Positions 1-47,775 of a stretch of DNA of 47,775 nucleotides are shown here, in pieces. How positions within the stretch are numbered: the first letter of the stretch is position 1; each line of letters begins with the position of its first letter. The DNA is from Clostridia bacterium (lineage in GTDB: Bacteria > Bacillota > Clostridia > RUG12999), in assembly GCA_017467445.1 (NCBI GenBank), contig JAFTSG010000007.1, forward strand, positions 1 through 47,775. Direction: 5' to 3'. Under the pieces are notes generated by a model. It searched no databases, was not told the origin of the DNA, and was given only the letters and a program-made list of their open reading frames with translations. A program made the position numbers and the translations under genes.

Positions 1-74
1 AACACGGAAGTTAAGCTCTATAGCGCCGATGATACTTGGTGGGAGACTGCCCGGGAAAGTAGGTCGTTGCCGGA
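1..74 (+). rRNA. rrf: 5S ribosomal RNA, 3' part (5' end outside window)
   Basis: The first bases match the conserved 5S core: ACGGAAGTTAAGC, then TGGGAGACTGCCCGGGAAAGT and GTCGTTGCCGG. About 40-45 nt of the 5' end lie outside the window. A tRNA-Asn starts about 8 nt later, as expected for the end of an rrn operon running into a tRNA cluster. The exact 3' end is estimated. Confidence 0.9.
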
Positions 75-82
75 TTTTATAT

Positions 83-158
83 TCCTCAATAGCTCAGTCG
101 GTAGAGCATGCGGCTGTTAACCGCAGGGTCGTTGGTTCGAGTCCAACTTGGGGAGCCA
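83..158 (+). tRNA. tRNA-Asn (GTT)
   Basis: Cloverleaf with acceptor TCCTCAA/TTGGGGA, D arm GCTC/GAGC, anticodon stem GCGG/CCGC with loop anticodon GTT, T arm TTGG-TTCGAGT-CCAA, and encoded CCA. It is the first tRNA after the 5S rRNA and is probably co-transcribed with it. Confidence 0.96.
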
Positions 159-161
159 TAT

Positions 162-236
162 GGCCCGTTGGTCAAGCGGTTAAGACACCGCCCTTTCACG
201 GCGGTATCACGAGTTCGAATCTCGTACGGGTCACCA
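162..236 (+). tRNA. tRNA-Glu (TTC)
   Basis: Acceptor GGCCCGT pairs with ACGGGTC (one G-U). The anticodon stem CCGCC/GGCGG encloses a loop with anticodon TTC, the T loop is GTTCGAAT, and CCA is encoded. It starts 3 nt after tRNA-Asn, so both come from one primary transcript. Confidence 0.96.
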
Positions 237-242
237 TAAAAA

Positions 243-276
243 ATGCGGTGTTTAAAGTTTTTTAAGCACCGCATAT
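243..276 (+). other. Stem-loop between tRNA genes
   Basis: ATGCGGTG and CACCGCAT form an inverted repeat with a mostly T/A loop between tRNA-Glu and the CAT tRNA. There is no strong T-run after it, so it may be a weak terminator or an RNase processing signal rather than a full stop. Confidence 0.55.
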
Positions 277-284
277 TTGGATAA

Positions 285-361
285 GGGCCTTTAGCTCAGT
301 TGGTTAGAGCATCCGGCTCATAACCGGACGGTCCGGGGTTCGAGTCCCTGAAGGCCCACCA
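285..361 (+). tRNA. tRNA with CAT anticodon (elongator Met or Ile2)
   Basis: Acceptor GGGCCTT/AAGGCCC, anticodon stem TCCGG/CCGGA with loop CTCATAA, T arm CGGGG-TTCGAGT-CCCTG (one loose pair), encoded CCA. The CAT anticodon could read Met, or Ile (AUA) after lysidine modification; the body resembles Ile2-type tRNAs but I cannot separate them by eye. Its last 19 nt are duplicated at 2831-2849, which suggests that this 3' end has served as an integration site. Confidence 0.93.
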
Positions 362-363
362 CC

Positions 364-407
364 AAAACAGAACGATTTAGATGACATCTAGATTGTTCTG
401 TTTTTTT
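364..407 (+). terminator. Rho-independent terminator after the tRNA cluster
   Basis: AAACAGAAC pairs with GTTCTGTTT around an AT-rich loop, followed by a run of T. It ends the rrn/tRNA transcript before the SLH-protease unit. Confidence 0.85.
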
Positions 408-447
408 GCTACAAAAGAGTAATATTTCATATAAATAACTAAAAGTC

Positions 448-476
448 TTGAAATATTGACAAAACTATGATAAAAT
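448..476 (+). promoter_or_regulatory. Sigma-A type promoter for the protease leader
   Basis: TTGAAA (448-453), 17-bp spacer, TAAAAT (471-476). Transcription would start near 483, where the structured leader's outer stem begins. Confidence 0.7.
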
Positions 477-482
477 ATCTAT

Positions 483-690
483 GCTACACTCTAAATTAAA
501 ATGGAGTTAGTCTATTTTCTTATATTTCCTTACATAAAAATACATTAGAGAAGTATGCTAATGGTAAAAGCGTACTATCTGGTAAAACTTCTCTATGTAA
601 GATGTAAGTGATATAAGAGTGTAGCAACCTTATACCAGATTTGTGCGTTTTTCGGTGCATAGTTCTGGAATAGGGGCTATGCACTTTTTT
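483..690 (+). ncRNA. Structured leader RNA with pseudoknot and terminator (riboswitch candidate)
   Basis: A long 5' leader with nested and mutually exclusive pairings. P1 is GCTACACTCT (483-492) with AGAGTGTAGC (616-625), 10/10. P2 is CTTACATA (529-536) plus TAGAGAAGT (546-554) with the block at 587-601. P3 is AGTATGC (552-558) with GCGTACT (570-576). ATCTGGTA (577-584), inside P1, is complementary to TACCAGAT (633-640), outside it: a pseudoknot. The same 3' strand (631-639) can instead pair with 664-672, which overlaps the 5' side of terminator 655-684 (GTGCATAG/CTATGCAC, then T6). That is the layout of a transcription-terminating switch. I do not recognise a named class. Confidence 0.6.
655..690 (+). 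terminator. Leader terminator upstream of the protease
   Basis: GTGCATAG (655-662) and CTATGCAC (677-684) form a perfect 8-bp stem followed by TTTTTT. It lies between the promoter and the Shine-Dalgarno at 699-704, so it must be bypassed for the protease gene to be expressed. Confidence 0.8.
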
Positions 691-712
691 ATTTATTAAG
701 GAGGAAGACATA

Positions 713-2638
713 ATGAAAAAATGTATTTCGGTATTGTTGGCAACCATAATGATGCTATCAAGCGGTTTTGTTGTTTCTGCAAATACCAACGGAAGTATGG
801 AGAACTTTAAATCAAGCAAGACATATACAACAGGACAGTTTGTTGATGTGTCAAATTCGGATTGGTACGCAGAAAATGTGAAAATGGCATATGAGTTATC
901 ATTAGTCAACGGAACAAGCGACACCACTTTTTCACCAAACTCTAATTTAACAATAGCGGAAGCGATAACGCTTGCAAGCCGAATGAATAATATTTACTAT
1001 GGAAATACATATTCATTTGTTCCTGGAGATGTGTGGTATCAAACATATGTTGATTATGCAATCAAAAACGGAATTATAAAAAATAATGAGTATAGCAATT
1101 TTGATGCGCTTGCAACTCGCTATCAGTTTGCGGAAATTTTTTCTTCTGCACTTCCCGATGATGCATTGCAAGTAATTAACCAAGTTGCTGACAATTCTAT
1201 TCCCGATGTTCCTTTGCAGAGCACTTACTCCGATGCTGTATACAAATTATATAGAGCTGGAATTTTGACAGGTAATGATGCCAACGGAACCTTTGCGCCA
1301 AACACTAATATTCAAAGAAGTGCGGTTGCTGCAATCGTTTCAAGAATGGCAAATGCGGGATTGAGACAAAGCATTAATTTAATTGCCGATAAAAATCAGG
1401 AAATTAAAGAATTTGATAAAATATTAACCACTGAAGAGATTTCTCAAAAATGCTCTCCTGCTGTGTTTTACATTGAGGTATATGGGTTTAACGGAAAAGT
1501 TAGTGGAAGTGGAAGTGGTTTTTTCATTAGCCCTGATGGTGTAGCAATAACAAATTATCATGTTGTAGCTGATAGCATATACTCTAAGATTACAACGACA
1601 GATGGTAAAACTTATGAAGATATTTCAATTATCGATTATGATAAAGAGAATGATTTAGCGCTATTAAAAATTGACGGTTCTAATTTTTCATATCTTGAAA
1701 TGGGAGATTCTGTACGAATCAAACAAGGTCAACGGGTATACGCTATAGGTAGTCCACTAGGGTTATCAAACACCATGTCGCAAGGAATTATATCAAATGT
1801 TTCGAGAATTTTAGATGATGTAGAATATATACAGATTTCAGTTCCAATTAATCACGGAAGTAGCGGTGGTGCTTTAATTGATGAATATGGTAATGTTATA
1901 GCGGTTACATCTGCTGGATTTAATACAACTGGCGATTTAAATCTGGCAATACCTATAAACAAAGCTAAAATTTTAAAAAGAGATTCTACAGCTAGTTATT
2001 TTGTTTGGTCTGAAACATGTTATCCTGGTTTTTCTCAAGTTTTAGACTTTGAAATCTTTTCTGGAGTCCAGCTTATTTCATCATATGACACAATGATTTC
2101 ATATGATGAGGAGTATGACATATATGACTTTCATGATATAGGTCCATATGATGCAGGAACTTGTTATGGATATACTATGGTTTATTATGAAAAAGCACTA
2201 GAAGATAGAGGAATGACAAAGACACAAATTAGTGACAAAGAAGTAGAGTTTGAATCTGATAGTGAAATTGTATCAATAAAACATGACTTTGATTTAGGAA
2301 AAATATTCATATCAGCATTAAAAAAGCCTGTATTTTATGATGAATTCCCTGTTCTTATAGATTTTGGGTGGTATAGTAATATGTCAATGGCGGATATTCC
2401 TCAGCGCATAGATGCTTCGATCCTATATTCTTATGAATGGAGTGCTTATTACTATCAATCCGATTATGAAAATGTTTTATATTCATATTTTGACTTATTG
2501 CAAGAAATTGGATATAAATATATAGCAACAGAAAAAATGGATAGTGGTTCAACATGTTATTTGTTTGAGGGAAATAAACTTTCTGTAGTTTTCATTTGTT
2601 CAGATACAGAAATGTTTATAGATGTTTGTAAAATTTAG
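713..2638 (+). CDS. Secreted S-layer-anchored trypsin-like (HtrA/DegP-type) serine protease
   Basis: 641 aa. The N-terminus is a signal peptide (MKK, hydrophobic core, cut near residue 23). Three SLH repeats follow at about 42-95, 100-148 and 162-215; they would bind secondary cell-wall polymer. A chymotrypsin-fold protease at about 245-420 has a complete triad: His283 (NYHVV), Asp314 (NDLALL), Ser384 (GSSGGA). No PDZ domain is visible. The C-terminal ~210 residues are unrecognised and rich in Asp, Tyr and Ser. The ATG is preceded by AAGGAGGA. The gene stands alone behind a structured leader and terminator, so regulated expression is likely. Role inferred: cell-surface protein quality control or processing. 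It lies inside a segment bounded by duplicated tRNA 3' ends. Confidence 0.88.
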   Translation: MKKCISVLLATIMMLSSGFVVSANTNGSMENFKSSKTYTTGQFVDVSNSDWYAENVKMAYELSLVNGTSDTTFSPNSNLTIAEAITLASRMNNIYYGNTYSFVPGDVWYQTYVDYAIKNGIIKNNEYSNFDALATRYQFAEIFSSALPDDALQVINQVADNSIPDVPLQSTYSDAVYKLYRAGILTGNDANGTFAPNTNIQRSAVAAIVSRMANAGLRQSINLIADKNQEIKEFDKILTTEEISQKCSPAVFYIEVYGFNGKVSGSGSGFFISPDGVAITNYHVVADSIYSKITTTDGKTYEDISIIDYDKENDLALLKIDGSNFSYLEMGDSVRIKQGQRVYAIGSPLGLSNTMSQGIISNVSRILDDVEYIQISVPINHGSSGGALIDEYGNVIAVTSAGFNTTGDLNLAIPINKAKILKRDSTASYFVWSETCYPGFSQVLDFEIFSGVQLISSYDTMISYDEEYDIYDFHDIGPYDAGTCYGYTMVYYEKALEDRGMTKTQISDKEVEFESDSEIVSIKHDFDLGKIFISALKKPVFYDEFPVLIDFGWYSNMSMADIPQRIDASILYSYEWSAYYYQSDYENVLYSYFDLLQEIGYKYIATEKMDSGSTCYLFEGNKLSVVFICSDTEMFIDVCKI

Positions 2639-2678
2639 CTCAAATCACAACTCTCATCTAAACCATTCGGCTCTTCCA

Positions 2679-2717
2679 AAATAGAGAGAATGTGTTTTTA
2701 CATTCTCTCTATTTTTT
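2679..2717 (+). terminator. Terminator of the SLH-protease gene
   Basis: AATAGAGAGAATGT pairs with ACATTCTCTCTATT around a T-rich loop, followed by T6. Confidence 0.85.
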
Positions 2718-2724
2718 ATGTCTA

Positions 2725-2849
2725 TCTTCAGGGGACTCGAACCAGAAAAGGGAGCGAGAAAAACGAGCGACAAAGCGGATGTCCGGTGAACATCCGCGCC
2801 TTTTCTCCAAGCGGCTTCGCCGCGCGATAAAGTCCCTGAAGGCCCACCA
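2725..2849. repeat. Cruciform-forming repeat element with tRNA 3'-end arm
   Basis: Outer arms CTTCAGGGGACT (2727-2738) and AGTCCCTGAAG (2831-2841) pair with one bulged G. Inside are AGAAAAGG/CCTTTTCT, a nested GCGGATGT/ACATCCGC stem, and GCGGC-TTC-GCCGC. The left arm continues into CTCGAACC, the complement of the CAT tRNA's T arm. The right arm (2831-2849) is an exact 19-nt copy of that tRNA's 3' end including CCA. A second, partial copy of the left half lies at 3471-3517. It may be a remnant attachment site or a small non-autonomous element. Confidence 0.65.
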
Positions 2850-2850
2850 G

Positions 2851-2886
2851 AAAAAAGCGTACTGAAAACTCAGTGCGCTTTTTTCA
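2851..2886 (+). terminator. Terminator-like hairpin after the tRNA 3'-end copy
   Basis: AAAAAAGCGTACTG and CAGTGCGCTTTTTT form a stem with one G-U/mismatch and a T-run. It sits immediately after the duplicated tRNA end, where the terminator of the original tRNA operon would be expected if 362-2849 were an insertion. Confidence 0.7.
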
Positions 2887-2887
2887 A

Positions 2888-3060
2888 TGAAATACGCCTT
2901 ACGGCGCATGAAATAGCTGTGCTATGGAATACACTTCGTGTATGAAATATTGCTTCGCAATATGAAAAGGCGTATTTTATTTCACAGAAAGCGTAAGCTT
3001 TCTATTTCACAATTTACGAAGTAAATTATTTCATATTGAGCAAAGCGAGATATTTCATTT
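2888..3060. repeat. Array of short palindromes separated by TGAAAT / ATTTCA
   Basis: Successive hairpins such as ACGCC-TTA-CGGCG, ATAGC-TGT-GCTAT, ATACAC-TTC-GTGTAT, ATATTGC-TTC-GCAATAT, AGAAAGC-GTAA-GCTTTCT and AATTTAC-GAA-GTAAATT are separated by the 6-mer TGAAAT. The separator flips to ATTTCA in the second half, and the outer parts are mirror images (TGAAATACGCCTT against AAGGCGTATT...ATTTCA). It lies directly upstream of the four-helix-bundle gene. Confidence 0.8.
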
Positions 3061-3064
3061 TATA

Positions 3065-3093
3065 TTTACAGTTGATTTAATTTGTGATAAAAT
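3065..3093 (+). promoter_or_regulatory. Promoter of the four-helix-bundle gene
   Basis: TTTACA (3065-3070), 17-bp spacer, TAAAAT (3088-3093), at the right edge of the palindrome array. Confidence 0.65.
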
Positions 3094-3111
3094 GTAAGCA
3101 GGGTGTTACAT

Positions 3112-3459
3112 ATGAAGGAAAATAAGCTTGTAGAAATATCTATGGATTTTGCAGTTAAAATTATTAAAATGTGTGAAACAATAAGAGGACATTATTCCCT
3201 TGCTAATCAGCTTGAACGTAGCGGAACGTCAATAGGAGCTAACATTCACGAAGCAAACTATGCACATGGTAAGAATGATTTTGTTGCAAAATTACAAATT
3301 GCCTTGAAAGAATGTTATGAAACAGAATATTGGATTGAACTTTTTGTAAAATCAGAAATTTTAGATAGAGAAAATGCAAAAAAATTGTATAATCAGTGTG
3401 GTACAATACGAAAAATTCTTATTTCATCAATAAATACCGCAAAGAAAAACAATAATTAA
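3112..3459 (+). CDS. Four-helix-bundle protein (S23 / rRNA intervening-sequence protein family)
   Basis: About 115 aa, all-helical, with family hallmarks: the RSGTSIGANIHEA segment, then KNDFVAKLQIALKECYETEYWIEL. It is a full-length member of the TIGR02436-type family, whose members are found in 23S rRNA intervening sequences, as free-standing genes and as relatives of Avd proteins of diversity-generating retroelements. Biochemical function is largely unknown; a pentameric nucleic-acid-binding role is known for Avd. I chose the ATG at 3112 because AGGGTG lies 6-7 nt upstream; an in-frame GTG at 3103 overlaps that site. No rRNA surrounds it. It sits between a palindrome array and repeat copies (2725-2772, 3471-3517), which suggests a small mobile unit. 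Confidence 0.85.
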   Translation: MKENKLVEISMDFAVKIIKMCETIRGHYSLANQLERSGTSIGANIHEANYAHGKNDFVAKLQIALKECYETEYWIELFVKSEILDRENAKKLYNQCGTIRKILISSINTAKKNNN

Positions 3460-3470
3460 ATTTGTGTTTT

Positions 3471-3517
3471 TCTTCAGGGGCTCGAACCAGAAAAGGGAGC
3501 GAGGGAAACAAGCGATA
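3471..3517. repeat. Second copy of the CTTCAGGGG-CTCGAACC repeat
   Basis: Positions 3471-3503 match 2725-2758 apart from one missing A, and the similarity fades out by about 3517. The two direct copies bracket the palindrome array and the four-helix-bundle gene (about 750 bp apart). Confidence 0.75.
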
Positions 3518-3571
3518 CGTCCCTAAATGGTTTGCTTGAAATTTATTATATTTGAAAAATTTATGGGGGCA

Positions 3572-3600
3572 TTGACAGATATTATAAAATAGTATAAAAT
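3572..3600 (+). promoter_or_regulatory. Promoter of the DUF4177 gene
   Basis: Consensus TTGACA (3572-3577), 17-bp spacer, TAAAAT (3595-3600). Confidence 0.75.
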
Positions 3601-3648
3601 TAATATGTCAGAATTTGATAAAAAACAAAAAATATTGGAGGTTTAATT

Positions 3649-3903
3649 ATGGCTTTTGGATTAGATTCTTCGTCTTTTTCCGGTGCTTCAGGACAACAAC
3701 TGCAATATGTTGTTATGCAGGTTACATTAAAAGAAAAATTTTTTGGAACAGGCTCAGGAAATCTTACTGAATTAGAAACGGTAATTAACGCGCAAGCAAG
3801 TAAGGGATATCGTTTGCACACAATTTCTACTGCTAATGGTGGCAGTAAAGGATTTGGCGGCGGTGACCGCATTCAAGCAACATTGGTATTTGAAAAAATA
3901 TAA
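3649..3903 (+). CDS. DUF4177 domain-containing small protein
   Basis: 84 aa. The pattern LQYVVMQV...LETVINAQASKGYRLHTIS...QATLVFEK matches the DUF4177 fold: a beta strand, a helix with the phrase 'N...G(Y/W)', then strands. Family function is unknown. There is no signal peptide; a Gly/Ser-rich start and a Gly-rich loop (GGSKGFGGG) are notable. TTGGAGG precedes the ATG, a consensus promoter lies 50 nt upstream and a strong terminator follows, so it is a monocistronic gene. Confidence 0.8.
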   Translation: MAFGLDSSSFSGASGQQLQYVVMQVTLKEKFFGTGSGNLTELETVINAQASKGYRLHTISTANGGSKGFGGGDRIQATLVFEKI

Positions 3904-3945
3904 AGAAAATTAAGTTTTTAACGAAGTTTATATTTCATTAAAACC

Positions 3946-3987
3946 AAAACCGAAGAGAATGTATTTTTACATTCTCTTCGGTTTTTA
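3946..3987 (+). terminator. Terminator after the DUF4177 gene
   Basis: AAAACCGAAGAGAATGT and ACATTCTCTTCGGTTTT form a long stem followed by T's. Confidence 0.88.
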
Positions 3988-4049
3988 TTATAGTTCCCCC
4001 CTTGTATAATCCCACCCCCTTTCTCCCATACTACCCTTGAGGTGAGTTT

Positions 4050-4325
4050 ATGGCGAAACAGGGAATGAAACGTCCGGAGCGGACGCACGTGCAGCCTAAA
4101 AATGATGTAGCGCCGGTGCCGGAAATTCAGGGAAAGGCAAAGCGCGGCAAGGAAAAAGCAAACCCTATTATTGCGGGGACAACGTCGCCATCGCAAAAAG
4201 TGTATCATACGGTGCCGCACGCAAAAGAAAAGCCGATATCGTCTGCATATTCGGTTATTGACGGGGATGTGGCAAGAGATAATCTTGAAAACGACCTGCC
4301 GGCGGCAGATTTACAGGATTTATAA
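4050..4325 (+). CDS. Small conserved Clostridia protein of unknown function
   Basis: 91 aa, hydrophilic, Lys/Pro-rich and probably disordered. There is no signal peptide or membrane segment. Segments such as KRPERTHVQPKNDV, VPEIQGKAKRGKEKANPI and ARDNLENDLPAADLQDL look like a conserved lineage-specific family, judging from memory of similar Clostridia proteins. The Shine-Dalgarno GAGGTGA is well placed, and a terminator starts at the stop codon. Function unknown. Confidence 0.7.
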   Translation: MAKQGMKRPERTHVQPKNDVAPVPEIQGKAKRGKEKANPIIAGTTSPSQKVYHTVPHAKEKPISSAYSVIDGDVARDNLENDLPAADLQDL

Positions 4326-4351
4326 AAAAGAGCCTTTTGGCTCTTTTTTTT
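4325..4351 (+). terminator. Terminator after the small conserved protein
   Basis: AAAAAGAGCC-TTTT-GGCTCTTTTTTTT hairpin with a T8 tail. Confidence 0.9.
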
Positions 4352-4355
4352 GTTA

Positions 4356-4384
4356 TTGCTTTTTTTATAAAAAAGTGGTACAAT
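4356..4384 (+). promoter_or_regulatory. Promoter of the DeoR-family regulator
   Basis: TTGCTT (4356-4361), 17-bp spacer, TACAAT (4379-4384). Confidence 0.6.
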
Positions 4385-4452
4385 TTTATTATTAACTAAG
4401 CTAAAATAAAAAGTTGCGACAAAAAGGTGCTTTGTAACCGATAGGTGATAAT

Positions 4453-5208
4453 ATGAATGCAGACAGAAGAAATCAGATAATTGAAATGCTTGGCAGACAA
4501 AATACGGTAAGCAATGCCGAGCTTATGGAAAAGTTTAATATTTCTATTGAAACTGTTCGCCGCGACCTTGCACATCTTGAAAAGCAGGGTTTTTTGGAAC
4601 GTGTTTATGGTGGAGCAACAAGAAAAAATTTTATAAACAGCGAACCGTCATATGCAAACAGGCAGCAGGAATGTTCGGCAGAAAAAAGAGCAATTGCTGA
4701 GCAGGCGGAAAAGTTTATAAATCCCGACGATACGGTTTTTTTTGACCTTGGCACAACTGTGCAAGAGGTTGCAAAAAAACTTCCTGAAGCAAAGAGAATT
4801 ACTGCATTTACAAACTCTCTTCGTACAGCAATAACCCTTTCAGAAAAAGGCTGTAAGGTAATAGTTCCAGGTGGGCAGCTTCGTAATGGCGAATTTGCGG
4901 TTTCAGGTTCGGTTGCGGAAGATACGATGAATATCTTTAATGTGGATAAAATAATTGTGGGTGTTGGCGGCATCACAAAAGACGGCATTACGGACTTTAT
5001 TGTTGACGAAGCAACGCTGCGCAGCAAGGTGATAAAAAATGCGGGTAAGGTAATTGTTGTTGCCGATTATACGAAATTTGGTATACGTGCAATGTGCAAT
5101 GTGTGTCCGTTAAAGGATATTGACATTCTTATTACAGACGAAAAAGCCCCGAAGGATATGCTGAAACTTTTTGAAAAACGCGGGGTAAAGGTGATTATAG
5201 CAGGATAA
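4453..5208 (+). CDS. DeoR/GlpR-family transcriptional regulator
   Basis: 251 aa, the family's usual length. An N-terminal winged helix-turn-helix (residues 1-55) has the signature IETVRRDLAHLEKQGFLERVYGGA. The C-terminal DeoRC sensor domain (about 75-235) has FFDLGTTVQEVAKKL and VADYTKFG. Members usually sense phosphorylated sugars or nucleosides and repress adjacent sugar-use genes. Here no sugar operon is next to it, the gene has its own promoter and terminator, and rlmN faces it. The regulated target cannot be inferred from context. AGGTGAT precedes the ATG. Confidence 0.9.
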   Translation: MNADRRNQIIEMLGRQNTVSNAELMEKFNISIETVRRDLAHLEKQGFLERVYGGATRKNFINSEPSYANRQQECSAEKRAIAEQAEKFINPDDTVFFDLGTTVQEVAKKLPEAKRITAFTNSLRTAITLSEKGCKVIVPGGQLRNGEFAVSGSVAEDTMNIFNVDKIIVGVGGITKDGITDFIVDEATLRSKVIKNAGKVIVVADYTKFGIRAMCNVCPLKDIDILITDEKAPKDMLKLFEKRGVKVIIAG

Positions 5209-5215
5209 TATATAG

Positions 5216-5243
5216 TGCAGCTACTATTGGCTGCATTTTTTTT
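5216..5243 (+). terminator. Terminator of the DeoR regulator
   Basis: TGCAGC-TACTATTG-GCTGCA followed by T8. The rlmN stop codon (opposite strand) lies in its loop. Confidence 0.8.
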
Positions 5244-6255
5244 GTTTGTAATCAGAACTAAGCTGTCCGCATGCGGCATTCATATCGCCGCCGAACTCGC
5301 GGCGGATGGTAACGTTAATGCCTTGCTTTTTAAGCATATCATAAAACTCAAGAACACGCTCCTTACTGCTCGGTTCAAATGAAGCCGAGCGTGTTTTGTT
5401 ATATGGAATAAGGTTTACATAGCAGTTAATTCCTTTGAGCAGCGCCGCAAGCTCAAGCGCACATTCATCCGAGTCGTTTACGCCGTGTATCATTATATAC
5501 GCAAACGTAACTTTTTTGCCCGACTTTTCGGCATACACTTTTGCGGCATCCACCAGCTCCCGAATGGGATATGCCCTGTTTATCGGCATAAGGCGATTTC
5601 GGAGTTCATCATTCGGTGCGTGCAGGCTTATTGCAAGTGCCGGCGCGGCGGTGCGGGACGCATATTCAAGAATTTTCGGCACAATACCCGCAGTTGAAAT
5701 TGTAATATGCCGTGCGGGAATGGAAATTCCCTGCTGATGCGATATGATATCAGTAAAATTCATTACATTTTCGTAATTGTCAAACGGCTCGCCGATTCCC
5801 ATAAGCACCACGTGGCTGACGGGGATGCCGAGAACATCCCGTAGGTACAAAACCTGATGTACCATTTCGTGCGGTTCAAGACTGCGGACTTTTTTCAGCT
5901 TTCCGCTTTCGCAAAAAGCGCAGTCCATATTACATCCGACCTGTGTGGAAACGCACACACCGTTGCCGTAAGCGTGTTTCATAAGCACTGTTTCAATGGT
6001 ATGCCCGTCAGAAAGACGAAACAAATATTTGCAGGTGGTTTCGGTTTCGGATTTTGTAACAAGGGCAACACCTGAAAACTCAAAATCCGCTGCAAGACGG
6101 GTTTTTACGGTATCCGAAAGCTCTGCTATATCAAAAAAAGAAGATATTTTATCTCTGTAAAGGGCGGCAAAAACAATTTTTGCTTTTGCGGGATTTTCGC
6201 CGAAAGATTTGAAATAATTCTGGAGCATTTCCATGGTTTGTCCGTATATATTCAT
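5224..6255 (-). CDS. rlmN: RlmN-type dual-specificity RNA methyltransferase (23S A2503 / tRNA A37)
   Basis: 343 aa radical SAM enzyme. The N-terminal HhH-like domain is at 1-95. The cluster motif is C108-x3-C112-x2-C115 (CNMDCAFC), followed by MGIGEPFDNYENV and HITISTAGIVPKI. The C-terminal Cys329 in GGDMNAACGQL is the residue that forms the methyl-transfer thioether. RlmN methylates C2 of A2503 in 23S rRNA, and Cfr is its C8-acting relative; neighbourhood and length favour RlmN. I place the start at the second Met because CGAGGT lies 7 nt upstream of it. An upstream in-frame ATG (6270) would put the Shine-Dalgarno inside the gene. Its own promoter is at 6286-6314. Confidence 0.9.
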   Translation of the reverse strand: MNIYGQTMEMLQNYFKSFGENPAKAKIVFAALYRDKISSFFDIAELSDTVKTRLAADFEFSGVALVTKSETETTCKYLFRLSDGHTIETVLMKHAYGNGVCVSTQVGCNMDCAFCESGKLKKVRSLEPHEMVHQVLYLRDVLGIPVSHVVLMGIGEPFDNYENVMNFTDIISHQQGISIPARHITISTAGIVPKILEYASRTAAPALAISLHAPNDELRNRLMPINRAYPIRELVDAAKVYAEKSGKKVTFAYIMIHGVNDSDECALELAALLKGINCYVNLIPYNKTRSASFEPSSKERVLEFYDMLKKQGINVTIRREFGGDMNAACGQLSSDYKQKKCSQ

Positions 6256-6285
6256 AAGTGTACCTCGCATTTTTTATGTACTTTA

Positions 6286-6314
6286 ATTATATATGAAATA
6301 ATCCCTGTTGTAAA
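6286..6314 (-). promoter_or_regulatory. Promoter of rlmN
   Basis: Reading the minus strand: TTTACA (6314-6309), 17-bp spacer, TATAAT (6291-6286). Confidence 0.7.
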
Positions 6315-6351
6315 GAAATCTTTTATTGCAAATGTGTTAAATCGGTGATAT

Positions 6352-6431
6352 AATTGACACATACGGAATTTTATTTCATAAAATTCCTAAAAGCCCTTGG
6401 CTTTCTGCGGTCTTTGGCCGATGTGTCAATT
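6352..6431 (+). other. Folded inverted-repeat block upstream of the cyclophilin gene
   Basis: AATTGACACAT (6352-6362) and ATGTGTCAATT (6421-6431) are perfect 11-bp complements. They enclose hairpins GGAATTTTA/TAAAATTCC (6365-6387) and AAAGCC/GGCTTT (6390-6404) plus a weak third one at about 6408-6420. It could be an RNA leader, an operator or a tiny inserted element. Confidence 0.5.
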
Positions 6432-6458
6432 GACGGCGTCGCAAAATCTACGTATAAC
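6430..6458 (+). promoter_or_regulatory. Candidate promoter of the cyclophilin gene
   Basis: TTGACG (6430-6435), 17-bp spacer, TATAAC (6453-6458). An alternative is TATAAT at 6349-6354, which would put the folded block in the transcript. Confidence 0.5.
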
Positions 6459-6478
6459 ACATAAAAGGAGAAACCAAT

Positions 6479-7537
6479 ATGAAAAAACTTGTATCTTTTG
6501 TACTTGTATTTATGCTTATGCTTTCGCTATCCGCATTTACGGTACTTGCAGACGGCGAAATTTCCGTTATTGTAAACGGCGAAAAGCTTGAAATGGACGT
6601 TCCGCCAATGGAATTTCCGGTATATGACGCAAACGGCGGATACATTGGCGACAGAGTTATGGTACCAATCCGCGCAATAAGCGAAAAACTGAACTGCGAC
6701 GTTTATTGGGATGATGTTACACACGGCGTTACACTTTACAGAAACAATAATCTTTACATAATGTGGGAGGGTCAGCCTACAGCGTTCCATCTTGACGGAC
6801 CGGCACTTTCAAAAGGCTATACAATGGATGTTCCGCCGACTATAGTAAACGGCAGAACACTTCTTCCCGTAAGGGCGGTTTCCGAAATTATGGGCGCAAA
6901 GGTTGAGTGGATTGAAGAAACAAATACAGTCGATATAAAATATGACCTTGGTGACCTTGAGGATAATGCCGGAATAGCGGAATCGGTTAATATTTATCAG
7001 ATGCTGCTGTTTCAGGAGTATGATAAACATGAGGCTCTTGTGAACGGCAGTATTGAAGGCGTAACAGGTAAAATTGTTCTGGAAGACGGCGGCGAAATAG
7101 AGTTTGAGCTTTATCCGCAGTTTGCACCCGAAACCTGCGGGAAATTTATCGAGTGTGCAAAAACGGGAGTTTATGATAATACAGTATTTCACCGTGTTAT
7201 ACAGGATTTTATGATTCAGGGCGGCTCAAAAACTACTGAAGGAGAATGGAAAACCTCAGGAAGTATAGTTGGCGAATTTGTGTATAACGGATATTTTAAC
7301 CTTCTTTCGCATAAACGTGGGGTGATGTCGTTTGCAAGAGCAACCGAGTATAACAGCGCTACGCAGCAGTTCTTTATTTGCCATCAGGATGCAACATTTC
7401 TGGATGCAAACTATGCCGCATTCGGAGTGGTAACATCGGGAATGGATGTTGTTGACAGGGTTGCCTGCGTGGAAACAGACGCAAACGACGAACCGATAAC
7501 CCCGGTTATCGTAAAAAAGGTTATAATAAACGAATAA
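6479..7537 (+). CDS. Exported peptidyl-prolyl isomerase (cyclophilin) with copper-amine-oxidase-like N-terminal domain
   Basis: 352 aa. The signal peptide is residues 1-24 (MKKLVSFVL...VLA). A copper amine oxidase N-terminal-like domain (about 29-155) contains two half-repeats, VPIRAISEKLNCDVYWD and LLPVRAVSEIMGAKVEWI. The cyclophilin domain (about 190-350) contains FHRVIQDFMIQGG, GVMSFARA and SATQQFFICH, so the catalytic Arg and substrate-pocket residues look intact. The protein would catalyse proline isomerisation outside the membrane, with the stalk domain probably mediating cell-wall or partner binding. AAAGGAG precedes the ATG. It is monocistronic, and the fusion is the unusual aspect. 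Confidence 0.9.
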   Translation: MKKLVSFVLVFMLMLSLSAFTVLADGEISVIVNGEKLEMDVPPMEFPVYDANGGYIGDRVMVPIRAISEKLNCDVYWDDVTHGVTLYRNNNLYIMWEGQPTAFHLDGPALSKGYTMDVPPTIVNGRTLLPVRAVSEIMGAKVEWIEETNTVDIKYDLGDLEDNAGIAESVNIYQMLLFQEYDKHEALVNGSIEGVTGKIVLEDGGEIEFELYPQFAPETCGKFIECAKTGVYDNTVFHRVIQDFMIQGGSKTTEGEWKTSGSIVGEFVYNGYFNLLSHKRGVMSFARATEYNSATQQFFICHQDATFLDANYAAFGVVTSGMDVVDRVACVETDANDEPITPVIVKKVIINE

Positions 7538-7541
7538 TAAA

Positions 7542-7570
7542 TTGACATAAGTATCCAAATATGGTATAAT
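7542..7570 (+). promoter_or_regulatory. Consensus promoter of putP
   Basis: TTGACA (7542-7547), 17-bp spacer, TATAAT (7565-7570): a perfect sigma-A consensus. Confidence 0.9.
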
Positions 7571-7601
7571 ATTTGCATATTTTGATAATGGGGGAACGAA
7601 A

Positions 7602-9077
7602 ATGAAAATTCTTGCACTTACTCTTTACTTCGTTGCAATGCTGGCAATCGGCGTATATTTCTTTGTGAAAGCAAAGAGTGCAAACGGAGAAAAAGAATAT
7701 TTTTTAGGCGGACGCTCAATGGGTCCGTGGGTTACAGCAATGAGCGCACAGGCTTCCGATATGAGTGGTTGGCTCCTTATGGGTCTTCCGGGAAGTATCC
7801 TTGCGGCAGGTCTTGGCAAGGTATGGATTGCAGTAGGTCTTGCAATCGGTACAGCTCTTAACTGGATTATCCTTGCAAAAAGACTTAGAAAATTCTCTAA
7901 AGCTGCAGGCGATTCAATCACACTTCCGCAGTACCTTTCAAACAGATTTGCTACAACCAACCCGGCACTTAAAATTATCTGTGCGGTAGTATTTTTAATA
8001 AGCTTTACAATTTATGTTGCATCAGCTTTCAAAGCAGGACAGGGCGTATTTACAAACGTACTTCCGGGTGTTGACCCGCAGGTAGCGCTTGTCATTTTTG
8101 CTGCTATTGTACTTGTGTACACATTCCTCGGCGGCTATAAAGCGGTTTGCTGGACAGACTTTTTCCAGGGCCTTTTAATGCTTGTTGCACTTCTTGCAGT
8201 ACCGATTATTATCAAATTCACACAGAATCTTGATCCGACAAGCTTAAACGTTCTTTATAACGGCTCTGCATTCAATACAAATCCGTTTGCAGCACCGCCG
8301 TCAGAAATCATTTCAGGTCTTGTTTGGGGTCTCGGATATTTCGGTATGCCGCATATTCTTGTAAGATTTATGAGTATTGAAAAACCGAGTATGATTAAAA
8401 AATCTGCTACAGTTTCAATTGTATGGGTTATCCTTACACTCGGCGCAGCATGTGTTATCGCTTATTTCGGCAGAATGATGGTTGGTATGGGAACACTTGA
8501 AGTTGCAAGTCAGGAGCTTGTTTTCATAGCAATTGTTAACAAATTTTTCCCGGCATTTATTGCAGGACTTCTTCTTTCTGCAATTATTGCAGCATCAATG
8601 TCAACTGCAGACTCACAGCTTCTTGTTGCATCATCTTCATTTACAAGTGATATCTATAAACCTGTAATCAAGAAAAATGCATCTGAAAAAGAACTTCTCT
8701 GGGTGGGAAGACTTGTAGTAGTTATCATTTCCATAATTGCATACTTCATGGTTGCAAGTGAAAAATGCGGAACAATTATGAACATGGTTGAAAATGCATG
8801 GGGACTTTTCGGTGCGGCATTCGGACCGGTTGTAATCCTTTCACTGTTCTGGAAACGCTTTACATACGCAGGCGCGGTTGCAGGTATTGTTGCAGGTGCG
8901 GTTGTTGATATAGTATGGCTTTTGTACTACAAAGCTTCCACAGGAATATACGAAATTCTTCCGGGCTTTGTTGCAGGTCTTGTTGTAGCAATTATTGTTA
9001 CACTTATTTCAAAAGCCCCGTCCGATGAAGTTGTTGCAATTTATAAAAGAGCAACAGACAATTCAATCGACGACTAA
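7602..9077 (+). CDS. putP: Sodium/proline symporter (SSS family)
   Basis: 491 aa with about 12-13 membrane segments. Hallmarks are YFLGGRSMGPWVTAMSAQASDMSGWLLMGLPG near the N-terminus (the PutP Na+ and proline site region), the following helix with GKVWIAVGLAIGTALNW, and AASMSTADSQLLVASS around residues 330-345. It imports proline with Na+. Members also take up other small amino acids, so the substrate is by family only. GGGG precedes the ATG. It has a perfect promoter and its own terminator, with no proline-degradation genes nearby. Confidence 0.92.
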   Translation: MKILALTLYFVAMLAIGVYFFVKAKSANGEKEYFLGGRSMGPWVTAMSAQASDMSGWLLMGLPGSILAAGLGKVWIAVGLAIGTALNWIILAKRLRKFSKAAGDSITLPQYLSNRFATTNPALKIICAVVFLISFTIYVASAFKAGQGVFTNVLPGVDPQVALVIFAAIVLVYTFLGGYKAVCWTDFFQGLLMLVALLAVPIIIKFTQNLDPTSLNVLYNGSAFNTNPFAAPPSEIISGLVWGLGYFGMPHILVRFMSIEKPSMIKKSATVSIVWVILTLGAACVIAYFGRMMVGMGTLEVASQELVFIAIVNKFFPAFIAGLLLSAIIAASMSTADSQLLVASSSFTSDIYKPVIKKNASEKELLWVGRLVVVIISIIAYFMVASEKCGTIMNMVENAWGLFGAAFGPVVILSLFWKRFTYAGAVAGIVAGAVVDIVWLLYYKASTGIYEILPGFVAGLVVAIIVTLISKAPSDEVVAIYKRATDNSIDD

Positions 9078-9090
9078 TTTAAAGCAAATT

Positions 9091-9118
9091 GAGCATCCTT
9101 AAGGATGCTCTTTTTTTT
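9091..9118 (+). terminator. Terminator of putP
   Basis: GAGCATCC-TTAA-GGATGCTC followed by T8. Confidence 0.95.
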
Positions 9119-9124
9119 ATTTGA

Positions 9125-9153
9125 TTGATTTTAAAGGTATTTTGTGGTATACT
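9125..9153 (+). promoter_or_regulatory. Promoter of pepD
   Basis: TTGATT (9125-9130), 17-bp spacer, TATACT (9148-9153). Confidence 0.7.
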
Positions 9154-9184
9154 ATATCAGATACTATGCTTTGGAGGAAAAATT

Positions 9185-10615
9185 ATGGAAAATCTGAAAC
9201 CTGAAAAGGTGTTTGAATATTTCGGGGAAATCTGCAAAATACCGCACGGGTCGGGCAATATGGAAAAAATCAGCGCCTGCTGCGAGGAATTTGCAAAATC
9301 AAACGGACTTGATTATATCCGTGACGCTGCAAATAATGTTATTATTTATAAACCCGCATCAGCAGGGTATGAAACGGCTCAGCCGATTATACTGCAGGGA
9401 CATCTCGATATGGTATGCCAGAAGGATGAGGGTGTGGATATTGATTTTGAAACAGACGGTCTTGACATATTCCTTGACGGCGACTATTTAAAAGCGCGTG
9501 GCACAACTCTCGGTGCAGACAACGGAATTGCAGTTGCAATGATTATGGCAATTCTGGAAGACAAAACCCTTTCTCATCCGCCGATTGAAGCGGTGTTTAC
9601 AGTTGATGAGGAAATTGGTCTTATCGGAGCGGGAAAACTGCAGTTTGATAAACTGAAAGGAAAACGGATGATAAATATGGACTCCGAAGAGCAGGAAATT
9701 TTAACCGTTTCCTGCGCCGGCGGAAGCGATTTTCGTATGACTCTTCCGGTTAAAAAGATAAAAAAATCCGGTACGGAAATTAAAATAGCATTAAAAGGAT
9801 TACAGGGCGGCCATTCGGGCGTTGAAATTGATAAAAACAGAACGAATGCCAATATCCTGATGGGAGAAATCCTTAAGGTTGCAAAAGAAAATTGCGGTAT
9901 AGATATAATAAGTGTAAATGGTGGCGATAAAGGAAATGCAATTCCAAATGCGTCGCAGGCGTATATAGTAGTGCAAAATCCGGATGCAGCAAGCAGAATA
10001 AAAGAATTTGCAGCTCTTAAAAAGGAAGAAATTTGCGAAACTGAAAGTGGTTTTATATACGAAATTTCGGTGGGGGATACCGGCGAGTTTGAAGTTTTTG
10101 AAAAAGACCTTTGCGAAAGATTTGTTTTTGCGCTTTCTTCTACACCGGACGGTGTTATGGAAATGAGCACGGAAATTGACGGGCTTGTTGAAACCTCGCT
10201 TAATCTTGGTATTTTAAAAACGGGCGAAACCGAAATTATTATGCACTATGCTCTCCGCAGCAACAAAAAAGCAGGACTTATAGCTCTTGAAAATAAAATG
10301 AAAGCTTTTGCCGGAAAGATAAGTGCAAAAGTGGAAACTTTCGGGCATTATCCGCCGTGGGAATTTAAATCGGACTCGGATTTACAGGAGCTTTATAAAG
10401 AAAAATATAAAGAAAAATTTGGGCAGTATCCGCTTGTAAAGGCGATACACGCAGGACTTGAATGCGGTATGTTTGCCGAGGGTATTAACGGCATTGACTG
10501 TATATCCATCGGTCCCGAAATGCACGACGTTCATACCACAAAAGAACGCCTTTCGGTATCATCTGTAAAAAATATGTACGAGCTTGTTACAAATGTTCTT
10601 GCGGCATTAAGATAA
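9185..10615 (+). CDS. pepD: Aminoacyl-histidine dipeptidase (PepD, peptidase M20)
   Basis: 476 aa, typical for PepD. Zinc-site motifs are GHLDMV, TLGADNGIA, DEEIGLIGA (catalytic Glu then metal ligand) and NMDSEE. A lid/dimerisation insertion with GGHSG follows, and a final His ligand is likely in the late IGPEMHDVHTTKE. It is a cytosolic metallopeptidase that hydrolyses Xaa-His and other dipeptides. I start at the ATG preceded by GGAGGAAAAATT; the longer open frame upstream overlaps the promoter. The downstream OPT transporter has its own promoter but fits functionally: peptide import beside peptide hydrolysis. Confidence 0.93.
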   Translation: MENLKPEKVFEYFGEICKIPHGSGNMEKISACCEEFAKSNGLDYIRDAANNVIIYKPASAGYETAQPIILQGHLDMVCQKDEGVDIDFETDGLDIFLDGDYLKARGTTLGADNGIAVAMIMAILEDKTLSHPPIEAVFTVDEEIGLIGAGKLQFDKLKGKRMINMDSEEQEILTVSCAGGSDFRMTLPVKKIKKSGTEIKIALKGLQGGHSGVEIDKNRTNANILMGEILKVAKENCGIDIISVNGGDKGNAIPNASQAYIVVQNPDAASRIKEFAALKKEEICETESGFIYEISVGDTGEFEVFEKDLCERFVFALSSTPDGVMEMSTEIDGLVETSLNLGILKTGETEIIMHYALRSNKKAGLIALENKMKAFAGKISAKVETFGHYPPWEFKSDSDLQELYKEKYKEKFGQYPLVKAIHAGLECGMFAEGINGIDCISIGPEMHDVHTTKERLSVSSVKNMYELVTNVLAALR

Positions 10616-10618
10616 TTG

Positions 10619-10647
10619 TTGCAATTTGCATAATTATATGATATAAT
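10619..10647 (+). promoter_or_regulatory. Promoter of the OPT transporter
   Basis: TTGCAA (10619-10624), 17-bp spacer, TATAAT (10642-10647). Confidence 0.7.
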
Positions 10648-10664
10648 GTTTTGGATTGAAAAAA

Positions 10665-10694
10665 CGCCGCAAGTGGGCGGCAGAAACGGAGAAA
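10665..10694 (+). other. Leader hairpin plus GAAACGGAGA motif (copy 1)
   Basis: GCCGC (10666-10670) pairs with GCGGC (10677-10681) and is followed by AGAAACGGAGA, which contains the Shine-Dalgarno. The same arrangement recurs before citrate synthase at 20337-20361. Confidence 0.5.
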
Positions 10695-10697
10695 GTT

Positions 10698-12599
10698 ATG
10701 GATAATAAACAGTTTAAACCGTATATTCCGGCTGAAAAAGTAACTCCCGAAATTACGATTACATCAATCATAATGGGTGTTATCCTTTCAATAGTATTCG
10801 GTGCGGCAAACGCATACCTCGGACTTCGCGTTGGTATGACAGTTTCGGCATCAATTCCGGCAGCGGTTATCTCAATGGGCGTTATTCGCGTAATAATGCG
10901 TAAAAACTCAATTCTTGAAAGTAACATTGTGCAGACAATCGGTTCAGCAGGGGAATCACTTGCGGCAGGTGCAATTTTCACACTTCCGGCACTGTTCCTC
11001 TGGGCTGCAGAAGGTAAAACCGGTACACCAAGCATTGTTGAAATAACAACAATTGCACTTCTCGGCGGTCTTCTCGGCGTATTCTTCATGGTTCCGCTTC
11101 GTAATGCACTTATCGTAAAAGAACACGGCATTCTTCCTTATCCGGAAGGAACCGCATGTGCAGAAGTTCTTCTTGCAGGCGAAAAAGGCGGCGCAAACGC
11201 ATCAACCGTATTTGCAGGTATGGGTTTTGCGGCACTTTTCAAATTTATAATTGACGGACTTAAAGTAGTATCCGGCGAAATTTCTTTCAGAGTTAAAGGT
11301 TATGCCGGCGAAATCGGTACACAGATTTATCCTGCTGTAATGAGCGTTGGTTACATCTGCGGCGCAAGAATTTCGTCATATATGTTTGCCGGCGGCGTAC
11401 TCAGCTGGCTTGTGCTTATTCCGCTTATCGTGCTTTTCGGTGAAAACATCGTGCTTGCACCGGGAACAGAAACAATCGGCCAGATTTTTGCCGATGGCGG
11501 CGCAGGCGCAATCTGGGGAACATACATTAGATACATCGGCGCAGGTGCACTTGCAGCCGGCGGTATCATCAGCCTTATAAAATCACTTCCACTTATTGTT
11601 AAAACTTTTGGCGGTGCAATGAAAAGTATGGCTGGTTCAAAATCGGAATCTCAGCTTCGTACCGAAAAGGATATAAGCCTTAAAATTGTGCTTGCAGCAA
11701 TTGCAGTAATCACAGTTCTTATCTGGCTTGTACCGGCAATTCCGGTAACACTTCTCGGTGCAATTATCGTTGTTGTATTCGGATTTTTCTTTGCAACAGT
11801 ATCATCCAGAATGGTTGGTCTTGTAGGAAGCAGTAACAACCCTGTTTCCGGTATGGCAATTGCAACACTTCTCATCACAACACTTATCCTTAAAGCAACC
11901 GGTATGGTTGGCACAGCGGGAATGGTAAGTGCAATTGCAATCGGTTCAATTATCTGTATTGTATCTGCAATCGCGGGCGATACATCTCAGGACCTTAAAA
12001 CAGGCTTCCTCCTTGGTGCAACACCAAGAAAACAGCAGATTGGCGAAATAATCGGTGTTGTTGCAGCGGCATTTGCAATCGGCGGCACACTTTATCTTCT
12101 TAACGCTGCATGGGGCTTTGGTTCGGACGAGCTTGCAGCACCTCAGGCAACACTTATGAAACTTATAATCGAAGGTGTTATGGGCGGAAATCTTCCGTGG
12201 GCACTTGTGTTCACAGGTGTATTCATCGCAGTTGTTGTTGAACTTGTCGGTATTCCGGTACTTCCGTTTGCAATCGGTGTATACCTCCCGGTACAGCTTA
12301 ATGCATGTATAATGGTCGGCGGTCTTATCAGACTTGCACTTGATAAAATGAAAAAAGAAGAAGAGAAGAAAAAAGCAATCGTAAACGACGGTATCCTTTT
12401 CTGCTCGGGTATGATTGCCGGCGAAGGTCTTGTTGGTATAGTGCTTGCACTTCTTGCGGTATTCGGTGTGGATAAAATGATTGACCTTTCGGGCACGCTC
12501 GGCATTGCACCATGGGCTTCCAATGCAGGCGGACTTGTTCTCTTTGCAATTATAATCCTTACAGTGCTTAAATTCTCTGTATGGAAAAAACGCAGCTAA
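10698..12599 (+). CDS. OPT-family oligopeptide transporter
   Basis: 633 aa with about 14-16 hydrophobic segments. N-terminal features are AANAYLGLRVGMTVSASIPAAV and later LPYPEGTACAEVLLAG, both typical of prokaryotic OPT proteins, plus a late VGIPVLPFAIGVYLPV. These carriers import peptides or metal-chelate conjugates by proton coupling; the actual substrate is unknown. The start chosen has GGAGAAAG just upstream. The upstream in-frame ATG at 10656 would translate through the leader hairpin. A PqqD-like gene starts 1 nt after the stop, so the two are surely co-transcribed. Confidence 0.92.
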   Translation: MDNKQFKPYIPAEKVTPEITITSIIMGVILSIVFGAANAYLGLRVGMTVSASIPAAVISMGVIRVIMRKNSILESNIVQTIGSAGESLAAGAIFTLPALFLWAAEGKTGTPSIVEITTIALLGGLLGVFFMVPLRNALIVKEHGILPYPEGTACAEVLLAGEKGGANASTVFAGMGFAALFKFIIDGLKVVSGEISFRVKGYAGEIGTQIYPAVMSVGYICGARISSYMFAGGVLSWLVLIPLIVLFGENIVLAPGTETIGQIFADGGAGAIWGTYIRYIGAGALAAGGIISLIKSLPLIVKTFGGAMKSMAGSKSESQLRTEKDISLKIVLAAIAVITVLIWLVPAIPVTLLGAIIVVVFGFFFATVSSRMVGLVGSSNNPVSGMAIATLLITTLILKATGMVGTAGMVSAIAIGSIICIVSAIAGDTSQDLKTGFLLGATPRKQQIGEIIGVVAAAFAIGGTLYLLNAAWGFGSDELAAPQATLMKLIIEGVMGGNLPWALVFTGVFIAVVVELVGIPVLPFAIGVYLPVQLNACIMVGGLIRLALDKMKKEEEKKKAIVNDGILFCSGMIAGEGLVGIVLALLAVFGVDKMIDLSGTLGIAPWASNAGGLVLFAIIILTVLKFSVWKKRS

Positions 12600-12600
12600 T

Positions 12601-12945
12601 ATGAAACAGAAGAAAATAAATGCAAATTATCTTGATAATAAACCCGAACGAAAAGAGGGAATTGCCTGGTCGAAAGACGAGGAAGGACTTGTAATTCTTT
12701 CGATAGAAAATACAGGGCTTATGAACCGGATAGCGCAAAAGCTGTTTAAAAAACCGCCTGTAAGCTATATCCACCTCGACGAAATGGGAAGTTTTATCTG
12801 GACCATTCTTGATGGAGAGAGGGATATTACTTCGCTTGGCGAAGATGTGGAACGGGAGTTTGGCGAAAGTGCACATCCGCTTTATGAGCGCCTTGCAAAA
12901 TATATCCAGATTCTTGAAAGCTATGGGTTTATCACACTGAAATAA
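12601..12945 (+). CDS. PqqD-family peptide-chaperone-like protein
   Basis: 114 aa. The core WTILDGERDITSLGEDVEREF...YERLAKYIQILESYGFI matches the PqqD winged-helix fold, which binds precursor peptides for radical SAM or other RiPP enzymes. No radical SAM maturase or precursor peptide is seen nearby. Instead it is tightly coupled (1-nt gap) to the OPT transporter, so the role here is open: perhaps a small cytosolic domain partner of the transporter. No clear Shine-Dalgarno is visible, consistent with translational coupling. Confidence 0.8.
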   Translation: MKQKKINANYLDNKPERKEGIAWSKDEEGLVILSIENTGLMNRIAQKLFKKPPVSYIHLDEMGSFIWTILDGERDITSLGEDVEREFGESAHPLYERLAKYIQILESYGFITLK

Positions 12946-12948
12946 ACT

Positions 12949-12980
12949 AAAGCCGTGGGCAAATGCCCACGGCTTTTTTT
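12949..12980 (+). terminator. Terminator of the OPT-PqqD operon
   Basis: AAGCCGTGGGC-AAAT-GCCCACGGCTT with a T-run. Confidence 0.93.
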
Positions 12981-13058
12981 ATTATTGATTTAAACAGATT
13001 TGATAAATTATTATATCAAATATTTGCTTTATGCGGTCTGTGCTGTTTTATCACAGTC

Positions 13059-13619
13059 CTAGAGTGCGTTGCCTTCACCATCAAACAACGGCAGCGGAGC
13101 AAGACATATAATGTCTTTTCTTGCTGCTGCGTCGCCTTCGGCAAGGACAGCCATTCTTCCCACAATGTTTCCGCCAACCTGTTTTACAAGAGTTTCGATG
13201 GCGTGAAGCGATTCGCCCGTGCTTATAACATCATCAATGATAAGCACACGTTTGCCACGCATCATGTCAGCTTCTTTTGAACCGATACAAAGCACCTGCT
13301 TCTTTTCAGTGGTGATTGAATTTACTTCGGTGTAAATAACGTTCTGCATATACAGTTTCGGGCCTTTTCGTGCCACAACATAATGATTTACACCTTCCTG
13401 ACGAGCCATTTCGTGAATAAGCGGAATACCTTTGGATTCTGCCGTAATAAGCACGTCGTGCTCCGGGGCAAGCTTAAGAAGCTCGCATGCACAGGCACAG
13501 GTAAGCTCAACATCGCTGAACATTACAAATGCAGCAATATATAAATCATCATTTATTCTGCACAGCGGAAGATTTCTCTTTACACCGGCAACGTTTAATT
13601 CATAATGAGTATGTTCCAT
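13059..13619 (-). CDS. Purine phosphoribosyltransferase (APRT-like)
   Basis: 186 aa type I PRTase with PRPP motif VLIIDDVISTGES at about 130-142 and the earlier hood segment ITAESKGIPLIHEMAR. It transfers ribose-5-phosphate from PRPP to a purine base. Sequence style suggests adenine or xanthine/guanine PRTase, but I cannot assign the base. It is the second gene of a two-gene minus-strand operon behind a purine permease (17-nt gap), which supports purine salvage. GGAG lies about 12 nt before the ATG, a rather long spacing. Confidence 0.85.
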   Translation of the reverse strand: MEHTHYELNVAGVKRNLPLCRINDDLYIAAFVMFSDVELTCACACELLKLAPEHDVLITAESKGIPLIHEMARQEGVNHYVVARKGPKLYMQNVIYTEVNSITTEKKQVLCIGSKEADMMRGKRVLIIDDVISTGESLHAIETLVKQVGGNIVGRMAVLAEGDAAARKDIICLAPLPLFDGEGNAL

Positions 13620-13636
13620 AATTAAAGCTTAACTCC

Positions 13637-14992
13637 TTAAGCAACAAGAGTTGCTATGTAAATTGCAAAGAGTACGAAAGAAATCCACATAATTGCGCTG
13701 ATGTCTTTAGCTTTTCCTGTTGCAACCTTAAGGATAACCCATGAAACGATACCAAACATAATACCTGTTGCAATTGAGTATGCAAACGGCATCATAACAA
13801 CAGCAAGGAATCCGCCGATTACGTCAGCAATGTCGCCTTCGAAGTCCATGTTTTTGATTGCGGAAAGCATAAGGAGACCAACGTAAAGCATAGCAGGTGT
13901 TGTTGCAAATGATGGGATTGCAAGGAATATCGGTGCAAAGATAATTGCGATGATAAACATAATACCTGTTGTGAGGGCTGTAAGACCTGTTTTGCCGCCT
14001 GCTGCAACACCGGCAGAGGATTCTACGTAGCTTGTTACTGTGGATGTTCCGAGGCAAGCACCAACAACTGTACCTACAGCATCAGCCATAAGAGCGCCGC
14101 CTGCGTTCGGGAGTGTGCCGTCTTGTTTTGTAAGGCCGGCTTTCTGAGTAACACCGATAAGTGTTCCAACAGTATCAAAAATATCTGTATAAAGGAATGT
14201 AAATACAACAATTGCAAAACCGAATAAGTCTTTTGCAATGTAAGCGAAATCAAATTTGAATAATGCAGGAGCTGCGAAGTTAGACTGGATTGATGCCCAT
14301 GAGAAGTTCGGGATTACGGAGAACACACCTGCTTCAACATTCGGAACATACCAGCCAACGAGTTCAGCAATGATACCGAGAATCCATGTAGCGATAATAC
14401 CGATGAGGATTCCGCCGGGAACTTTTTTGTATTCGAGAACACCGATAATAAGGAGTCCTACTATAGAAAGTACAACTGCCGGAGAAGCAAGGTCACCGAG
14501 AGCAACTGTTGTTGCGGGGTCAGCAACTATCACTTTAGAGTTAATAAGTGCTATAATTGTAATGAAAAGACCAATACCGGCTGTAATACCGAATTTTAAA
14601 TTCTTAGGCATTTTGTTTACAATAGCTTCTCTGAATTTGAATAAAGAGAGAAGGATGAAGATAATACCTTCAATAAATACCGCTGTAAGAGCAACTTCGT
14701 AAGAGCAGCCCATAGCACCGCAAACAGTAAATGCAAAGAAAGCATTAAGTCCCATACCGGAAGCAAGAGCCACAGGGTAGTTTGCAAAGAATGCCATACA
14801 GATTGTAGCGATTGCAGCAGAAATAGCTGTTGCCATAAAAATTGCTGCAGGGGAAGCACCCGGAATTGAGCCAAGGTAATTCGGGTTTACTGCCAGAATG
14901 TAAGCCATTGCAAGGAATGTTGTAATACCTGCAAGGATTTCGGTTCTGACAGATGTGCCGTGTTCTTTCAGTTTGAACCATTTTTCAAACAT
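13637..14992 (-). CDS. NCS2-family guanine/hypoxanthine (AzgA-like) permease
   Basis: 451 aa, about 12-14 membrane segments. It begins FEKWFKLKEHGTSVRTEILAGITTFLAMAYILAVNP, the hallmark of the PbuG/AzgA branch. Also visible are ASGMGLNAFFAF, LYTDIFDTVGTLIGV and GTSTVTSYVESSAGVAAGGKTGLTAL. It imports purine bases by proton symport. I start at the ATG at 14992 because GGAGATG lies immediately before it; the ATG at 15001 abuts the Shine-Dalgarno. The leader is only about 30 nt, with no purine riboswitch. Confidence 0.92.
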   Translation of the reverse strand: MFEKWFKLKEHGTSVRTEILAGITTFLAMAYILAVNPNYLGSIPGASPAAIFMATAISAAIATICMAFFANYPVALASGMGLNAFFAFTVCGAMGCSYEVALTAVFIEGIIFILLSLFKFREAIVNKMPKNLKFGITAGIGLFITIIALINSKVIVADPATTVALGDLASPAVVLSIVGLLIIGVLEYKKVPGGILIGIIATWILGIIAELVGWYVPNVEAGVFSVIPNFSWASIQSNFAAPALFKFDFAYIAKDLFGFAIVVFTFLYTDIFDTVGTLIGVTQKAGLTKQDGTLPNAGGALMADAVGTVVGACLGTSTVTSYVESSAGVAAGGKTGLTALTTGIMFIIAIIFAPIFLAIPSFATTPAMLYVGLLMLSAIKNMDFEGDIADVIGGFLAVVMMPFAYSIATGIMFGIVSWVILKVATGKAKDISAIMWISFVLFAIYIATLVA

Positions 14993-15032
14993 TTTTAACA
15001 TCTCCTTTGTAAGGTAATTTTATTACTATTAC

Positions 15033-15061
15033 ATTATACAAAAAATTGCATAAAATTTCAA
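15033..15061 (-). promoter_or_regulatory. Promoter of the purine permease operon
   Basis: Minus strand: TTGAAA (15061-15056), 17-bp spacer, TATAAT (15038-15033). Confidence 0.75.
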
Positions 15062-15216
15062 TAGATTTATTGTAAATTGTCAGTTTTTACAAAATTTCGG
15101 GATTTATAATGACAAATCAAACAAACAAAATGTTGAAAAAGGGTTAAAATCAACGGACACTTACATGTAAGACGAGGTTTTTTGGCGAATGAGACATAAG
15201 AATAACTGCCAAAAAT

Positions 15217-15246
15217 AAAAAGAGGTTGAAAAATCAACCCCTTTTT
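15217..15246 (-). terminator. Terminator of spo0A
   Basis: AAAAGGGGTTGA-TTTT-TCAACCTCTTTTT on the minus strand, right after the spo0A stop. Confidence 0.85.
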
Positions 15247-15250
15247 ATAT

Positions 15251-16045
15251 TCAGCATGCTCTTGTTTCGGGACCATGTTTTAATTGCAGACGGATTTTAT
15301 CCGCAATCATTGCAATAAACTCAGAATTTGTGGGTTTGTCTTTGTTGAACTTAACCGTATGCCCGAAAAGTTTATTCAGCATATCAATATCGCCGCGTTG
15401 CCATGATACTTCAATAGCGTGGCGGATTGCTCTTTCCACTCTTGACGGAGTGGTTTTATATTTCTTTGCAATCCCGGGGTAAAGTTCTTTTGTAACAGCG
15501 TTTATCAGTTCCATATCTTCAATAACCCATATAATTGCATCGCGCAGAAACTGATATCCTTTAATGTGTGCGGGCACGCCTATTGTTTTTATAATGTTGC
15601 TTACCATAATTTCAACATCGTATTCGGCATCGTTCATTATAGATGCTGCGGCGGTGTTCTTTTCAGCAATAAATGCGCCGCCGTCAAAGAAACAAATCTG
15701 ATGATAAAGTGTATAGGCATCAAACGGTTTTGCAAGGAAATAAGATGCGCCTAGAGCAGATGCACGGCTTATGATGGTATCATTTACAAAGGTGCTTGTC
15801 ATAATAACCGGCGGCTTTTTTGTATCGGGGTGCAGGTGTACGTGCTCAAGAATCTGAAACCCTGTCATATCGGGCATAACGTCACAAATTATGACATTTA
15901 TGTCAAAATCGCAAATTATCTGGATTGCGCTGTCGGCGTTTGTGGAGGTTATAACCTCAATGTCGGAATAACTGCCGAGGTCGGTTTTCATCTGCTCAAG
16001 CCAGTCTTTGTTAGGGTCAACTAATAATACTGATGATTTTTTCAA
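15251..16045 (-). CDS. spo0A: Sporulation master regulator Spo0A
   Basis: 264 aa. Receiver domain (1-125): phospho-acceptor Asp55 (ICDVMPD), Lys106 (AKPFD). DNA-binding domain (about 140-260): [38 protein letters not shown] and [17 protein letters not shown], nearly invariant in Spo0A. Phosphorylated Spo0A dimerises and controls entry into sporulation. Odd points: the acidic pair at 10-11 reads Asp-Pro rather than Asp-Asp, and the switch Thr position reads Ser84, which might alter Mg2+ binding or phosphorylation. GGAAGCATCC provides a weak Shine-Dalgarno. It is monocistronic with its own terminator. Confidence 0.95.
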
Positions 16046-16083
16046 CTTGGATGCTTCCTCTCTGATTATTTTTGTTAGTGTAA

Positions 16084-16126
16084 TTATATCACATAAATGT
16101 CAAAAGTACAAGTAATTTGTACTTTT
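16084..16126 (-). promoter_or_regulatory. spo0A promoter region with a 10-bp palindrome
   Basis: On the minus strand TATAAT lies at about 16090-16085, with TTGTAC 17 nt upstream. That -35 falls inside the perfect inverted repeat AAAAGTACAA-GTAAT-TTGTACTTTT (16102-16126). TGTCAAA (near 16099-16105), one mismatch from the 0A-box core TGTCGAA, lies between the two elements. Binding proteins are unknown. Confidence 0.5.
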
Positions 16127-16394
16127 TCATTGAATTTCTATATTTTAAATCAAAAAACTTGAACTTTTTTATTGAAAATGCTAAAAAATTTGTACTTTAC
16201 AAAATAAGTCAATGGGTTTTTCTGACAAAATATGGAAATTATTTTGCGCATATTTACCAAATATTGGAAATTATTTGCTGTTCAAAGCAATTTTACCCTA
16301 CCTATAACTCGATTTTTTGTGAAACGGAATTTTCGTTGAAACCTCAAAAAGATTTTAAGGTTAATATGTAATTATTCACGAAAAGTTGATTGTG
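16127..16394. other. AT-rich intergenic region upstream of spo0A
   Basis: There is no credible gene in this AT-rich stretch. It holds a second TTTGTACTTT motif near 16189 and a 12-bp direct repeat TGGAAATTATTT (at about 16233 and 16265). The open frame at 16117-16371 lacks a Shine-Dalgarno and coding character. Confidence 0.5.
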
Positions 16395-16423
16395 TTGACT
16401 AAAAGCATTAAAAATGATAATAT
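16395..16423 (+). promoter_or_regulatory. Candidate promoter reading into the DUF559 element
   Basis: TTGACT (16395-16400), 17-bp spacer, TAATAT (16418-16423). It lies just outside the element's left inverted repeat. Confidence 0.5.
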
Positions 16424-16444
16424 AATCTACAAGAAAACACTATC

Positions 16445-16899
16445 AAAAAGCCTCCCTTGTGTAAAGGGAGGTGGGTTGCGAAGCAACTCGGAGGGATTGT
16501 AATGGACTATAAACACAACAAAGAAATTGTATCACTTGCAAAAGCACTCCGAAAGAATATGACAAAAGAAGAAAATCACCTTTGGTATGATTACTTGAGA
16601 GAATACCCTATCAGGTTTATAAGACAGAAAGTTATAGGGAAATATATTGTTGATTTTTACTGTGCAAAAGCAAAAATTGTCATTGAATTGGATGGCTCAC
16701 AACATTATGAGGACAAAGAAATAGAAAAAGATGCTTTGAGAACTGAGTTTTTAGAACAATATGGATTAAAAGTTATAAGAATATCAAATCTTGATGTAAA
16801 CAAAAATTTCGAGGGAGTATGTATATTTATTGATAATGAAGTCAAACAATCCCTCAGTCAACTCCGTTGACAGCTCCCTTTACACAAGGGAGCCTTTTT
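16445..16899. mobile_element. 455-bp inverted-repeat element carrying a DUF559 nuclease gene
   Basis: Terminal inverted repeats of about 55 bp at 16445-16500 and 16846-16899 share the core CTCCCTTGTGTAAAGGGAG and the inner GAGGGATTGT. Each end also folds into its own hairpins: TCCCTT/AAGGGA plus TTGC-GAA-GCAA on the left, GTCAAC-TCC-GTTGAC on the right. The ORF starts 2 nt inside the left repeat and ends within the right repeat, so gene and repeats move as one unit. I recall this repeat family from gut Clostridia genomes; copy number could not be checked. No target-site duplication is obvious. Confidence 0.75.
16502..16870 (+). CDS. DUF559 (Vsr/PD-(D/E)XK-like) endonuclease-domain protein
   Basis: 122 aa. 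The nuclease core is YIVDFYCAKAKIVIELDGSQHYED with candidate catalytic residues Asp51, Glu62 and Asp64, then LRTEFLEQYGLKVIRIS, as in DUF559 proteins related to very-short-patch repair nucleases. The helical N-terminus (KALRKNMTKEENHLWYDYLR) is also typical. The ATG follows GGAGGGATTGT, so the left repeat supplies the Shine-Dalgarno. The last codons (SLSQLR, stop) lie inside the right inverted repeat. Inferred role: nicking or cutting needed for movement or maintenance of the element; the family's function is not settled. Confidence 0.85.
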   Translation: MDYKHNKEIVSLAKALRKNMTKEENHLWYDYLREYPIRFIRQKVIGKYIVDFYCAKAKIVIELDGSQHYEDKEIEKDALRTEFLEQYGLKVIRISNLDVNKNFEGVCIFIDNEVKQSLSQLR

Positions 16900-16912
16900 A
16901 TAAGTATCGTTT

Positions 16913-16957
16913 GTAGGTGTCGGAAAAATGCCGAAGATTTTCCAACCCTACTTTTTT
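16913..16957 (+). terminator. Terminator-like hairpin downstream of the DUF559 element
   Basis: GTAGG...GGAAAA pairs with TTTTCC...CCTAC, followed by T6. The rest of 16958-17097 shows no gene. Confidence 0.55.
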
Positions 16958-17097
16958 ATTGATTTTACCCCCAAGCATTGTTTTTTAGAAAAATTAATAG
17001 GCAAATATATAAAAGTGTTGGTTTTTTCTTCTTCGGGGGATATCCACCATAAGCAGCTTACCACAACAGGGCACTATGCTGAAAATTGGCAAAATTG

Positions 17098-17125
17098 TTG
17101 ACTTTTGCAAAAAAGGTGCTATAAT
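17098..17125 (+). promoter_or_regulatory. Promoter of the small membrane protein
   Basis: TTGACT (17098-17103), 16-bp spacer, TATAAT (17120-17125). Confidence 0.65.
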
Positions 17126-17183
17126 TATAGAAAAGTATAGAGTATGTATACAAGAAAATCAACTTTAAGGTGAGACAGGGATT

Positions 17184-17438
17184 ATGGGAGATATCTTTTA
17201 CTTGCTAGGAAAGTTTTTGATTATGCTTATTTTTATGGGCGTAGCAATACGAACACAAAAAAAGAAGTGGTTTACTATAGGTGCTGTGTTTCAACTCCTT
17301 TCGTTAGGCGGAATGACGCTTGACCCCAACGACAGTATTGAAGAAAAGATAATATGTTGGGTTATCTATATTGCAATACTGTTAATTACTGCATTTGTTA
17401 TGAAACGCGGAAATAAAAATAGTAATACTAATCTTTAA
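17184..17438 (+). CDS. Small membrane protein of unknown function
   Basis: 84 aa with three hydrophobic segments (about 3-21, 29-46, 56-75) separated by a basic loop (RTQKKK) and an acidic loop (DPNDSIEEK). It has a polar tail. I do not recognise a family. AAGGTGAG lies about 12 nt before the ATG. It has its own promoter and terminator, so it is probably a real monocistronic gene. Confidence 0.65.
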   Translation: MGDIFYLLGKFLIMLIFMGVAIRTQKKKWFTIGAVFQLLSLGGMTLDPNDSIEEKIICWVIYIAILLITAFVMKRGNKNSNTNL

Positions 17439-17452
17439 AAATATTAAGAGTT

Positions 17453-17492
17453 AAAACTGTTTATCGTATTAAGATAAACAGTTTTATTTTTT
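17453..17492 (+). terminator. Terminator of the small membrane protein gene
   Basis: AAAACTGTTTATC and GATAAACAGTTTT form a stem followed by a T-rich tail. Confidence 0.85.
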
Positions 17493-17618
17493 TACTATAG
17501 ACTTTTTGAGAAGATAGAAAAAACTTCAAACACTTTTTGTCATAACTTGTTTTAGGCTGAAATCTCAACAAAAAAATTATTCCACAGAAAATAAAGTTAT
17601 AGGTTACCCTACTTAAAT

Positions 17619-17647
17619 TTGACATATGAAAAAAAATATGATATAAT
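17619..17647 (+). promoter_or_regulatory. Consensus promoter of the NlpC/P60 gene
   Basis: TTGACA (17619-17624), 17-bp spacer, TATAAT (17642-17647). Confidence 0.88.
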
Positions 17648-17699
17648 AAACAAGAATTTATAAAAACCCTTCGGGTAAAACTAATGAGGAGGTGTATGC

Positions 17700-18554
17700 A
17701 TGCACCGATTTAAGCTGATCGGTCTGGTGCTTGCGTCGCTTATTTTATCACAGTCGGCGTGTATGGCTGCGGGCGGCAGAGTAACAGCGGATGCCCTTAA
17801 TATAAGAAGTGCACCGACAACCGAATCAAGTATAATAGGAAAGGCATATGCTGGGGAAACAGTAGAAATTGTTGAACGGGAAAGCGGTTTTTACAAAATT
17901 AATTTTAACGGCAAAGAAGCTTATGCATCGGCAGATTATGTTTCTGTTATTGAACTGTGTACAGGTACAGTAACAGCAAACCTTCTTAATATCAGAAAAG
18001 ATGCAACAACAGCATCGCCCGTGGTAGGGCAGTTTGCTTATGGGGACAAGCCCGTAATTGTAGGCGTTACTGACGGATGGTATCAGATACTTCTTCGTGG
18101 GGATATTGCGTATGTTAGCGCAAGCTATGTTAAGCCCGACACGGACTTAAGTAAAATAACTCCTATATCAAGAGGCAGTGTTTCCAGAAAAGGAAGCGAG
18201 ATTGTTACATACAGTAAACAGTTTACGGGTGTGCCGTATGTAAGCGGCGGATCGTCTCCTTCGGGATTTGACTGTTCGGGCTTTACATCATACGTGTACC
18301 GTCATTTTGGTGTTTCGCTTCCGCGTACGGCAAGTGGACAGGCTACTGTAGGTGTAACAGTATCTAAAAACGAGCTTTTGCCGGGCGATTTGGTATTCTT
18401 CAATACATATGGCGGAATTTCTCATGTTGGCATTTATGTTGGCGGAGGAGATTTTATTCACGCAACCGTACCGGGAGATGTTGTAAGGACAAGCAGTCTT
18501 GATTCAGCATACTACACAAGAACGTATGTAACTGCAAAAAGAATAATTCAGTAA
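17700..18554 (+). CDS. Secreted cell-wall hydrolase: two SH3 domains plus NlpC/P60
   Basis: 284 aa. The signal peptide is residues 1-24. Two bacterial SH3 domains at about 27-83 and 89-145 (ALNIRSAPT..., LLNIRKDAT...) bind the cell wall. The C-terminal NlpC/P60 domain (about 170-284) has Cys192 (FDCSGF), His242 (SHVGIY) and His254 (FIHA), a complete catalytic set. It is a gamma-D-glutamyl-diamino-acid endopeptidase by family, used in wall turnover or cell separation. The Shine-Dalgarno GAGGAGGTG is strong, and the ATG at 17696 is out of frame and quickly stops. It is monocistronic. Confidence 0.92.
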   Translation: MHRFKLIGLVLASLILSQSACMAAGGRVTADALNIRSAPTTESSIIGKAYAGETVEIVERESGFYKINFNGKEAYASADYVSVIELCTGTVTANLLNIRKDATTASPVVGQFAYGDKPVIVGVTDGWYQILLRGDIAYVSASYVKPDTDLSKITPISRGSVSRKGSEIVTYSKQFTGVPYVSGGSSPSGFDCSGFTSYVYRHFGVSLPRTASGQATVGVTVSKNELLPGDLVFFNTYGGISHVGIYVGGGDFIHATVPGDVVRTSSLDSAYYTRTYVTAKRIIQ

Positions 18555-18558
18555 ACGA

Positions 18559-18600
18559 ATGCAACTGCCGGCTTTTGGTCTGCAGTTGCATATGTTTTTT
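18559..18600 (+). terminator. Terminator of the NlpC/P60 gene
   Basis: ATGCAACTGC and GCAGTTGCAT form a stem, with T6 three bases further on. Confidence 0.8.
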
Positions 18601-18629
18601 ATTTATAGAATATAAACAAGGTTCCCGGG

Positions 18630-18663
18630 ACCCAAACCGCAATCTTTGATTGCGCTTTTGGGT
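18630..18663 (+). other. Leader hairpin upstream of rsmD
   Basis: ACCCAAA (18630-18636) pairs with TTTGGGT (18657-18663), with an inner GCAATC/GATTGC stem. GGGG and T5 follow. It may be a partial terminator or a leader structure. Confidence 0.5.
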
Positions 18664-18684
18664 GGGGTTTTTACGAGGGGATAT

Positions 18685-19227
18685 ATGAGAGTAATTTCGG
18701 GAAGCGCAAGAGGCGCAAAGCTTAAAACAATAGAAGGAAACGATACAAGGCCCACAACTGACAAGGTAAAAGGGGCTATTTTCAACATACTTGCAAATGA
18801 TGTTTACGGCAAAAAAGTGCTTGACCTTTATGCCGGCAGTGGCGCACTTGGAATAGAGGCATTAAGCAGGGGTGCGGATATGGCTGTTTTTGCCGAAAAA
18901 AACGCTGCAGCAGTAGAAATAATAAAGAAAAATCTTGAACATACAAAGCTTGTTGATAAAGCGAAAATCCTTAAAAATGATGTGTTTGCCGTAATTAAAA
19001 CTGCGTCGGAAAAGTTTGACCTTATTTTTCTTGATCCGCCTTATGCGGATGAACTTGCGGGAACAACAATTAAGGCTATAGATGAGGCGAAAATCCTTGC
19101 AGACGGCGGCATAATTATTGCTGAAACCGACGACGGACAAACGCTGCCCGAGACTGTGGGAGAGCTTCGACTATATGACAAACGAAAATACGGAAGAGTA
19201 AACATAAATTTTTATAAAAAAATTTAA
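18685..19227 (+). CDS. rsmD: 16S rRNA (guanine966-N2)-methyltransferase RsmD
   Basis: 180 aa. It begins MRVISGSARGAKLKT. The SAM-binding motif DLYAGSGALGIEALSRGA is at about 42-59 and the catalytic DPPY at about 117-120. It methylates N2 of G966 in 16S rRNA. The start chosen has GAGGGGATAT just upstream; the longer open frame runs back through the leader hairpin. It precedes coaD, the usual Firmicute neighbour, though coaD has its own promoter. Confidence 0.93.
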   Translation: MRVISGSARGAKLKTIEGNDTRPTTDKVKGAIFNILANDVYGKKVLDLYAGSGALGIEALSRGADMAVFAEKNAAAVEIIKKNLEHTKLVDKAKILKNDVFAVIKTASEKFDLIFLDPPYADELAGTTIKAIDEAKILADGGIIIAETDDGQTLPETVGELRLYDKRKYGRVNINFYKKI

Positions 19228-19235
19228 ATAAACTA

Positions 19236-19264
19236 TTGATTATTTAAAATAAATAGTATATAAT
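19236..19264 (+). promoter_or_regulatory. Promoter of coaD
   Basis: TTGATT (19236-19241), 17-bp spacer, TATAAT (19259-19264). Confidence 0.75.
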
Positions 19265-19322
19265 AGATGTAGTAAATTGGATAAGTGTAGTGTTTTGACG
19301 TTTTTTTACAAGGAGGATCTCA

Positions 19323-19811
19323 ATGAAAGTTGCCATTTATCCCGGTAGCTTTGACCCGGTTACCAACGGACATTTAGACATAATTAAGCGGGCAGCGGCA
19401 ATTTTTGATGAGGTTGTTGTGGCAATATTTGTTAACTCGGCAAAAAAATCTGCCTTTACCGTTGAGGAAAGGGTTTTGATGCTGAAAACAGTAACAAAGG
19501 ACATTCCAAATGTAAAAGTAATTTCTTCGGACAAGCTTCTTGTAAACTATATGCAGGAAAACAATATAAAAGTTATTGTTAAAGGCCTCAGAATGATATC
19601 CGATTTTGAATTTGAATTCCAGATGGCGCTTACAAACCGTGAACAGTGCGGCGACATTGAAACGTTGTTTATGATGACGGCGTCGGAATATTCGCACGTA
19701 AGCTCAAGCATTGTAAGAGAGCTTGCGGCATATGGCGGCAACCTTGAAAAGCTGGTTCCCGCAGGTGTTATAGACATCGTACTTGAAAAGTATAAAAATC
19801 AGCGGAAATAA
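19323..19811 (+). CDS. coaD: Phosphopantetheine adenylyltransferase (CoaD)
   Basis: 162 aa, the family's standard length. It has YPGSFDPVTNGHLDII (the nucleotidyl-transferase TxGH-type site), KGLRMISDFEFEFQMALTNR, and MMTASEYSHVSSSIVRE. It makes dephospho-CoA from 4'-phosphopantetheine and ATP, the penultimate CoA step. AAGGAGGATCTCA precedes the ATG. The coiled-coil gene follows after 24 nt and is probably co-transcribed. Confidence 0.95.
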   Translation: MKVAIYPGSFDPVTNGHLDIIKRAAAIFDEVVVAIFVNSAKKSAFTVEERVLMLKTVTKDIPNVKVISSDKLLVNYMQENNIKVIVKGLRMISDFEFEFQMALTNREQCGDIETLFMMTASEYSHVSSSIVRELAAYGGNLEKLVPAGVIDIVLEKYKNQRK

Positions 19812-19835
19812 AATAAAAAACCGGAGGTACGCATT

Positions 19836-20267
19836 ATGGAAATATTACAGTTAGTAGATGAAATAGAAGACGTTGTTGAGAAATCTTACAGTCTTTTCGG
19901 TTACACAATAACCCACAAAGAAGATCTTCTCACTATGATTGATGAAATCCGTCTTAAAATGCCTGATGAACTCAAACAGGCACGCTGGGTCAAAGAAGAA
20001 CGCGAACGCATTCTTGCAGAAGCAAAAGCAGAAGCTGATAAAATTGTTAAAGATACTCAGGATAAAGTTATTGCACTTATTGATGAGCATGAAATCACAA
20101 GATCAGCTAAAGAAAAAGCAAATGCAATTCTTGACGAAGCTCGTCGCCAGGAAGCTGAAATGCACAGAAATGCTATTGCTTATGCAGACTCATTACTCGA
20201 GAGGATTGACAAAACTTCGTCGGTTGTTCTGGACGAAATCAGAGAAAGCAGAAGACAGCTTAAGTAA
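19836..20267 (+). CDS. Coiled-coil protein (often annotated as ATPase / ATP synthase B-like)
   Basis: 143 aa, almost wholly helical. Residues 45-143 are a charged coiled coil with repeated ERERILAEAKAEADKIVKD and AKEKANAILDEARRQEAE-type heptads. That explains the usual 'ATPase' or F-type subunit B label by similarity; there is no P-loop and no membrane segment, so neither activity is likely. Such genes often follow coaD in Clostridia (from memory). By composition it resembles DivIVA/stalk-type scaffolds. Function unknown. CGGAGGT precedes the ATG. Confidence 0.75.
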   Translation: MEILQLVDEIEDVVEKSYSLFGYTITHKEDLLTMIDEIRLKMPDELKQARWVKEERERILAEAKAEADKIVKDTQDKVIALIDEHEITRSAKEKANAILDEARRQEAEMHRNAIAYADSLLERIDKTSSVVLDEIRESRRQLK

Positions 20268-20284
20268 GTTAAAAAGTTTTTACA

Positions 20285-20316
20285 TATTCCTCCTTTTACG
20301 GGAGGAATTTATTTTA
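20285..20316 (+). terminator. Terminator after the coaD operon
   Basis: ATTCCTCC-TTTTAC-GGGAGGAAT followed by TTATTTT; a moderately strong signal. Confidence 0.65.
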
Positions 20317-20336
20317 GGAGAGCTTTTTGCATAAAA

Positions 20337-20361
20337 GCCGCGGGAGCGGCGGAAACGGAGA
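20337..20361 (+). other. Leader hairpin plus GAAACGGAGA motif (copy 2)
   Basis: GCCGC-GGGA-GCGGC followed by GGAAACGGAGA just before the citrate synthase start, matching the arrangement at 10665-10694. Confidence 0.5.
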
Positions 20362-20366
20362 CAATT

Positions 20367-21719
20367 ATGGCTATAGATAATGTTGCAATTAACGGACTTA
20401 TTGAATCAGCGGCAGACCATTACCGCATAGATACAAAGCTTTATAATAACTATCAGGTTAAAAGGGGACTTCGTAACCCCGACGGTACGGGTGTTCTTGC
20501 GGGACTTACATCTATCGGCGAGGTAAGAGGATATGTTATCGACAACGGCGAACGTATGCCGATTGAAGGTAAACTTATGTTCAGGGGTGTCAACGCAAGA
20601 AAAATAATTGAAAATGCCCAGGAGGAAGGAAGATTTGCTTTTGAAGAAGCTATATTCCTGCTCCTCTTTGGTTTTTTGCCGAATAAAAAAGAGCTTGATG
20701 AATTTAACGAAATACTTGGTAACCTTCGCGAGCTTCCGGAGTCCTTTACGGAAGATACAATCCTTAAAGCTCCAAGCCCGAATATAATGAACAAGCTTGC
20801 GCGTTGTGTGCTTTCGCTTTATACATACGACGATGACCCCGAAAACCAGAGTCTTGCAAATATGATTCGTCAATCACTTGAACTTATTTCAAGAATGGTA
20901 ACCATGTCGGCATATGCCTACCATGCAAAAGGACATTATTACGATAACAAGAGTCTTTACATACATTCACCGAAAAAAGAATATTCTACAGCCCAGAACT
21001 TTCTGCACCTCTTGCGTCCCGACAGCAAATTTACGAATATAGAAGCGCAGATTCTTGATACAATGCTTGTTCTTCACGCAGAACACGGCGGCGGTAACAA
21101 CTCCGCATTCTCATGCCGTGTTGTATCCTCATCAGGAACAGATACATATTCGGCAATAGCCTCTGCAATAAGCTCTCTTAAAGGGCCGAAACATGGTGGC
21201 GCAAACGCAAAGGTTATGTATATGATGGACTGCATCAAAGCCGGTGTATCAAACTGGACAGATGATGATGAGCTTTCAAAATACTTATGGAAAATTGTTA
21301 ATAAAGAAGCGGCAGACGGCTCCGGTCTTATCTACGGAATGGGCCACGCGGTATACACACTTTCCGACCCGCGTGCAGTGGTAATCAAAGAAAAAGCACG
21401 TCAGCTTGCTGAAATAAAAGGATGTATGGACGAATTCAATCTTTATGATTCAATTGAACGTCTTTCTCCGGGAATTCTTACGGAAAAAATCGGCAATAAG
21501 AAAAAACCGATTTGCGCAAACGTTGATTTGTATTCCGGATTCCTGTACAAAATGATGGATATTCCGGAAGAACTTTACACACCGCTGTTTGCAATTGCAA
21601 GAATTGCCGGCTGGTGTGCACACCGAATTGAAGAAGTGCGTTCAAACGGAAAAATCATACGTCCGGCGTTCAAAAGCGTGTGCGAACGTGTTAAATATGT
21701 TCCCATTGATGAAAGGTAA
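20367..21719 (+). CDS. gltA: Citrate synthase
   Basis: 450 aa. Active-site regions are LHAEHGGGNNSAF, GMGHAVYTLSDPRA (catalytic His) and ANVDLYSGF (catalytic Asp). It carries an N-terminal extension before the GLRNPDGTGVLAGLT segment, as in the longer Gram-positive citrate synthases. It condenses acetyl-CoA with oxaloacetate; in a fermentative Clostridium it would feed 2-oxoglutarate/glutamate synthesis. 2-methylcitrate synthase is a less likely alternative. CGGAG sits 8 nt before the ATG. It leads a long co-directional run starting with miaB (8-nt gap). Confidence 0.93.
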   Translation: MAIDNVAINGLIESAADHYRIDTKLYNNYQVKRGLRNPDGTGVLAGLTSIGEVRGYVIDNGERMPIEGKLMFRGVNARKIIENAQEEGRFAFEEAIFLLLFGFLPNKKELDEFNEILGNLRELPESFTEDTILKAPSPNIMNKLARCVLSLYTYDDDPENQSLANMIRQSLELISRMVTMSAYAYHAKGHYYDNKSLYIHSPKKEYSTAQNFLHLLRPDSKFTNIEAQILDTMLVLHAEHGGGNNSAFSCRVVSSSGTDTYSAIASAISSLKGPKHGGANAKVMYMMDCIKAGVSNWTDDDELSKYLWKIVNKEAADGSGLIYGMGHAVYTLSDPRAVVIKEKARQLAEIKGCMDEFNLYDSIERLSPGILTEKIGNKKKPICANVDLYSGFLYKMMDIPEELYTPLFAIARIAGWCAHRIEEVRSNGKIIRPAFKSVCERVKYVPIDER

Positions 21720-21727
21720 TTCCCCGT

Positions 21728-23101
21728 ATGGAAACAAGATATAATGTGATGAAAAAAGTCCGTGAAATAAACTCGGCGGAAGAAAAGACACTTCTTGCAT
21801 ATACCTGCGTGCACGGCTGCGCCCAGAACGAAGCCGATATGGAAAACATCCGCGGTATGCTTATGGAAATGGGCTATGGATTTACGGATACTCCCGAAAC
21901 GGCAGATGTTATTGTTGTAAACACCTGCGCCGTGCGCGAGGGTGCGGAGTTTAAAATATACGGTAACGTTGGTGCATTCAAAAAAATAAAAGAAAAAAAT
22001 CCGAATCTTGTGATTGTGCTTTGCGGCTGTATGATGCAGCAGGAAAGCGTAGCCCGAAAAATAAAACATTCCTATCCGTATGTGGATATTGTTTTCGGTA
22101 CGTTCAATATTGCTGATTTTCCGCTTATGCTTTATAAAAAGCTTACGGGCACAAAACGTGTGTTTGAAATGCTTACGGAAGGCAAAATTGTAGAAGGAAT
22201 GCCGACTGTTCGCGAAAATAAGTTTTCGGCAAGCGTGTCGGTAATGTCGGGTTGTAACAATTTTTGCTCATACTGTATTGTACCGTATACAAGAGGACGA
22301 GAACGCTCAAGGCAGTTTGATGCCATTATAAACGAAATAAAAGGACTTGCAAAAGAGGGATATGTTGAAATAACCTTGATTGGACAGAACGTAAACTCCT
22401 ACGGAAAAGACCTTGCGGATAAACCCACATTTGCAAAGCTACTTCGCGCGGTAAATGACATAGAAGGGATAAAACGTATCCGTTTTGTAACCTCGCACCC
22501 GAAAGATTTGTCGGACGAGCTTATAGAAGCAATGGCACAGTGTAAAAACGTGTGCAAACAGCTCCATTTGCCGTTTCAGGCGGGAAACAACAAAATCCTT
22601 AAACTGATGAACCGCAAATACACTAAAGAGCAGTATCTTGCGCTTGTGGAAAAAATAAAGGCGGCTATTCCCGATATTTCACTTACAACAGACGTAATTG
22701 TGGGTTTCCCGGGCGAAACCACCGAGGATTTTGAAGATACAATGGACGTTCTTCACAAAGTGAAATATGACGGTGTGTATTCGTTTATATATTCACGCCG
22801 CGGCGGTACCCCGGCGGCAAAAATGGAGGATGTTATTTCCGAAGAGGAAAAACATAAAAACCTTGAACGTCTGCTTGAAGAGCAGAAAGAAATAGGTTAC
22901 GAGAACAACCTGAAATATATGGATAATGTGTATGAAGTTCTGGTTGAAGGGAAAAGTAAATCAAACGACAATATGCTTAGTGGCAGAACCGAGGATAATA
23001 AGATTATCCATTTTGAAGGCGACGAAAGCCTTATAGGAACGTTCGTCAACATAAAAATAACAAAAATAAAAACCTTCTATATGGTAGGGGAAAGGATATA
23101 A
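21728..23101 (+). CDS. miaB: tRNA-2-methylthio-N6-dimethylallyladenosine synthase (MiaB)
   Basis: 457 aa. The N-terminal MTTase domain has Cys ligands in HGCAQNEAD, NTCAVRE and LCGCMMQ. Radical SAM motif C-x3-C-x2-C is in SGCNNFCSYCIVPYTRGRERSR, and a C-terminal TRAM domain starts near LVEGKSK. It adds the methylthio group to i6A37 of tRNAs reading UNN codons. MiaA, which makes i6A37, is encoded four genes downstream in the same run. The N-terminal motif YTCVHGCAQN departs slightly from the usual YGCQMN, but its Cys is kept. Confidence 0.93.
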   Translation: METRYNVMKKVREINSAEEKTLLAYTCVHGCAQNEADMENIRGMLMEMGYGFTDTPETADVIVVNTCAVREGAEFKIYGNVGAFKKIKEKNPNLVIVLCGCMMQQESVARKIKHSYPYVDIVFGTFNIADFPLMLYKKLTGTKRVFEMLTEGKIVEGMPTVRENKFSASVSVMSGCNNFCSYCIVPYTRGRERSRQFDAIINEIKGLAKEGYVEITLIGQNVNSYGKDLADKPTFAKLLRAVNDIEGIKRIRFVTSHPKDLSDELIEAMAQCKNVCKQLHLPFQAGNNKILKLMNRKYTKEQYLALVEKIKAAIPDISLTTDVIVGFPGETTEDFEDTMDVLHKVKYDGVYSFIYSRRGGTPAAKMEDVISEEEKHKNLERLLEEQKEIGYENNLKYMDNVYEVLVEGKSKSNDNMLSGRTEDNKIIHFEGDESLIGTFVNIKITKIKTFYMVGERI

Positions 23102-23104
23102 AAC

Positions 23105-23503
23105 ATGGAAGTACTTGAACAGGCAAGAATTCTTGGCAAAGCGCTGAGAGAAAGTGAAGAATTTACAAAATATTACGAGGCGGAAGCGGTGTTTAAAATC
23201 GACGAAACCGCTATTGCACTTATTGAAGAATATACTCAGAATCAGGAAAAATATGTTGAAAAGCTTCAGGCTGAGGATATTACTCCCGAAGAAATGATAA
23301 ACATCAAAAAACAGATGTCAGACGACTATGCGGCTCTTCTTGAAAACGACGTTATAAGAGCATATACCGAAACAAAAGAAGAAGCGGAAAGCCTTCTTGC
23401 AAGAGTAAATCAGATTATCAAATTCTACATTGTGGGTGAAGAAGACCACAGCCATGAAGGCGGATGCTCAGGACATTGCCATACCTGCGGAGGATGCCAC
23501 TAA
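23105..23503 (+). CDS. YlbF/YmcA-family regulator with Cys/His-rich tail
   Basis: 132 aa. A helical YlbF domain (residues 1-108) is followed by the short tail HSHEGGCSGHCHTCGGCH (about 115-132), which has four Cys and five His and could bind a metal or Fe-S cluster. In Bacillus, YlbF-YmcA-YaaT forms a complex that carries Fe-S clusters and affects sporulation, competence and RNase Y-dependent mRNA processing. This homologue starts 3 nt after miaB and lies upstream of mutS, a position I recall from other Clostridia. Role inferred: accessory factor for RNA processing or sporulation control. Confidence 0.83.
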   Translation: MEVLEQARILGKALRESEEFTKYYEAEAVFKIDETAIALIEEYTQNQEKYVEKLQAEDITPEEMINIKKQMSDDYAALLENDVIRAYTETKEEAESLLARVNQIIKFYIVGEEDHSHEGGCSGHCHTCGGCH

Positions 23504-23538
23504 TATTTAAGGTTTCACAGCGACAAGGAGAATAGTTT

Positions 23539-26112
23539 ATGTCATACACGCCAATGATGCAGCAATATTTTGGTGTTAAAGAAAATTATAAAGACTGTAT
23601 TTTGTTTTACCGTCTCGGCGATTTTTATGAGATGTTTTTTGACGATGCCGAAACTGCGTCAAAGGAGCTTGAACTTACGCTTACCGGCAGGGACTGCGGA
23701 ATGGAGCAGCGTGCGCCGATGTGCGGCGTTCCGTATCACAGTGCCGACGGGTACATAACAAAGCTTATCGAAAAAGGGTATAAGGTTGCAATCTGCGAGC
23801 AGATGGAAGACCCTGCATCAGTTAAAGGAATTGTAAAAAGAGATGTTATAAAGGTTATAACTCCGTCCACCATCATTACGGACGGTGCTGTAGAACAAAC
23901 AAAAAACAATTTTCTTATGTCGGTATACAAAAAATCAGGCGAGCTTGGACTTTCCTTTGCCGATTATTCCACAGGCGAGCTTTATGCAACCGTTATTGAC
24001 GAAGAAATATATCAAAACCTTATTACCGAAATTTCAAGATTTTCACCTACGGAAGCGGTTATCTGCACCGAATGTGAAAACGACCTCAACATCAAAAAGA
24101 TACTTGCGTCTTTTGATGTGTATATAACCTACGATAAGAATGGATATTTTGAATCTCCGCGCGAAAAGCTTGCCGAAAAATTCGGTGCATCAGGCGATGT
24201 GAATTTTGACGATGTTTCTGCACCGGCGGTAGCGGGCGCAATCAGATACATAGAAGAAACACAGAAAACCGATATTTCGCATATCAGCAAAATTGAATAT
24301 TACAGCTCGGGCGAATATATGAATATTGACCCGAACACAAAACGCAACCTTGAGGTTGCCGAAACAATGCGTAACAAAGCTAAAAAGGGCAGTCTTCTCT
24401 GGGTGCTTGACAAAACAAAAACCGCCATGGGCGGCAGACAAATACGCAAATGGATTGACAGACCGCTTCGCAGCTGCGTGCTTATAAACAAACGTCTTGC
24501 CGGTGTTGAAGAGCTTATGGGCGATGTTATGCTCCGCTCGGAAATAATGGAAATGCTTTCCGGTGTGCGTGACATTCAGCGTCTTATGGGAAGAATTGTG
24601 GCAAAAAGTGCCGGTCCGAAAGACCTTGTTTCGCTTAAAACCTCACTTCAGGCGCTTCCACATATTATTAGCAGAATGTCCGGCGTTTCAAGTAATATTC
24701 TTAAGGATGTAGCATCAAAAATGGACGGACTCGAAGATGTAGCAGACCTTATTGAACGCGCAATTGTGGACGAGCCTCCAATGAAAATTAAAGACGGCGA
24801 GTTTATCAAAAAAGGCTATAACGAAACACTTGATACGCTTAAAGATGCGCTTACAAACAGCAAAAGCTGGCTTGCAAAAATGGAAGCCGATGAGCGCGAA
24901 AAAACAGGTATCAAAAACCTTAAAATAAGATTTAACAAAGTTTTCGGGTACTATATTGAGGTATCAAACTCGCATAAGGATTCCGTACCCGAAACATACA
25001 TAAGAAAACAAACACTTACAAACGGCGAAAGATATATCACAGCAGAGCTTAAAGAACTTGAAGATATGATACTCGGCTCGTCTGAAAAAGCGATTAGCCT
25101 TGAACACGAGCTTTTTGAAGAGGTAAGGGCGGAAATAACCCGCCATAAAGACAGAATTGCGGCAAGTGCGGCGGCAATTGGTACACTTGACGGACTGTGC
25201 TCTTTTGCAGAGATTAGCGCAAAACAAAATTACTGCAAACCGGTAGTTGATACCTCGGGAGTTATCGATATCAAACAGGGCAGACACCCCGTTGTTGAAA
25301 AGCTTTCCGACGAAATGTTTGTACCAAACGATACGCTTCTTAACAGTGCGGACGACAGACTTCTTATCATAACAGGACCGAATATGGCAGGTAAATCCAC
25401 ATATATGCGTCAGGTAGCGGTAATTACGCTTATGGCGCAAATCGGCTGCTTTGTTCCTGCCGAAAGCGCAAGAATAGGCATTGTAGACAGTATATTTACA
25501 AGAGTCGGTGCGTCTGATGACCTTGCTTCCGGTCAGAGTACGTTTATGGTGGAAATGAACGAGGTTGCACATATTCTTAAACACGCAACAAAAAACAGCC
25601 TCATTATTTATGACGAAATCGGCAGAGGTACAAGCACATACGACGGGCTTGCAATAGCGTGGTCGGTGCTTGAATATACGGCGGACGCTAAAAAATGCGG
25701 TGCAAAAACTCTTTTTGCAACACATTATCACGAGCTTACAAAACTTGAAGAAACCATCCCCGGCGTTAAAAACTACTGTGTTGCCGTAAAAGAACGCGGG
25801 GAAGATATAATTTTCCTGCGTAAAATTATCCGCGGCGGTGCGGACGACAGTTATGGTGTTGAAGTTGCGCGCCTTGCAGGAATTCCCGATAAGGTTATAA
25901 AACGCGCAAGGGAAATCCTTAATAACCTTGAATCAGGAAAAGAAACTCTCGATGCGCCCAAACCGAAGGTGCAGGCGGCAGAAATCAGTTTTGAAGACCA
26001 GATTGCACTGAATCTTCTTGAAGAAATCAAAAAAATGAGTATTGATACGCTTACGCCTATTGAAGCAATGAATTTCCTTTACAAAATCAAAAAAGAAATC
26101 GAAAATATCTGA
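23539..26112 (+). CDS. mutS: DNA mismatch repair protein MutS
   Basis: 857 aa, full length. The mismatch-reading F-x-E motif lies in RLGDFYEMFFDDA near residue 35. The ATPase has Walker A GPNMAGKSTYMRQ at about 613-626, FMVEMNEVA and the Walker B region LIIYDEIGRGTSTYDG, then FATHYHEL. It recognises mismatches and small loops and recruits MutL. AAGGAGAATAG precedes the ATG. mutL follows 17 nt later and miaA after that, the classic mutS-mutL-miaA order. Confidence 0.97.
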   Translation: MSYTPMMQQYFGVKENYKDCILFYRLGDFYEMFFDDAETASKELELTLTGRDCGMEQRAPMCGVPYHSADGYITKLIEKGYKVAICEQMEDPASVKGIVKRDVIKVITPSTIITDGAVEQTKNNFLMSVYKKSGELGLSFADYSTGELYATVIDEEIYQNLITEISRFSPTEAVICTECENDLNIKKILASFDVYITYDKNGYFESPREKLAEKFGASGDVNFDDVSAPAVAGAIRYIEETQKTDISHISKIEYYSSGEYMNIDPNTKRNLEVAETMRNKAKKGSLLWVLDKTKTAMGGRQIRKWIDRPLRSCVLINKRLAGVEELMGDVMLRSEIMEMLSGVRDIQRLMGRIVAKSAGPKDLVSLKTSLQALPHIISRMSGVSSNILKDVASKMDGLEDVADLIERAIVDEPPMKIKDGEFIKKGYNETLDTLKDALTNSKSWLAKMEADEREKTGIKNLKIRFNKVFGYYIEVSNSHKDSVPETYIRKQTLTNGERYITAELKELEDMILGSSEKAISLEHELFEEVRAEITRHKDRIAASAAAIGTLDGLCSFAEISAKQNYCKPVVDTSGVIDIKQGRHPVVEKLSDEMFVPNDTLLNSADDRLLIITGPNMAGKSTYMRQVAVITLMAQIGCFVPAESARIGIVDSIFTRVGASDDLASGQSTFMVEMNEVAHILKHATKNSLIIYDEIGRGTSTYDGLAIAWSVLEYTADAKKCGAKTLFATHYHELTKLEETIPGVKNYCVAVKERGEDIIFLRKIIRGGADDSYGVEVARLAGIPDKVIKRAREILNNLESGKETLDAPKPKVQAAEISFEDQIALNLLEEIKKMSIDTLTPIEAMNFLYKIKKEIENI

Positions 26113-26129
26113 TGAAAGGGTGAATCCGG

Positions 26130-28013
26130 ATGTTTATAAAACTGCTTGATAAGAATTTAGCTAATATGATAGCTGCGGGCGAGGTTGTTGAAAGACCGTC
26201 GTCGGCGGTAAAAGAGCTTGTTGAAAACTCAATTGATGCGGGTGCAAGTATTATTACGGTTGAAATCAAATGCGGCGGTATAAAACAGATTAAAGTAACC
26301 GATAACGGCTGCGGCATTCATCCGGAGGATGTGGGAAATGCGTTTTTAAGACATGCCACAAGCAAAATTTCCAAACCTGAAGATTTAAACAGCATATATA
26401 CACTCGGTTTCCGCGGCGAGGCACTTGCCTCTATTGCGGCGGTTGCAAAGGTGAGTCTTTATACAAGAACGCTGGAATTTGAAAACGGTATGGTTTGCAA
26501 TGCAAACTACGGCGAAATTGAAGATGCAGAGGAAATGCCCGGTTTTGTAGGTACCTGCATAACAGTAAACGATTTGTTCTACAACGTGCCGGCAAGAATG
26601 AAATTCCTTAAAAAAGATTCTACGGAAGCGGGTTATATTGAAGAAGTTGTGCGCAAAATGGCAATTGCACACCCCGAAATTTCAATGCGATTTATAAACG
26701 ACGGAGTAGAAAAACTGTTCACTCCGGGAGATGCAAGCCTTATGAACACGCTCTTTACCATATACGGTAAAGAGGTGGTAAGTCAGCTTCGCAAGGTTGA
26801 ATATACCGACGGAATTGTCGGCGTATCGGGCGTTATATCTAACCCTGTTTATACTAAAAAAACACGTAATATGCAGACATATTACGTAAATAACAGACCC
26901 ATTGTCAGCAGAATGATGATGAGCGCGGTAGCGGAAGCAACAACGGGATTTATTCCGCAAGGGGCGCATCCGGTGCTTGTTCTTAAGCTTGACATTCCGG
27001 CTGATAAGATAGATATAAACGTTCATCCGGCAAAGCTTGAAGTTAAGTTTTCGGAAGAAAGCAAAATATATGGCGCGGTTTACCATGCAATAAAAAATGC
27101 ATATCAGAATACCGCAGTAATGCCGCAGATAAAAGAGCCGGAAAAACCGGAGGTAGTTGAGGCGTCGCCTGAAATCCCCGAAAAAACAGCGGAAGTTGAC
27201 TACATTGCCAAAATGAAAGAATTTCAGGCAACAAAAGACGATCATATGTTTGTGGTAAAAAGCAAAGAGGAGTCTACTGACCCCGACGAAACGGAAGTTT
27301 CTTATAACGGAGAGCTGCGTTTCGGGCAGACCTTTGAAAATAGTAGTCAGGTGGAATTTGTTCCCGAAGACAGGGGCGAAATTCTGCAGAAAAATTTGGG
27401 CGAATATGTTCAATTAGGTCTTGAACAGAATCGGGAAATAGAGTATAATATAATTGGACAGTTATTTAAAACTTATATATTAGTAGAAAAGGGCAATAAT
27501 CTGCTTCTTGTAGACCAGCATGCCGCACACGAGCATATCTTATATGCGGAGCTTGCTGAAAAACTGGAAAAGAGGGAGTTTTTTGCTCAACAACTGCTTT
27601 CCCCGCAGGTAATAACACTTATGCCTTCCGAAAAAGCATGCGTTCTTGAAAATGCATCCTTTTTTGAAGAAATAGGTTTTGAAATTCAGGATTTCGGCAC
27701 AAACGATGTTTGTGTATCTGCCGTTCCTGCAGATTTGGAAAGTGAGGATGTTGGCAAGGTTATTTCCGAAATAGCAATGGGACTTACAGAAAATAAAATG
27801 GATAAAAGAACAGCGGCGGCGCAGCGTGCGCTTTATACTGTAGCGTGCCGTGCGGCAATAAAAGCCGGTAAAAACTTAGGTGACGCCGAAAGAAAAGTTC
27901 TTGTTTCCAAAGTTCTTGATGAAAATAAAACCGTTACCTGCCCGCACGGCAGACCGGCGGTAATTGCAATAGAAAAAGGCTTTATTGAAAAGCAGTTTAA
28001 AAGAATTAAGTAA
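26130..28013 (+). CDS. mutL: DNA mismatch repair protein MutL (endonuclease type)
   Basis: 627 aa. The GHKL ATPase N-terminus has AAGEVVERPSSAVKELVENSIDAG, TDNGCGI and GFRGEALASIA. The C-terminal domain has the metal motif DQHAAHEHILYAE near 455-467, plus ACRAA and CPHGRP. That combination marks the latent endonuclease form found in bacteria without MutH. The linker (about 330-430) is acidic and variable. AAGGGTGAATC precedes the ATG. Confidence 0.96.
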   Translation: MFIKLLDKNLANMIAAGEVVERPSSAVKELVENSIDAGASIITVEIKCGGIKQIKVTDNGCGIHPEDVGNAFLRHATSKISKPEDLNSIYTLGFRGEALASIAAVAKVSLYTRTLEFENGMVCNANYGEIEDAEEMPGFVGTCITVNDLFYNVPARMKFLKKDSTEAGYIEEVVRKMAIAHPEISMRFINDGVEKLFTPGDASLMNTLFTIYGKEVVSQLRKVEYTDGIVGVSGVISNPVYTKKTRNMQTYYVNNRPIVSRMMMSAVAEATTGFIPQGAHPVLVLKLDIPADKIDINVHPAKLEVKFSEESKIYGAVYHAIKNAYQNTAVMPQIKEPEKPEVVEASPEIPEKTAEVDYIAKMKEFQATKDDHMFVVKSKEESTDPDETEVSYNGELRFGQTFENSSQVEFVPEDRGEILQKNLGEYVQLGLEQNREIEYNIIGQLFKTYILVEKGNNLLLVDQHAAHEHILYAELAEKLEKREFFAQQLLSPQVITLMPSEKACVLENASFFEEIGFEIQDFGTNDVCVSAVPADLESEDVGKVISEIAMGLTENKMDKRTAAAQRALYTVACRAAIKAGKNLGDAERKVLVSKVLDENKTVTCPHGRPAVIAIEKGFIEKQFKRIK

Positions 28014-28025
28014 GAGGAAAATATT

Positions 28026-28910
28026 TTGATACCACTTATAATTGTTGAAGGTCCTACCGCATCGGGCAAAACCGATTTGGCGGTAAAAATAGCGCAGAAA
28101 CTTGATGGCGAGGTTGTTTCCGCCGATTCAATGCAAGTTTATAAATATATGGACATCGGAAGTGCCAAGCCAAGCAAAGAGGAAATGTGCGGCATCCCTC
28201 ATCATATGTTTGATGTTGTTATGCCCACAGAAAATTTCTCGCTTGCCGAATATGTAAAAATGGCGCATGCCGTTATAAAAGATATTCAAGCCAGAGGCAA
28301 ACGGGTTGTTATTGCCGGAGGAACAGGTCTTTATATTGATTTTTTAAAGGACAACCTTATGCTTTCCGATGAGGACGAAGATAATTCCGTCCGCGTGAAG
28401 CTTGAAGAATTTGCCGAAAAGAACGGTATAGATGCACTTCATAAGCGGCTTGCAGAGGTTGATGAAATTTCTGCCGCAAAAATTCATCCCAATAACGTAA
28501 AAAGGGTAATACGTGCACTTGAAGTGTACGAAAAAACCGGACACAAAATGTCCGAGCAGGTGGAAGAAAGCAAAAAAGGCGAAAAAATATACGATTATAA
28601 GGAATTCGGAATAATGTATGACCGCGACGAGCTTTATGACAGAATAAACCGCCGCGTTGACATTATGTTTGATATGGGACTTGTTTCCGAGGTTGAAAAC
28701 CTTGTGAAAATGGGTTGCACAAGAGACAACACCTCTATGCAGGGTATAGGATATAAAGAGGTTATGGACTATCTTGAAGGAAAAACTACTCTTGAAGAAA
28801 CAAAAGAAATAATAAGGCAGGGAACCCGCCGCTATGCAAAAAGGCAGATGACGTGGTTTCGAAGAAGTAATGTAACCTGGCTTAAACCGGGTGAAATGCC
28901 GCAGCTTTAA
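28026..28910 (+). CDS. miaA: tRNA dimethylallyltransferase (MiaA)
   Basis: 294 aa. The P-loop is GPTASGKTDLA (residues 9-19), then the DSMQVYKYMDIGSAKPS signature and GGTGLYIDFL, and late QGIGYKEVMDYLEG plus YAKRQMTWFRR. It transfers a dimethylallyl group to A37 of tRNAs reading UNN codons, making the substrate of MiaB. The start is a TTG preceded by AGAGGAAAATATT; no in-frame ATG exists upstream. It starts 12 nt after mutL. Confidence 0.95.
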   Translation: MIPLIIVEGPTASGKTDLAVKIAQKLDGEVVSADSMQVYKYMDIGSAKPSKEEMCGIPHHMFDVVMPTENFSLAEYVKMAHAVIKDIQARGKRVVIAGGTGLYIDFLKDNLMLSDEDEDNSVRVKLEEFAEKNGIDALHKRLAEVDEISAAKIHPNNVKRVIRALEVYEKTGHKMSEQVEESKKGEKIYDYKEFGIMYDRDELYDRINRRVDIMFDMGLVSEVENLVKMGCTRDNTSMQGIGYKEVMDYLEGKTTLEETKEIIRQGTRRYAKRQMTWFRRSNVTWLKPGEMPQL

Positions 28911-28921
28911 GGAGAATTATA

Positions 28922-30106
28922 ATGAAACAGAAGCTTCCGCTTTTGATAATATTATTGTGTATAATTGTAATGTGGAGCATATACGGCAAAATTTCAAACA
29001 GTTTTACAGTGGCAACTGCTGTTTCGGGCAGCCGTGAAAATGTACTTTCTGCTGAGGCGCTTTTCATCCGCAACGAATATCCCGTAAAAGTAGACGGAAA
29101 CGGATATTTCCAGAACAGTGCAGCAGGCGGAAGTAAGGTACATAAAGGGCAGACTATAGGATATTACTATATCGGCGAGCCTGATAAAGAGCTTATCAGT
29201 AAAATTAATGTAATAAATGAAAAAATTAAAGCGGCAACAAATGCAAGAAGCACCGAAGAGGCTTTTGTTGACGATACTATCAGTATAGATAATAAAATTG
29301 CCGCCTACACAAAAGAAATTTCCGAGCTTGCATCGGCAGGAAATCAGGAAGAAATCAATAAAATCCGTGCCGAGATAGATGTTCTTCTTGAACGAAAGGC
29401 AACCATAGCCGGCGGAGCTGTAAGTACAAAAGCATCTGTTATAGATACGCTTAACGCACAAAAACAGGAGCTTGAAAATCAGCTTATGGGAAACAAAACC
29501 GGTCTTTATGCACCGGCACCCGGGATTTTTGCCATATCTGCAGACGGACTTGAAGAAACACTTAATCTTAAAAGTATAGATACCCTTACCGTAAGCACGG
29601 TGGAAGAAATACTTGCAAAAAAAGAGTATACTGTGGATAAAAATGTTTATCCTCTCAGTATATGTAAAGTAATAGATAATTCAGAATGGATTCTGGCAAT
29701 TGTTTGTGAAGAAAAGAAACTGCAGGGCATTCACGTGGGCAATACGCTTGAAGTAAAGTTTGCCGACGAGGGTGATATTACAGAAAAATGCACAGTTAAA
29801 AAAATATCCGAACCCGAGGACGGAAAAGTTGTACTTTATCTTAAAGGCTCGGTTGAACTTGCGCAGATGCAAAATGCAAGAAAAACCTCGGTTAACATAG
29901 TTCTTAAAAACTATAAAGGCCTGCAGATTCCGACAAAAGCACTTAAAAATGAGGCAGGGAAAGACGTTGTGTATGTTTCAAATGGCGCAGAAAAACAGAT
30001 GAAATATGTCAATGTTTTATATAAAGATGACGATATTGCAATAGTGGAAGAAAATAATCAGGGTGAAAATCCGCTGCTGCTTTATGATGAGGTGGTGCTT
30101 GAATGA
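28922..30106 (+). CDS. HlyD-like membrane-anchored adaptor protein
   Basis: 394 aa. One N-terminal membrane helix (about 5-24) comes first. It is followed by a lipoyl-like half (EYPVKVDGNGYFQNSAAGGSKVHKGQTIGYY), a coiled-coil hairpin (about 95-190), the second lipoyl half (GLYAPAPGIFA), and a beta-barrel (about 240-390). This is the architecture of HlyD/efflux periplasmic adaptors, here facing the cell exterior. No ABC or RND partner is nearby. It lies just upstream of yggS-sepF, an arrangement I recall from related Clostridia, which may tie it to the division cluster. Its stop overlaps the yggS start by 4 nt. Confidence 0.8.
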   Translation: MKQKLPLLIILLCIIVMWSIYGKISNSFTVATAVSGSRENVLSAEALFIRNEYPVKVDGNGYFQNSAAGGSKVHKGQTIGYYYIGEPDKELISKINVINEKIKAATNARSTEEAFVDDTISIDNKIAAYTKEISELASAGNQEEINKIRAEIDVLLERKATIAGGAVSTKASVIDTLNAQKQELENQLMGNKTGLYAPAPGIFAISADGLEETLNLKSIDTLTVSTVEEILAKKEYTVDKNVYPLSICKVIDNSEWILAIVCEEKKLQGIHVGNTLEVKFADEGDITEKCTVKKISEPEDGKVVLYLKGSVELAQMQNARKTSVNIVLKNYKGLQIPTKALKNEAGKDVVYVSNGAEKQMKYVNVLYKDDDIAIVEENNQGENPLLLYDEVVLE

Positions 30107-30789
30107 GTATCGCACAAAATATAGAAATTGTGAAAACAAATATTGAAAAGGCTTGTATAAGATGCGGGCGAAGCCCAGAGGAAATAACGCTTATAGGCGT
30201 TACGAAAACCCACGGCGCCGACATAATAAACGAAGGCATTAGCGGCGGTCTTACTCATATCGGCGAAAACCGAGTGCAGGAGCTTTGCGAAAAATATGAG
30301 ACAATTGAAAAAGGCGTACATATCCACCTTATAGGGCATCTTCAGTCAAACAAGGTGAAATATATTGCCGATAAAGTCGACCTTATACATTCGCTTGATT
30401 CAAAAAATCTGGCAAAAGAAATATCGGCACAGGCAGTCAAACACGCACGGATTATTGAGGCGCTTGTTCAGGTAAACATTTCCGGAGAGGAAACAAAAAG
30501 CGGCATTTCGCCGGACGAGCTTGATGAACTTCTCGAATATATAGAGCTACTACCCGGTATAAAAATAAAAGGGTTTATGACAATTCCGCCTGTTGATACG
30601 GGCGATATGTTACAAAGTCGCAAAATTTTTGAAAAACTTCGGATTTTATTTGAAAAAACGAAAGAAAAAAGGTATAATAATACTGTAATCGAGCATCTTT
30701 CGATGGGTATGACAAACGATTATGAAATTGCTATTGAAGAAGGCTCTACCATGGTAAGAGTGGGAAGAGCAATCTTTGGAAATAGATAA
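30103..30789 (+). CDS. PLP homeostasis protein (YggS/YlmE family)
   Basis: 228 aa fold-III PLP-binding barrel. The PLP lysine is in LIGVTKTHG (about residue 36). IGHLQSNKVKYI, VQVNISGEETKSGI, GFMTIPP and HLSMGMTNDYEIAIEEGSTMVRVGRAIFG are family signatures. It buffers cellular pyridoxal phosphate and has no known catalytic activity. It is translationally coupled (ATGA overlap) to the HlyD-like gene and next to sepF, as in the Gram-positive ylmEFGH-divIVA cluster. Confidence 0.94.
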   Translation: MSIAQNIEIVKTNIEKACIRCGRSPEEITLIGVTKTHGADIINEGISGGLTHIGENRVQELCEKYETIEKGVHIHLIGHLQSNKVKYIADKVDLIHSLDSKNLAKEISAQAVKHARIIEALVQVNISGEETKSGISPDELDELLEYIELLPGIKIKGFMTIPPVDTGDMLQSRKIFEKLRILFEKTKEKRYNNTVIEHLSMGMTNDYEIAIEEGSTMVRVGRAIFGNR

Positions 30790-30809
30790 AATGCAAGGAG
30801 GAAAATATT

Positions 30810-31244
30810 ATGGGTAAATTCACTTCCAAACTTTTAAACACACTGGGAATAAACACAAACGAAGAGGACGATTTCGAAGAATACGAAGAAGTGTCCACAC
30901 CGCAGGTGTTGGAGGATACTTCCAGCTTTAAACGCGGCAAGGTGGTAAACATCAACGCTACAACACAGTTCAGAGTTGTTGTAATTCAGCCTGAAACTTT
31001 TGATGAAGCAAAAGAAATTGCCGACCATCTTAAAGAAAGAAAACCGGTTGTTATTAACCTTGAACTTATGGACAAAGAACAGGCTAAAAAAATATTTGAC
31101 TTCTTAAACGGAGCTATATACGCTCTCGGCGGAAGCATTCAGCAGGTTGCAACAAGCATCTATCTGTTTGCTCCGTATAACGTAACAATAATGAGCGATT
31201 TCCGTGACGAGCTTAAAAGCAAAGGATTTCTCTGGAATTCCTGA
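30810..31244 (+). CDS. sepF: Cell division protein SepF
   Basis: 144 aa. An N-terminal amphipathic membrane-binding helix (MGKFTSKLLNTLGI) is followed by an acidic linker. The SepF core (about 55-135) has VVVIQPETFDEAKEIADHLKERKPVVINLELMD, then DFLNGAIYALGGSIQQV. It bundles FtsZ filaments and tethers the Z ring to the membrane. The Shine-Dalgarno AAGGAGGAAA is very strong. Confidence 0.95.
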   Translation: MGKFTSKLLNTLGINTNEEDDFEEYEEVSTPQVLEDTSSFKRGKVVNINATTQFRVVVIQPETFDEAKEIADHLKERKPVVINLELMDKEQAKKIFDFLNGAIYALGGSIQQVATSIYLFAPYNVTIMSDFRDELKSKGFLWNS

Positions 31245-31274
31245 TAAAGCCTTACGGCGTAAAGGGTGGTATAA

Positions 31275-31562
31275 TTGTTAGCAGCTATTTATGCAATAAA
31301 TGCACTTTTTAACATAATATATACACTTGTGCTTGTTGATGTTTTTGCAAGCTGGCTTCCGTTTTTGTATTCAAAACGGGGGGTTGCAAAAATACTTTAT
31401 ATGATTCATTCCTTAATAGAACCGCTTTTAAGCCCCATAAGAAAGCTTATGGCAAAAACACCGTTTGGCGGTATGCCGGTTGATTTTTCGCCGATTATAC
31501 TCCTCATACTTCTTAATGTTGTAAGAAACATTGTTGTTACAATACTTATAATGGTGGCGTAA
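31275..31562 (+). CDS. YggT family membrane protein (YlmG)
   Basis: 95 aa with two hydrophobic regions (about 3-27, 67-95). Family pattern: LVLVDVFASWLP...HSLIEPLLSPIRKLM...VDFSPIILLILLNVVRNIV. The function is unclear, but these proteins are linked to division or chromosome distribution by gene context. The start is TTG with GGGTGGT 6-7 nt upstream. It lies in order sepF-yggT-ylmH-divIVA. Confidence 0.9.
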   Translation: MLAAIYAINALFNIIYTLVLVDVFASWLPFLYSKRGVAKILYMIHSLIEPLLSPIRKLMAKTPFGGMPVDFSPIILLILLNVVRNIVVTILIMVA

Positions 31563-31563
31563 T

Positions 31564-32292
31564 ATGGACGAAGATAAGCTTTTTTATAACCGTATTTGCG
31601 ACCTTGCTCGGAAAAGAGACGATAAAAATGTGCCCGCATTTTCAAAATTTCTTGGGATAGAGGAGCAGGTGGGACTTAAGTTCAAATCGGCGGTGTTTTG
31701 GGGTGGATATGAAGGCGCAGGCAGAAAAATCCTTATGTTTTTGCCCGACTGGGCAGAGCCACAGGATTTTTATGACTGTGTAGCTGCCGTAAAAATAACG
31801 TCATCCGATAAAAAGGTTTATGACCACCGTGATTATCTCGGGTCTGTTATGGGGCTTGGACTAAAACGTGAAGTAATAGGAGATATTGCGGTTTGCGATG
31901 GCTTTGCGGTTATGTTTTGCATTAGTGAAATTGCGCCATTTATTAAAGAAAATCTTGTGCAGGTGGCAAAATCAGGAGTAAACTGCGAAATCCTTGATTC
32001 ACTTGACGGAATTAACATAAAACAAAACTACCTTGAAATAAGGGGAACGGTTGCATCCGCAAGGATTGACTGCATTGTGTCGTTTCTTAAAAATACAGGC
32101 AGGTCTGCGGCGACGGAAATGCTCCGTGCAGGGTGCGTAAAGCTCAATGCAAAAGAAATACAGGACACATCGAAACTGCTAAAACCCGGGGATGTAATTT
32201 CAATCCGCGGTCTTGGAAAATTCATTTTCGACGGGGAGACGGGTACCTCCCGAAAAGGAAGAAGCATTATAAATTTGAGAAAATTAGTTTAG
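31564..32292 (+). CDS. S4-domain RNA-binding protein YlmH
   Basis: 242 aa. The N-terminal portion has VFWGGYEGAGRKILMFLPDW, and the middle HRDYLGSVMGLGLKREVIGDI matches the YlmH family. The C-terminal S4 domain (about 175-240) has GRSAATEMLRAGCVKLN and LKPGDVISIRGLGKF. YlmH binds ribosomal RNA or stalled 50S-tRNA complexes in Gram-positive bacteria. It starts 1 nt after yggT's stop. Confidence 0.92.
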   Translation: MDEDKLFYNRICDLARKRDDKNVPAFSKFLGIEEQVGLKFKSAVFWGGYEGAGRKILMFLPDWAEPQDFYDCVAAVKITSSDKKVYDHRDYLGSVMGLGLKREVIGDIAVCDGFAVMFCISEIAPFIKENLVQVAKSGVNCEILDSLDGINIKQNYLEIRGTVASARIDCIVSFLKNTGRSAATEMLRAGCVKLNAKEIQDTSKLLKPGDVISIRGLGKFIFDGETGTSRKGRSIINLRKLV

Positions 32293-32309
32293 TGTGGGAG
32301 TGATAATAT

Positions 32310-32777
32310 ATGATTTCACCTATTGATATTGAAAAAAAGGAGTTCAGAAAAACTGCGTTCGGCGGATACGACCGTGAGGAAATTGACGAATTTATGTCAA
32401 TGCTCCTGCAGGATTACAGAACTATATATATGGAAAATGTATCGTTGAAAGATAAAGTGAATATGCTTTCTTCAGCGGTTACAAAATATAAATCAATGGA
32501 GGAGGTCCTCCAAAGTACACTTATTGTTGCACAAACAACAAGCGACGAGCTTAAATCCGCAGCTCATGACAGAGCAAAAATAATTACTGACGAAGCCGAA
32601 ATAAAGGCAAATAAAATGATTGAAGATGCACGTCAGGAATTAGCCGATGCAAGGGCAGAGCTTGCGAATGTAAAAGTACAGATAAGCAGCTATAAAAAGC
32701 AAATACTTGCTTTGCTTGAGGGTATTGTAAATACTATAGAAAACATACCGGAAGACACCGAAAGGACTGATAGTTAA
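32310..32777 (+). CDS. divIVA: DivIVA-family cell-pole scaffold protein
   Basis: 155 aa. The N-terminal lipid-binding domain has ISPIDIEKKEFRKTAFGGYDREEIDEFM, typical of DivIVA. Coiled coils follow (about 30-75 and 85-140). It marks negatively curved membrane at poles and septa. It overlaps ileS by one base (TAATG), so the two are coupled. This last position in the sepF cluster, before ileS, is conserved in Firmicutes. Confidence 0.93.
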   Translation: MISPIDIEKKEFRKTAFGGYDREEIDEFMSMLLQDYRTIYMENVSLKDKVNMLSSAVTKYKSMEEVLQSTLIVAQTTSDELKSAAHDRAKIITDEAEIKANKMIEDARQELADARAELANVKVQISSYKKQILALLEGIVNTIENIPEDTERTDS

Positions 32778-35557
32778 TGGATTATGGCAAAACACTGAAT
32801 CTGCCGCAAACCGAATTTTCAATGAGGGCAAACCTCCCTCAGAAAGAACCGCAGATTCTTGAAAAATGGGAAGAGAACAAAATTTATGACGAGCTTATGA
32901 AACGTAATGAAGGCAAACCTTCATATGTTCTTCACGACGGCCCTCCGTATGCAAACGGAAACATACATTTGGGTCATACAATGAACAAAATACTTAAAGA
33001 TATAATCGTTAGATATAAGAATATGAGTGGCTATAAAGCTTCTTATATTCCCGGTTGGGATACCCACGGTCTGCCTATTGAAAAACAGGCAATCAAAAAA
33101 CTGGGTATAAATCCGGCACAGGCAGGAATTGTTAAATTCCGCGAAACCTGCCGCGAATTTGCCCTTAAATATGTTGATACACAAAGAGACCAGTTTAAAC
33201 GTCTCGGCGTAATCGGCGACTGGGAAAATCCGTACATCACACTTGACAATAACTATGTTGCAAAACAGATTGAAATGTTCGGACAGATGGCGGAAAAAGG
33301 TCTTATCTATAAAGGACTTAAACCGGTTTACTGGTGCAGTGACTGTGAAACAGCTCTTGCTGAAGCCGAAATCGAATATCAGGACGATGAAACAGCAACA
33401 ATTTACGTTAAATTCCCTGTTAATGACGGTAAAGGAATGTTTGACGGCGTAGCTGAAAAAGTGTTCTTTGTAATCTGGACAACAACCACATGGACCCTTC
33501 CTGCAAACCTTGCAATCTGTCTTAACGCAGATTTTGAATACAGCCTTGTTAAAGTTGGCGACGAAGCATATATTTTTGCATCCGAGCTTGTTGATACTGT
33601 TTGTGCAGATGCAGGCATCGAAAACTATGAAGTTATAAGAACATACAAAGGCTCTGACCTTGAATATATCACATGCCGTCACCCGTTCCTCGACAGAGAT
33701 TCTCTTGTAATCGTGGGCGACCACGTTACACTTGAAGCAGGTAGCGGATGTGTACACACAGCTCCCGGTCACGGTATGGAAGACTATATCGTATGCCAGA
33801 AATATCCTGAAATCGGTAACGTTGTTCCGGTTGACGCAAAAGGATATCTTACAGAAGACGCAGGTAAATTTGCAGGTCTCTTCTATGAAGAATCAAATAA
33901 AGCAATTCTTGAAGACCTCAAGGAAACAGGACACCTTCTTTCCATGAAAGTAATCACTCACTCATATCCGCATTGCTGGAGATGTAAAAAGCCTATCATC
34001 TATCGTGCTACGGAACAGTGGTTTGCATCAGTTGACAGCATAAAAGAAGCTGCTCTTGAAGCAATCAAAGGTGTTGAGTGGATTCCGTCATGGGGCGAAC
34101 TTCGCATCAGCAACATGGTTGGTGACAGAAGTGACTGGTGTATTTCCAGACAGAGAGTATGGGGCGTTCCAATCCCGATTTTCTACTGTAAAGATTGCGG
34201 AAAAGAACTTATAAATAAAGATACAATCAAACTTGTTGCCGACCTCTTCAGAGAAAAAGGTCCGGACTCCTGGTTTGCTATGGATGCAAATGAAATTCTT
34301 GGCGGCGCATTCAAATGCGAATGCGGATGCGGCGAGTTTACAAAAGAAACTGATATTATGGACGTTTGGTTTGACTCCGGTTCATCCCACGGCGCAGTTA
34401 TTGAAGAGCGCGGCTACGGCGATGTTGCTGACCTTTATCTTGAAGGTAACGACCAGTACAGAGGATGGTTCCAGTCATCACTTCTTACAAGTATCGCAAC
34501 AAAAGGCAAAGCACCATACAAATCCGTTCTTACACACGGTATGGTAATTGATGAGGAACGTAGAAAAATGTCCAAATCACTCGGCAACGGTATTGACCCG
34601 CATGAAGTAATCAAAGCAAACGGTGCGGATATCCTCCGTATGTGGATTGCATCTTCCGACTATAAATCCGATGTAAAAATTTCAAAAGACATCCTTGCTC
34701 AGCTTGCGGAAGGATACAGAAAAATCCGTAACACAGCAAGATATATGATAGGCAACTTAAGCGATTTCAATCCTGATGCAGATACAGTCGCATATGAAAA
34801 TATGCAGGAGCTTGACAAATGGGCACTTATGAAATTAAACGCTCTTGTTAAAAAAGTTGAAGATGCGTATAACGCGTTTGATTTCCACGTTGTTTACCAT
34901 GCACTTCATGCATTCTGCGTAGTTGATATGAGTAACTTCTACCTTGACGTTATAAAAGACAGACTCTATACAGAAAAAGCAGACGGAGTGGCAAGACGCA
35001 GTGCACAGACAGCTATGTACACAATTCTTAATGCACTCGTAAGAATGATGTCGCCGATTATTGCATTCTCTTCCGAAGAAATGTGGAAGTTTATGCCACA
35101 CGGCAAAGACGATAATACTGTATCAGTTCTCTTCAACGATATGCCGAAAGCAATTCCGGTATATGATAATGAAGCACTTGAAAATAAATATGCTGACCTT
35201 ATTGCCGCAAGAGCAGACGTTCAGAAAGCCCTTGAAGAAGCAAGAGGAGCAAAAGTAATCGGTCACTCACTTGGTGCGGACGTTACAATTTATGCCGAAG
35301 GAAATAAATATAATTTCCTTAAAGAAAATGAAGATATGCTTAAAACACTCTTCATTGTGTCCGGCGCAAAGGTTGAAGAAGGCAGTGTAGACGGCGCATT
35401 TGAAGGTGAATTTGGAATAAAAGTAAAAGTTGCGGCAGCAGCAGGCGAAAAATGTGAACGTTGCTGGATGTTCAGCGAAACAGTAGGTTCGGATGCAAAT
35501 CATCCTACACTCTGCAGCCGCTGTGCAGCAGCAGTTCCCGAAGGGGCAGGCGAATAA
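32777..35557 (+). CDS. ileS: Isoleucyl-tRNA synthetase
   Basis: 926 aa class I synthetase. The HIGH motif appears as NIHLGHTMNK near residue 58, and KMSKS as RRKMSKSLGNGIDP near 600. Editing-domain features include TTTWTLPANLAI and the GCVHTAPGHG segment. A C-terminal zinc site has CERCW and CSRC. It charges tRNA-Ile and edits misactivated valine. It lies in the division operon by one-base overlap with divIVA, and no T-box leader is present, unlike many Firmicute ileS genes. Confidence 0.97.
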   Translation: MDYGKTLNLPQTEFSMRANLPQKEPQILEKWEENKIYDELMKRNEGKPSYVLHDGPPYANGNIHLGHTMNKILKDIIVRYKNMSGYKASYIPGWDTHGLPIEKQAIKKLGINPAQAGIVKFRETCREFALKYVDTQRDQFKRLGVIGDWENPYITLDNNYVAKQIEMFGQMAEKGLIYKGLKPVYWCSDCETALAEAEIEYQDDETATIYVKFPVNDGKGMFDGVAEKVFFVIWTTTTWTLPANLAICLNADFEYSLVKVGDEAYIFASELVDTVCADAGIENYEVIRTYKGSDLEYITCRHPFLDRDSLVIVGDHVTLEAGSGCVHTAPGHGMEDYIVCQKYPEIGNVVPVDAKGYLTEDAGKFAGLFYEESNKAILEDLKETGHLLSMKVITHSYPHCWRCKKPIIYRATEQWFASVDSIKEAALEAIKGVEWIPSWGELRISNMVGDRSDWCISRQRVWGVPIPIFYCKDCGKELINKDTIKLVADLFREKGPDSWFAMDANEILGGAFKCECGCGEFTKETDIMDVWFDSGSSHGAVIEERGYGDVADLYLEGNDQYRGWFQSSLLTSIATKGKAPYKSVLTHGMVIDEERRKMSKSLGNGIDPHEVIKANGADILRMWIASSDYKSDVKISKDILAQLAEGYRKIRNTARYMIGNLSDFNPDADTVAYENMQELDKWALMKLNALVKKVEDAYNAFDFHVVYHALHAFCVVDMSNFYLDVIKDRLYTEKADGVARRSAQTAMYTILNALVRMMSPIIAFSSEEMWKFMPHGKDDNTVSVLFNDMPKAIPVYDNEALENKYADLIAARADVQKALEEARGAKVIGHSLGADVTIYAEGNKYNFLKENEDMLKTLFIVSGAKVEEGSVDGAFEGEFGIKVKVAAAAGEKCERCWMFSETVGSDANHPTLCSRCAAAVPEGAGE

Positions 35558-35559
35558 TT

Positions 35560-36348
35560 ATGCCCGAGGTTATAGATTTTCACTGCCATGTGTTTCCGGA
35601 GGCGGTTGCGGCAAAAGCCACAAACAACGTCGGAAACTACTACGGCATAAATATGCATGGCAAAGGCCTTGCCACCGAGCTTGAGAACTTCAATAAAAGC
35701 TTTCCGGTAAAAGGGTTTGTAATTCATTCTTCCGCAACAACACCGCATCAGGTTGAACATGTAAACGACTTTATTGCGGACTACGTTAAAAAGGACGATT
35801 GCTTTATCGGGTTTGGTACAATCCATCCCGGATACGAAAATTACAAAAAAGAAATCTACCGCATAAAAGCGCTCGGCCTTAAAGGAATAAAATTTCATCC
35901 GGACTTTCAGGGTTTCAAAATTGATGACCCTGAAATGTTCCCGATATACGATTTTCTTGCAGCACAAGGACTTCCGGCGCTGTTCCACGTAGGGGATGAA
36001 CATACCGATAATTCAACCCCGCAGGCTATGGCATCGGTGCTTGATATGTTTCCGAACTTTACGGTAATTGCCGCACATATGGGCGGGTTCTCCAAATGGG
36101 ACGAGGCGGAAAAATGTCTGTATGGCAAAAACGTATATTTTGATACGTCAAGCACGGTTATCCGCATATCGCACGAGCACCTGCGTGAACTGATTTATGA
36201 ACACGGCGTGGATAAAATCCTGTTCGGAAGCGACTATCCGGTGCAGACAACAAAAGAAGCATATGAGGATATGTTAAAACTTGGTCTTCCCGAAGAAGAT
36301 TTAGAAAAAATCTTGCATAAAAACGCAGAAAAACTTTTAGGTTTATAA
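35560..36348 (+). CDS. Amidohydrolase-family metal-dependent hydrolase
   Basis: 262 aa TIM-barrel protein (Amidohydro_2-like). Metal motifs are DFHCHVFPE (HxH), GIKFHPDF, HVGDEHTD, AAHMGG and the late LFGSDYP (catalytic Asp). Relatives include decarboxylases and TatD-like hydrolases; the substrate is unknown. The start at 35560 is 2 nt after the ileS stop with GAAGGGGC upstream. The longer open frame runs inside ileS. A strong terminator follows. Confidence 0.88.
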   Translation: MPEVIDFHCHVFPEAVAAKATNNVGNYYGINMHGKGLATELENFNKSFPVKGFVIHSSATTPHQVEHVNDFIADYVKKDDCFIGFGTIHPGYENYKKEIYRIKALGLKGIKFHPDFQGFKIDDPEMFPIYDFLAAQGLPALFHVGDEHTDNSTPQAMASVLDMFPNFTVIAAHMGGFSKWDEAEKCLYGKNVYFDTSSTVIRISHEHLRELIYEHGVDKILFGSDYPVQTTKEAYEDMLKLGLPEEDLEKILHKNAEKLLGL

Positions 36349-36379
36349 AAAAACCGCTTGCATAGGCAAGCGGTTTTTT
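36347..36379. terminator. Bidirectional terminator between the ileS operon and comFC
   Basis: AAAAAACCGCTTGC-ATAG-GCAAGCGGTTTTTT serves both converging transcripts. Confidence 0.93.
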
Positions 36380-37097
36380 ATATTTTAGGTACTGCTTTTG
36401 CTACTGTTGCTACAAGCACGTATTTTGCACCGGCACGTTTCAATATTCTTGAAATTTCATTAACCGTTGCGCCGGTTGTAAACACGTCGTCTATAAGAAG
36501 AACATTTTTACCTTTCACATCATCAGGTAGCGCAACCTTATACACTCCACGCACATTTGCTGCACGATTTCGTGCATTTAGTGTATGCTGCGGAAGATTA
36601 TTCTTTATTTTTGTGGCGGCTTTCGGAAGAAGGGGTATACCAAGCTTTTTGGATACATACTTTCCAAGAAGTGCCGCGTGATCAAACCCTCTTTTATAAT
36701 ATCTCTTTTTATCGGGCGGTGCACACACTATAATATCAAACGCATTTGCTTTTGCGCCTGATTTTTCAAACGCATATTCTATAAATCCGGCAAGCGTTTT
36801 TGCCATATATGGCTCGGGACGGAATTTAAACCTGTGAATTGCTTTTCGTAAGTTTTCCGTATACCTCGATGCGGAAACTGCGCCGTCAAAATATCGTTTA
36901 GCCGCTTTGCAGGTATAGCACAGCGGCCTTCCATTTTCGGTAAGAACACCCGAACATTTACTGCAGCAAATAATTTTGAATTTATATTCCGCATCGCAAG
37001 CACTGCAGATAAAATTATCCGTGTGCTTATTAAGTAATTTCCCGCAAATTATACATTTTGCAGGGAAAAAGAAATCAAGAATTTTATCAAATACCAT
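36378..37097 (-). CDS. comFC: ComF-family phosphoribosyltransferase-like protein
   Basis: 239 aa from the ATG at 37097. An N-terminal zinc ribbon has CIIC, CSAC, CSKC and CYTC pairs (residues 15-66). The PRTase domain carries the PRPP motif VLLIDDVFTTGATVNE near the C-terminus. ComFC takes part in natural competence, handling incoming single-stranded DNA with the ComFA helicase. No comFA is here; it is instead downstream of recD2 and overlaps its end. An upstream GTG at 37106 is also in frame, but GGGTG is better spaced for the ATG. Confidence 0.9.
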   Translation of the reverse strand: MVFDKILDFFFPAKCIICGKLLNKHTDNFICSACDAEYKFKIICCSKCSGVLTENGRPLCYTCKAAKRYFDGAVSASRYTENLRKAIHRFKFRPEPYMAKTLAGFIEYAFEKSGAKANAFDIIVCAPPDKKRYYKRGFDHAALLGKYVSKKLGIPLLPKAATKIKNNLPQHTLNARNRAANVRGVYKVALPDDVKGKNVLLIDDVFTTGATVNEISRILKRAGAKYVLVATVAKAVPKI

Positions 37098-39288
37098 TAT
37101 TTTCACCCGAAAGAAGATTTTTAAGTCCGCTGTAGCGCTCCGCCTGATAGTTGTTATCGGTCATAAACTGAATTACATCCTCACGCCCCACCAGGACAAC
37201 AAGGCGTTTTGCTCTTGTTACTGCGGTGTAAAACAGATTTCTGCTCATCAGGTTTTTGTGTGCGGGGAATACCGGCATAATTACGGCGGTAAACTCGCTG
37301 CCCTGACTTTTGTGAACAGTTACTGCATACGCAAGCTCAATGTCGTCAATCAGTTCAATCGGATATTCAACTTTTTTCTCGCCGTCAAACAGTATGTCAA
37401 TAATGCCGCTTTTTGTATCAATATGCTCAACAATTCCCATATCGCCGTTAAAAATTCCACTGCCGATAATATCGGACGTGGTTGTCCATTCAATATCGTA
37501 ATTGTTTTTCACCTGCATAACCTTATCGCCTGTGCGGATGGTAAGCTGGCCGCGTTTTATTTCCTTTTTATCGTGGGATGGTGGGTTGAACACATTCTGC
37601 AAATGAGAATTTAAGTTTATTGAGCCCATTTCGCCGCGTTTTGTCGGCGTAATTACCTGAATTCCGGAAAGTGCATCCACCCCAAGGAATTTAGGCAGGC
37701 GTTTTTCGGCAAGCTGCAAAATTTCAGAAATTCCGTCTTTCGGCAGCTGTCTTCGGATAAAGAAAAAGTCGCCCGATTTATCGTTACATTCGGGATAAAT
37801 ACCGGAATTAATGTTATGTGCATTAACAACAATCATACTTTCTTTTGCCTGACGGAAAATTTCCGTAAGGCGGATAACCCCAAACCTCTCGCTGTCAATA
37901 ATATCGTGCAGAACATTTCCTGCTCCAACGGACGGAAGCTGGTCGCAGTCGCCCACAAGAATAAGGCGGCATCCGTGCGGCACGGCTTTCAGCAGATTGT
38001 AAAACAAAAGTATGTCAATCATAGAGGCTTCGTCCACAATAAGAACATCGGTTTCGATAGGATTAGTCGAAGTGCGCTTGAACACAAGCTTTGACGAGTC
38101 AAGCGAATACTCCATTTCAAGAAGTCGGTGTATAGTTTTTGCTTCCATATCGCAGGTTTCACTCATTCGTTTTGCGGCTCTGCCTGTCGGTGCACACAGG
38201 GTAACGGTTTTCTTCTCGCTTTTCATAAGCGAAATAATGGTGTTTATAATAGTGGTTTTGCCCGTGCCCGGACCGCCCGTAATTACCGTAAGCGCATTTT
38301 CAGAGGCATATTTAACAGCCTGCCGCTGCTTTTCGGCAAGCGGGAAATTATTTTCTTCAAATACCGCAATTTTCTTATCTATATTTTTAATATTGTCTTT
38401 TATAACCGCATCCGCAAGTTCGGGCAGCATATATGCACAACCCATTTCGGCGGTATAATATGCCGGCAGATAAATGGCATTGGTTTCGCCGAAAGTGCGT
38501 TTTTTAAGCCTTCCGGAAACAAGAAGTCCCGCAATATGCGCGGATATAAAATTCTCGTCCGTACCGAGCATATTCATAGCATATTCCGTAAGCACATCCG
38601 TAGGAAGATACGTGTGCCCGCCCGACAAAGATTCGGTCAGAATATATACAAGCGCGGCATCAACACGTTTCGGATTATCGCGGGCAACACCCATGCTTTC
38701 CGCCATTTTATCCGCAGTTTTAAACCCTATGCCGTCAATATCGCACATGGCATATGGATTTTCGGATATGGTTTCAATGGTGGTTTCGCCGAAATGTTTG
38801 TATATCTTATATGCAAGATTTACAGACACATCAAATCCTTTGAAATATGAAATTATTTTTTGGATATTAATCTGGTTTAAATACTGATTGTGAATGGAAA
38901 GTGCAAGCTTGTTTGAAATGCCTTTCACGGAAGAAAGCATTTCGGGTGAATTCTGGATTACGTCAAGCGAATCCTCGCCAAAACGGTCAACAATACGTTT
39001 TGCCGTTGCCTCGCGCACACCTTTTATCGCACCGGACGATAAATAAAGCAAGATAGCCTCCGATTCTTTGGGGACGGCTTTTTCAAAGCTTGCGGCTTTA
39101 AACTGCTCGCCGTATTCAAGATGGGTAACCCACTGCCCCGAAACGGTAAGCCTATCGCCTATATGAATAAACGGCAAGGTTCCGCATACAGTAATGCACT
39201 CCTCGCCGCATTCAAGTTCGCATATTGTGTATCCGTTTTCTTCATTTGTATATATAATTTCGTATACTACGCCTTCAATTGTTTCCAT
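37087..39288 (-). CDS. recD2: ATP-dependent RecD2-type DNA helicase
   Basis: 733 aa. The N-terminal OB-like and helix-hairpin-helix region (VKGISNKLALSI, IDGIGFKTADKMAESMG) is typical of RecD2. Helicase motifs are GGPGTGKTTIINTII (Walker A, near 340), APTGRAAKR, VDEASMID, GDCDQLPSVGAGNVL, TEIFRQA and the late YAVTVHKSQGSEF and LFYTAVTRAK. It is a 5'-3' SF1B helicase used in DNA repair without RecBC. I chose the ATG at 39288, preceded by GAGGTTAATT; the longer frame lacks a ribosome site. Confidence 0.95.
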   Translation of the reverse strand: METIEGVVYEIIYTNEENGYTICELECGEECITVCGTLPFIHIGDRLTVSGQWVTHLEYGEQFKAASFEKAVPKESEAILLYLSSGAIKGVREATAKRIVDRFGEDSLDVIQNSPEMLSSVKGISNKLALSIHNQYLNQINIQKIISYFKGFDVSVNLAYKIYKHFGETTIETISENPYAMCDIDGIGFKTADKMAESMGVARDNPKRVDAALVYILTESLSGGHTYLPTDVLTEYAMNMLGTDENFISAHIAGLLVSGRLKKRTFGETNAIYLPAYYTAEMGCAYMLPELADAVIKDNIKNIDKKIAVFEENNFPLAEKQRQAVKYASENALTVITGGPGTGKTTIINTIISLMKSEKKTVTLCAPTGRAAKRMSETCDMEAKTIHRLLEMEYSLDSSKLVFKRTSTNPIETDVLIVDEASMIDILLFYNLLKAVPHGCRLILVGDCDQLPSVGAGNVLHDIIDSERFGVIRLTEIFRQAKESMIVVNAHNINSGIYPECNDKSGDFFFIRRQLPKDGISEILQLAEKRLPKFLGVDALSGIQVITPTKRGEMGSINLNSHLQNVFNPPSHDKKEIKRGQLTIRTGDKVMQVKNNYDIEWTTTSDIIGSGIFNGDMGIVEHIDTKSGIIDILFDGEKKVEYPIELIDDIELAYAVTVHKSQGSEFTAVIMPVFPAHKNLMSRNLFYTAVTRAKRLVVLVGREDVIQFMTDNNYQAERYSGLKNLLSGENNGI

Positions 39289-39347
39289 AATTAACCTCGA
39301 CTGTAAGAGTATATACTTATTATATAACAAACGGAAAAAACTTGCAA

Positions 39348-39926
39348 CTACTTTCCTTTAATAATAGGTGAAAGCCGTTTATAAACAAGCATTGTAATAA
39401 CGGAAAGAAGAATTCCGCGTACAAAGGAAAACGGCAGGTTAAACACTAAAAGCCCTTTTATAAGGGTGTTTGCCCATGGACAAAGCATAGTGTACATTCC
39501 GATAACCGCATCCTTTGACATAATGCTGAAATAAAACGGATATGTGATATAAAGGTTTACAAAAAAACCTACAATGCACATTGCAATTGTGCCTGCAAAT
39601 GCACCGATAACAGCACCTTTTTTTGTTTTGTGGTATTTGTAAATAATACCTGCCACAAATACAAAGGATGCGCCGTTCAAGAAGTTCGCCAGCTCGCCGA
39701 CCCCGCCTGTTGTGGTCTCAATAAGGCAAATGAGATTTTTGACAAGGCAGATCAAAACACCCCACACGGGGCCAAGCGAGAAGGCACCTATAAGAGCAGG
39801 TAAGTCACCAAAATCAAGCGTAAGGTAAGGTGGTAAGAAGGGTAAAGGCAGTTTCAAAAACATAAGTACGGTTGATATGGCGGCAAACACTGCGCAAACT
39901 GTCAGTTTTCTTAAATTTTTATTCAT
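39348..39926 (-). CDS. ECF riboflavin transporter substrate-binding subunit (RibU-like)
   Basis: 192 aa with six hydrophobic segments. It begins MNKNLRKLTVCAVFAAISTVLMFL and contains LTLDFGDLPALIGAFSLGPVWGVLI, typical of ECF S components of the RibU type. Substrate assignment to riboflavin/flavin is supported by the FMN riboswitch just upstream. It would work with a shared EcfT-EcfA module encoded elsewhere. AAGGAGACCAATGTT precedes the ATG; the longer frame starts inside the terminator. Confidence 0.92.
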   Translation of the reverse strand: MNKNLRKLTVCAVFAAISTVLMFLKLPLPFLPPYLTLDFGDLPALIGAFSLGPVWGVLICLVKNLICLIETTTGGVGELANFLNGASFVFVAGIIYKYHKTKKGAVIGAFAGTIAMCIVGFFVNLYITYPFYFSIMSKDAVIGMYTMLCPWANTLIKGLLVFNLPFSFVRGILLSVITMLVYKRLSPIIKGK

Positions 39927-39941
39927 AACATTGGTCTCCTT

Positions 39942-39974
39942 AAAAAATAATGCCCTGTAAAAATTACAGGGCAT
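39942..39974 (-). terminator. Riboswitch expression-platform terminator
   Basis: Minus strand: ATGCCCTGTAA-TTTT-TACAGGGCAT then TTATTTTTT, placed between the FMN aptamer and the Shine-Dalgarno. FMN binding should allow it to form and stop transcription. Confidence 0.88.
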
Positions 39975-40002
39975 ATATGTGTAGCTTTATTAAAAAAGCG
40001 TA

Positions 40003-40112
40003 AACTTTTTCCATCCGGACTGTACCGTCGGCTTTGGAATTTCACCAAATCAACCGCAAGGAGAGCGGCTCGTGGGCTGTACCACCGGTAGGGAATTTCA
40101 CCCTGCCCCAAA
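40003..40112 (-). promoter_or_regulatory. FMN riboswitch (RFN element)
   Basis: On the minus strand the conserved RFN blocks appear in order: GGGGCAGGGTGAAATTCCC, ACCGGTGGTA, AGCCCACGAGCCG, GATTTGGTGAAATTCCAA, AGCCGACGGTACAGTCCGGA and TGGAAAAAG. It controls the RibU-like transporter gene through the downstream terminator. Confidence 0.97.
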
Positions 40113-40124
40113 ATTTACTTTTTC

Positions 40125-40153
40125 ATTTTATCATATGTTATATTATATGTCAA
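40125..40153 (-). promoter_or_regulatory. Promoter of the FMN-riboswitch/RibU transcript
   Basis: Minus strand: TTGACA (40153-40148), 17-bp spacer, TAAAAT (40130-40125). Confidence 0.8.
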
Positions 40154-40226
40154 GTGTTAAATTTTTGTCCGTAAAATTATAAAATAATGATAATTTATAG
40201 GTGATGATTAAATAACAGGAGGGATT

Positions 40227-40365
40227 ATGATGAGCAAAAAAAGATGAACAGACACTTATAAAAGCTCTTGAAGACGGCAAAATTGCGGGCGCAGGTGATA
40301 TCGTGAGAGTATTAAATGGCGAAAGACCTGTTTTTAATAAAATTGTAAAAAGCATCGTCGGCTGA
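40227..40365 (+). pseudogene. Small frameshifted gene (A7 tract)
   Basis: A strong Shine-Dalgarno (AGGAGGG) precedes ATG-ATG-AGC, but after a run of seven A's (40236-40242) the frame meets TGA at once. One base later the reading is open and codon-like for 40 more residues (DEQTLIKALEDGKIAGAGDI, then VRVLNGERPVFNKIVKSIVG and a stop). Six A's would give an intact protein of about 45 aa. It is therefore a frameshift mutation, a sequencing error in a homopolymer, or a recoding/slippage site. I do not recognise the product. Confidence 0.6.
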
Positions 40366-40391
40366 TGGTGTTTTTTTGTAAAAAATGTTGA

Positions 40392-40420
40392 TTGATTGCG
40401 CATGTTGCAGATGATATAAT
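40392..40420 (+). promoter_or_regulatory. Promoter of the Na/Pi cotransporter
   Basis: TTGATT (40392-40397), 17-bp spacer, TATAAT (40415-40420). Confidence 0.78.
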
Positions 40421-40458
40421 TTATATGGATAAATGAAAAAGAGGAAAGGAAATGATCT

Positions 40459-42201
40459 ATGAATTTTTTTGATGTACTTACTTTAATCGGCGGACTTTGT
40501 CTGTTTCTTTTCGGTATGAACATTATGGGCGATGCGCTTGAACGCCGTGCAGGGAATAAACTGAGTGCTGTTATCGGTAAGCTAACCACAAATAAATTTG
40601 CAGGCTTTCTGACCGGACTTGGCGTAACGGCGGTTATACAAAGTTCTTCCGCAACAACTGTAATGGCGGTAGGTTTTGTAAACTCCGGTCTTATGACGCT
40701 CAAACAGTCCATCAGCGTTATTATGGGTGCAAACATCGGCACAACAGTAACGGCATGGATTTTAAGCCTTGGCGGTATTGAAAGCAGTAACTTTTTTGTT
40801 CAGCTTTTCAAACCAATGTCATTTACTCCGCTTCTTGCACTTATAGGTATTGTTTGCCAGATGTTCGGCAAAACAAATAAGAAAAAAGATACCGGTATGA
40901 TACTCCTTGGTTTTGCAGTTCTTATGTTTGGTATGGACATAATGTCGGAAGCAGTGTCAGAACTTGAAAATGTTCCGCAGTTCCGGCAGATGTTTGTAAT
41001 GTTTTCAAACCCGATACTCGGTGTGCTTGCCGGTGCGGTGCTTACTGCAATAATCCAGTCAAGCTCGGCATCTGTTGGTATACTTCAGGCGCTTACTGTA
41101 ACGGGTTCTATATCATACGGTGCGGCATTCCCGATTATTATGGGTCAGAACATCGGCACATGCATAACGGCAATTCTTTCGTCTTTCGGTACAAACAGAA
41201 ATGCAAAACGTGTTGCACTTGCACATCTTTCATTTAATATAATAGGTACCGTAATACTTATGACGGTGTTGTACATAGTAAGAGCGTTTTTTGTAGTGCC
41301 TCTTCTTGATGAACAGGCAACACATTTCGGTATAGCGGTTGCGCATTCATGCTTTAATGTAATATGTACAGCAATTCTCCTGCCGATGTCGGGATTTCTT
41401 GAAAAGCTTGTTTGTAAGCTTGTTCCCGATACCAATAAGAAAGAAGTTAAAACAGAACTTGACGAAAGACTTCTTGCCACACCCGCCATCGCTTTAAGCA
41501 CAAGCCGTAACTATACACTTGAAATGGCAAAAAGTGCTGTAAGTGCATTGAAAGACGGTATATATATGCTTTCTGAGTATAAACCTGCCGTTGCAGAAGA
41601 AATACGCGAGACGGAAGAAAAAACCGACCATTATGAAGATATTATCGGTAACTATCTTATAAAGCTTTCTTCGCATCAGCTTAATGAACAGGAAAGTGCC
41701 GAAACCACAAAACTTCTTCGTGTTATAGGAGATTTTGAACGTATTTCCGACCACGGCGTAAATATTCTGGAATCAGCGGAAGAACTCAGGGAAAAGGAAA
41801 TGGATTTCTCCGATGCTGCAAAAAAAGAACTTACTACACTAGCGAATGCGGTTGTGGAAATAACAGGACTTGCACTTAAAGCATTTGAAGAAAATGATTT
41901 GGAAGCGGCGCTTGATATTGAACCGCTTGAAGAAATAATTGATAATCTCAAAGAAAGACTCCGTGCAAATCATATTGAAAGACTTCAGAAAGGCGGATGC
42001 AGTATTGAAGCGGGATTTGTGTGGTCAGACCTTATCACAAATCTGGAAAGAGTATCGGACCACTGCTCAAATATCGGTGGCTGCGTAATTGAAACCTCGC
42101 ATAATAATCTTAATATGCACGAAGGTCTGCGCAGAATGAAATCCGAAAGTCCAGAATACAAAAACAAATTTGAGTATTATTTTGATAAATACAAAATATA
42201 A
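40459..42201 (+). CDS. Na/Pi cotransporter family protein with PhoU domain
   Basis: 580 aa. The N-terminal transport domain (about 1-310) carries the two inverted QSSSA repeats of the family: VIQSSSATTVMAVGFVNSG near 60 and IIQSSSASVGIL near 195. GANIGTTVTAW and GQNIGTCITAI follow them. The C-terminal half (about 345-560) is a PhoU-like helical domain. It is related to YjbB/NptA, which move phosphate with Na+ or export it. It is monocistronic with a good promoter and terminator. GAAAGGAAATGATCT precedes the ATG. Confidence 0.92.
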   Translation: MNFFDVLTLIGGLCLFLFGMNIMGDALERRAGNKLSAVIGKLTTNKFAGFLTGLGVTAVIQSSSATTVMAVGFVNSGLMTLKQSISVIMGANIGTTVTAWILSLGGIESSNFFVQLFKPMSFTPLLALIGIVCQMFGKTNKKKDTGMILLGFAVLMFGMDIMSEAVSELENVPQFRQMFVMFSNPILGVLAGAVLTAIIQSSSASVGILQALTVTGSISYGAAFPIIMGQNIGTCITAILSSFGTNRNAKRVALAHLSFNIIGTVILMTVLYIVRAFFVVPLLDEQATHFGIAVAHSCFNVICTAILLPMSGFLEKLVCKLVPDTNKKEVKTELDERLLATPAIALSTSRNYTLEMAKSAVSALKDGIYMLSEYKPAVAEEIRETEEKTDHYEDIIGNYLIKLSSHQLNEQESAETTKLLRVIGDFERISDHGVNILESAEELREKEMDFSDAAKKELTTLANAVVEITGLALKAFEENDLEAALDIEPLEEIIDNLKERLRANHIERLQKGGCSIEAGFVWSDLITNLERVSDHCSNIGGCVIETSHNNLNMHEGLRRMKSESPEYKNKFEYYFDKYKI

Positions 42202-42205
42202 AAAG

Positions 42206-42234
42206 AAAAAGCTTGCCGAAAGGCAAGCTTTTTT
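42206..42234 (+). terminator. Terminator of the Na/Pi cotransporter
   Basis: AAAAGCTTGCC-GAAA-GGCAAGCTTTT with a T-run. Confidence 0.93.
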
Positions 42235-42271
42235 GGGGTAGTGAATAGTGAAAAGTGAATAGGTAATAAGT

Positions 42272-42307
42272 AAAAACGACAAGATTTTTTTCAAATCTTG
42301 TCGTTTT
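42272..42307. terminator. Terminator at the tRNA-Thr 3' side
   Basis: AAAAACGACAAGATTT and AAATCTTGTCGTTTTT form a near-perfect symmetrical hairpin. On the minus strand it directly follows the tRNA-Thr 3' end, so it is the original terminator of the tRNA gene now separated from its 5' half. Just left of it (42239-42266) is a simple AGTGAATAGTGAAAAGTGAATAG-like direct repeat. Confidence 0.85.
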
Positions 42308-42352
42308 TGGAGCTGATAACCGGATTCGAACCGGTGACCTCTTCCTTACCAA
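42308..42352 (-). other. tRNA-Thr(GGT) 3' fragment: attachment site of an integrative element
   Basis: On the minus strand, TTGGTAAGGAAGAGG (anticodon GGT and 3' anticodon stem) runs into GTCACCGGTTCGAATCCGGT (T arm) and TATCAGCTCCA. The match to tRNA-Thr(GGT) stops in the anticodon loop, and no 5' half lies to the right. This is the expected att junction of an element that entered the tRNA gene. The restored full tRNA should lie at the far end, beyond the window. Confidence 0.85.
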
Positions 42353-42381
42353 AAATAAAAAAAGGAAAATACGAATAACAC

Positions 42382-42429
42382 AAAAACGGCGGAAATCCTT
42401 TATTCAAAAGGTTTATCCGCCGTTTTTTC
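42382..42429 (-). terminator. Terminator downstream of the integrase
   Basis: AAAAACGGCGGA and TCCGCCGTTTTT pair, with an inner TCCTT/AAGGT stem. It is symmetric and acts on the minus-strand integrase transcript. Confidence 0.8.
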
Positions 42430-42440
42430 TTTTTTAAAAT

Positions 42441-42491
42441 TCGCCCAAAATCGCCCTTAATCGTAGCGGTTACTAACAAAATTACTAACAA
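42441..42491. repeat. Direct repeats between att site and integrase
   Basis: TCGCCC occurs at 42441 and 42451, and TTACTAACAA at 42470-42479 and 42482-42491. Short spaced direct repeats beside int and att often serve as arm-type binding sites for tyrosine integrases. That role is inferred. Confidence 0.45.
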
Positions 42492-42501
42492 GTCATAGAT
42501 G

Positions 42502-43662
42502 TTAAACATCAAATTTTTCTACTGTATTAAAGAGTAGATTTATATCATTTTCGGTAAATTCGGTATATGAATTTATTGTTGTTTCGTATTGTTCGTGGCC
42601 AACAATTTTTTGAAGAATTTCTGAAGGAACATTCTTTTTAACCATTGTAGATATGAATGTGCTTCTTGTTGCCTTCGGTGTAAGTCGGCGCTTTGGCTCG
42701 ATTTTTTTCGGCGGAATTATCTTCAGACGTTCAAGCAGGGGGTAGAACTCTCTGTCTCTAAAGTTGCTTGCATCTATTTTCCCGCCTATGGAATTGGTTA
42801 CAAGGTAGAAATTGTTTTCGGCGTACCATTTTTCAATAATTGGTTTTATTCTTGGGTGTATAGGGATGATTCGATTTATACCCGCTTCTGTCTTTTCTCC
42901 GCCTATCATATAATTTTTATCTAAAAATACATTGGTTCTTTCTATAGAGAAAAGCTCATTTATTCTCATTCCGGAATAGAGCAGTACAATGGTTATGTCT
43001 GCCGCCTTTTCGCCTTCGCATCCTTCGATAAGTTTTATTTCTGCAGATACGAATATCTTTTTCTTTTTCTTCTGTGCTTTTGGCATTTCTACAAGTTGAG
43101 CATAGTTTTTGTTCAACAGGTCAATTTTCATACCAAATTTACAAAGCTGACTTGCCAACATTCGAACCTTGTCGCAGGTTGCACGTGCACCGCTTTCGGC
43201 GGTTTCGTCAATTGCGGTTTGAATATAAGCAGTGTTGAAGTCTCGCAATTTGATATTGGCAAACATACTTAATCTCTTCCATGCGGAATCATATCCGTCT
43301 TGGGCGCTCTTGCTTATGTTTTCATAATGGGTACTTTTCCAAAAATGAAAAGCATCTTCCAATGTCATATCATAATTATCAAGGAGTATATTTTTTGGTA
43401 TGCTGTCTAAAGCCTTGTATGCTTCAGTACTTGTTTTATAATATCCAATAATTACAGTCTTGAGAGTTTGTCCGCCTCTTGCTGAAGAAACAGCAGCTAC
43501 ATAAGGGCGACGTCTTCGGCCGCTCAATTTATAAACGGTGCCGGTTCCGTTGGCACGTTTGCGGTACTTCTTTTGCGGAGTTTGTGTCTGCTTTTTTCCG
43601 CAGTGCTTACAGAATATGCTATCATTATCAATATCATTATGACATTTAACACAGCTTGCCAA
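42502..43662 (-). CDS. int: Tyrosine-type site-specific recombinase (integrase)
   Basis: 386 aa from a TTG start at 43662 with AGGAGTGA upstream. The longer open frame lacks a ribosome site. It has an N-terminal zinc ribbon (Cys4, Cys7, Cys18, Cys21), then an arm-binding-like region (GTGTVYKLSGRRRRPYVAAV) and a SAM-like core-binding domain. The catalytic domain has Arg in YSGMRINELF, Lys in GGEKTEAG, Arg in TPKATRSTF and GHEQYETTINSYTEF with the nucleophile Tyr. The usual His of HxxR reads Lys here, a substitution seen in some active family members. It lies next to the tRNA-Thr junction, so it is the element's integrase. Confidence 0.92.
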   Translation of the reverse strand: MASCVKCHNDIDNDSIFCKHCGKKQTQTPQKKYRKRANGTGTVYKLSGRRRRPYVAAVSSARGGQTLKTVIIGYYKTSTEAYKALDSIPKNILLDNYDMTLEDAFHFWKSTHYENISKSAQDGYDSAWKRLSMFANIKLRDFNTAYIQTAIDETAESGARATCDKVRMLASQLCKFGMKIDLLNKNYAQLVEMPKAQKKKKKIFVSAEIKLIEGCEGEKAADITIVLLYSGMRINELFSIERTNVFLDKNYMIGGEKTEAGINRIIPIHPRIKPIIEKWYAENNFYLVTNSIGGKIDASNFRDREFYPLLERLKIIPPKKIEPKRRLTPKATRSTFISTMVKKNVPSEILQKIVGHEQYETTINSYTEFTENDINLLFNTVEKFDV

Positions 43663-43798
43663 TAAAATCACTCCTTTCTCAAAAATGGTTGACGAATAAA
43701 AGTGCATATTATACAATTTAATTGGATTTTGGGTATATCCTTGTATGCAATCTTTCTTGCTGCGTTGGTGTTGGTAGCACCTAAGCGGCTTTTTATTG

Positions 43799-44566
43799 TC
43801 ATTTAGACTGTTCTTTTTTAGTAGCTTGTTTTTCAAGTTTTTGGATTTTCTTCTTGGCTTCTACACAATCTTCTCCTTCGACAATATCACGTTTTAAAAT
43901 TTCGTTTGTCATAAGCGATATTATTTCATCTTCAGACACTTTTGTTTCGGGAGTAAGCTTTCTTAATTGTCTTTTGATACCTCCTACAATTGCATCGCTC
44001 AAAAGCAGCTGCCCCACGATATGTCGATTAAAGATTTGTTTTTGGATATAAAACTCATCAAGATTGTTTTTGCTGTTTTTTTGAAATGCTTCGATACAGA
44101 GATAATATAAAGCTTCAATATCTTGGTCCTTGCGCGTATTGAGTTCAAACATATCGAAAGAATAAACAAGTTCTTTTTCAACTGATTTTGCAAAAGATAT
44201 TTTATAAACATTCCATAATATACCATTTGTGAGGACAACCCATTCAATCCCGCTTTCGGCAGCATAGTTTGTTGCTTGTCGAACGAAGTCGTCTTTAAGG
44301 TTCATTCCGATAGCTTTGCATTCAATAAGTAAAGGAATGTTTTCATCCAATTTTATAGCAAGATCGCAGTATGTTTTTTTAATGGCAAATTCAGATGTGA
44401 TATTTTCGTATTTGTCATAGCCGAAAATATCACACAGCATATCGGTAATTATCGTTACTGTATCACTTTCGTTTATGTCGTTTTGTTTGGCTTTGTTAAG
44501 TATCGGTTGAAACCTTTTAACCCCTTTGATTATGCGTTCTTTTGCTTTTGTGTTGATTTTTATCAT
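43799..44566 (-). CDS. Orphan HsdR N-terminal-domain (PD-(D/E)XK) protein
   Basis: 255 aa. The nuclease core is CDLAIKLDENIPLLIECKAIGMNL (Asp68, Glu82, Lys84) with Gln97 in RQATNYA, matching the type I restriction R-subunit N-terminal nuclease domain. Then WVVLTNGILWNVYK follows. There is no helicase, and no HsdM or HsdS nearby, so it is not a working type I system. The C-terminus is helical and Lys-rich. AGGAGGAAATTT precedes the ATG. Possible roles are a stand-alone defence nuclease or anti-restriction decoy in the mobile element. Confidence 0.85.
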   Translation of the reverse strand: MIKINTKAKERIIKGVKRFQPILNKAKQNDINESDTVTIITDMLCDIFGYDKYENITSEFAIKKTYCDLAIKLDENIPLLIECKAIGMNLKDDFVRQATNYAAESGIEWVVLTNGILWNVYKISFAKSVEKELVYSFDMFELNTRKDQDIEALYYLCIEAFQKNSKNNLDEFYIQKQIFNRHIVGQLLLSDAIVGGIKRQLRKLTPETKVSEDEIISLMTNEILKRDIVEGEDCVEAKKKIQKLEKQATKKEQSK

Positions 44567-44681
44567 TTTTAAATTTCCTCCTATGATGTCTTTATTTAAA
44601 ATCCTATTATAAGTTTAAAAACTTTTCTACGTAGGAATGAATAACATAATAACAGCCCCATTGTTAATTATGCTATTTTAT

Positions 44682-45185
44682 TTACGGATTGCAAACCAAG
44701 CAAGCATCGTAATTTTTCTCTGCTTCTTGTACGGTAAGTTCCATACAGTCCTTGTCTCGTATGTAGAAGCAGTCTTTCCTATGGTATTTCTCGCCCATGG
44801 GAGTCACATACACGTTGGTTTCAATTCTTTCTATTGAAGAAACATTCGATGCAACGTCTACAGCTGTTCCGTTTTGTACTGCATACATACCGAGAAAAAC
44901 CAATACTATCCCGCAAAGACAAGATATGATTATTGGCAGCACCTTAGGTTTTTTATAATTTAGAACAAAATATGTAAATGCTTCCGCCTGCAGCTCCTGT
45001 TCCCGCTTGTTAGAAATACGTTCGTCTTCCCCCAAGTGACCTAACAGAATGTGAGCTGTTTCGTGAAGCAGAGAACACAATTTGTCCTGTGCCTTTATGT
45101 TTATAAATACAATTTTCTTTTTGCCATGTGAAACTGTAAACGCTTGGTGTGAGTCCGCATATTCCTCTAACCCTAGTTCAATCAA
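44682..45185 (-). CDS. ImmA/IrrE-family metallo-endopeptidase with membrane anchor and Cys/His C-terminal domain
   Basis: 167 aa as delimited by a TTG at 45185; the true N-terminus is probably longer. The protease motif is HETAH (41-45), with a third ligand candidate in QAEAF (about 66-70). A membrane helix at about 82-104 separates it from a C-terminal domain with YHRKDC (134-139), Cys147 and CLVC (162-165), resembling small Ada-like metal-binding modules. ImmA proteases cleave the element's CI-like repressor, encoded just upstream here (45368-45820). The same frame stays open upstream to 45335 without a good start, and the other frame offers MSYNELYNKGFKK from a TTG at 45336. One fewer A in the A5 tract near 45300 would join them. 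Confidence 0.8.
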   Translation of the reverse strand: MIELGLEEYADSHQAFTVSHGKKKIVFINIKAQDKLCSLLHETAHILLGHLGEDERISNKREQELQAEAFTYFVLNYKKPKVLPIIISCLCGIVLVFLGMYAVQNGTAVDVASNVSSIERIETNVYVTPMGEKYHRKDCFYIRDKDCMELTVQEAEKNYDACLVCNP

Positions 45186-45367
45186 TAAATTATTTTTTCT
45201 ATTGTCGTTGTCATAAATTGTAACGTCATAGCCCTGTGACAGCAGATATTGTCTAATGGCTTCAAAGTTTACTTGCCCTTTTAGTTTATGAATAAACCTT
45301 TTTGAAACCTTTGTTATATAATTCGTTGTAACTCAATCCTTTCTCAGGGCTGTTACTATGTTACAAA

Positions 45368-45820
45368 TTAAGTGTGATGAACTTCATCATCTTCAATAAT
45401 TATTGCTTCTCCGGAAATTTCTTCCTGTGCAATAAGTTTTAATCCGTCTGTTCTTGGCAGGTTAATAACCTTCAAATTAGTAGTTTCAGATTTTCTATAT
45501 TCAGGTACCTTTAATAAATCTTCAATATATCCAATTATTTTTTCTTGCCCAAGATTGTTCAGTAATCGAATTTCATTTATCAAGGACATTTCTAACGAGG
45601 AAAATTCGAATGTTTCTATATTATGAAATGCACTATCGCGGCCGAGAAGATAATCAATTGACACGTCAAAAAAGTCAGCAAGTTTTGTGAGCGTTTCGGG
45701 GTCGGGTTGGCGAACGCCCCTTTCGTAGTTAGCATATGCCTGCTGAGTAATTCCTAAATAATTTGCTACGGTCTGTTGATTTAGATTCCTGTCAAGTCGC
45801 AAGGATTTTATGTTTTTCAT
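45368..45820 (-). CDS. CI-like repressor (XRE-family HTH)
   Basis: 150 aa. HTH_3 domain at residues 1-62: LRLDRNLNQQTVANYLGITQQAYANYERGVRQPDPETLTKLADFFDVSIDYLLG. The C-terminal ~85 residues are acidic and lack a LexA-type Ser/Lys peptidase, fitting cleavage by a separate ImmA protease rather than self-cleavage. It is divergent from a Cro-like gene across a shared operator region with ACAAC-N5-GTTGT sites. Inferred role: maintains the element in the quiescent state. The Shine-Dalgarno GAGGTGAG lies just upstream of the ATG. Confidence 0.9.
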   Translation of the reverse strand: MKNIKSLRLDRNLNQQTVANYLGITQQAYANYERGVRQPDPETLTKLADFFDVSIDYLLGRDSAFHNIETFEFSSLEMSLINEIRLLNNLGQEKIIGYIEDLLKVPEYRKSETTNLKVINLPRTDGLKLIAQEEISGEAIIIEDDEVHHT

Positions 45821-45841
45821 TTATTCTCACCTCGTATTTTT

Positions 45842-45870
45842 ATAATACACAACTTTTTGTTGTAAGTCAA
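45842..45870 (-). promoter_or_regulatory. Repressor promoter with embedded operator
   Basis: Minus strand: TTGACT (45870-45865), 17-bp spacer, TATTAT (45847-45842). The spacer contains the perfect inverted repeat ACAAC-TTTTT-GTTGT (45849-45863). Confidence 0.8.
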
Positions 45871-45973
45871 TAAAAAAAGAAGAATACAACAAAACGAAAT
45901 AAAATTTTAAAAAACTATTGACAACTAAAACAAAATGTTGTAAAATAAAAATACAAAAACAACAAAATGTTTT
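45849..45973. promoter_or_regulatory. Operator array of the element's immunity region
   Basis: A perfect site ACAAC-N5-GTTGT lies at 45849-45863. Related sites are AAAAC-AAAAT-GTTGT at 45927-45941 and ACAAC-AAAAT-GTTTT at 45959-45973. Lone ACAAC half-sites occur at 45886 and 45921. They sit between and within the two divergent promoters and just before the Cro-like start. Confidence 0.65.
45918..45946 (+). promoter_or_regulatory. Promoter of the Cro-like/early operon
   Basis: TTGACA (45918-45923), 17-bp spacer with operator half-sites, TAAAAT (45941-45946). Confidence 0.8.
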
Positions 45974-45990
45974 AAGAAGGAGGAACTATT

Positions 45991-46206
45991 GTGCGCGACT
46001 GGTTAAAAAATTTAAGGATTGAACAAAACCTTTCACAACAAACTGTTGCGGAAGAATTGAAGATAACTCAGCAACATTACTCTCTCATTGAGAGTGGAGA
46101 ACGTCAAAAAGATATGTCAGTATCCATGGCAGAGAAGCTTGCCAATGTGTTTGGAGTGTCTTTGTCATACATACTGGAAAATGAAAGAAATGGAGTGAAA
46201 TCATGA
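45991..46206 (+). CDS. Cro-like XRE-family HTH protein
   Basis: 71 aa, essentially one HTH_3 domain: LRIEQNLSQQTVAEELKITQQHYSLIESGERQKDMSVSMAEKLANVFGVSLSYIL. The start is GTG with AAGGAGG 8 nt upstream. It is the first gene of the rightward early transcript and divergent from the CI-like repressor, so a Cro-type antirepressor role is likely. Its stop overlaps the next start (ATGA). Confidence 0.9.
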   Translation: MRDWLKNLRIEQNLSQQTVAEELKITQQHYSLIESGERQKDMSVSMAEKLANVFGVSLSYILENERNGVKS

Positions 46207-46376
46207 AAATTATAATTTTTTTAGCCATTACCTTTTTTACCCTATATAAGTGGTTTAAGTGGTGGCTTGCTTCTGCGGTTCTTGCAGCATGGATAGCTGA
46301 AAAGAAATATGAATCACCCAAGAAAGAAGACACAGAACGTCTTTCTAAATGGGTAATTCACAAAAAACTGAATTAA
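46203..46376 (+). CDS. Small membrane protein of the mobile element
   Basis: 57 aa from an ATG overlapping the Cro-like stop by 4 nt. A Trp-rich hydrophobic stretch (about 2-32, FLAITFFTLYKW...WLASAVLAAWIA) is followed by a charged tail. It may be one long or two short membrane passes. Translational coupling supports its being real. No family recognised. Confidence 0.65.
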   Translation: MKIIIFLAITFFTLYKWFKWWLASAVLAAWIAEKKYESPKKEDTERLSKWVIHKKLN

Positions 46377-46768
46377 GCTGTTGGCTGATTTGGATTTCCT
46401 ACATATTGACTGATAAGATTGGTAAGAACCTGCGATGCGATAGTGGAAATAAAAGAAATTGAACATGAAGAAACTTTAGAAAGAATGTTTTTGGTTTCTG
46501 ACCAAACGCGGTTATCTCTTATAGTATCTAAAAATTTGTGACCTTCCCATGTAATTTCATGTACGGTTATGGAAATACCATCTATAATGTCTTCGCCAAT
46601 GGATGCTGATATAAAGCCGGCTTCTTTAAGCTTACTAATAGAATATAAGGTATCTTCTTTGGAAAAACCGTTTGTAGCAAAGTCGGATAAGTCGAGTGAG
46701 TTGTAACAATCCAATGTTTCTTCAAGATAAAGTAATGTTTTTCTTATACAATCGTGGTTTAATTTCAT
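46373..46768 (-). CDS. DUF2513 domain-containing protein
   Basis: 131 aa. It begins MKLNHDCIRKTLLYLEE; the winged-helix-like core has EDTLYSISKLKEAGFIS and later VHEITWEGHKFLDTIRDNRVW, typical of DUF2513 proteins, which are frequent in prophages. Function is unknown; a DNA- or repressor-binding role is plausible from the wHTH-like pattern. It is convergent with the Cro-like transcript and overlaps the small membrane gene's stop by 4 nt. Its C-terminal ~35 residues are mostly uncharged and may be amphipathic. Confidence 0.85.
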   Translation of the reverse strand: MKLNHDCIRKTLLYLEETLDCYNSLDLSDFATNGFSKEDTLYSISKLKEAGFISASIGEDIIDGISITVHEITWEGHKFLDTIRDNRVWSETKNILSKVSSCSISFISTIASQVLTNLISQYVGNPNQPTA

Positions 46769-46854
46769 ATAATCACCTCATGGTGATTATAGCATAACAA
46801 AGGCAAAAGCACAAGAAGAAATCAAGAAATTACATTAAAAAGGGGTGATATGAA

Positions 46855-47091
46855 ATGTTAGGACCAAATTTCTTTATTAAAACAATAACCGTGCAGGAAG
46901 CTGTTGAACGCTTAAGAAGTTACGGTATGAGTATAACAGCTCAAAAGCTTAAGGCAGGAGCAGAACAGGGTGTTTATCCGTTCATGGATGTTGTAAATAT
47001 GAATAACTATTCTTATTGTGTTTACGAAAAGCTTTTTGATGAATGGTGTTTAAAACGTGGGATTGAACCTACGGCAACAGAAAGTGCATAG
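46855..47091 (+). CDS. Excisionase-like small DNA-binding protein
   Basis: 78 aa. The pattern ITVQEAVERLRSYGMSITAQKLKAGAEQGVYPFMDVV...YCVYEKLFDEWCLKRG resembles small phage/ICE proteins with an MerR/Xis-like winged helix. Its position after the Cro-like gene fits an excisionase or early regulator. GGGGTGATATGAA precedes the ATG; the ATG at 46848 is out of frame. Assignment by pattern only. Confidence 0.65.
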   Translation: MLGPNFFIKTITVQEAVERLRSYGMSITAQKLKAGAEQGVYPFMDVVNMNNYSYCVYEKLFDEWCLKRGIEPTATESA

Positions 47092-47107
47092 AAAGAAGGT
47101 GAAAGAT

Positions 47108-47254
47108 ATGCCGTACAATAACAGGTGTCCGGATTGCGGTGCATTCCTGGACTATGGCGAAAAATGCGATTGCAGAGAGGAGAGAACAAAAGATGCTTAT
47201 ACAAAAGATATTGCTTGCAGTAATGCTGATGTCGGCCATATGGTACATATGTAG
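47108..47254 (+). CDS. Small zinc-ribbon-like protein
   Basis: 48 aa from the ATG with GAAGGTGAAAG upstream. It has CPDC and, after 13 residues, CDC, a possible zinc knuckle. The rest is polar. It is an early-region small protein of the element, with function unknown. A longer frame from 47057 overlaps the previous gene and lacks a ribosome site. Confidence 0.6.
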   Translation: MPYNNRCPDCGAFLDYGEKCDCREERTKDAYTKDIACSNADVGHMVHM

Positions 47255-47303
47255 TTTAGTGCCAGAACTGATGCAGGCAGCAGAAAAATGTGAATTGGAG
47301 TGA
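47193..47303 (+). CDS. Tiny membrane peptide (overlaps previous gene)
   Basis: 36 aa, out of frame with and overlapping the zinc-ribbon gene by 62 nt. The hydrophobic N-terminus MLIQKILLAVMLMSAIWYI is followed by a short acidic tail. GAGAGGAGAGAAC precedes the ATG. Such tiny overlapping ORFs are common in phage early regions. Unsupported by homology. Confidence 0.45.
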   Translation: MLIQKILLAVMLMSAIWYICSLVPELMQAAEKCELE

Positions 47304-47308
47304 TTGAT

Positions 47309-47419
47309 GTGGAAAAGGTAAAAAGAAAGTCCCTGCAGACTATGCACAGTCAGAGCAAGGACAAACCTAATGAATCAATTAAATTTTACTACAGAAACGA
47401 GGGTTTGTCAAGATGTTAA
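47309..47419 (+). CDS. Tiny basic protein of the element
   Basis: 36 aa from a GTG with TTGGAGTGA upstream. It is hydrophilic and Lys/Ser-rich (EKVKRKSLQTMHSQSKDK). It ends inside the next small gene's start (7-nt overlap). Function unknown. Confidence 0.45.
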   Translation: MEKVKRKSLQTMHSQSKDKPNESIKFYYRNEGLSRC

Positions 47420-47541
47420 ACAATGATGACCCAAGAATCGGTACTTTACTTGACCGATGGATAACCGAAGAGCCGCCATATGAGGAAGATGACGATTATG
47501 TTTCCTTCGGCGGATATGAATTTATAGGAGTGTGTAAATGA
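47413..47541 (+). CDS. Tiny acidic protein of the element
   Basis: 42 aa, strongly acidic in the middle (EEPPYEEDDDY). The start overlaps the previous stop, and its own stop overlaps the lipoprotein start by 4 nt (ATGA). The chain of overlaps supports translation. Function unknown. Confidence 0.5.
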   Translation: MLNNDDPRIGTLLDRWITEEPPYEEDDDYVSFGGYEFIGVCK

Positions 47542-47775
47542 TGAAAAAATATTTAGCTATTTTATTAGTTTTAGTACTTGGTGTTACTTTGGCAGGATGT
47601 TCGGAAGCGCAAAGAGCTTCTTACAATCTGTCACAGCAAAAGGTATATGATGCAGGTTATAACAAAGGAAGTAAGGATGGTCAAGCCGGTGGATATCTCG
47701 CTGGCTACAATGAGGGTTACGATGACGGTGAACAAAGAGGTAGAGAGTACGGTGAACTGGTAGGGGAACGAGCTC
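47538..47775 (+). CDS. Lipoprotein with Gly-Tyr repeats (3' end outside window)
   Basis: At least 79 aa. A lipoprotein signal peptide has lipobox LAGC (Cys at residue 21), so it would be tethered to the outer face of the membrane. The mature part has a GY-G periodicity: AGYNKGSKDGQ, AGYNEGYDDGEQRGREYG. It begins CSEAQRASYNLSQQ, similar to the N-terminus I recall for phage-encoded beta-sandwich lipoproteins, but then diverges. The gene is cut by the window end. Confidence 0.7.
   Translation, partial: MMKKYLAILLVLVLGVTLAGCSEAQRASYNLSQQKVYDAGYNKGSKDGQAGGYLAGYNEGYDDGEQRGREYGELVGERA

Follow-up and report, generated by a model that had tools for sequence, protein, structure and literature searches.

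A pseudoknotted leader RNA ahead of a surface protease gene is probably one copy of a widespread class of terminating OFF riboswitches in Clostridia

Does the long leader in front of a surface protease gene in a Clostridia bacterium act as a genetic switch, and does it belong to a class of RNA that has already been described? The leader lies at the 5' end of the analyzed stretch of DNA (the window, 47,775 nucleotides), where it is preceded by the 3' part of a 5S rRNA gene, three tRNA genes, a hairpin terminator-like stretch and a promoter. The protein encoded directly behind it begins with a signal-like stretch. The original prediction described this leader as a riboswitch candidate outside the known classes. 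The elements of the leader and the gene that it precedes are as follows.

448 to 476, + strand: putative promoter, assigned by consensus match, with TTGAAA at 448-453, a 17-nt spacer and an extended -10 element TGA-TAAAAT (hexamer at 471-476)
482 to 492, + strand: 5' strand of the closing stem P1, at the transcript 5' end if the start site is placed by consensus
498 to 518, + strand: small hairpin within P1 (498-505/511-518), from the predicted fold
521 to 551, + strand: 5' strand of the P2 arm (521-526, 529-535, 541-545 and 547-551), from the fold and the swapped-partner test
552 to 576, + strand: P3 hairpin (552-559/569-576), with the loop AATGGTAAA that includes a near-invariant A-run
577 to 584, + strand: 5' strand of the pseudoknot, ATCTGGTA, supported by covariation
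590 to 615, + strand: 3' strand of the P2 arm, from the fold and the swapped-partner test
616 to 626, + strand: 3' strand of P1, read from the sequence and supported by the swapped-partner test
624 to 629, + strand: conserved junction GCAACC closing P1 (consensus GTGTnGCAACnT)
633 to 640, + strand: 3' strand of the pseudoknot and core of the antiterminator 5' strand (the shared switch strand), TACCAGAT, which pairs with 577-584 or with the terminator 5' arm
643 to 653, + strand: conserved (G)TGCGTTTTTC, in which TGCG tops the antiterminator stem and the U-run would be its loop or a pause-like tract
654 to 690, + strand: intrinsic terminator and U-run (hairpin 654-666/673-685, then T6), with TTCTGG in the 5' arm
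699 to 705, + strand: Shine-Dalgarno sequence AAGGAGG, read from the sequence, preceding the ATG at 713
713 to 2638, + strand: regulated gene for a secreted protein of 641 amino acids carrying two SLH domains plus a protease domain of the trypsin-like HtrA/DegP type

The promoter directly upstream and the Shine-Dalgarno sequence directly downstream were both found where they had been placed. The promoter matches 10 of the 12 consensus positions, with a TG preceding the -10 hexamer; its extended -10 element is TGATAAAAT, and P1 begins 6 nt after it. Among 91 homologs, 70 carry a -10 element with at least five of six matches no more than 22 nt upstream of P1, most commonly at a distance of 5 nt. 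The predicted 10-bp closing stem is present with perfect pairing (483-492, GCTACACTCT, with 616-625, AGAGTGTAGC) and reaches 11 bp when 482/626 is included. The internal arm proposed at 529-554/587-601 also exists, although its bounds were slightly loose: the inner pairs of P2 are 529-535/602-608, 541-545/595-599 and 547-551/590-594. The small hairpin expected at 552-558/570-576 was recovered as P3 (552-559/569-576), and the terminator expected at 655-684 as the hairpin 654-666/673-685 followed by T6. The 8-bp pseudoknot between ATCTGGTA (577-584) and TACCAGAT (633-640) is likewise perfectly paired, and it covaries. Overall, the leader, with P1, P2 and P3, measures about 200 nt and folds at -73.5 kcal/mol, compared with -43.1 +/- 4.3 kcal/mol for dinucleotide shuffles (z -7.0; none of 200 shuffles reached the same value).

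A nucleotide search across 148 relatives located the leader in distant genomes, where it precedes unrelated genes. Fifteen of these homologs were aligned and served to build a covariance model (R1) that holds only P3 and the terminator. As P1, P2 and the pseudoknot are absent from this model, they could be tested free of model bias. In total, 138 homologs were handled, 91 to 93 in a first set and 46 later ones that had previously been unused. The pairing of each sequence's own strands was compared with that of strands exchanged between sequences (the swapped-partner test), which gave z values of -22.8 for P1 and -34.5 for P2 in 91 homologs (-17.8 and -23.5, respectively, in the 46 new ones). 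For the pseudoknot and the antiterminator, the values were -13.3 and -16.3 in the first set of 91 to 93 homologs and -3.5 and -9.6 in the 46 new ones; the weaker pseudoknot signal in the new set is partly explained by its lower diversity.

Column-wise analysis of the 91 homologs agreed with these results. All seven aligned pairs of the pseudoknot, which lie outside the model, show two-sided changes, and P3, which is part of the model, is paired in 93% of cells, with two-sided changes in six of its seven pairs. All helices taken together have two-sided changes in 231 cells, versus 65 +/- 9 in shuffles. Pairing decreased from 90% to 20 to 60% when the partners were slid, and to 21 to 28% when they were slid by one column. 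The column test was weaker for the antiterminator alone (18 two-sided cells versus 8.9). The check that the original prediction had called for, a covariance analysis of homologous leaders, thus revealed compensatory changes in the stems as well as in the pseudoknot. Compensatory change across 138 homologs excludes chance as the origin of the fold.

The family consensus can be written as P1 GYnACA.../...TGTnGC, P3 GTACGCTA-nnGnaAAAA-GCGTAC, then CTCTG..., GCAACC, CAGAG, TGCGTTTTT and the terminator. Conserved positions that are unpaired or special comprise the A-run of the P3 loop, the GCAAC after P1 and TGCGTTTTT, which follows the pseudoknot (644-652 in the window) and is near-invariant in the 91 homologs. 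Despite lying in a mere loop, that of the antiterminator, the tract of five U residues hardly varies; a pause site and a part of the binding core are candidate roles. Two further contacts were considered. For a base triple or pairing that would join this U-run to the A-run in the P3 loop, the lengths of the two runs correlate only weakly (r 0.35). A second pseudoknot, joining GGU in the P3 loop to ACC after P1, looked plausible in a few members but failed the swapped-partner test (z values of 1.4 and 1.0) and was rejected.

The original prediction further proposed that 631-639 could alternatively pair with 664-672. This pairing is possible with one mismatch and is part of a longer antiterminator, in which 628-647 pairs with 656-676. 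The 5' side of the antiterminator is made up of 633-640 and the following TTGTGCG, and its 3' side is the terminator 5' arm, in which TTCTGG mimics the 5' strand of the pseudoknot. As the pseudoknot 3' strand is common to the antiterminator, pseudoknot formation should free the terminator, an OFF logic that is conserved. The predicted mutual exclusion of antiterminator and terminator is therefore supported by the shared, covarying strand, while the direction of the switch presumes that a ligand stabilizes the pseudoknot. Under that assumption, the gene would be read when the signal is absent, with 628-647 paired to 656-676 and the terminator blocked. Binding of the signal to the P1-P2-P3 core would stabilize the pseudoknot 577-584/633-640, and the locked pseudoknot would withdraw the switch strand so that the terminator (654-685) forms and transcription ends before the gene. 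The signal would most likely be a small molecule indicative of the general physiological state.

Folding energies are compatible with such an exchange in the window. In the segment downstream of P1, the antiterminator is preferred (-22.0 kcal/mol, versus -18.6 kcal/mol for the terminator), and the terminator forms once the switch strand is sequestered; the pseudoknot duplex alone contributes -9.4 kcal/mol. When the switch strand was removed, the terminator 3' arm was paired in 76 of 77 representatives. With the switch strand free, the antiterminated fold was the minimum in just 10 of the 77 under a simple energy model, and the resting state of most members is thus an inference. Such a model, which includes neither cofactors nor co-transcriptional order, does not settle the default state.

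The leader combines two of the three features by which riboswitches are recognized, namely, a covarying structured aptamer and alternative, mutually exclusive folds that both covary; the third would be a small molecule or ion whose direct binding changes gene expression. The original prediction held that it resembles no known class, and indeed, no family in Rfam 15 matched the leader or the homologous loci checked at the gathering threshold; in sub-threshold Rfam searches, no family was matched consistently at the RNA. The T-box covariance model likewise had no match at the leader or homologous loci. Neither of the two outcomes named beforehand as speaking against a new switch, an Rfam match or stems without covariation, appeared. 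No passage describing this RNA was found in the main text of two RNA surveys, covering 26 and 50 genomes (PMC8632094, PMC11109978).

Two other RNAs of known families were observed in the window. A Gut-1 RNA (RF01706) match at 2885-2973 (+ strand; 52.7 bits, gathering score 50) sits between the protease gene and a gene for a 23S rRNA intervening-sequence protein (3103-3459), and an FMN riboswitch (39999-40119, - strand, 118 bits) lies upstream of the minus-strand open reading frame (ORF) 39348-39974.

In fluoride and ZTP riboswitches, a strand of the aptamer pseudoknot is shared with a terminator-controlled expression platform. The leader RNA resembles them in reusing an aptamer helix strand to choose between antiterminator and terminator, but its sequence, its size of about 200 nt and its conserved core match none of them in Rfam.

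The R1 model had matches at an E value of 0.001 or lower in 78 of the 391 genomes of the class, distributed over 47 of 222 genera and 18 family labels; the class is taken to be Clostridia from named records that contain relatives of the protease. With fuller scoring, most chosen carriers had 5 to 27 copies, with 27, 24, 23, 17 and 17 in the richest genomes; at the low end, one scored genome (G018) had two copies, another (G155) had one and the four genomes chosen as controls had none. In the genome of the window itself, BLASTN of the leader, before a broader model (R2) was used, had returned only the leader and chance-level matches. R2 found two further copies there, one upstream of a gene for a Cu-amine-oxidase-N surface protein and one upstream of a gene for a small protein of unknown kind.

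Multiplicity of this kind, together with the location of several copies near contig ends, could also point to a mobile repeat, a chance fold or a coding sequence, none with a regulatory role. However, the compensatory changes extend to all helices, there is no conserved reading frame, and the RNA is placed strictly before a Shine-Dalgarno sequence and start codon. Copies within the richest genome share just 36 to 84% identity (mean, 49%), which argues against a recent repeat. We therefore consider such an origin extremely improbable. It is instead probable that the leader belongs to a widespread cis-regulatory RNA class of Clostridia, conserved in structure, and that this class acts as a transcription-terminating OFF riboswitch.

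Which genes the RNA precedes bears on what it might sense. It is placed between the promoter and the Shine-Dalgarno sequence of single genes: an ORF of at least 60 amino acids preceded by a Shine-Dalgarno sequence begins within 120 nt downstream (median, 26 nt) in 94 of 134 copies, compared with 5 of 109 in a mirrored control. By a crude test, 63 of these 94 proteins have a signal-peptide- or membrane-like N terminus. Pfam domains among 81 downstream proteins included SLH (15 proteins), BspA-type LRR_5 (10), Cu_amine_oxidN1 (6) and YpsA-type SLOG (5), with a few each of SPFH, zinc-ribbon and AbrB-like domains; CHAP domains are also present behind copies of the RNA. The products of the downstream genes are thus mainly surface or secreted proteins, alongside SLOG and AbrB-like proteins. 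The surface protease, which had been regarded as an unusual target, is therefore a typical one. The protease family itself is not the key, as the leader was not detectable at any of 47 other loci with relatives of the protease. A leader-peptide attenuator was rejected because upstream ORFs with a strong Shine-Dalgarno sequence occur in only 2 of 138 leaders.

Several recurrent arrangements were observed among the targets. One recurrent target, a small relative of YpsA-type SLOG proteins whose N terminus bears a 'CCFIGHRK'-like motif, is encoded behind the RNA at nine loci (L090, L092, L093, L108, L116, L121, L123, L138 and L144). SLOG domains are known or suspected binders of nucleotide signals, and these targets are a possible hint at the signal. 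Other small proteins of about 80 amino acids are encoded directly behind the RNA at L176, L113, L174 and L111; those of L176 and L113 have no Pfam match. At seven loci, tandem pairs of complete leaders, each with its own terminator, precede one gene (L123:1113-1522, L138:3819-4385, L129:1084-1508, L133:1031-1446, L203:382-749, L208:3705-4041 and L225:194-584), and SLOG-like and AbrB-like genes are among those behind them. In being multi-copy and in having tandem complete leaders, the RNA resembles signaling riboswitches.

The nearest published candidate is the SLH motif, an orphan riboswitch candidate upstream of SLH-domain genes (Stav et al. 2019; PMC6429828), with which we compared the leader by published description. 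The motif is reported with 80 examples in Synergistaceae and Negativicutes, and also in Clostridia, lies before SLH genes in about 60% of cases and is proposed to be a riboswitch for a cell-wall signal or second messenger. The leader RNA, likewise an orphan upstream of genes for S-layer-homology proteins in Clostridia, might thus be a divergent branch of a class that has already been named. The SLH domains of the window gene, the occurrence of both in Clostridia and the proposed cell-wall-signal riboswitch fit this identity, which would affect naming only and is compatible with the OFF-riboswitch mechanism. However, SLH domains are found in 15 of 81 downstream proteins, as opposed to the roughly 60% given for the motif, and SLH genes are outnumbered by the LRR, Cu-amine-oxidase-N, SLOG, AbrB-like and other genes taken together; our set of the RNA has 138 examples. 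Furthermore, no example of the leader RNA came from outside its own class, in contrast to a motif described from Synergistaceae and Negativicutes. When R1 and R2 were run with strict filters on 299 phylum-level genomes (Synergistaceae not among them), the genome of the window alone was matched. As 75 of these genomes have Omp85, the sample takes in diderm lineages, and the lack of matches there argues against the identity with the SLH motif but does not settle it. We regard this identity as possible but unlikely.

A different reading of the same terminator logic, with which it is equally compatible, is that the conserved core is bound by a protein or by an RNA acting in trans, and not by a small molecule, and that this partner stabilizes either the pseudoknot or the antiterminator. 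A global regulator protein would fit with the presence of many copies ahead of unrelated genes. The core, however, is a three-helix pseudoknotted fold with conserved GnaAAAA, GCAAC and TGCGTTTTT, unlike a short repeated protein-binding hairpin, and no regulator gene is consistently linked to the RNA. An attenuator of this kind therefore seems possible but unlikely, and a small-molecule riboswitch is our preferred reading.

The regulon contains no metabolic gene pointing to a ligand and, by analogy, looks like that of a signaling riboswitch. The c-di-GMP-I and -II riboswitches are present in multiple copies per genome, before surface-protein genes, and use a terminator as their platform. The leader RNA resembles them in its many copies before surface-protein genes and in its transcription terminator as expression platform, but it differs in having no Rfam match, another layout and carriers without GGDEF domains. 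A c-di-GMP riboswitch of new architecture would account for the many-copy surface-protein regulon, which resembles known c-di-GMP regulons, and c-di-GMP has been suggested as a ligand by the authors of the SLH motif (PMC6429828). However, a GGDEF domain is present in 52 of 78 carrier genomes and in 239 of 313 noncarriers, so that carriers are not enriched in it. A GGDEF match at an E value of 1e-10 is absent in 26 of the 78 carriers, and 16 of 18 such carriers rechecked at an E value of 0.01 still had no match. Five near-complete carriers without GGDEF (G025, G164, G204, G253 and G274) have 5 to 27 copies of the RNA. As these carriers have no detectable GGDEF domain, c-di-GMP is unlikely to be the general ligand, and we consider a c-di-GMP riboswitch of new architecture very unlikely. 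All 39 carriers tested have a c-di-AMP synthase (DAC domain), but this says nothing about c-di-AMP as the ligand, as nearly all of these bacteria have the enzyme. c-di-AMP and others are the remaining candidates.

Tentatively, and with clearly less than even confidence, we propose that the leader represents a new riboswitch class for an unrecognized general signal, either a global metabolite or a second messenger different from c-di-GMP. Through as many as about 27 switches in a genome, this class would set the surface proteome in a broad, largely uncultured group of Clostridia. The existence of carriers that lack GGDEF proteins points to a non-c-di-GMP signal behind a c-di-GMP-like regulon. 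If the RNA is a riboswitch, it would be a common, multi-copy class that is absent from Rfam and that probably has surface genes under its control in roughly one-fifth of the genomes sampled from this class of bacteria (78 of 391). The consensus, the switch strand and informative mutants are already defined for testing, and with each genome providing many natural reporters, the class would offer a testable route to its signal.
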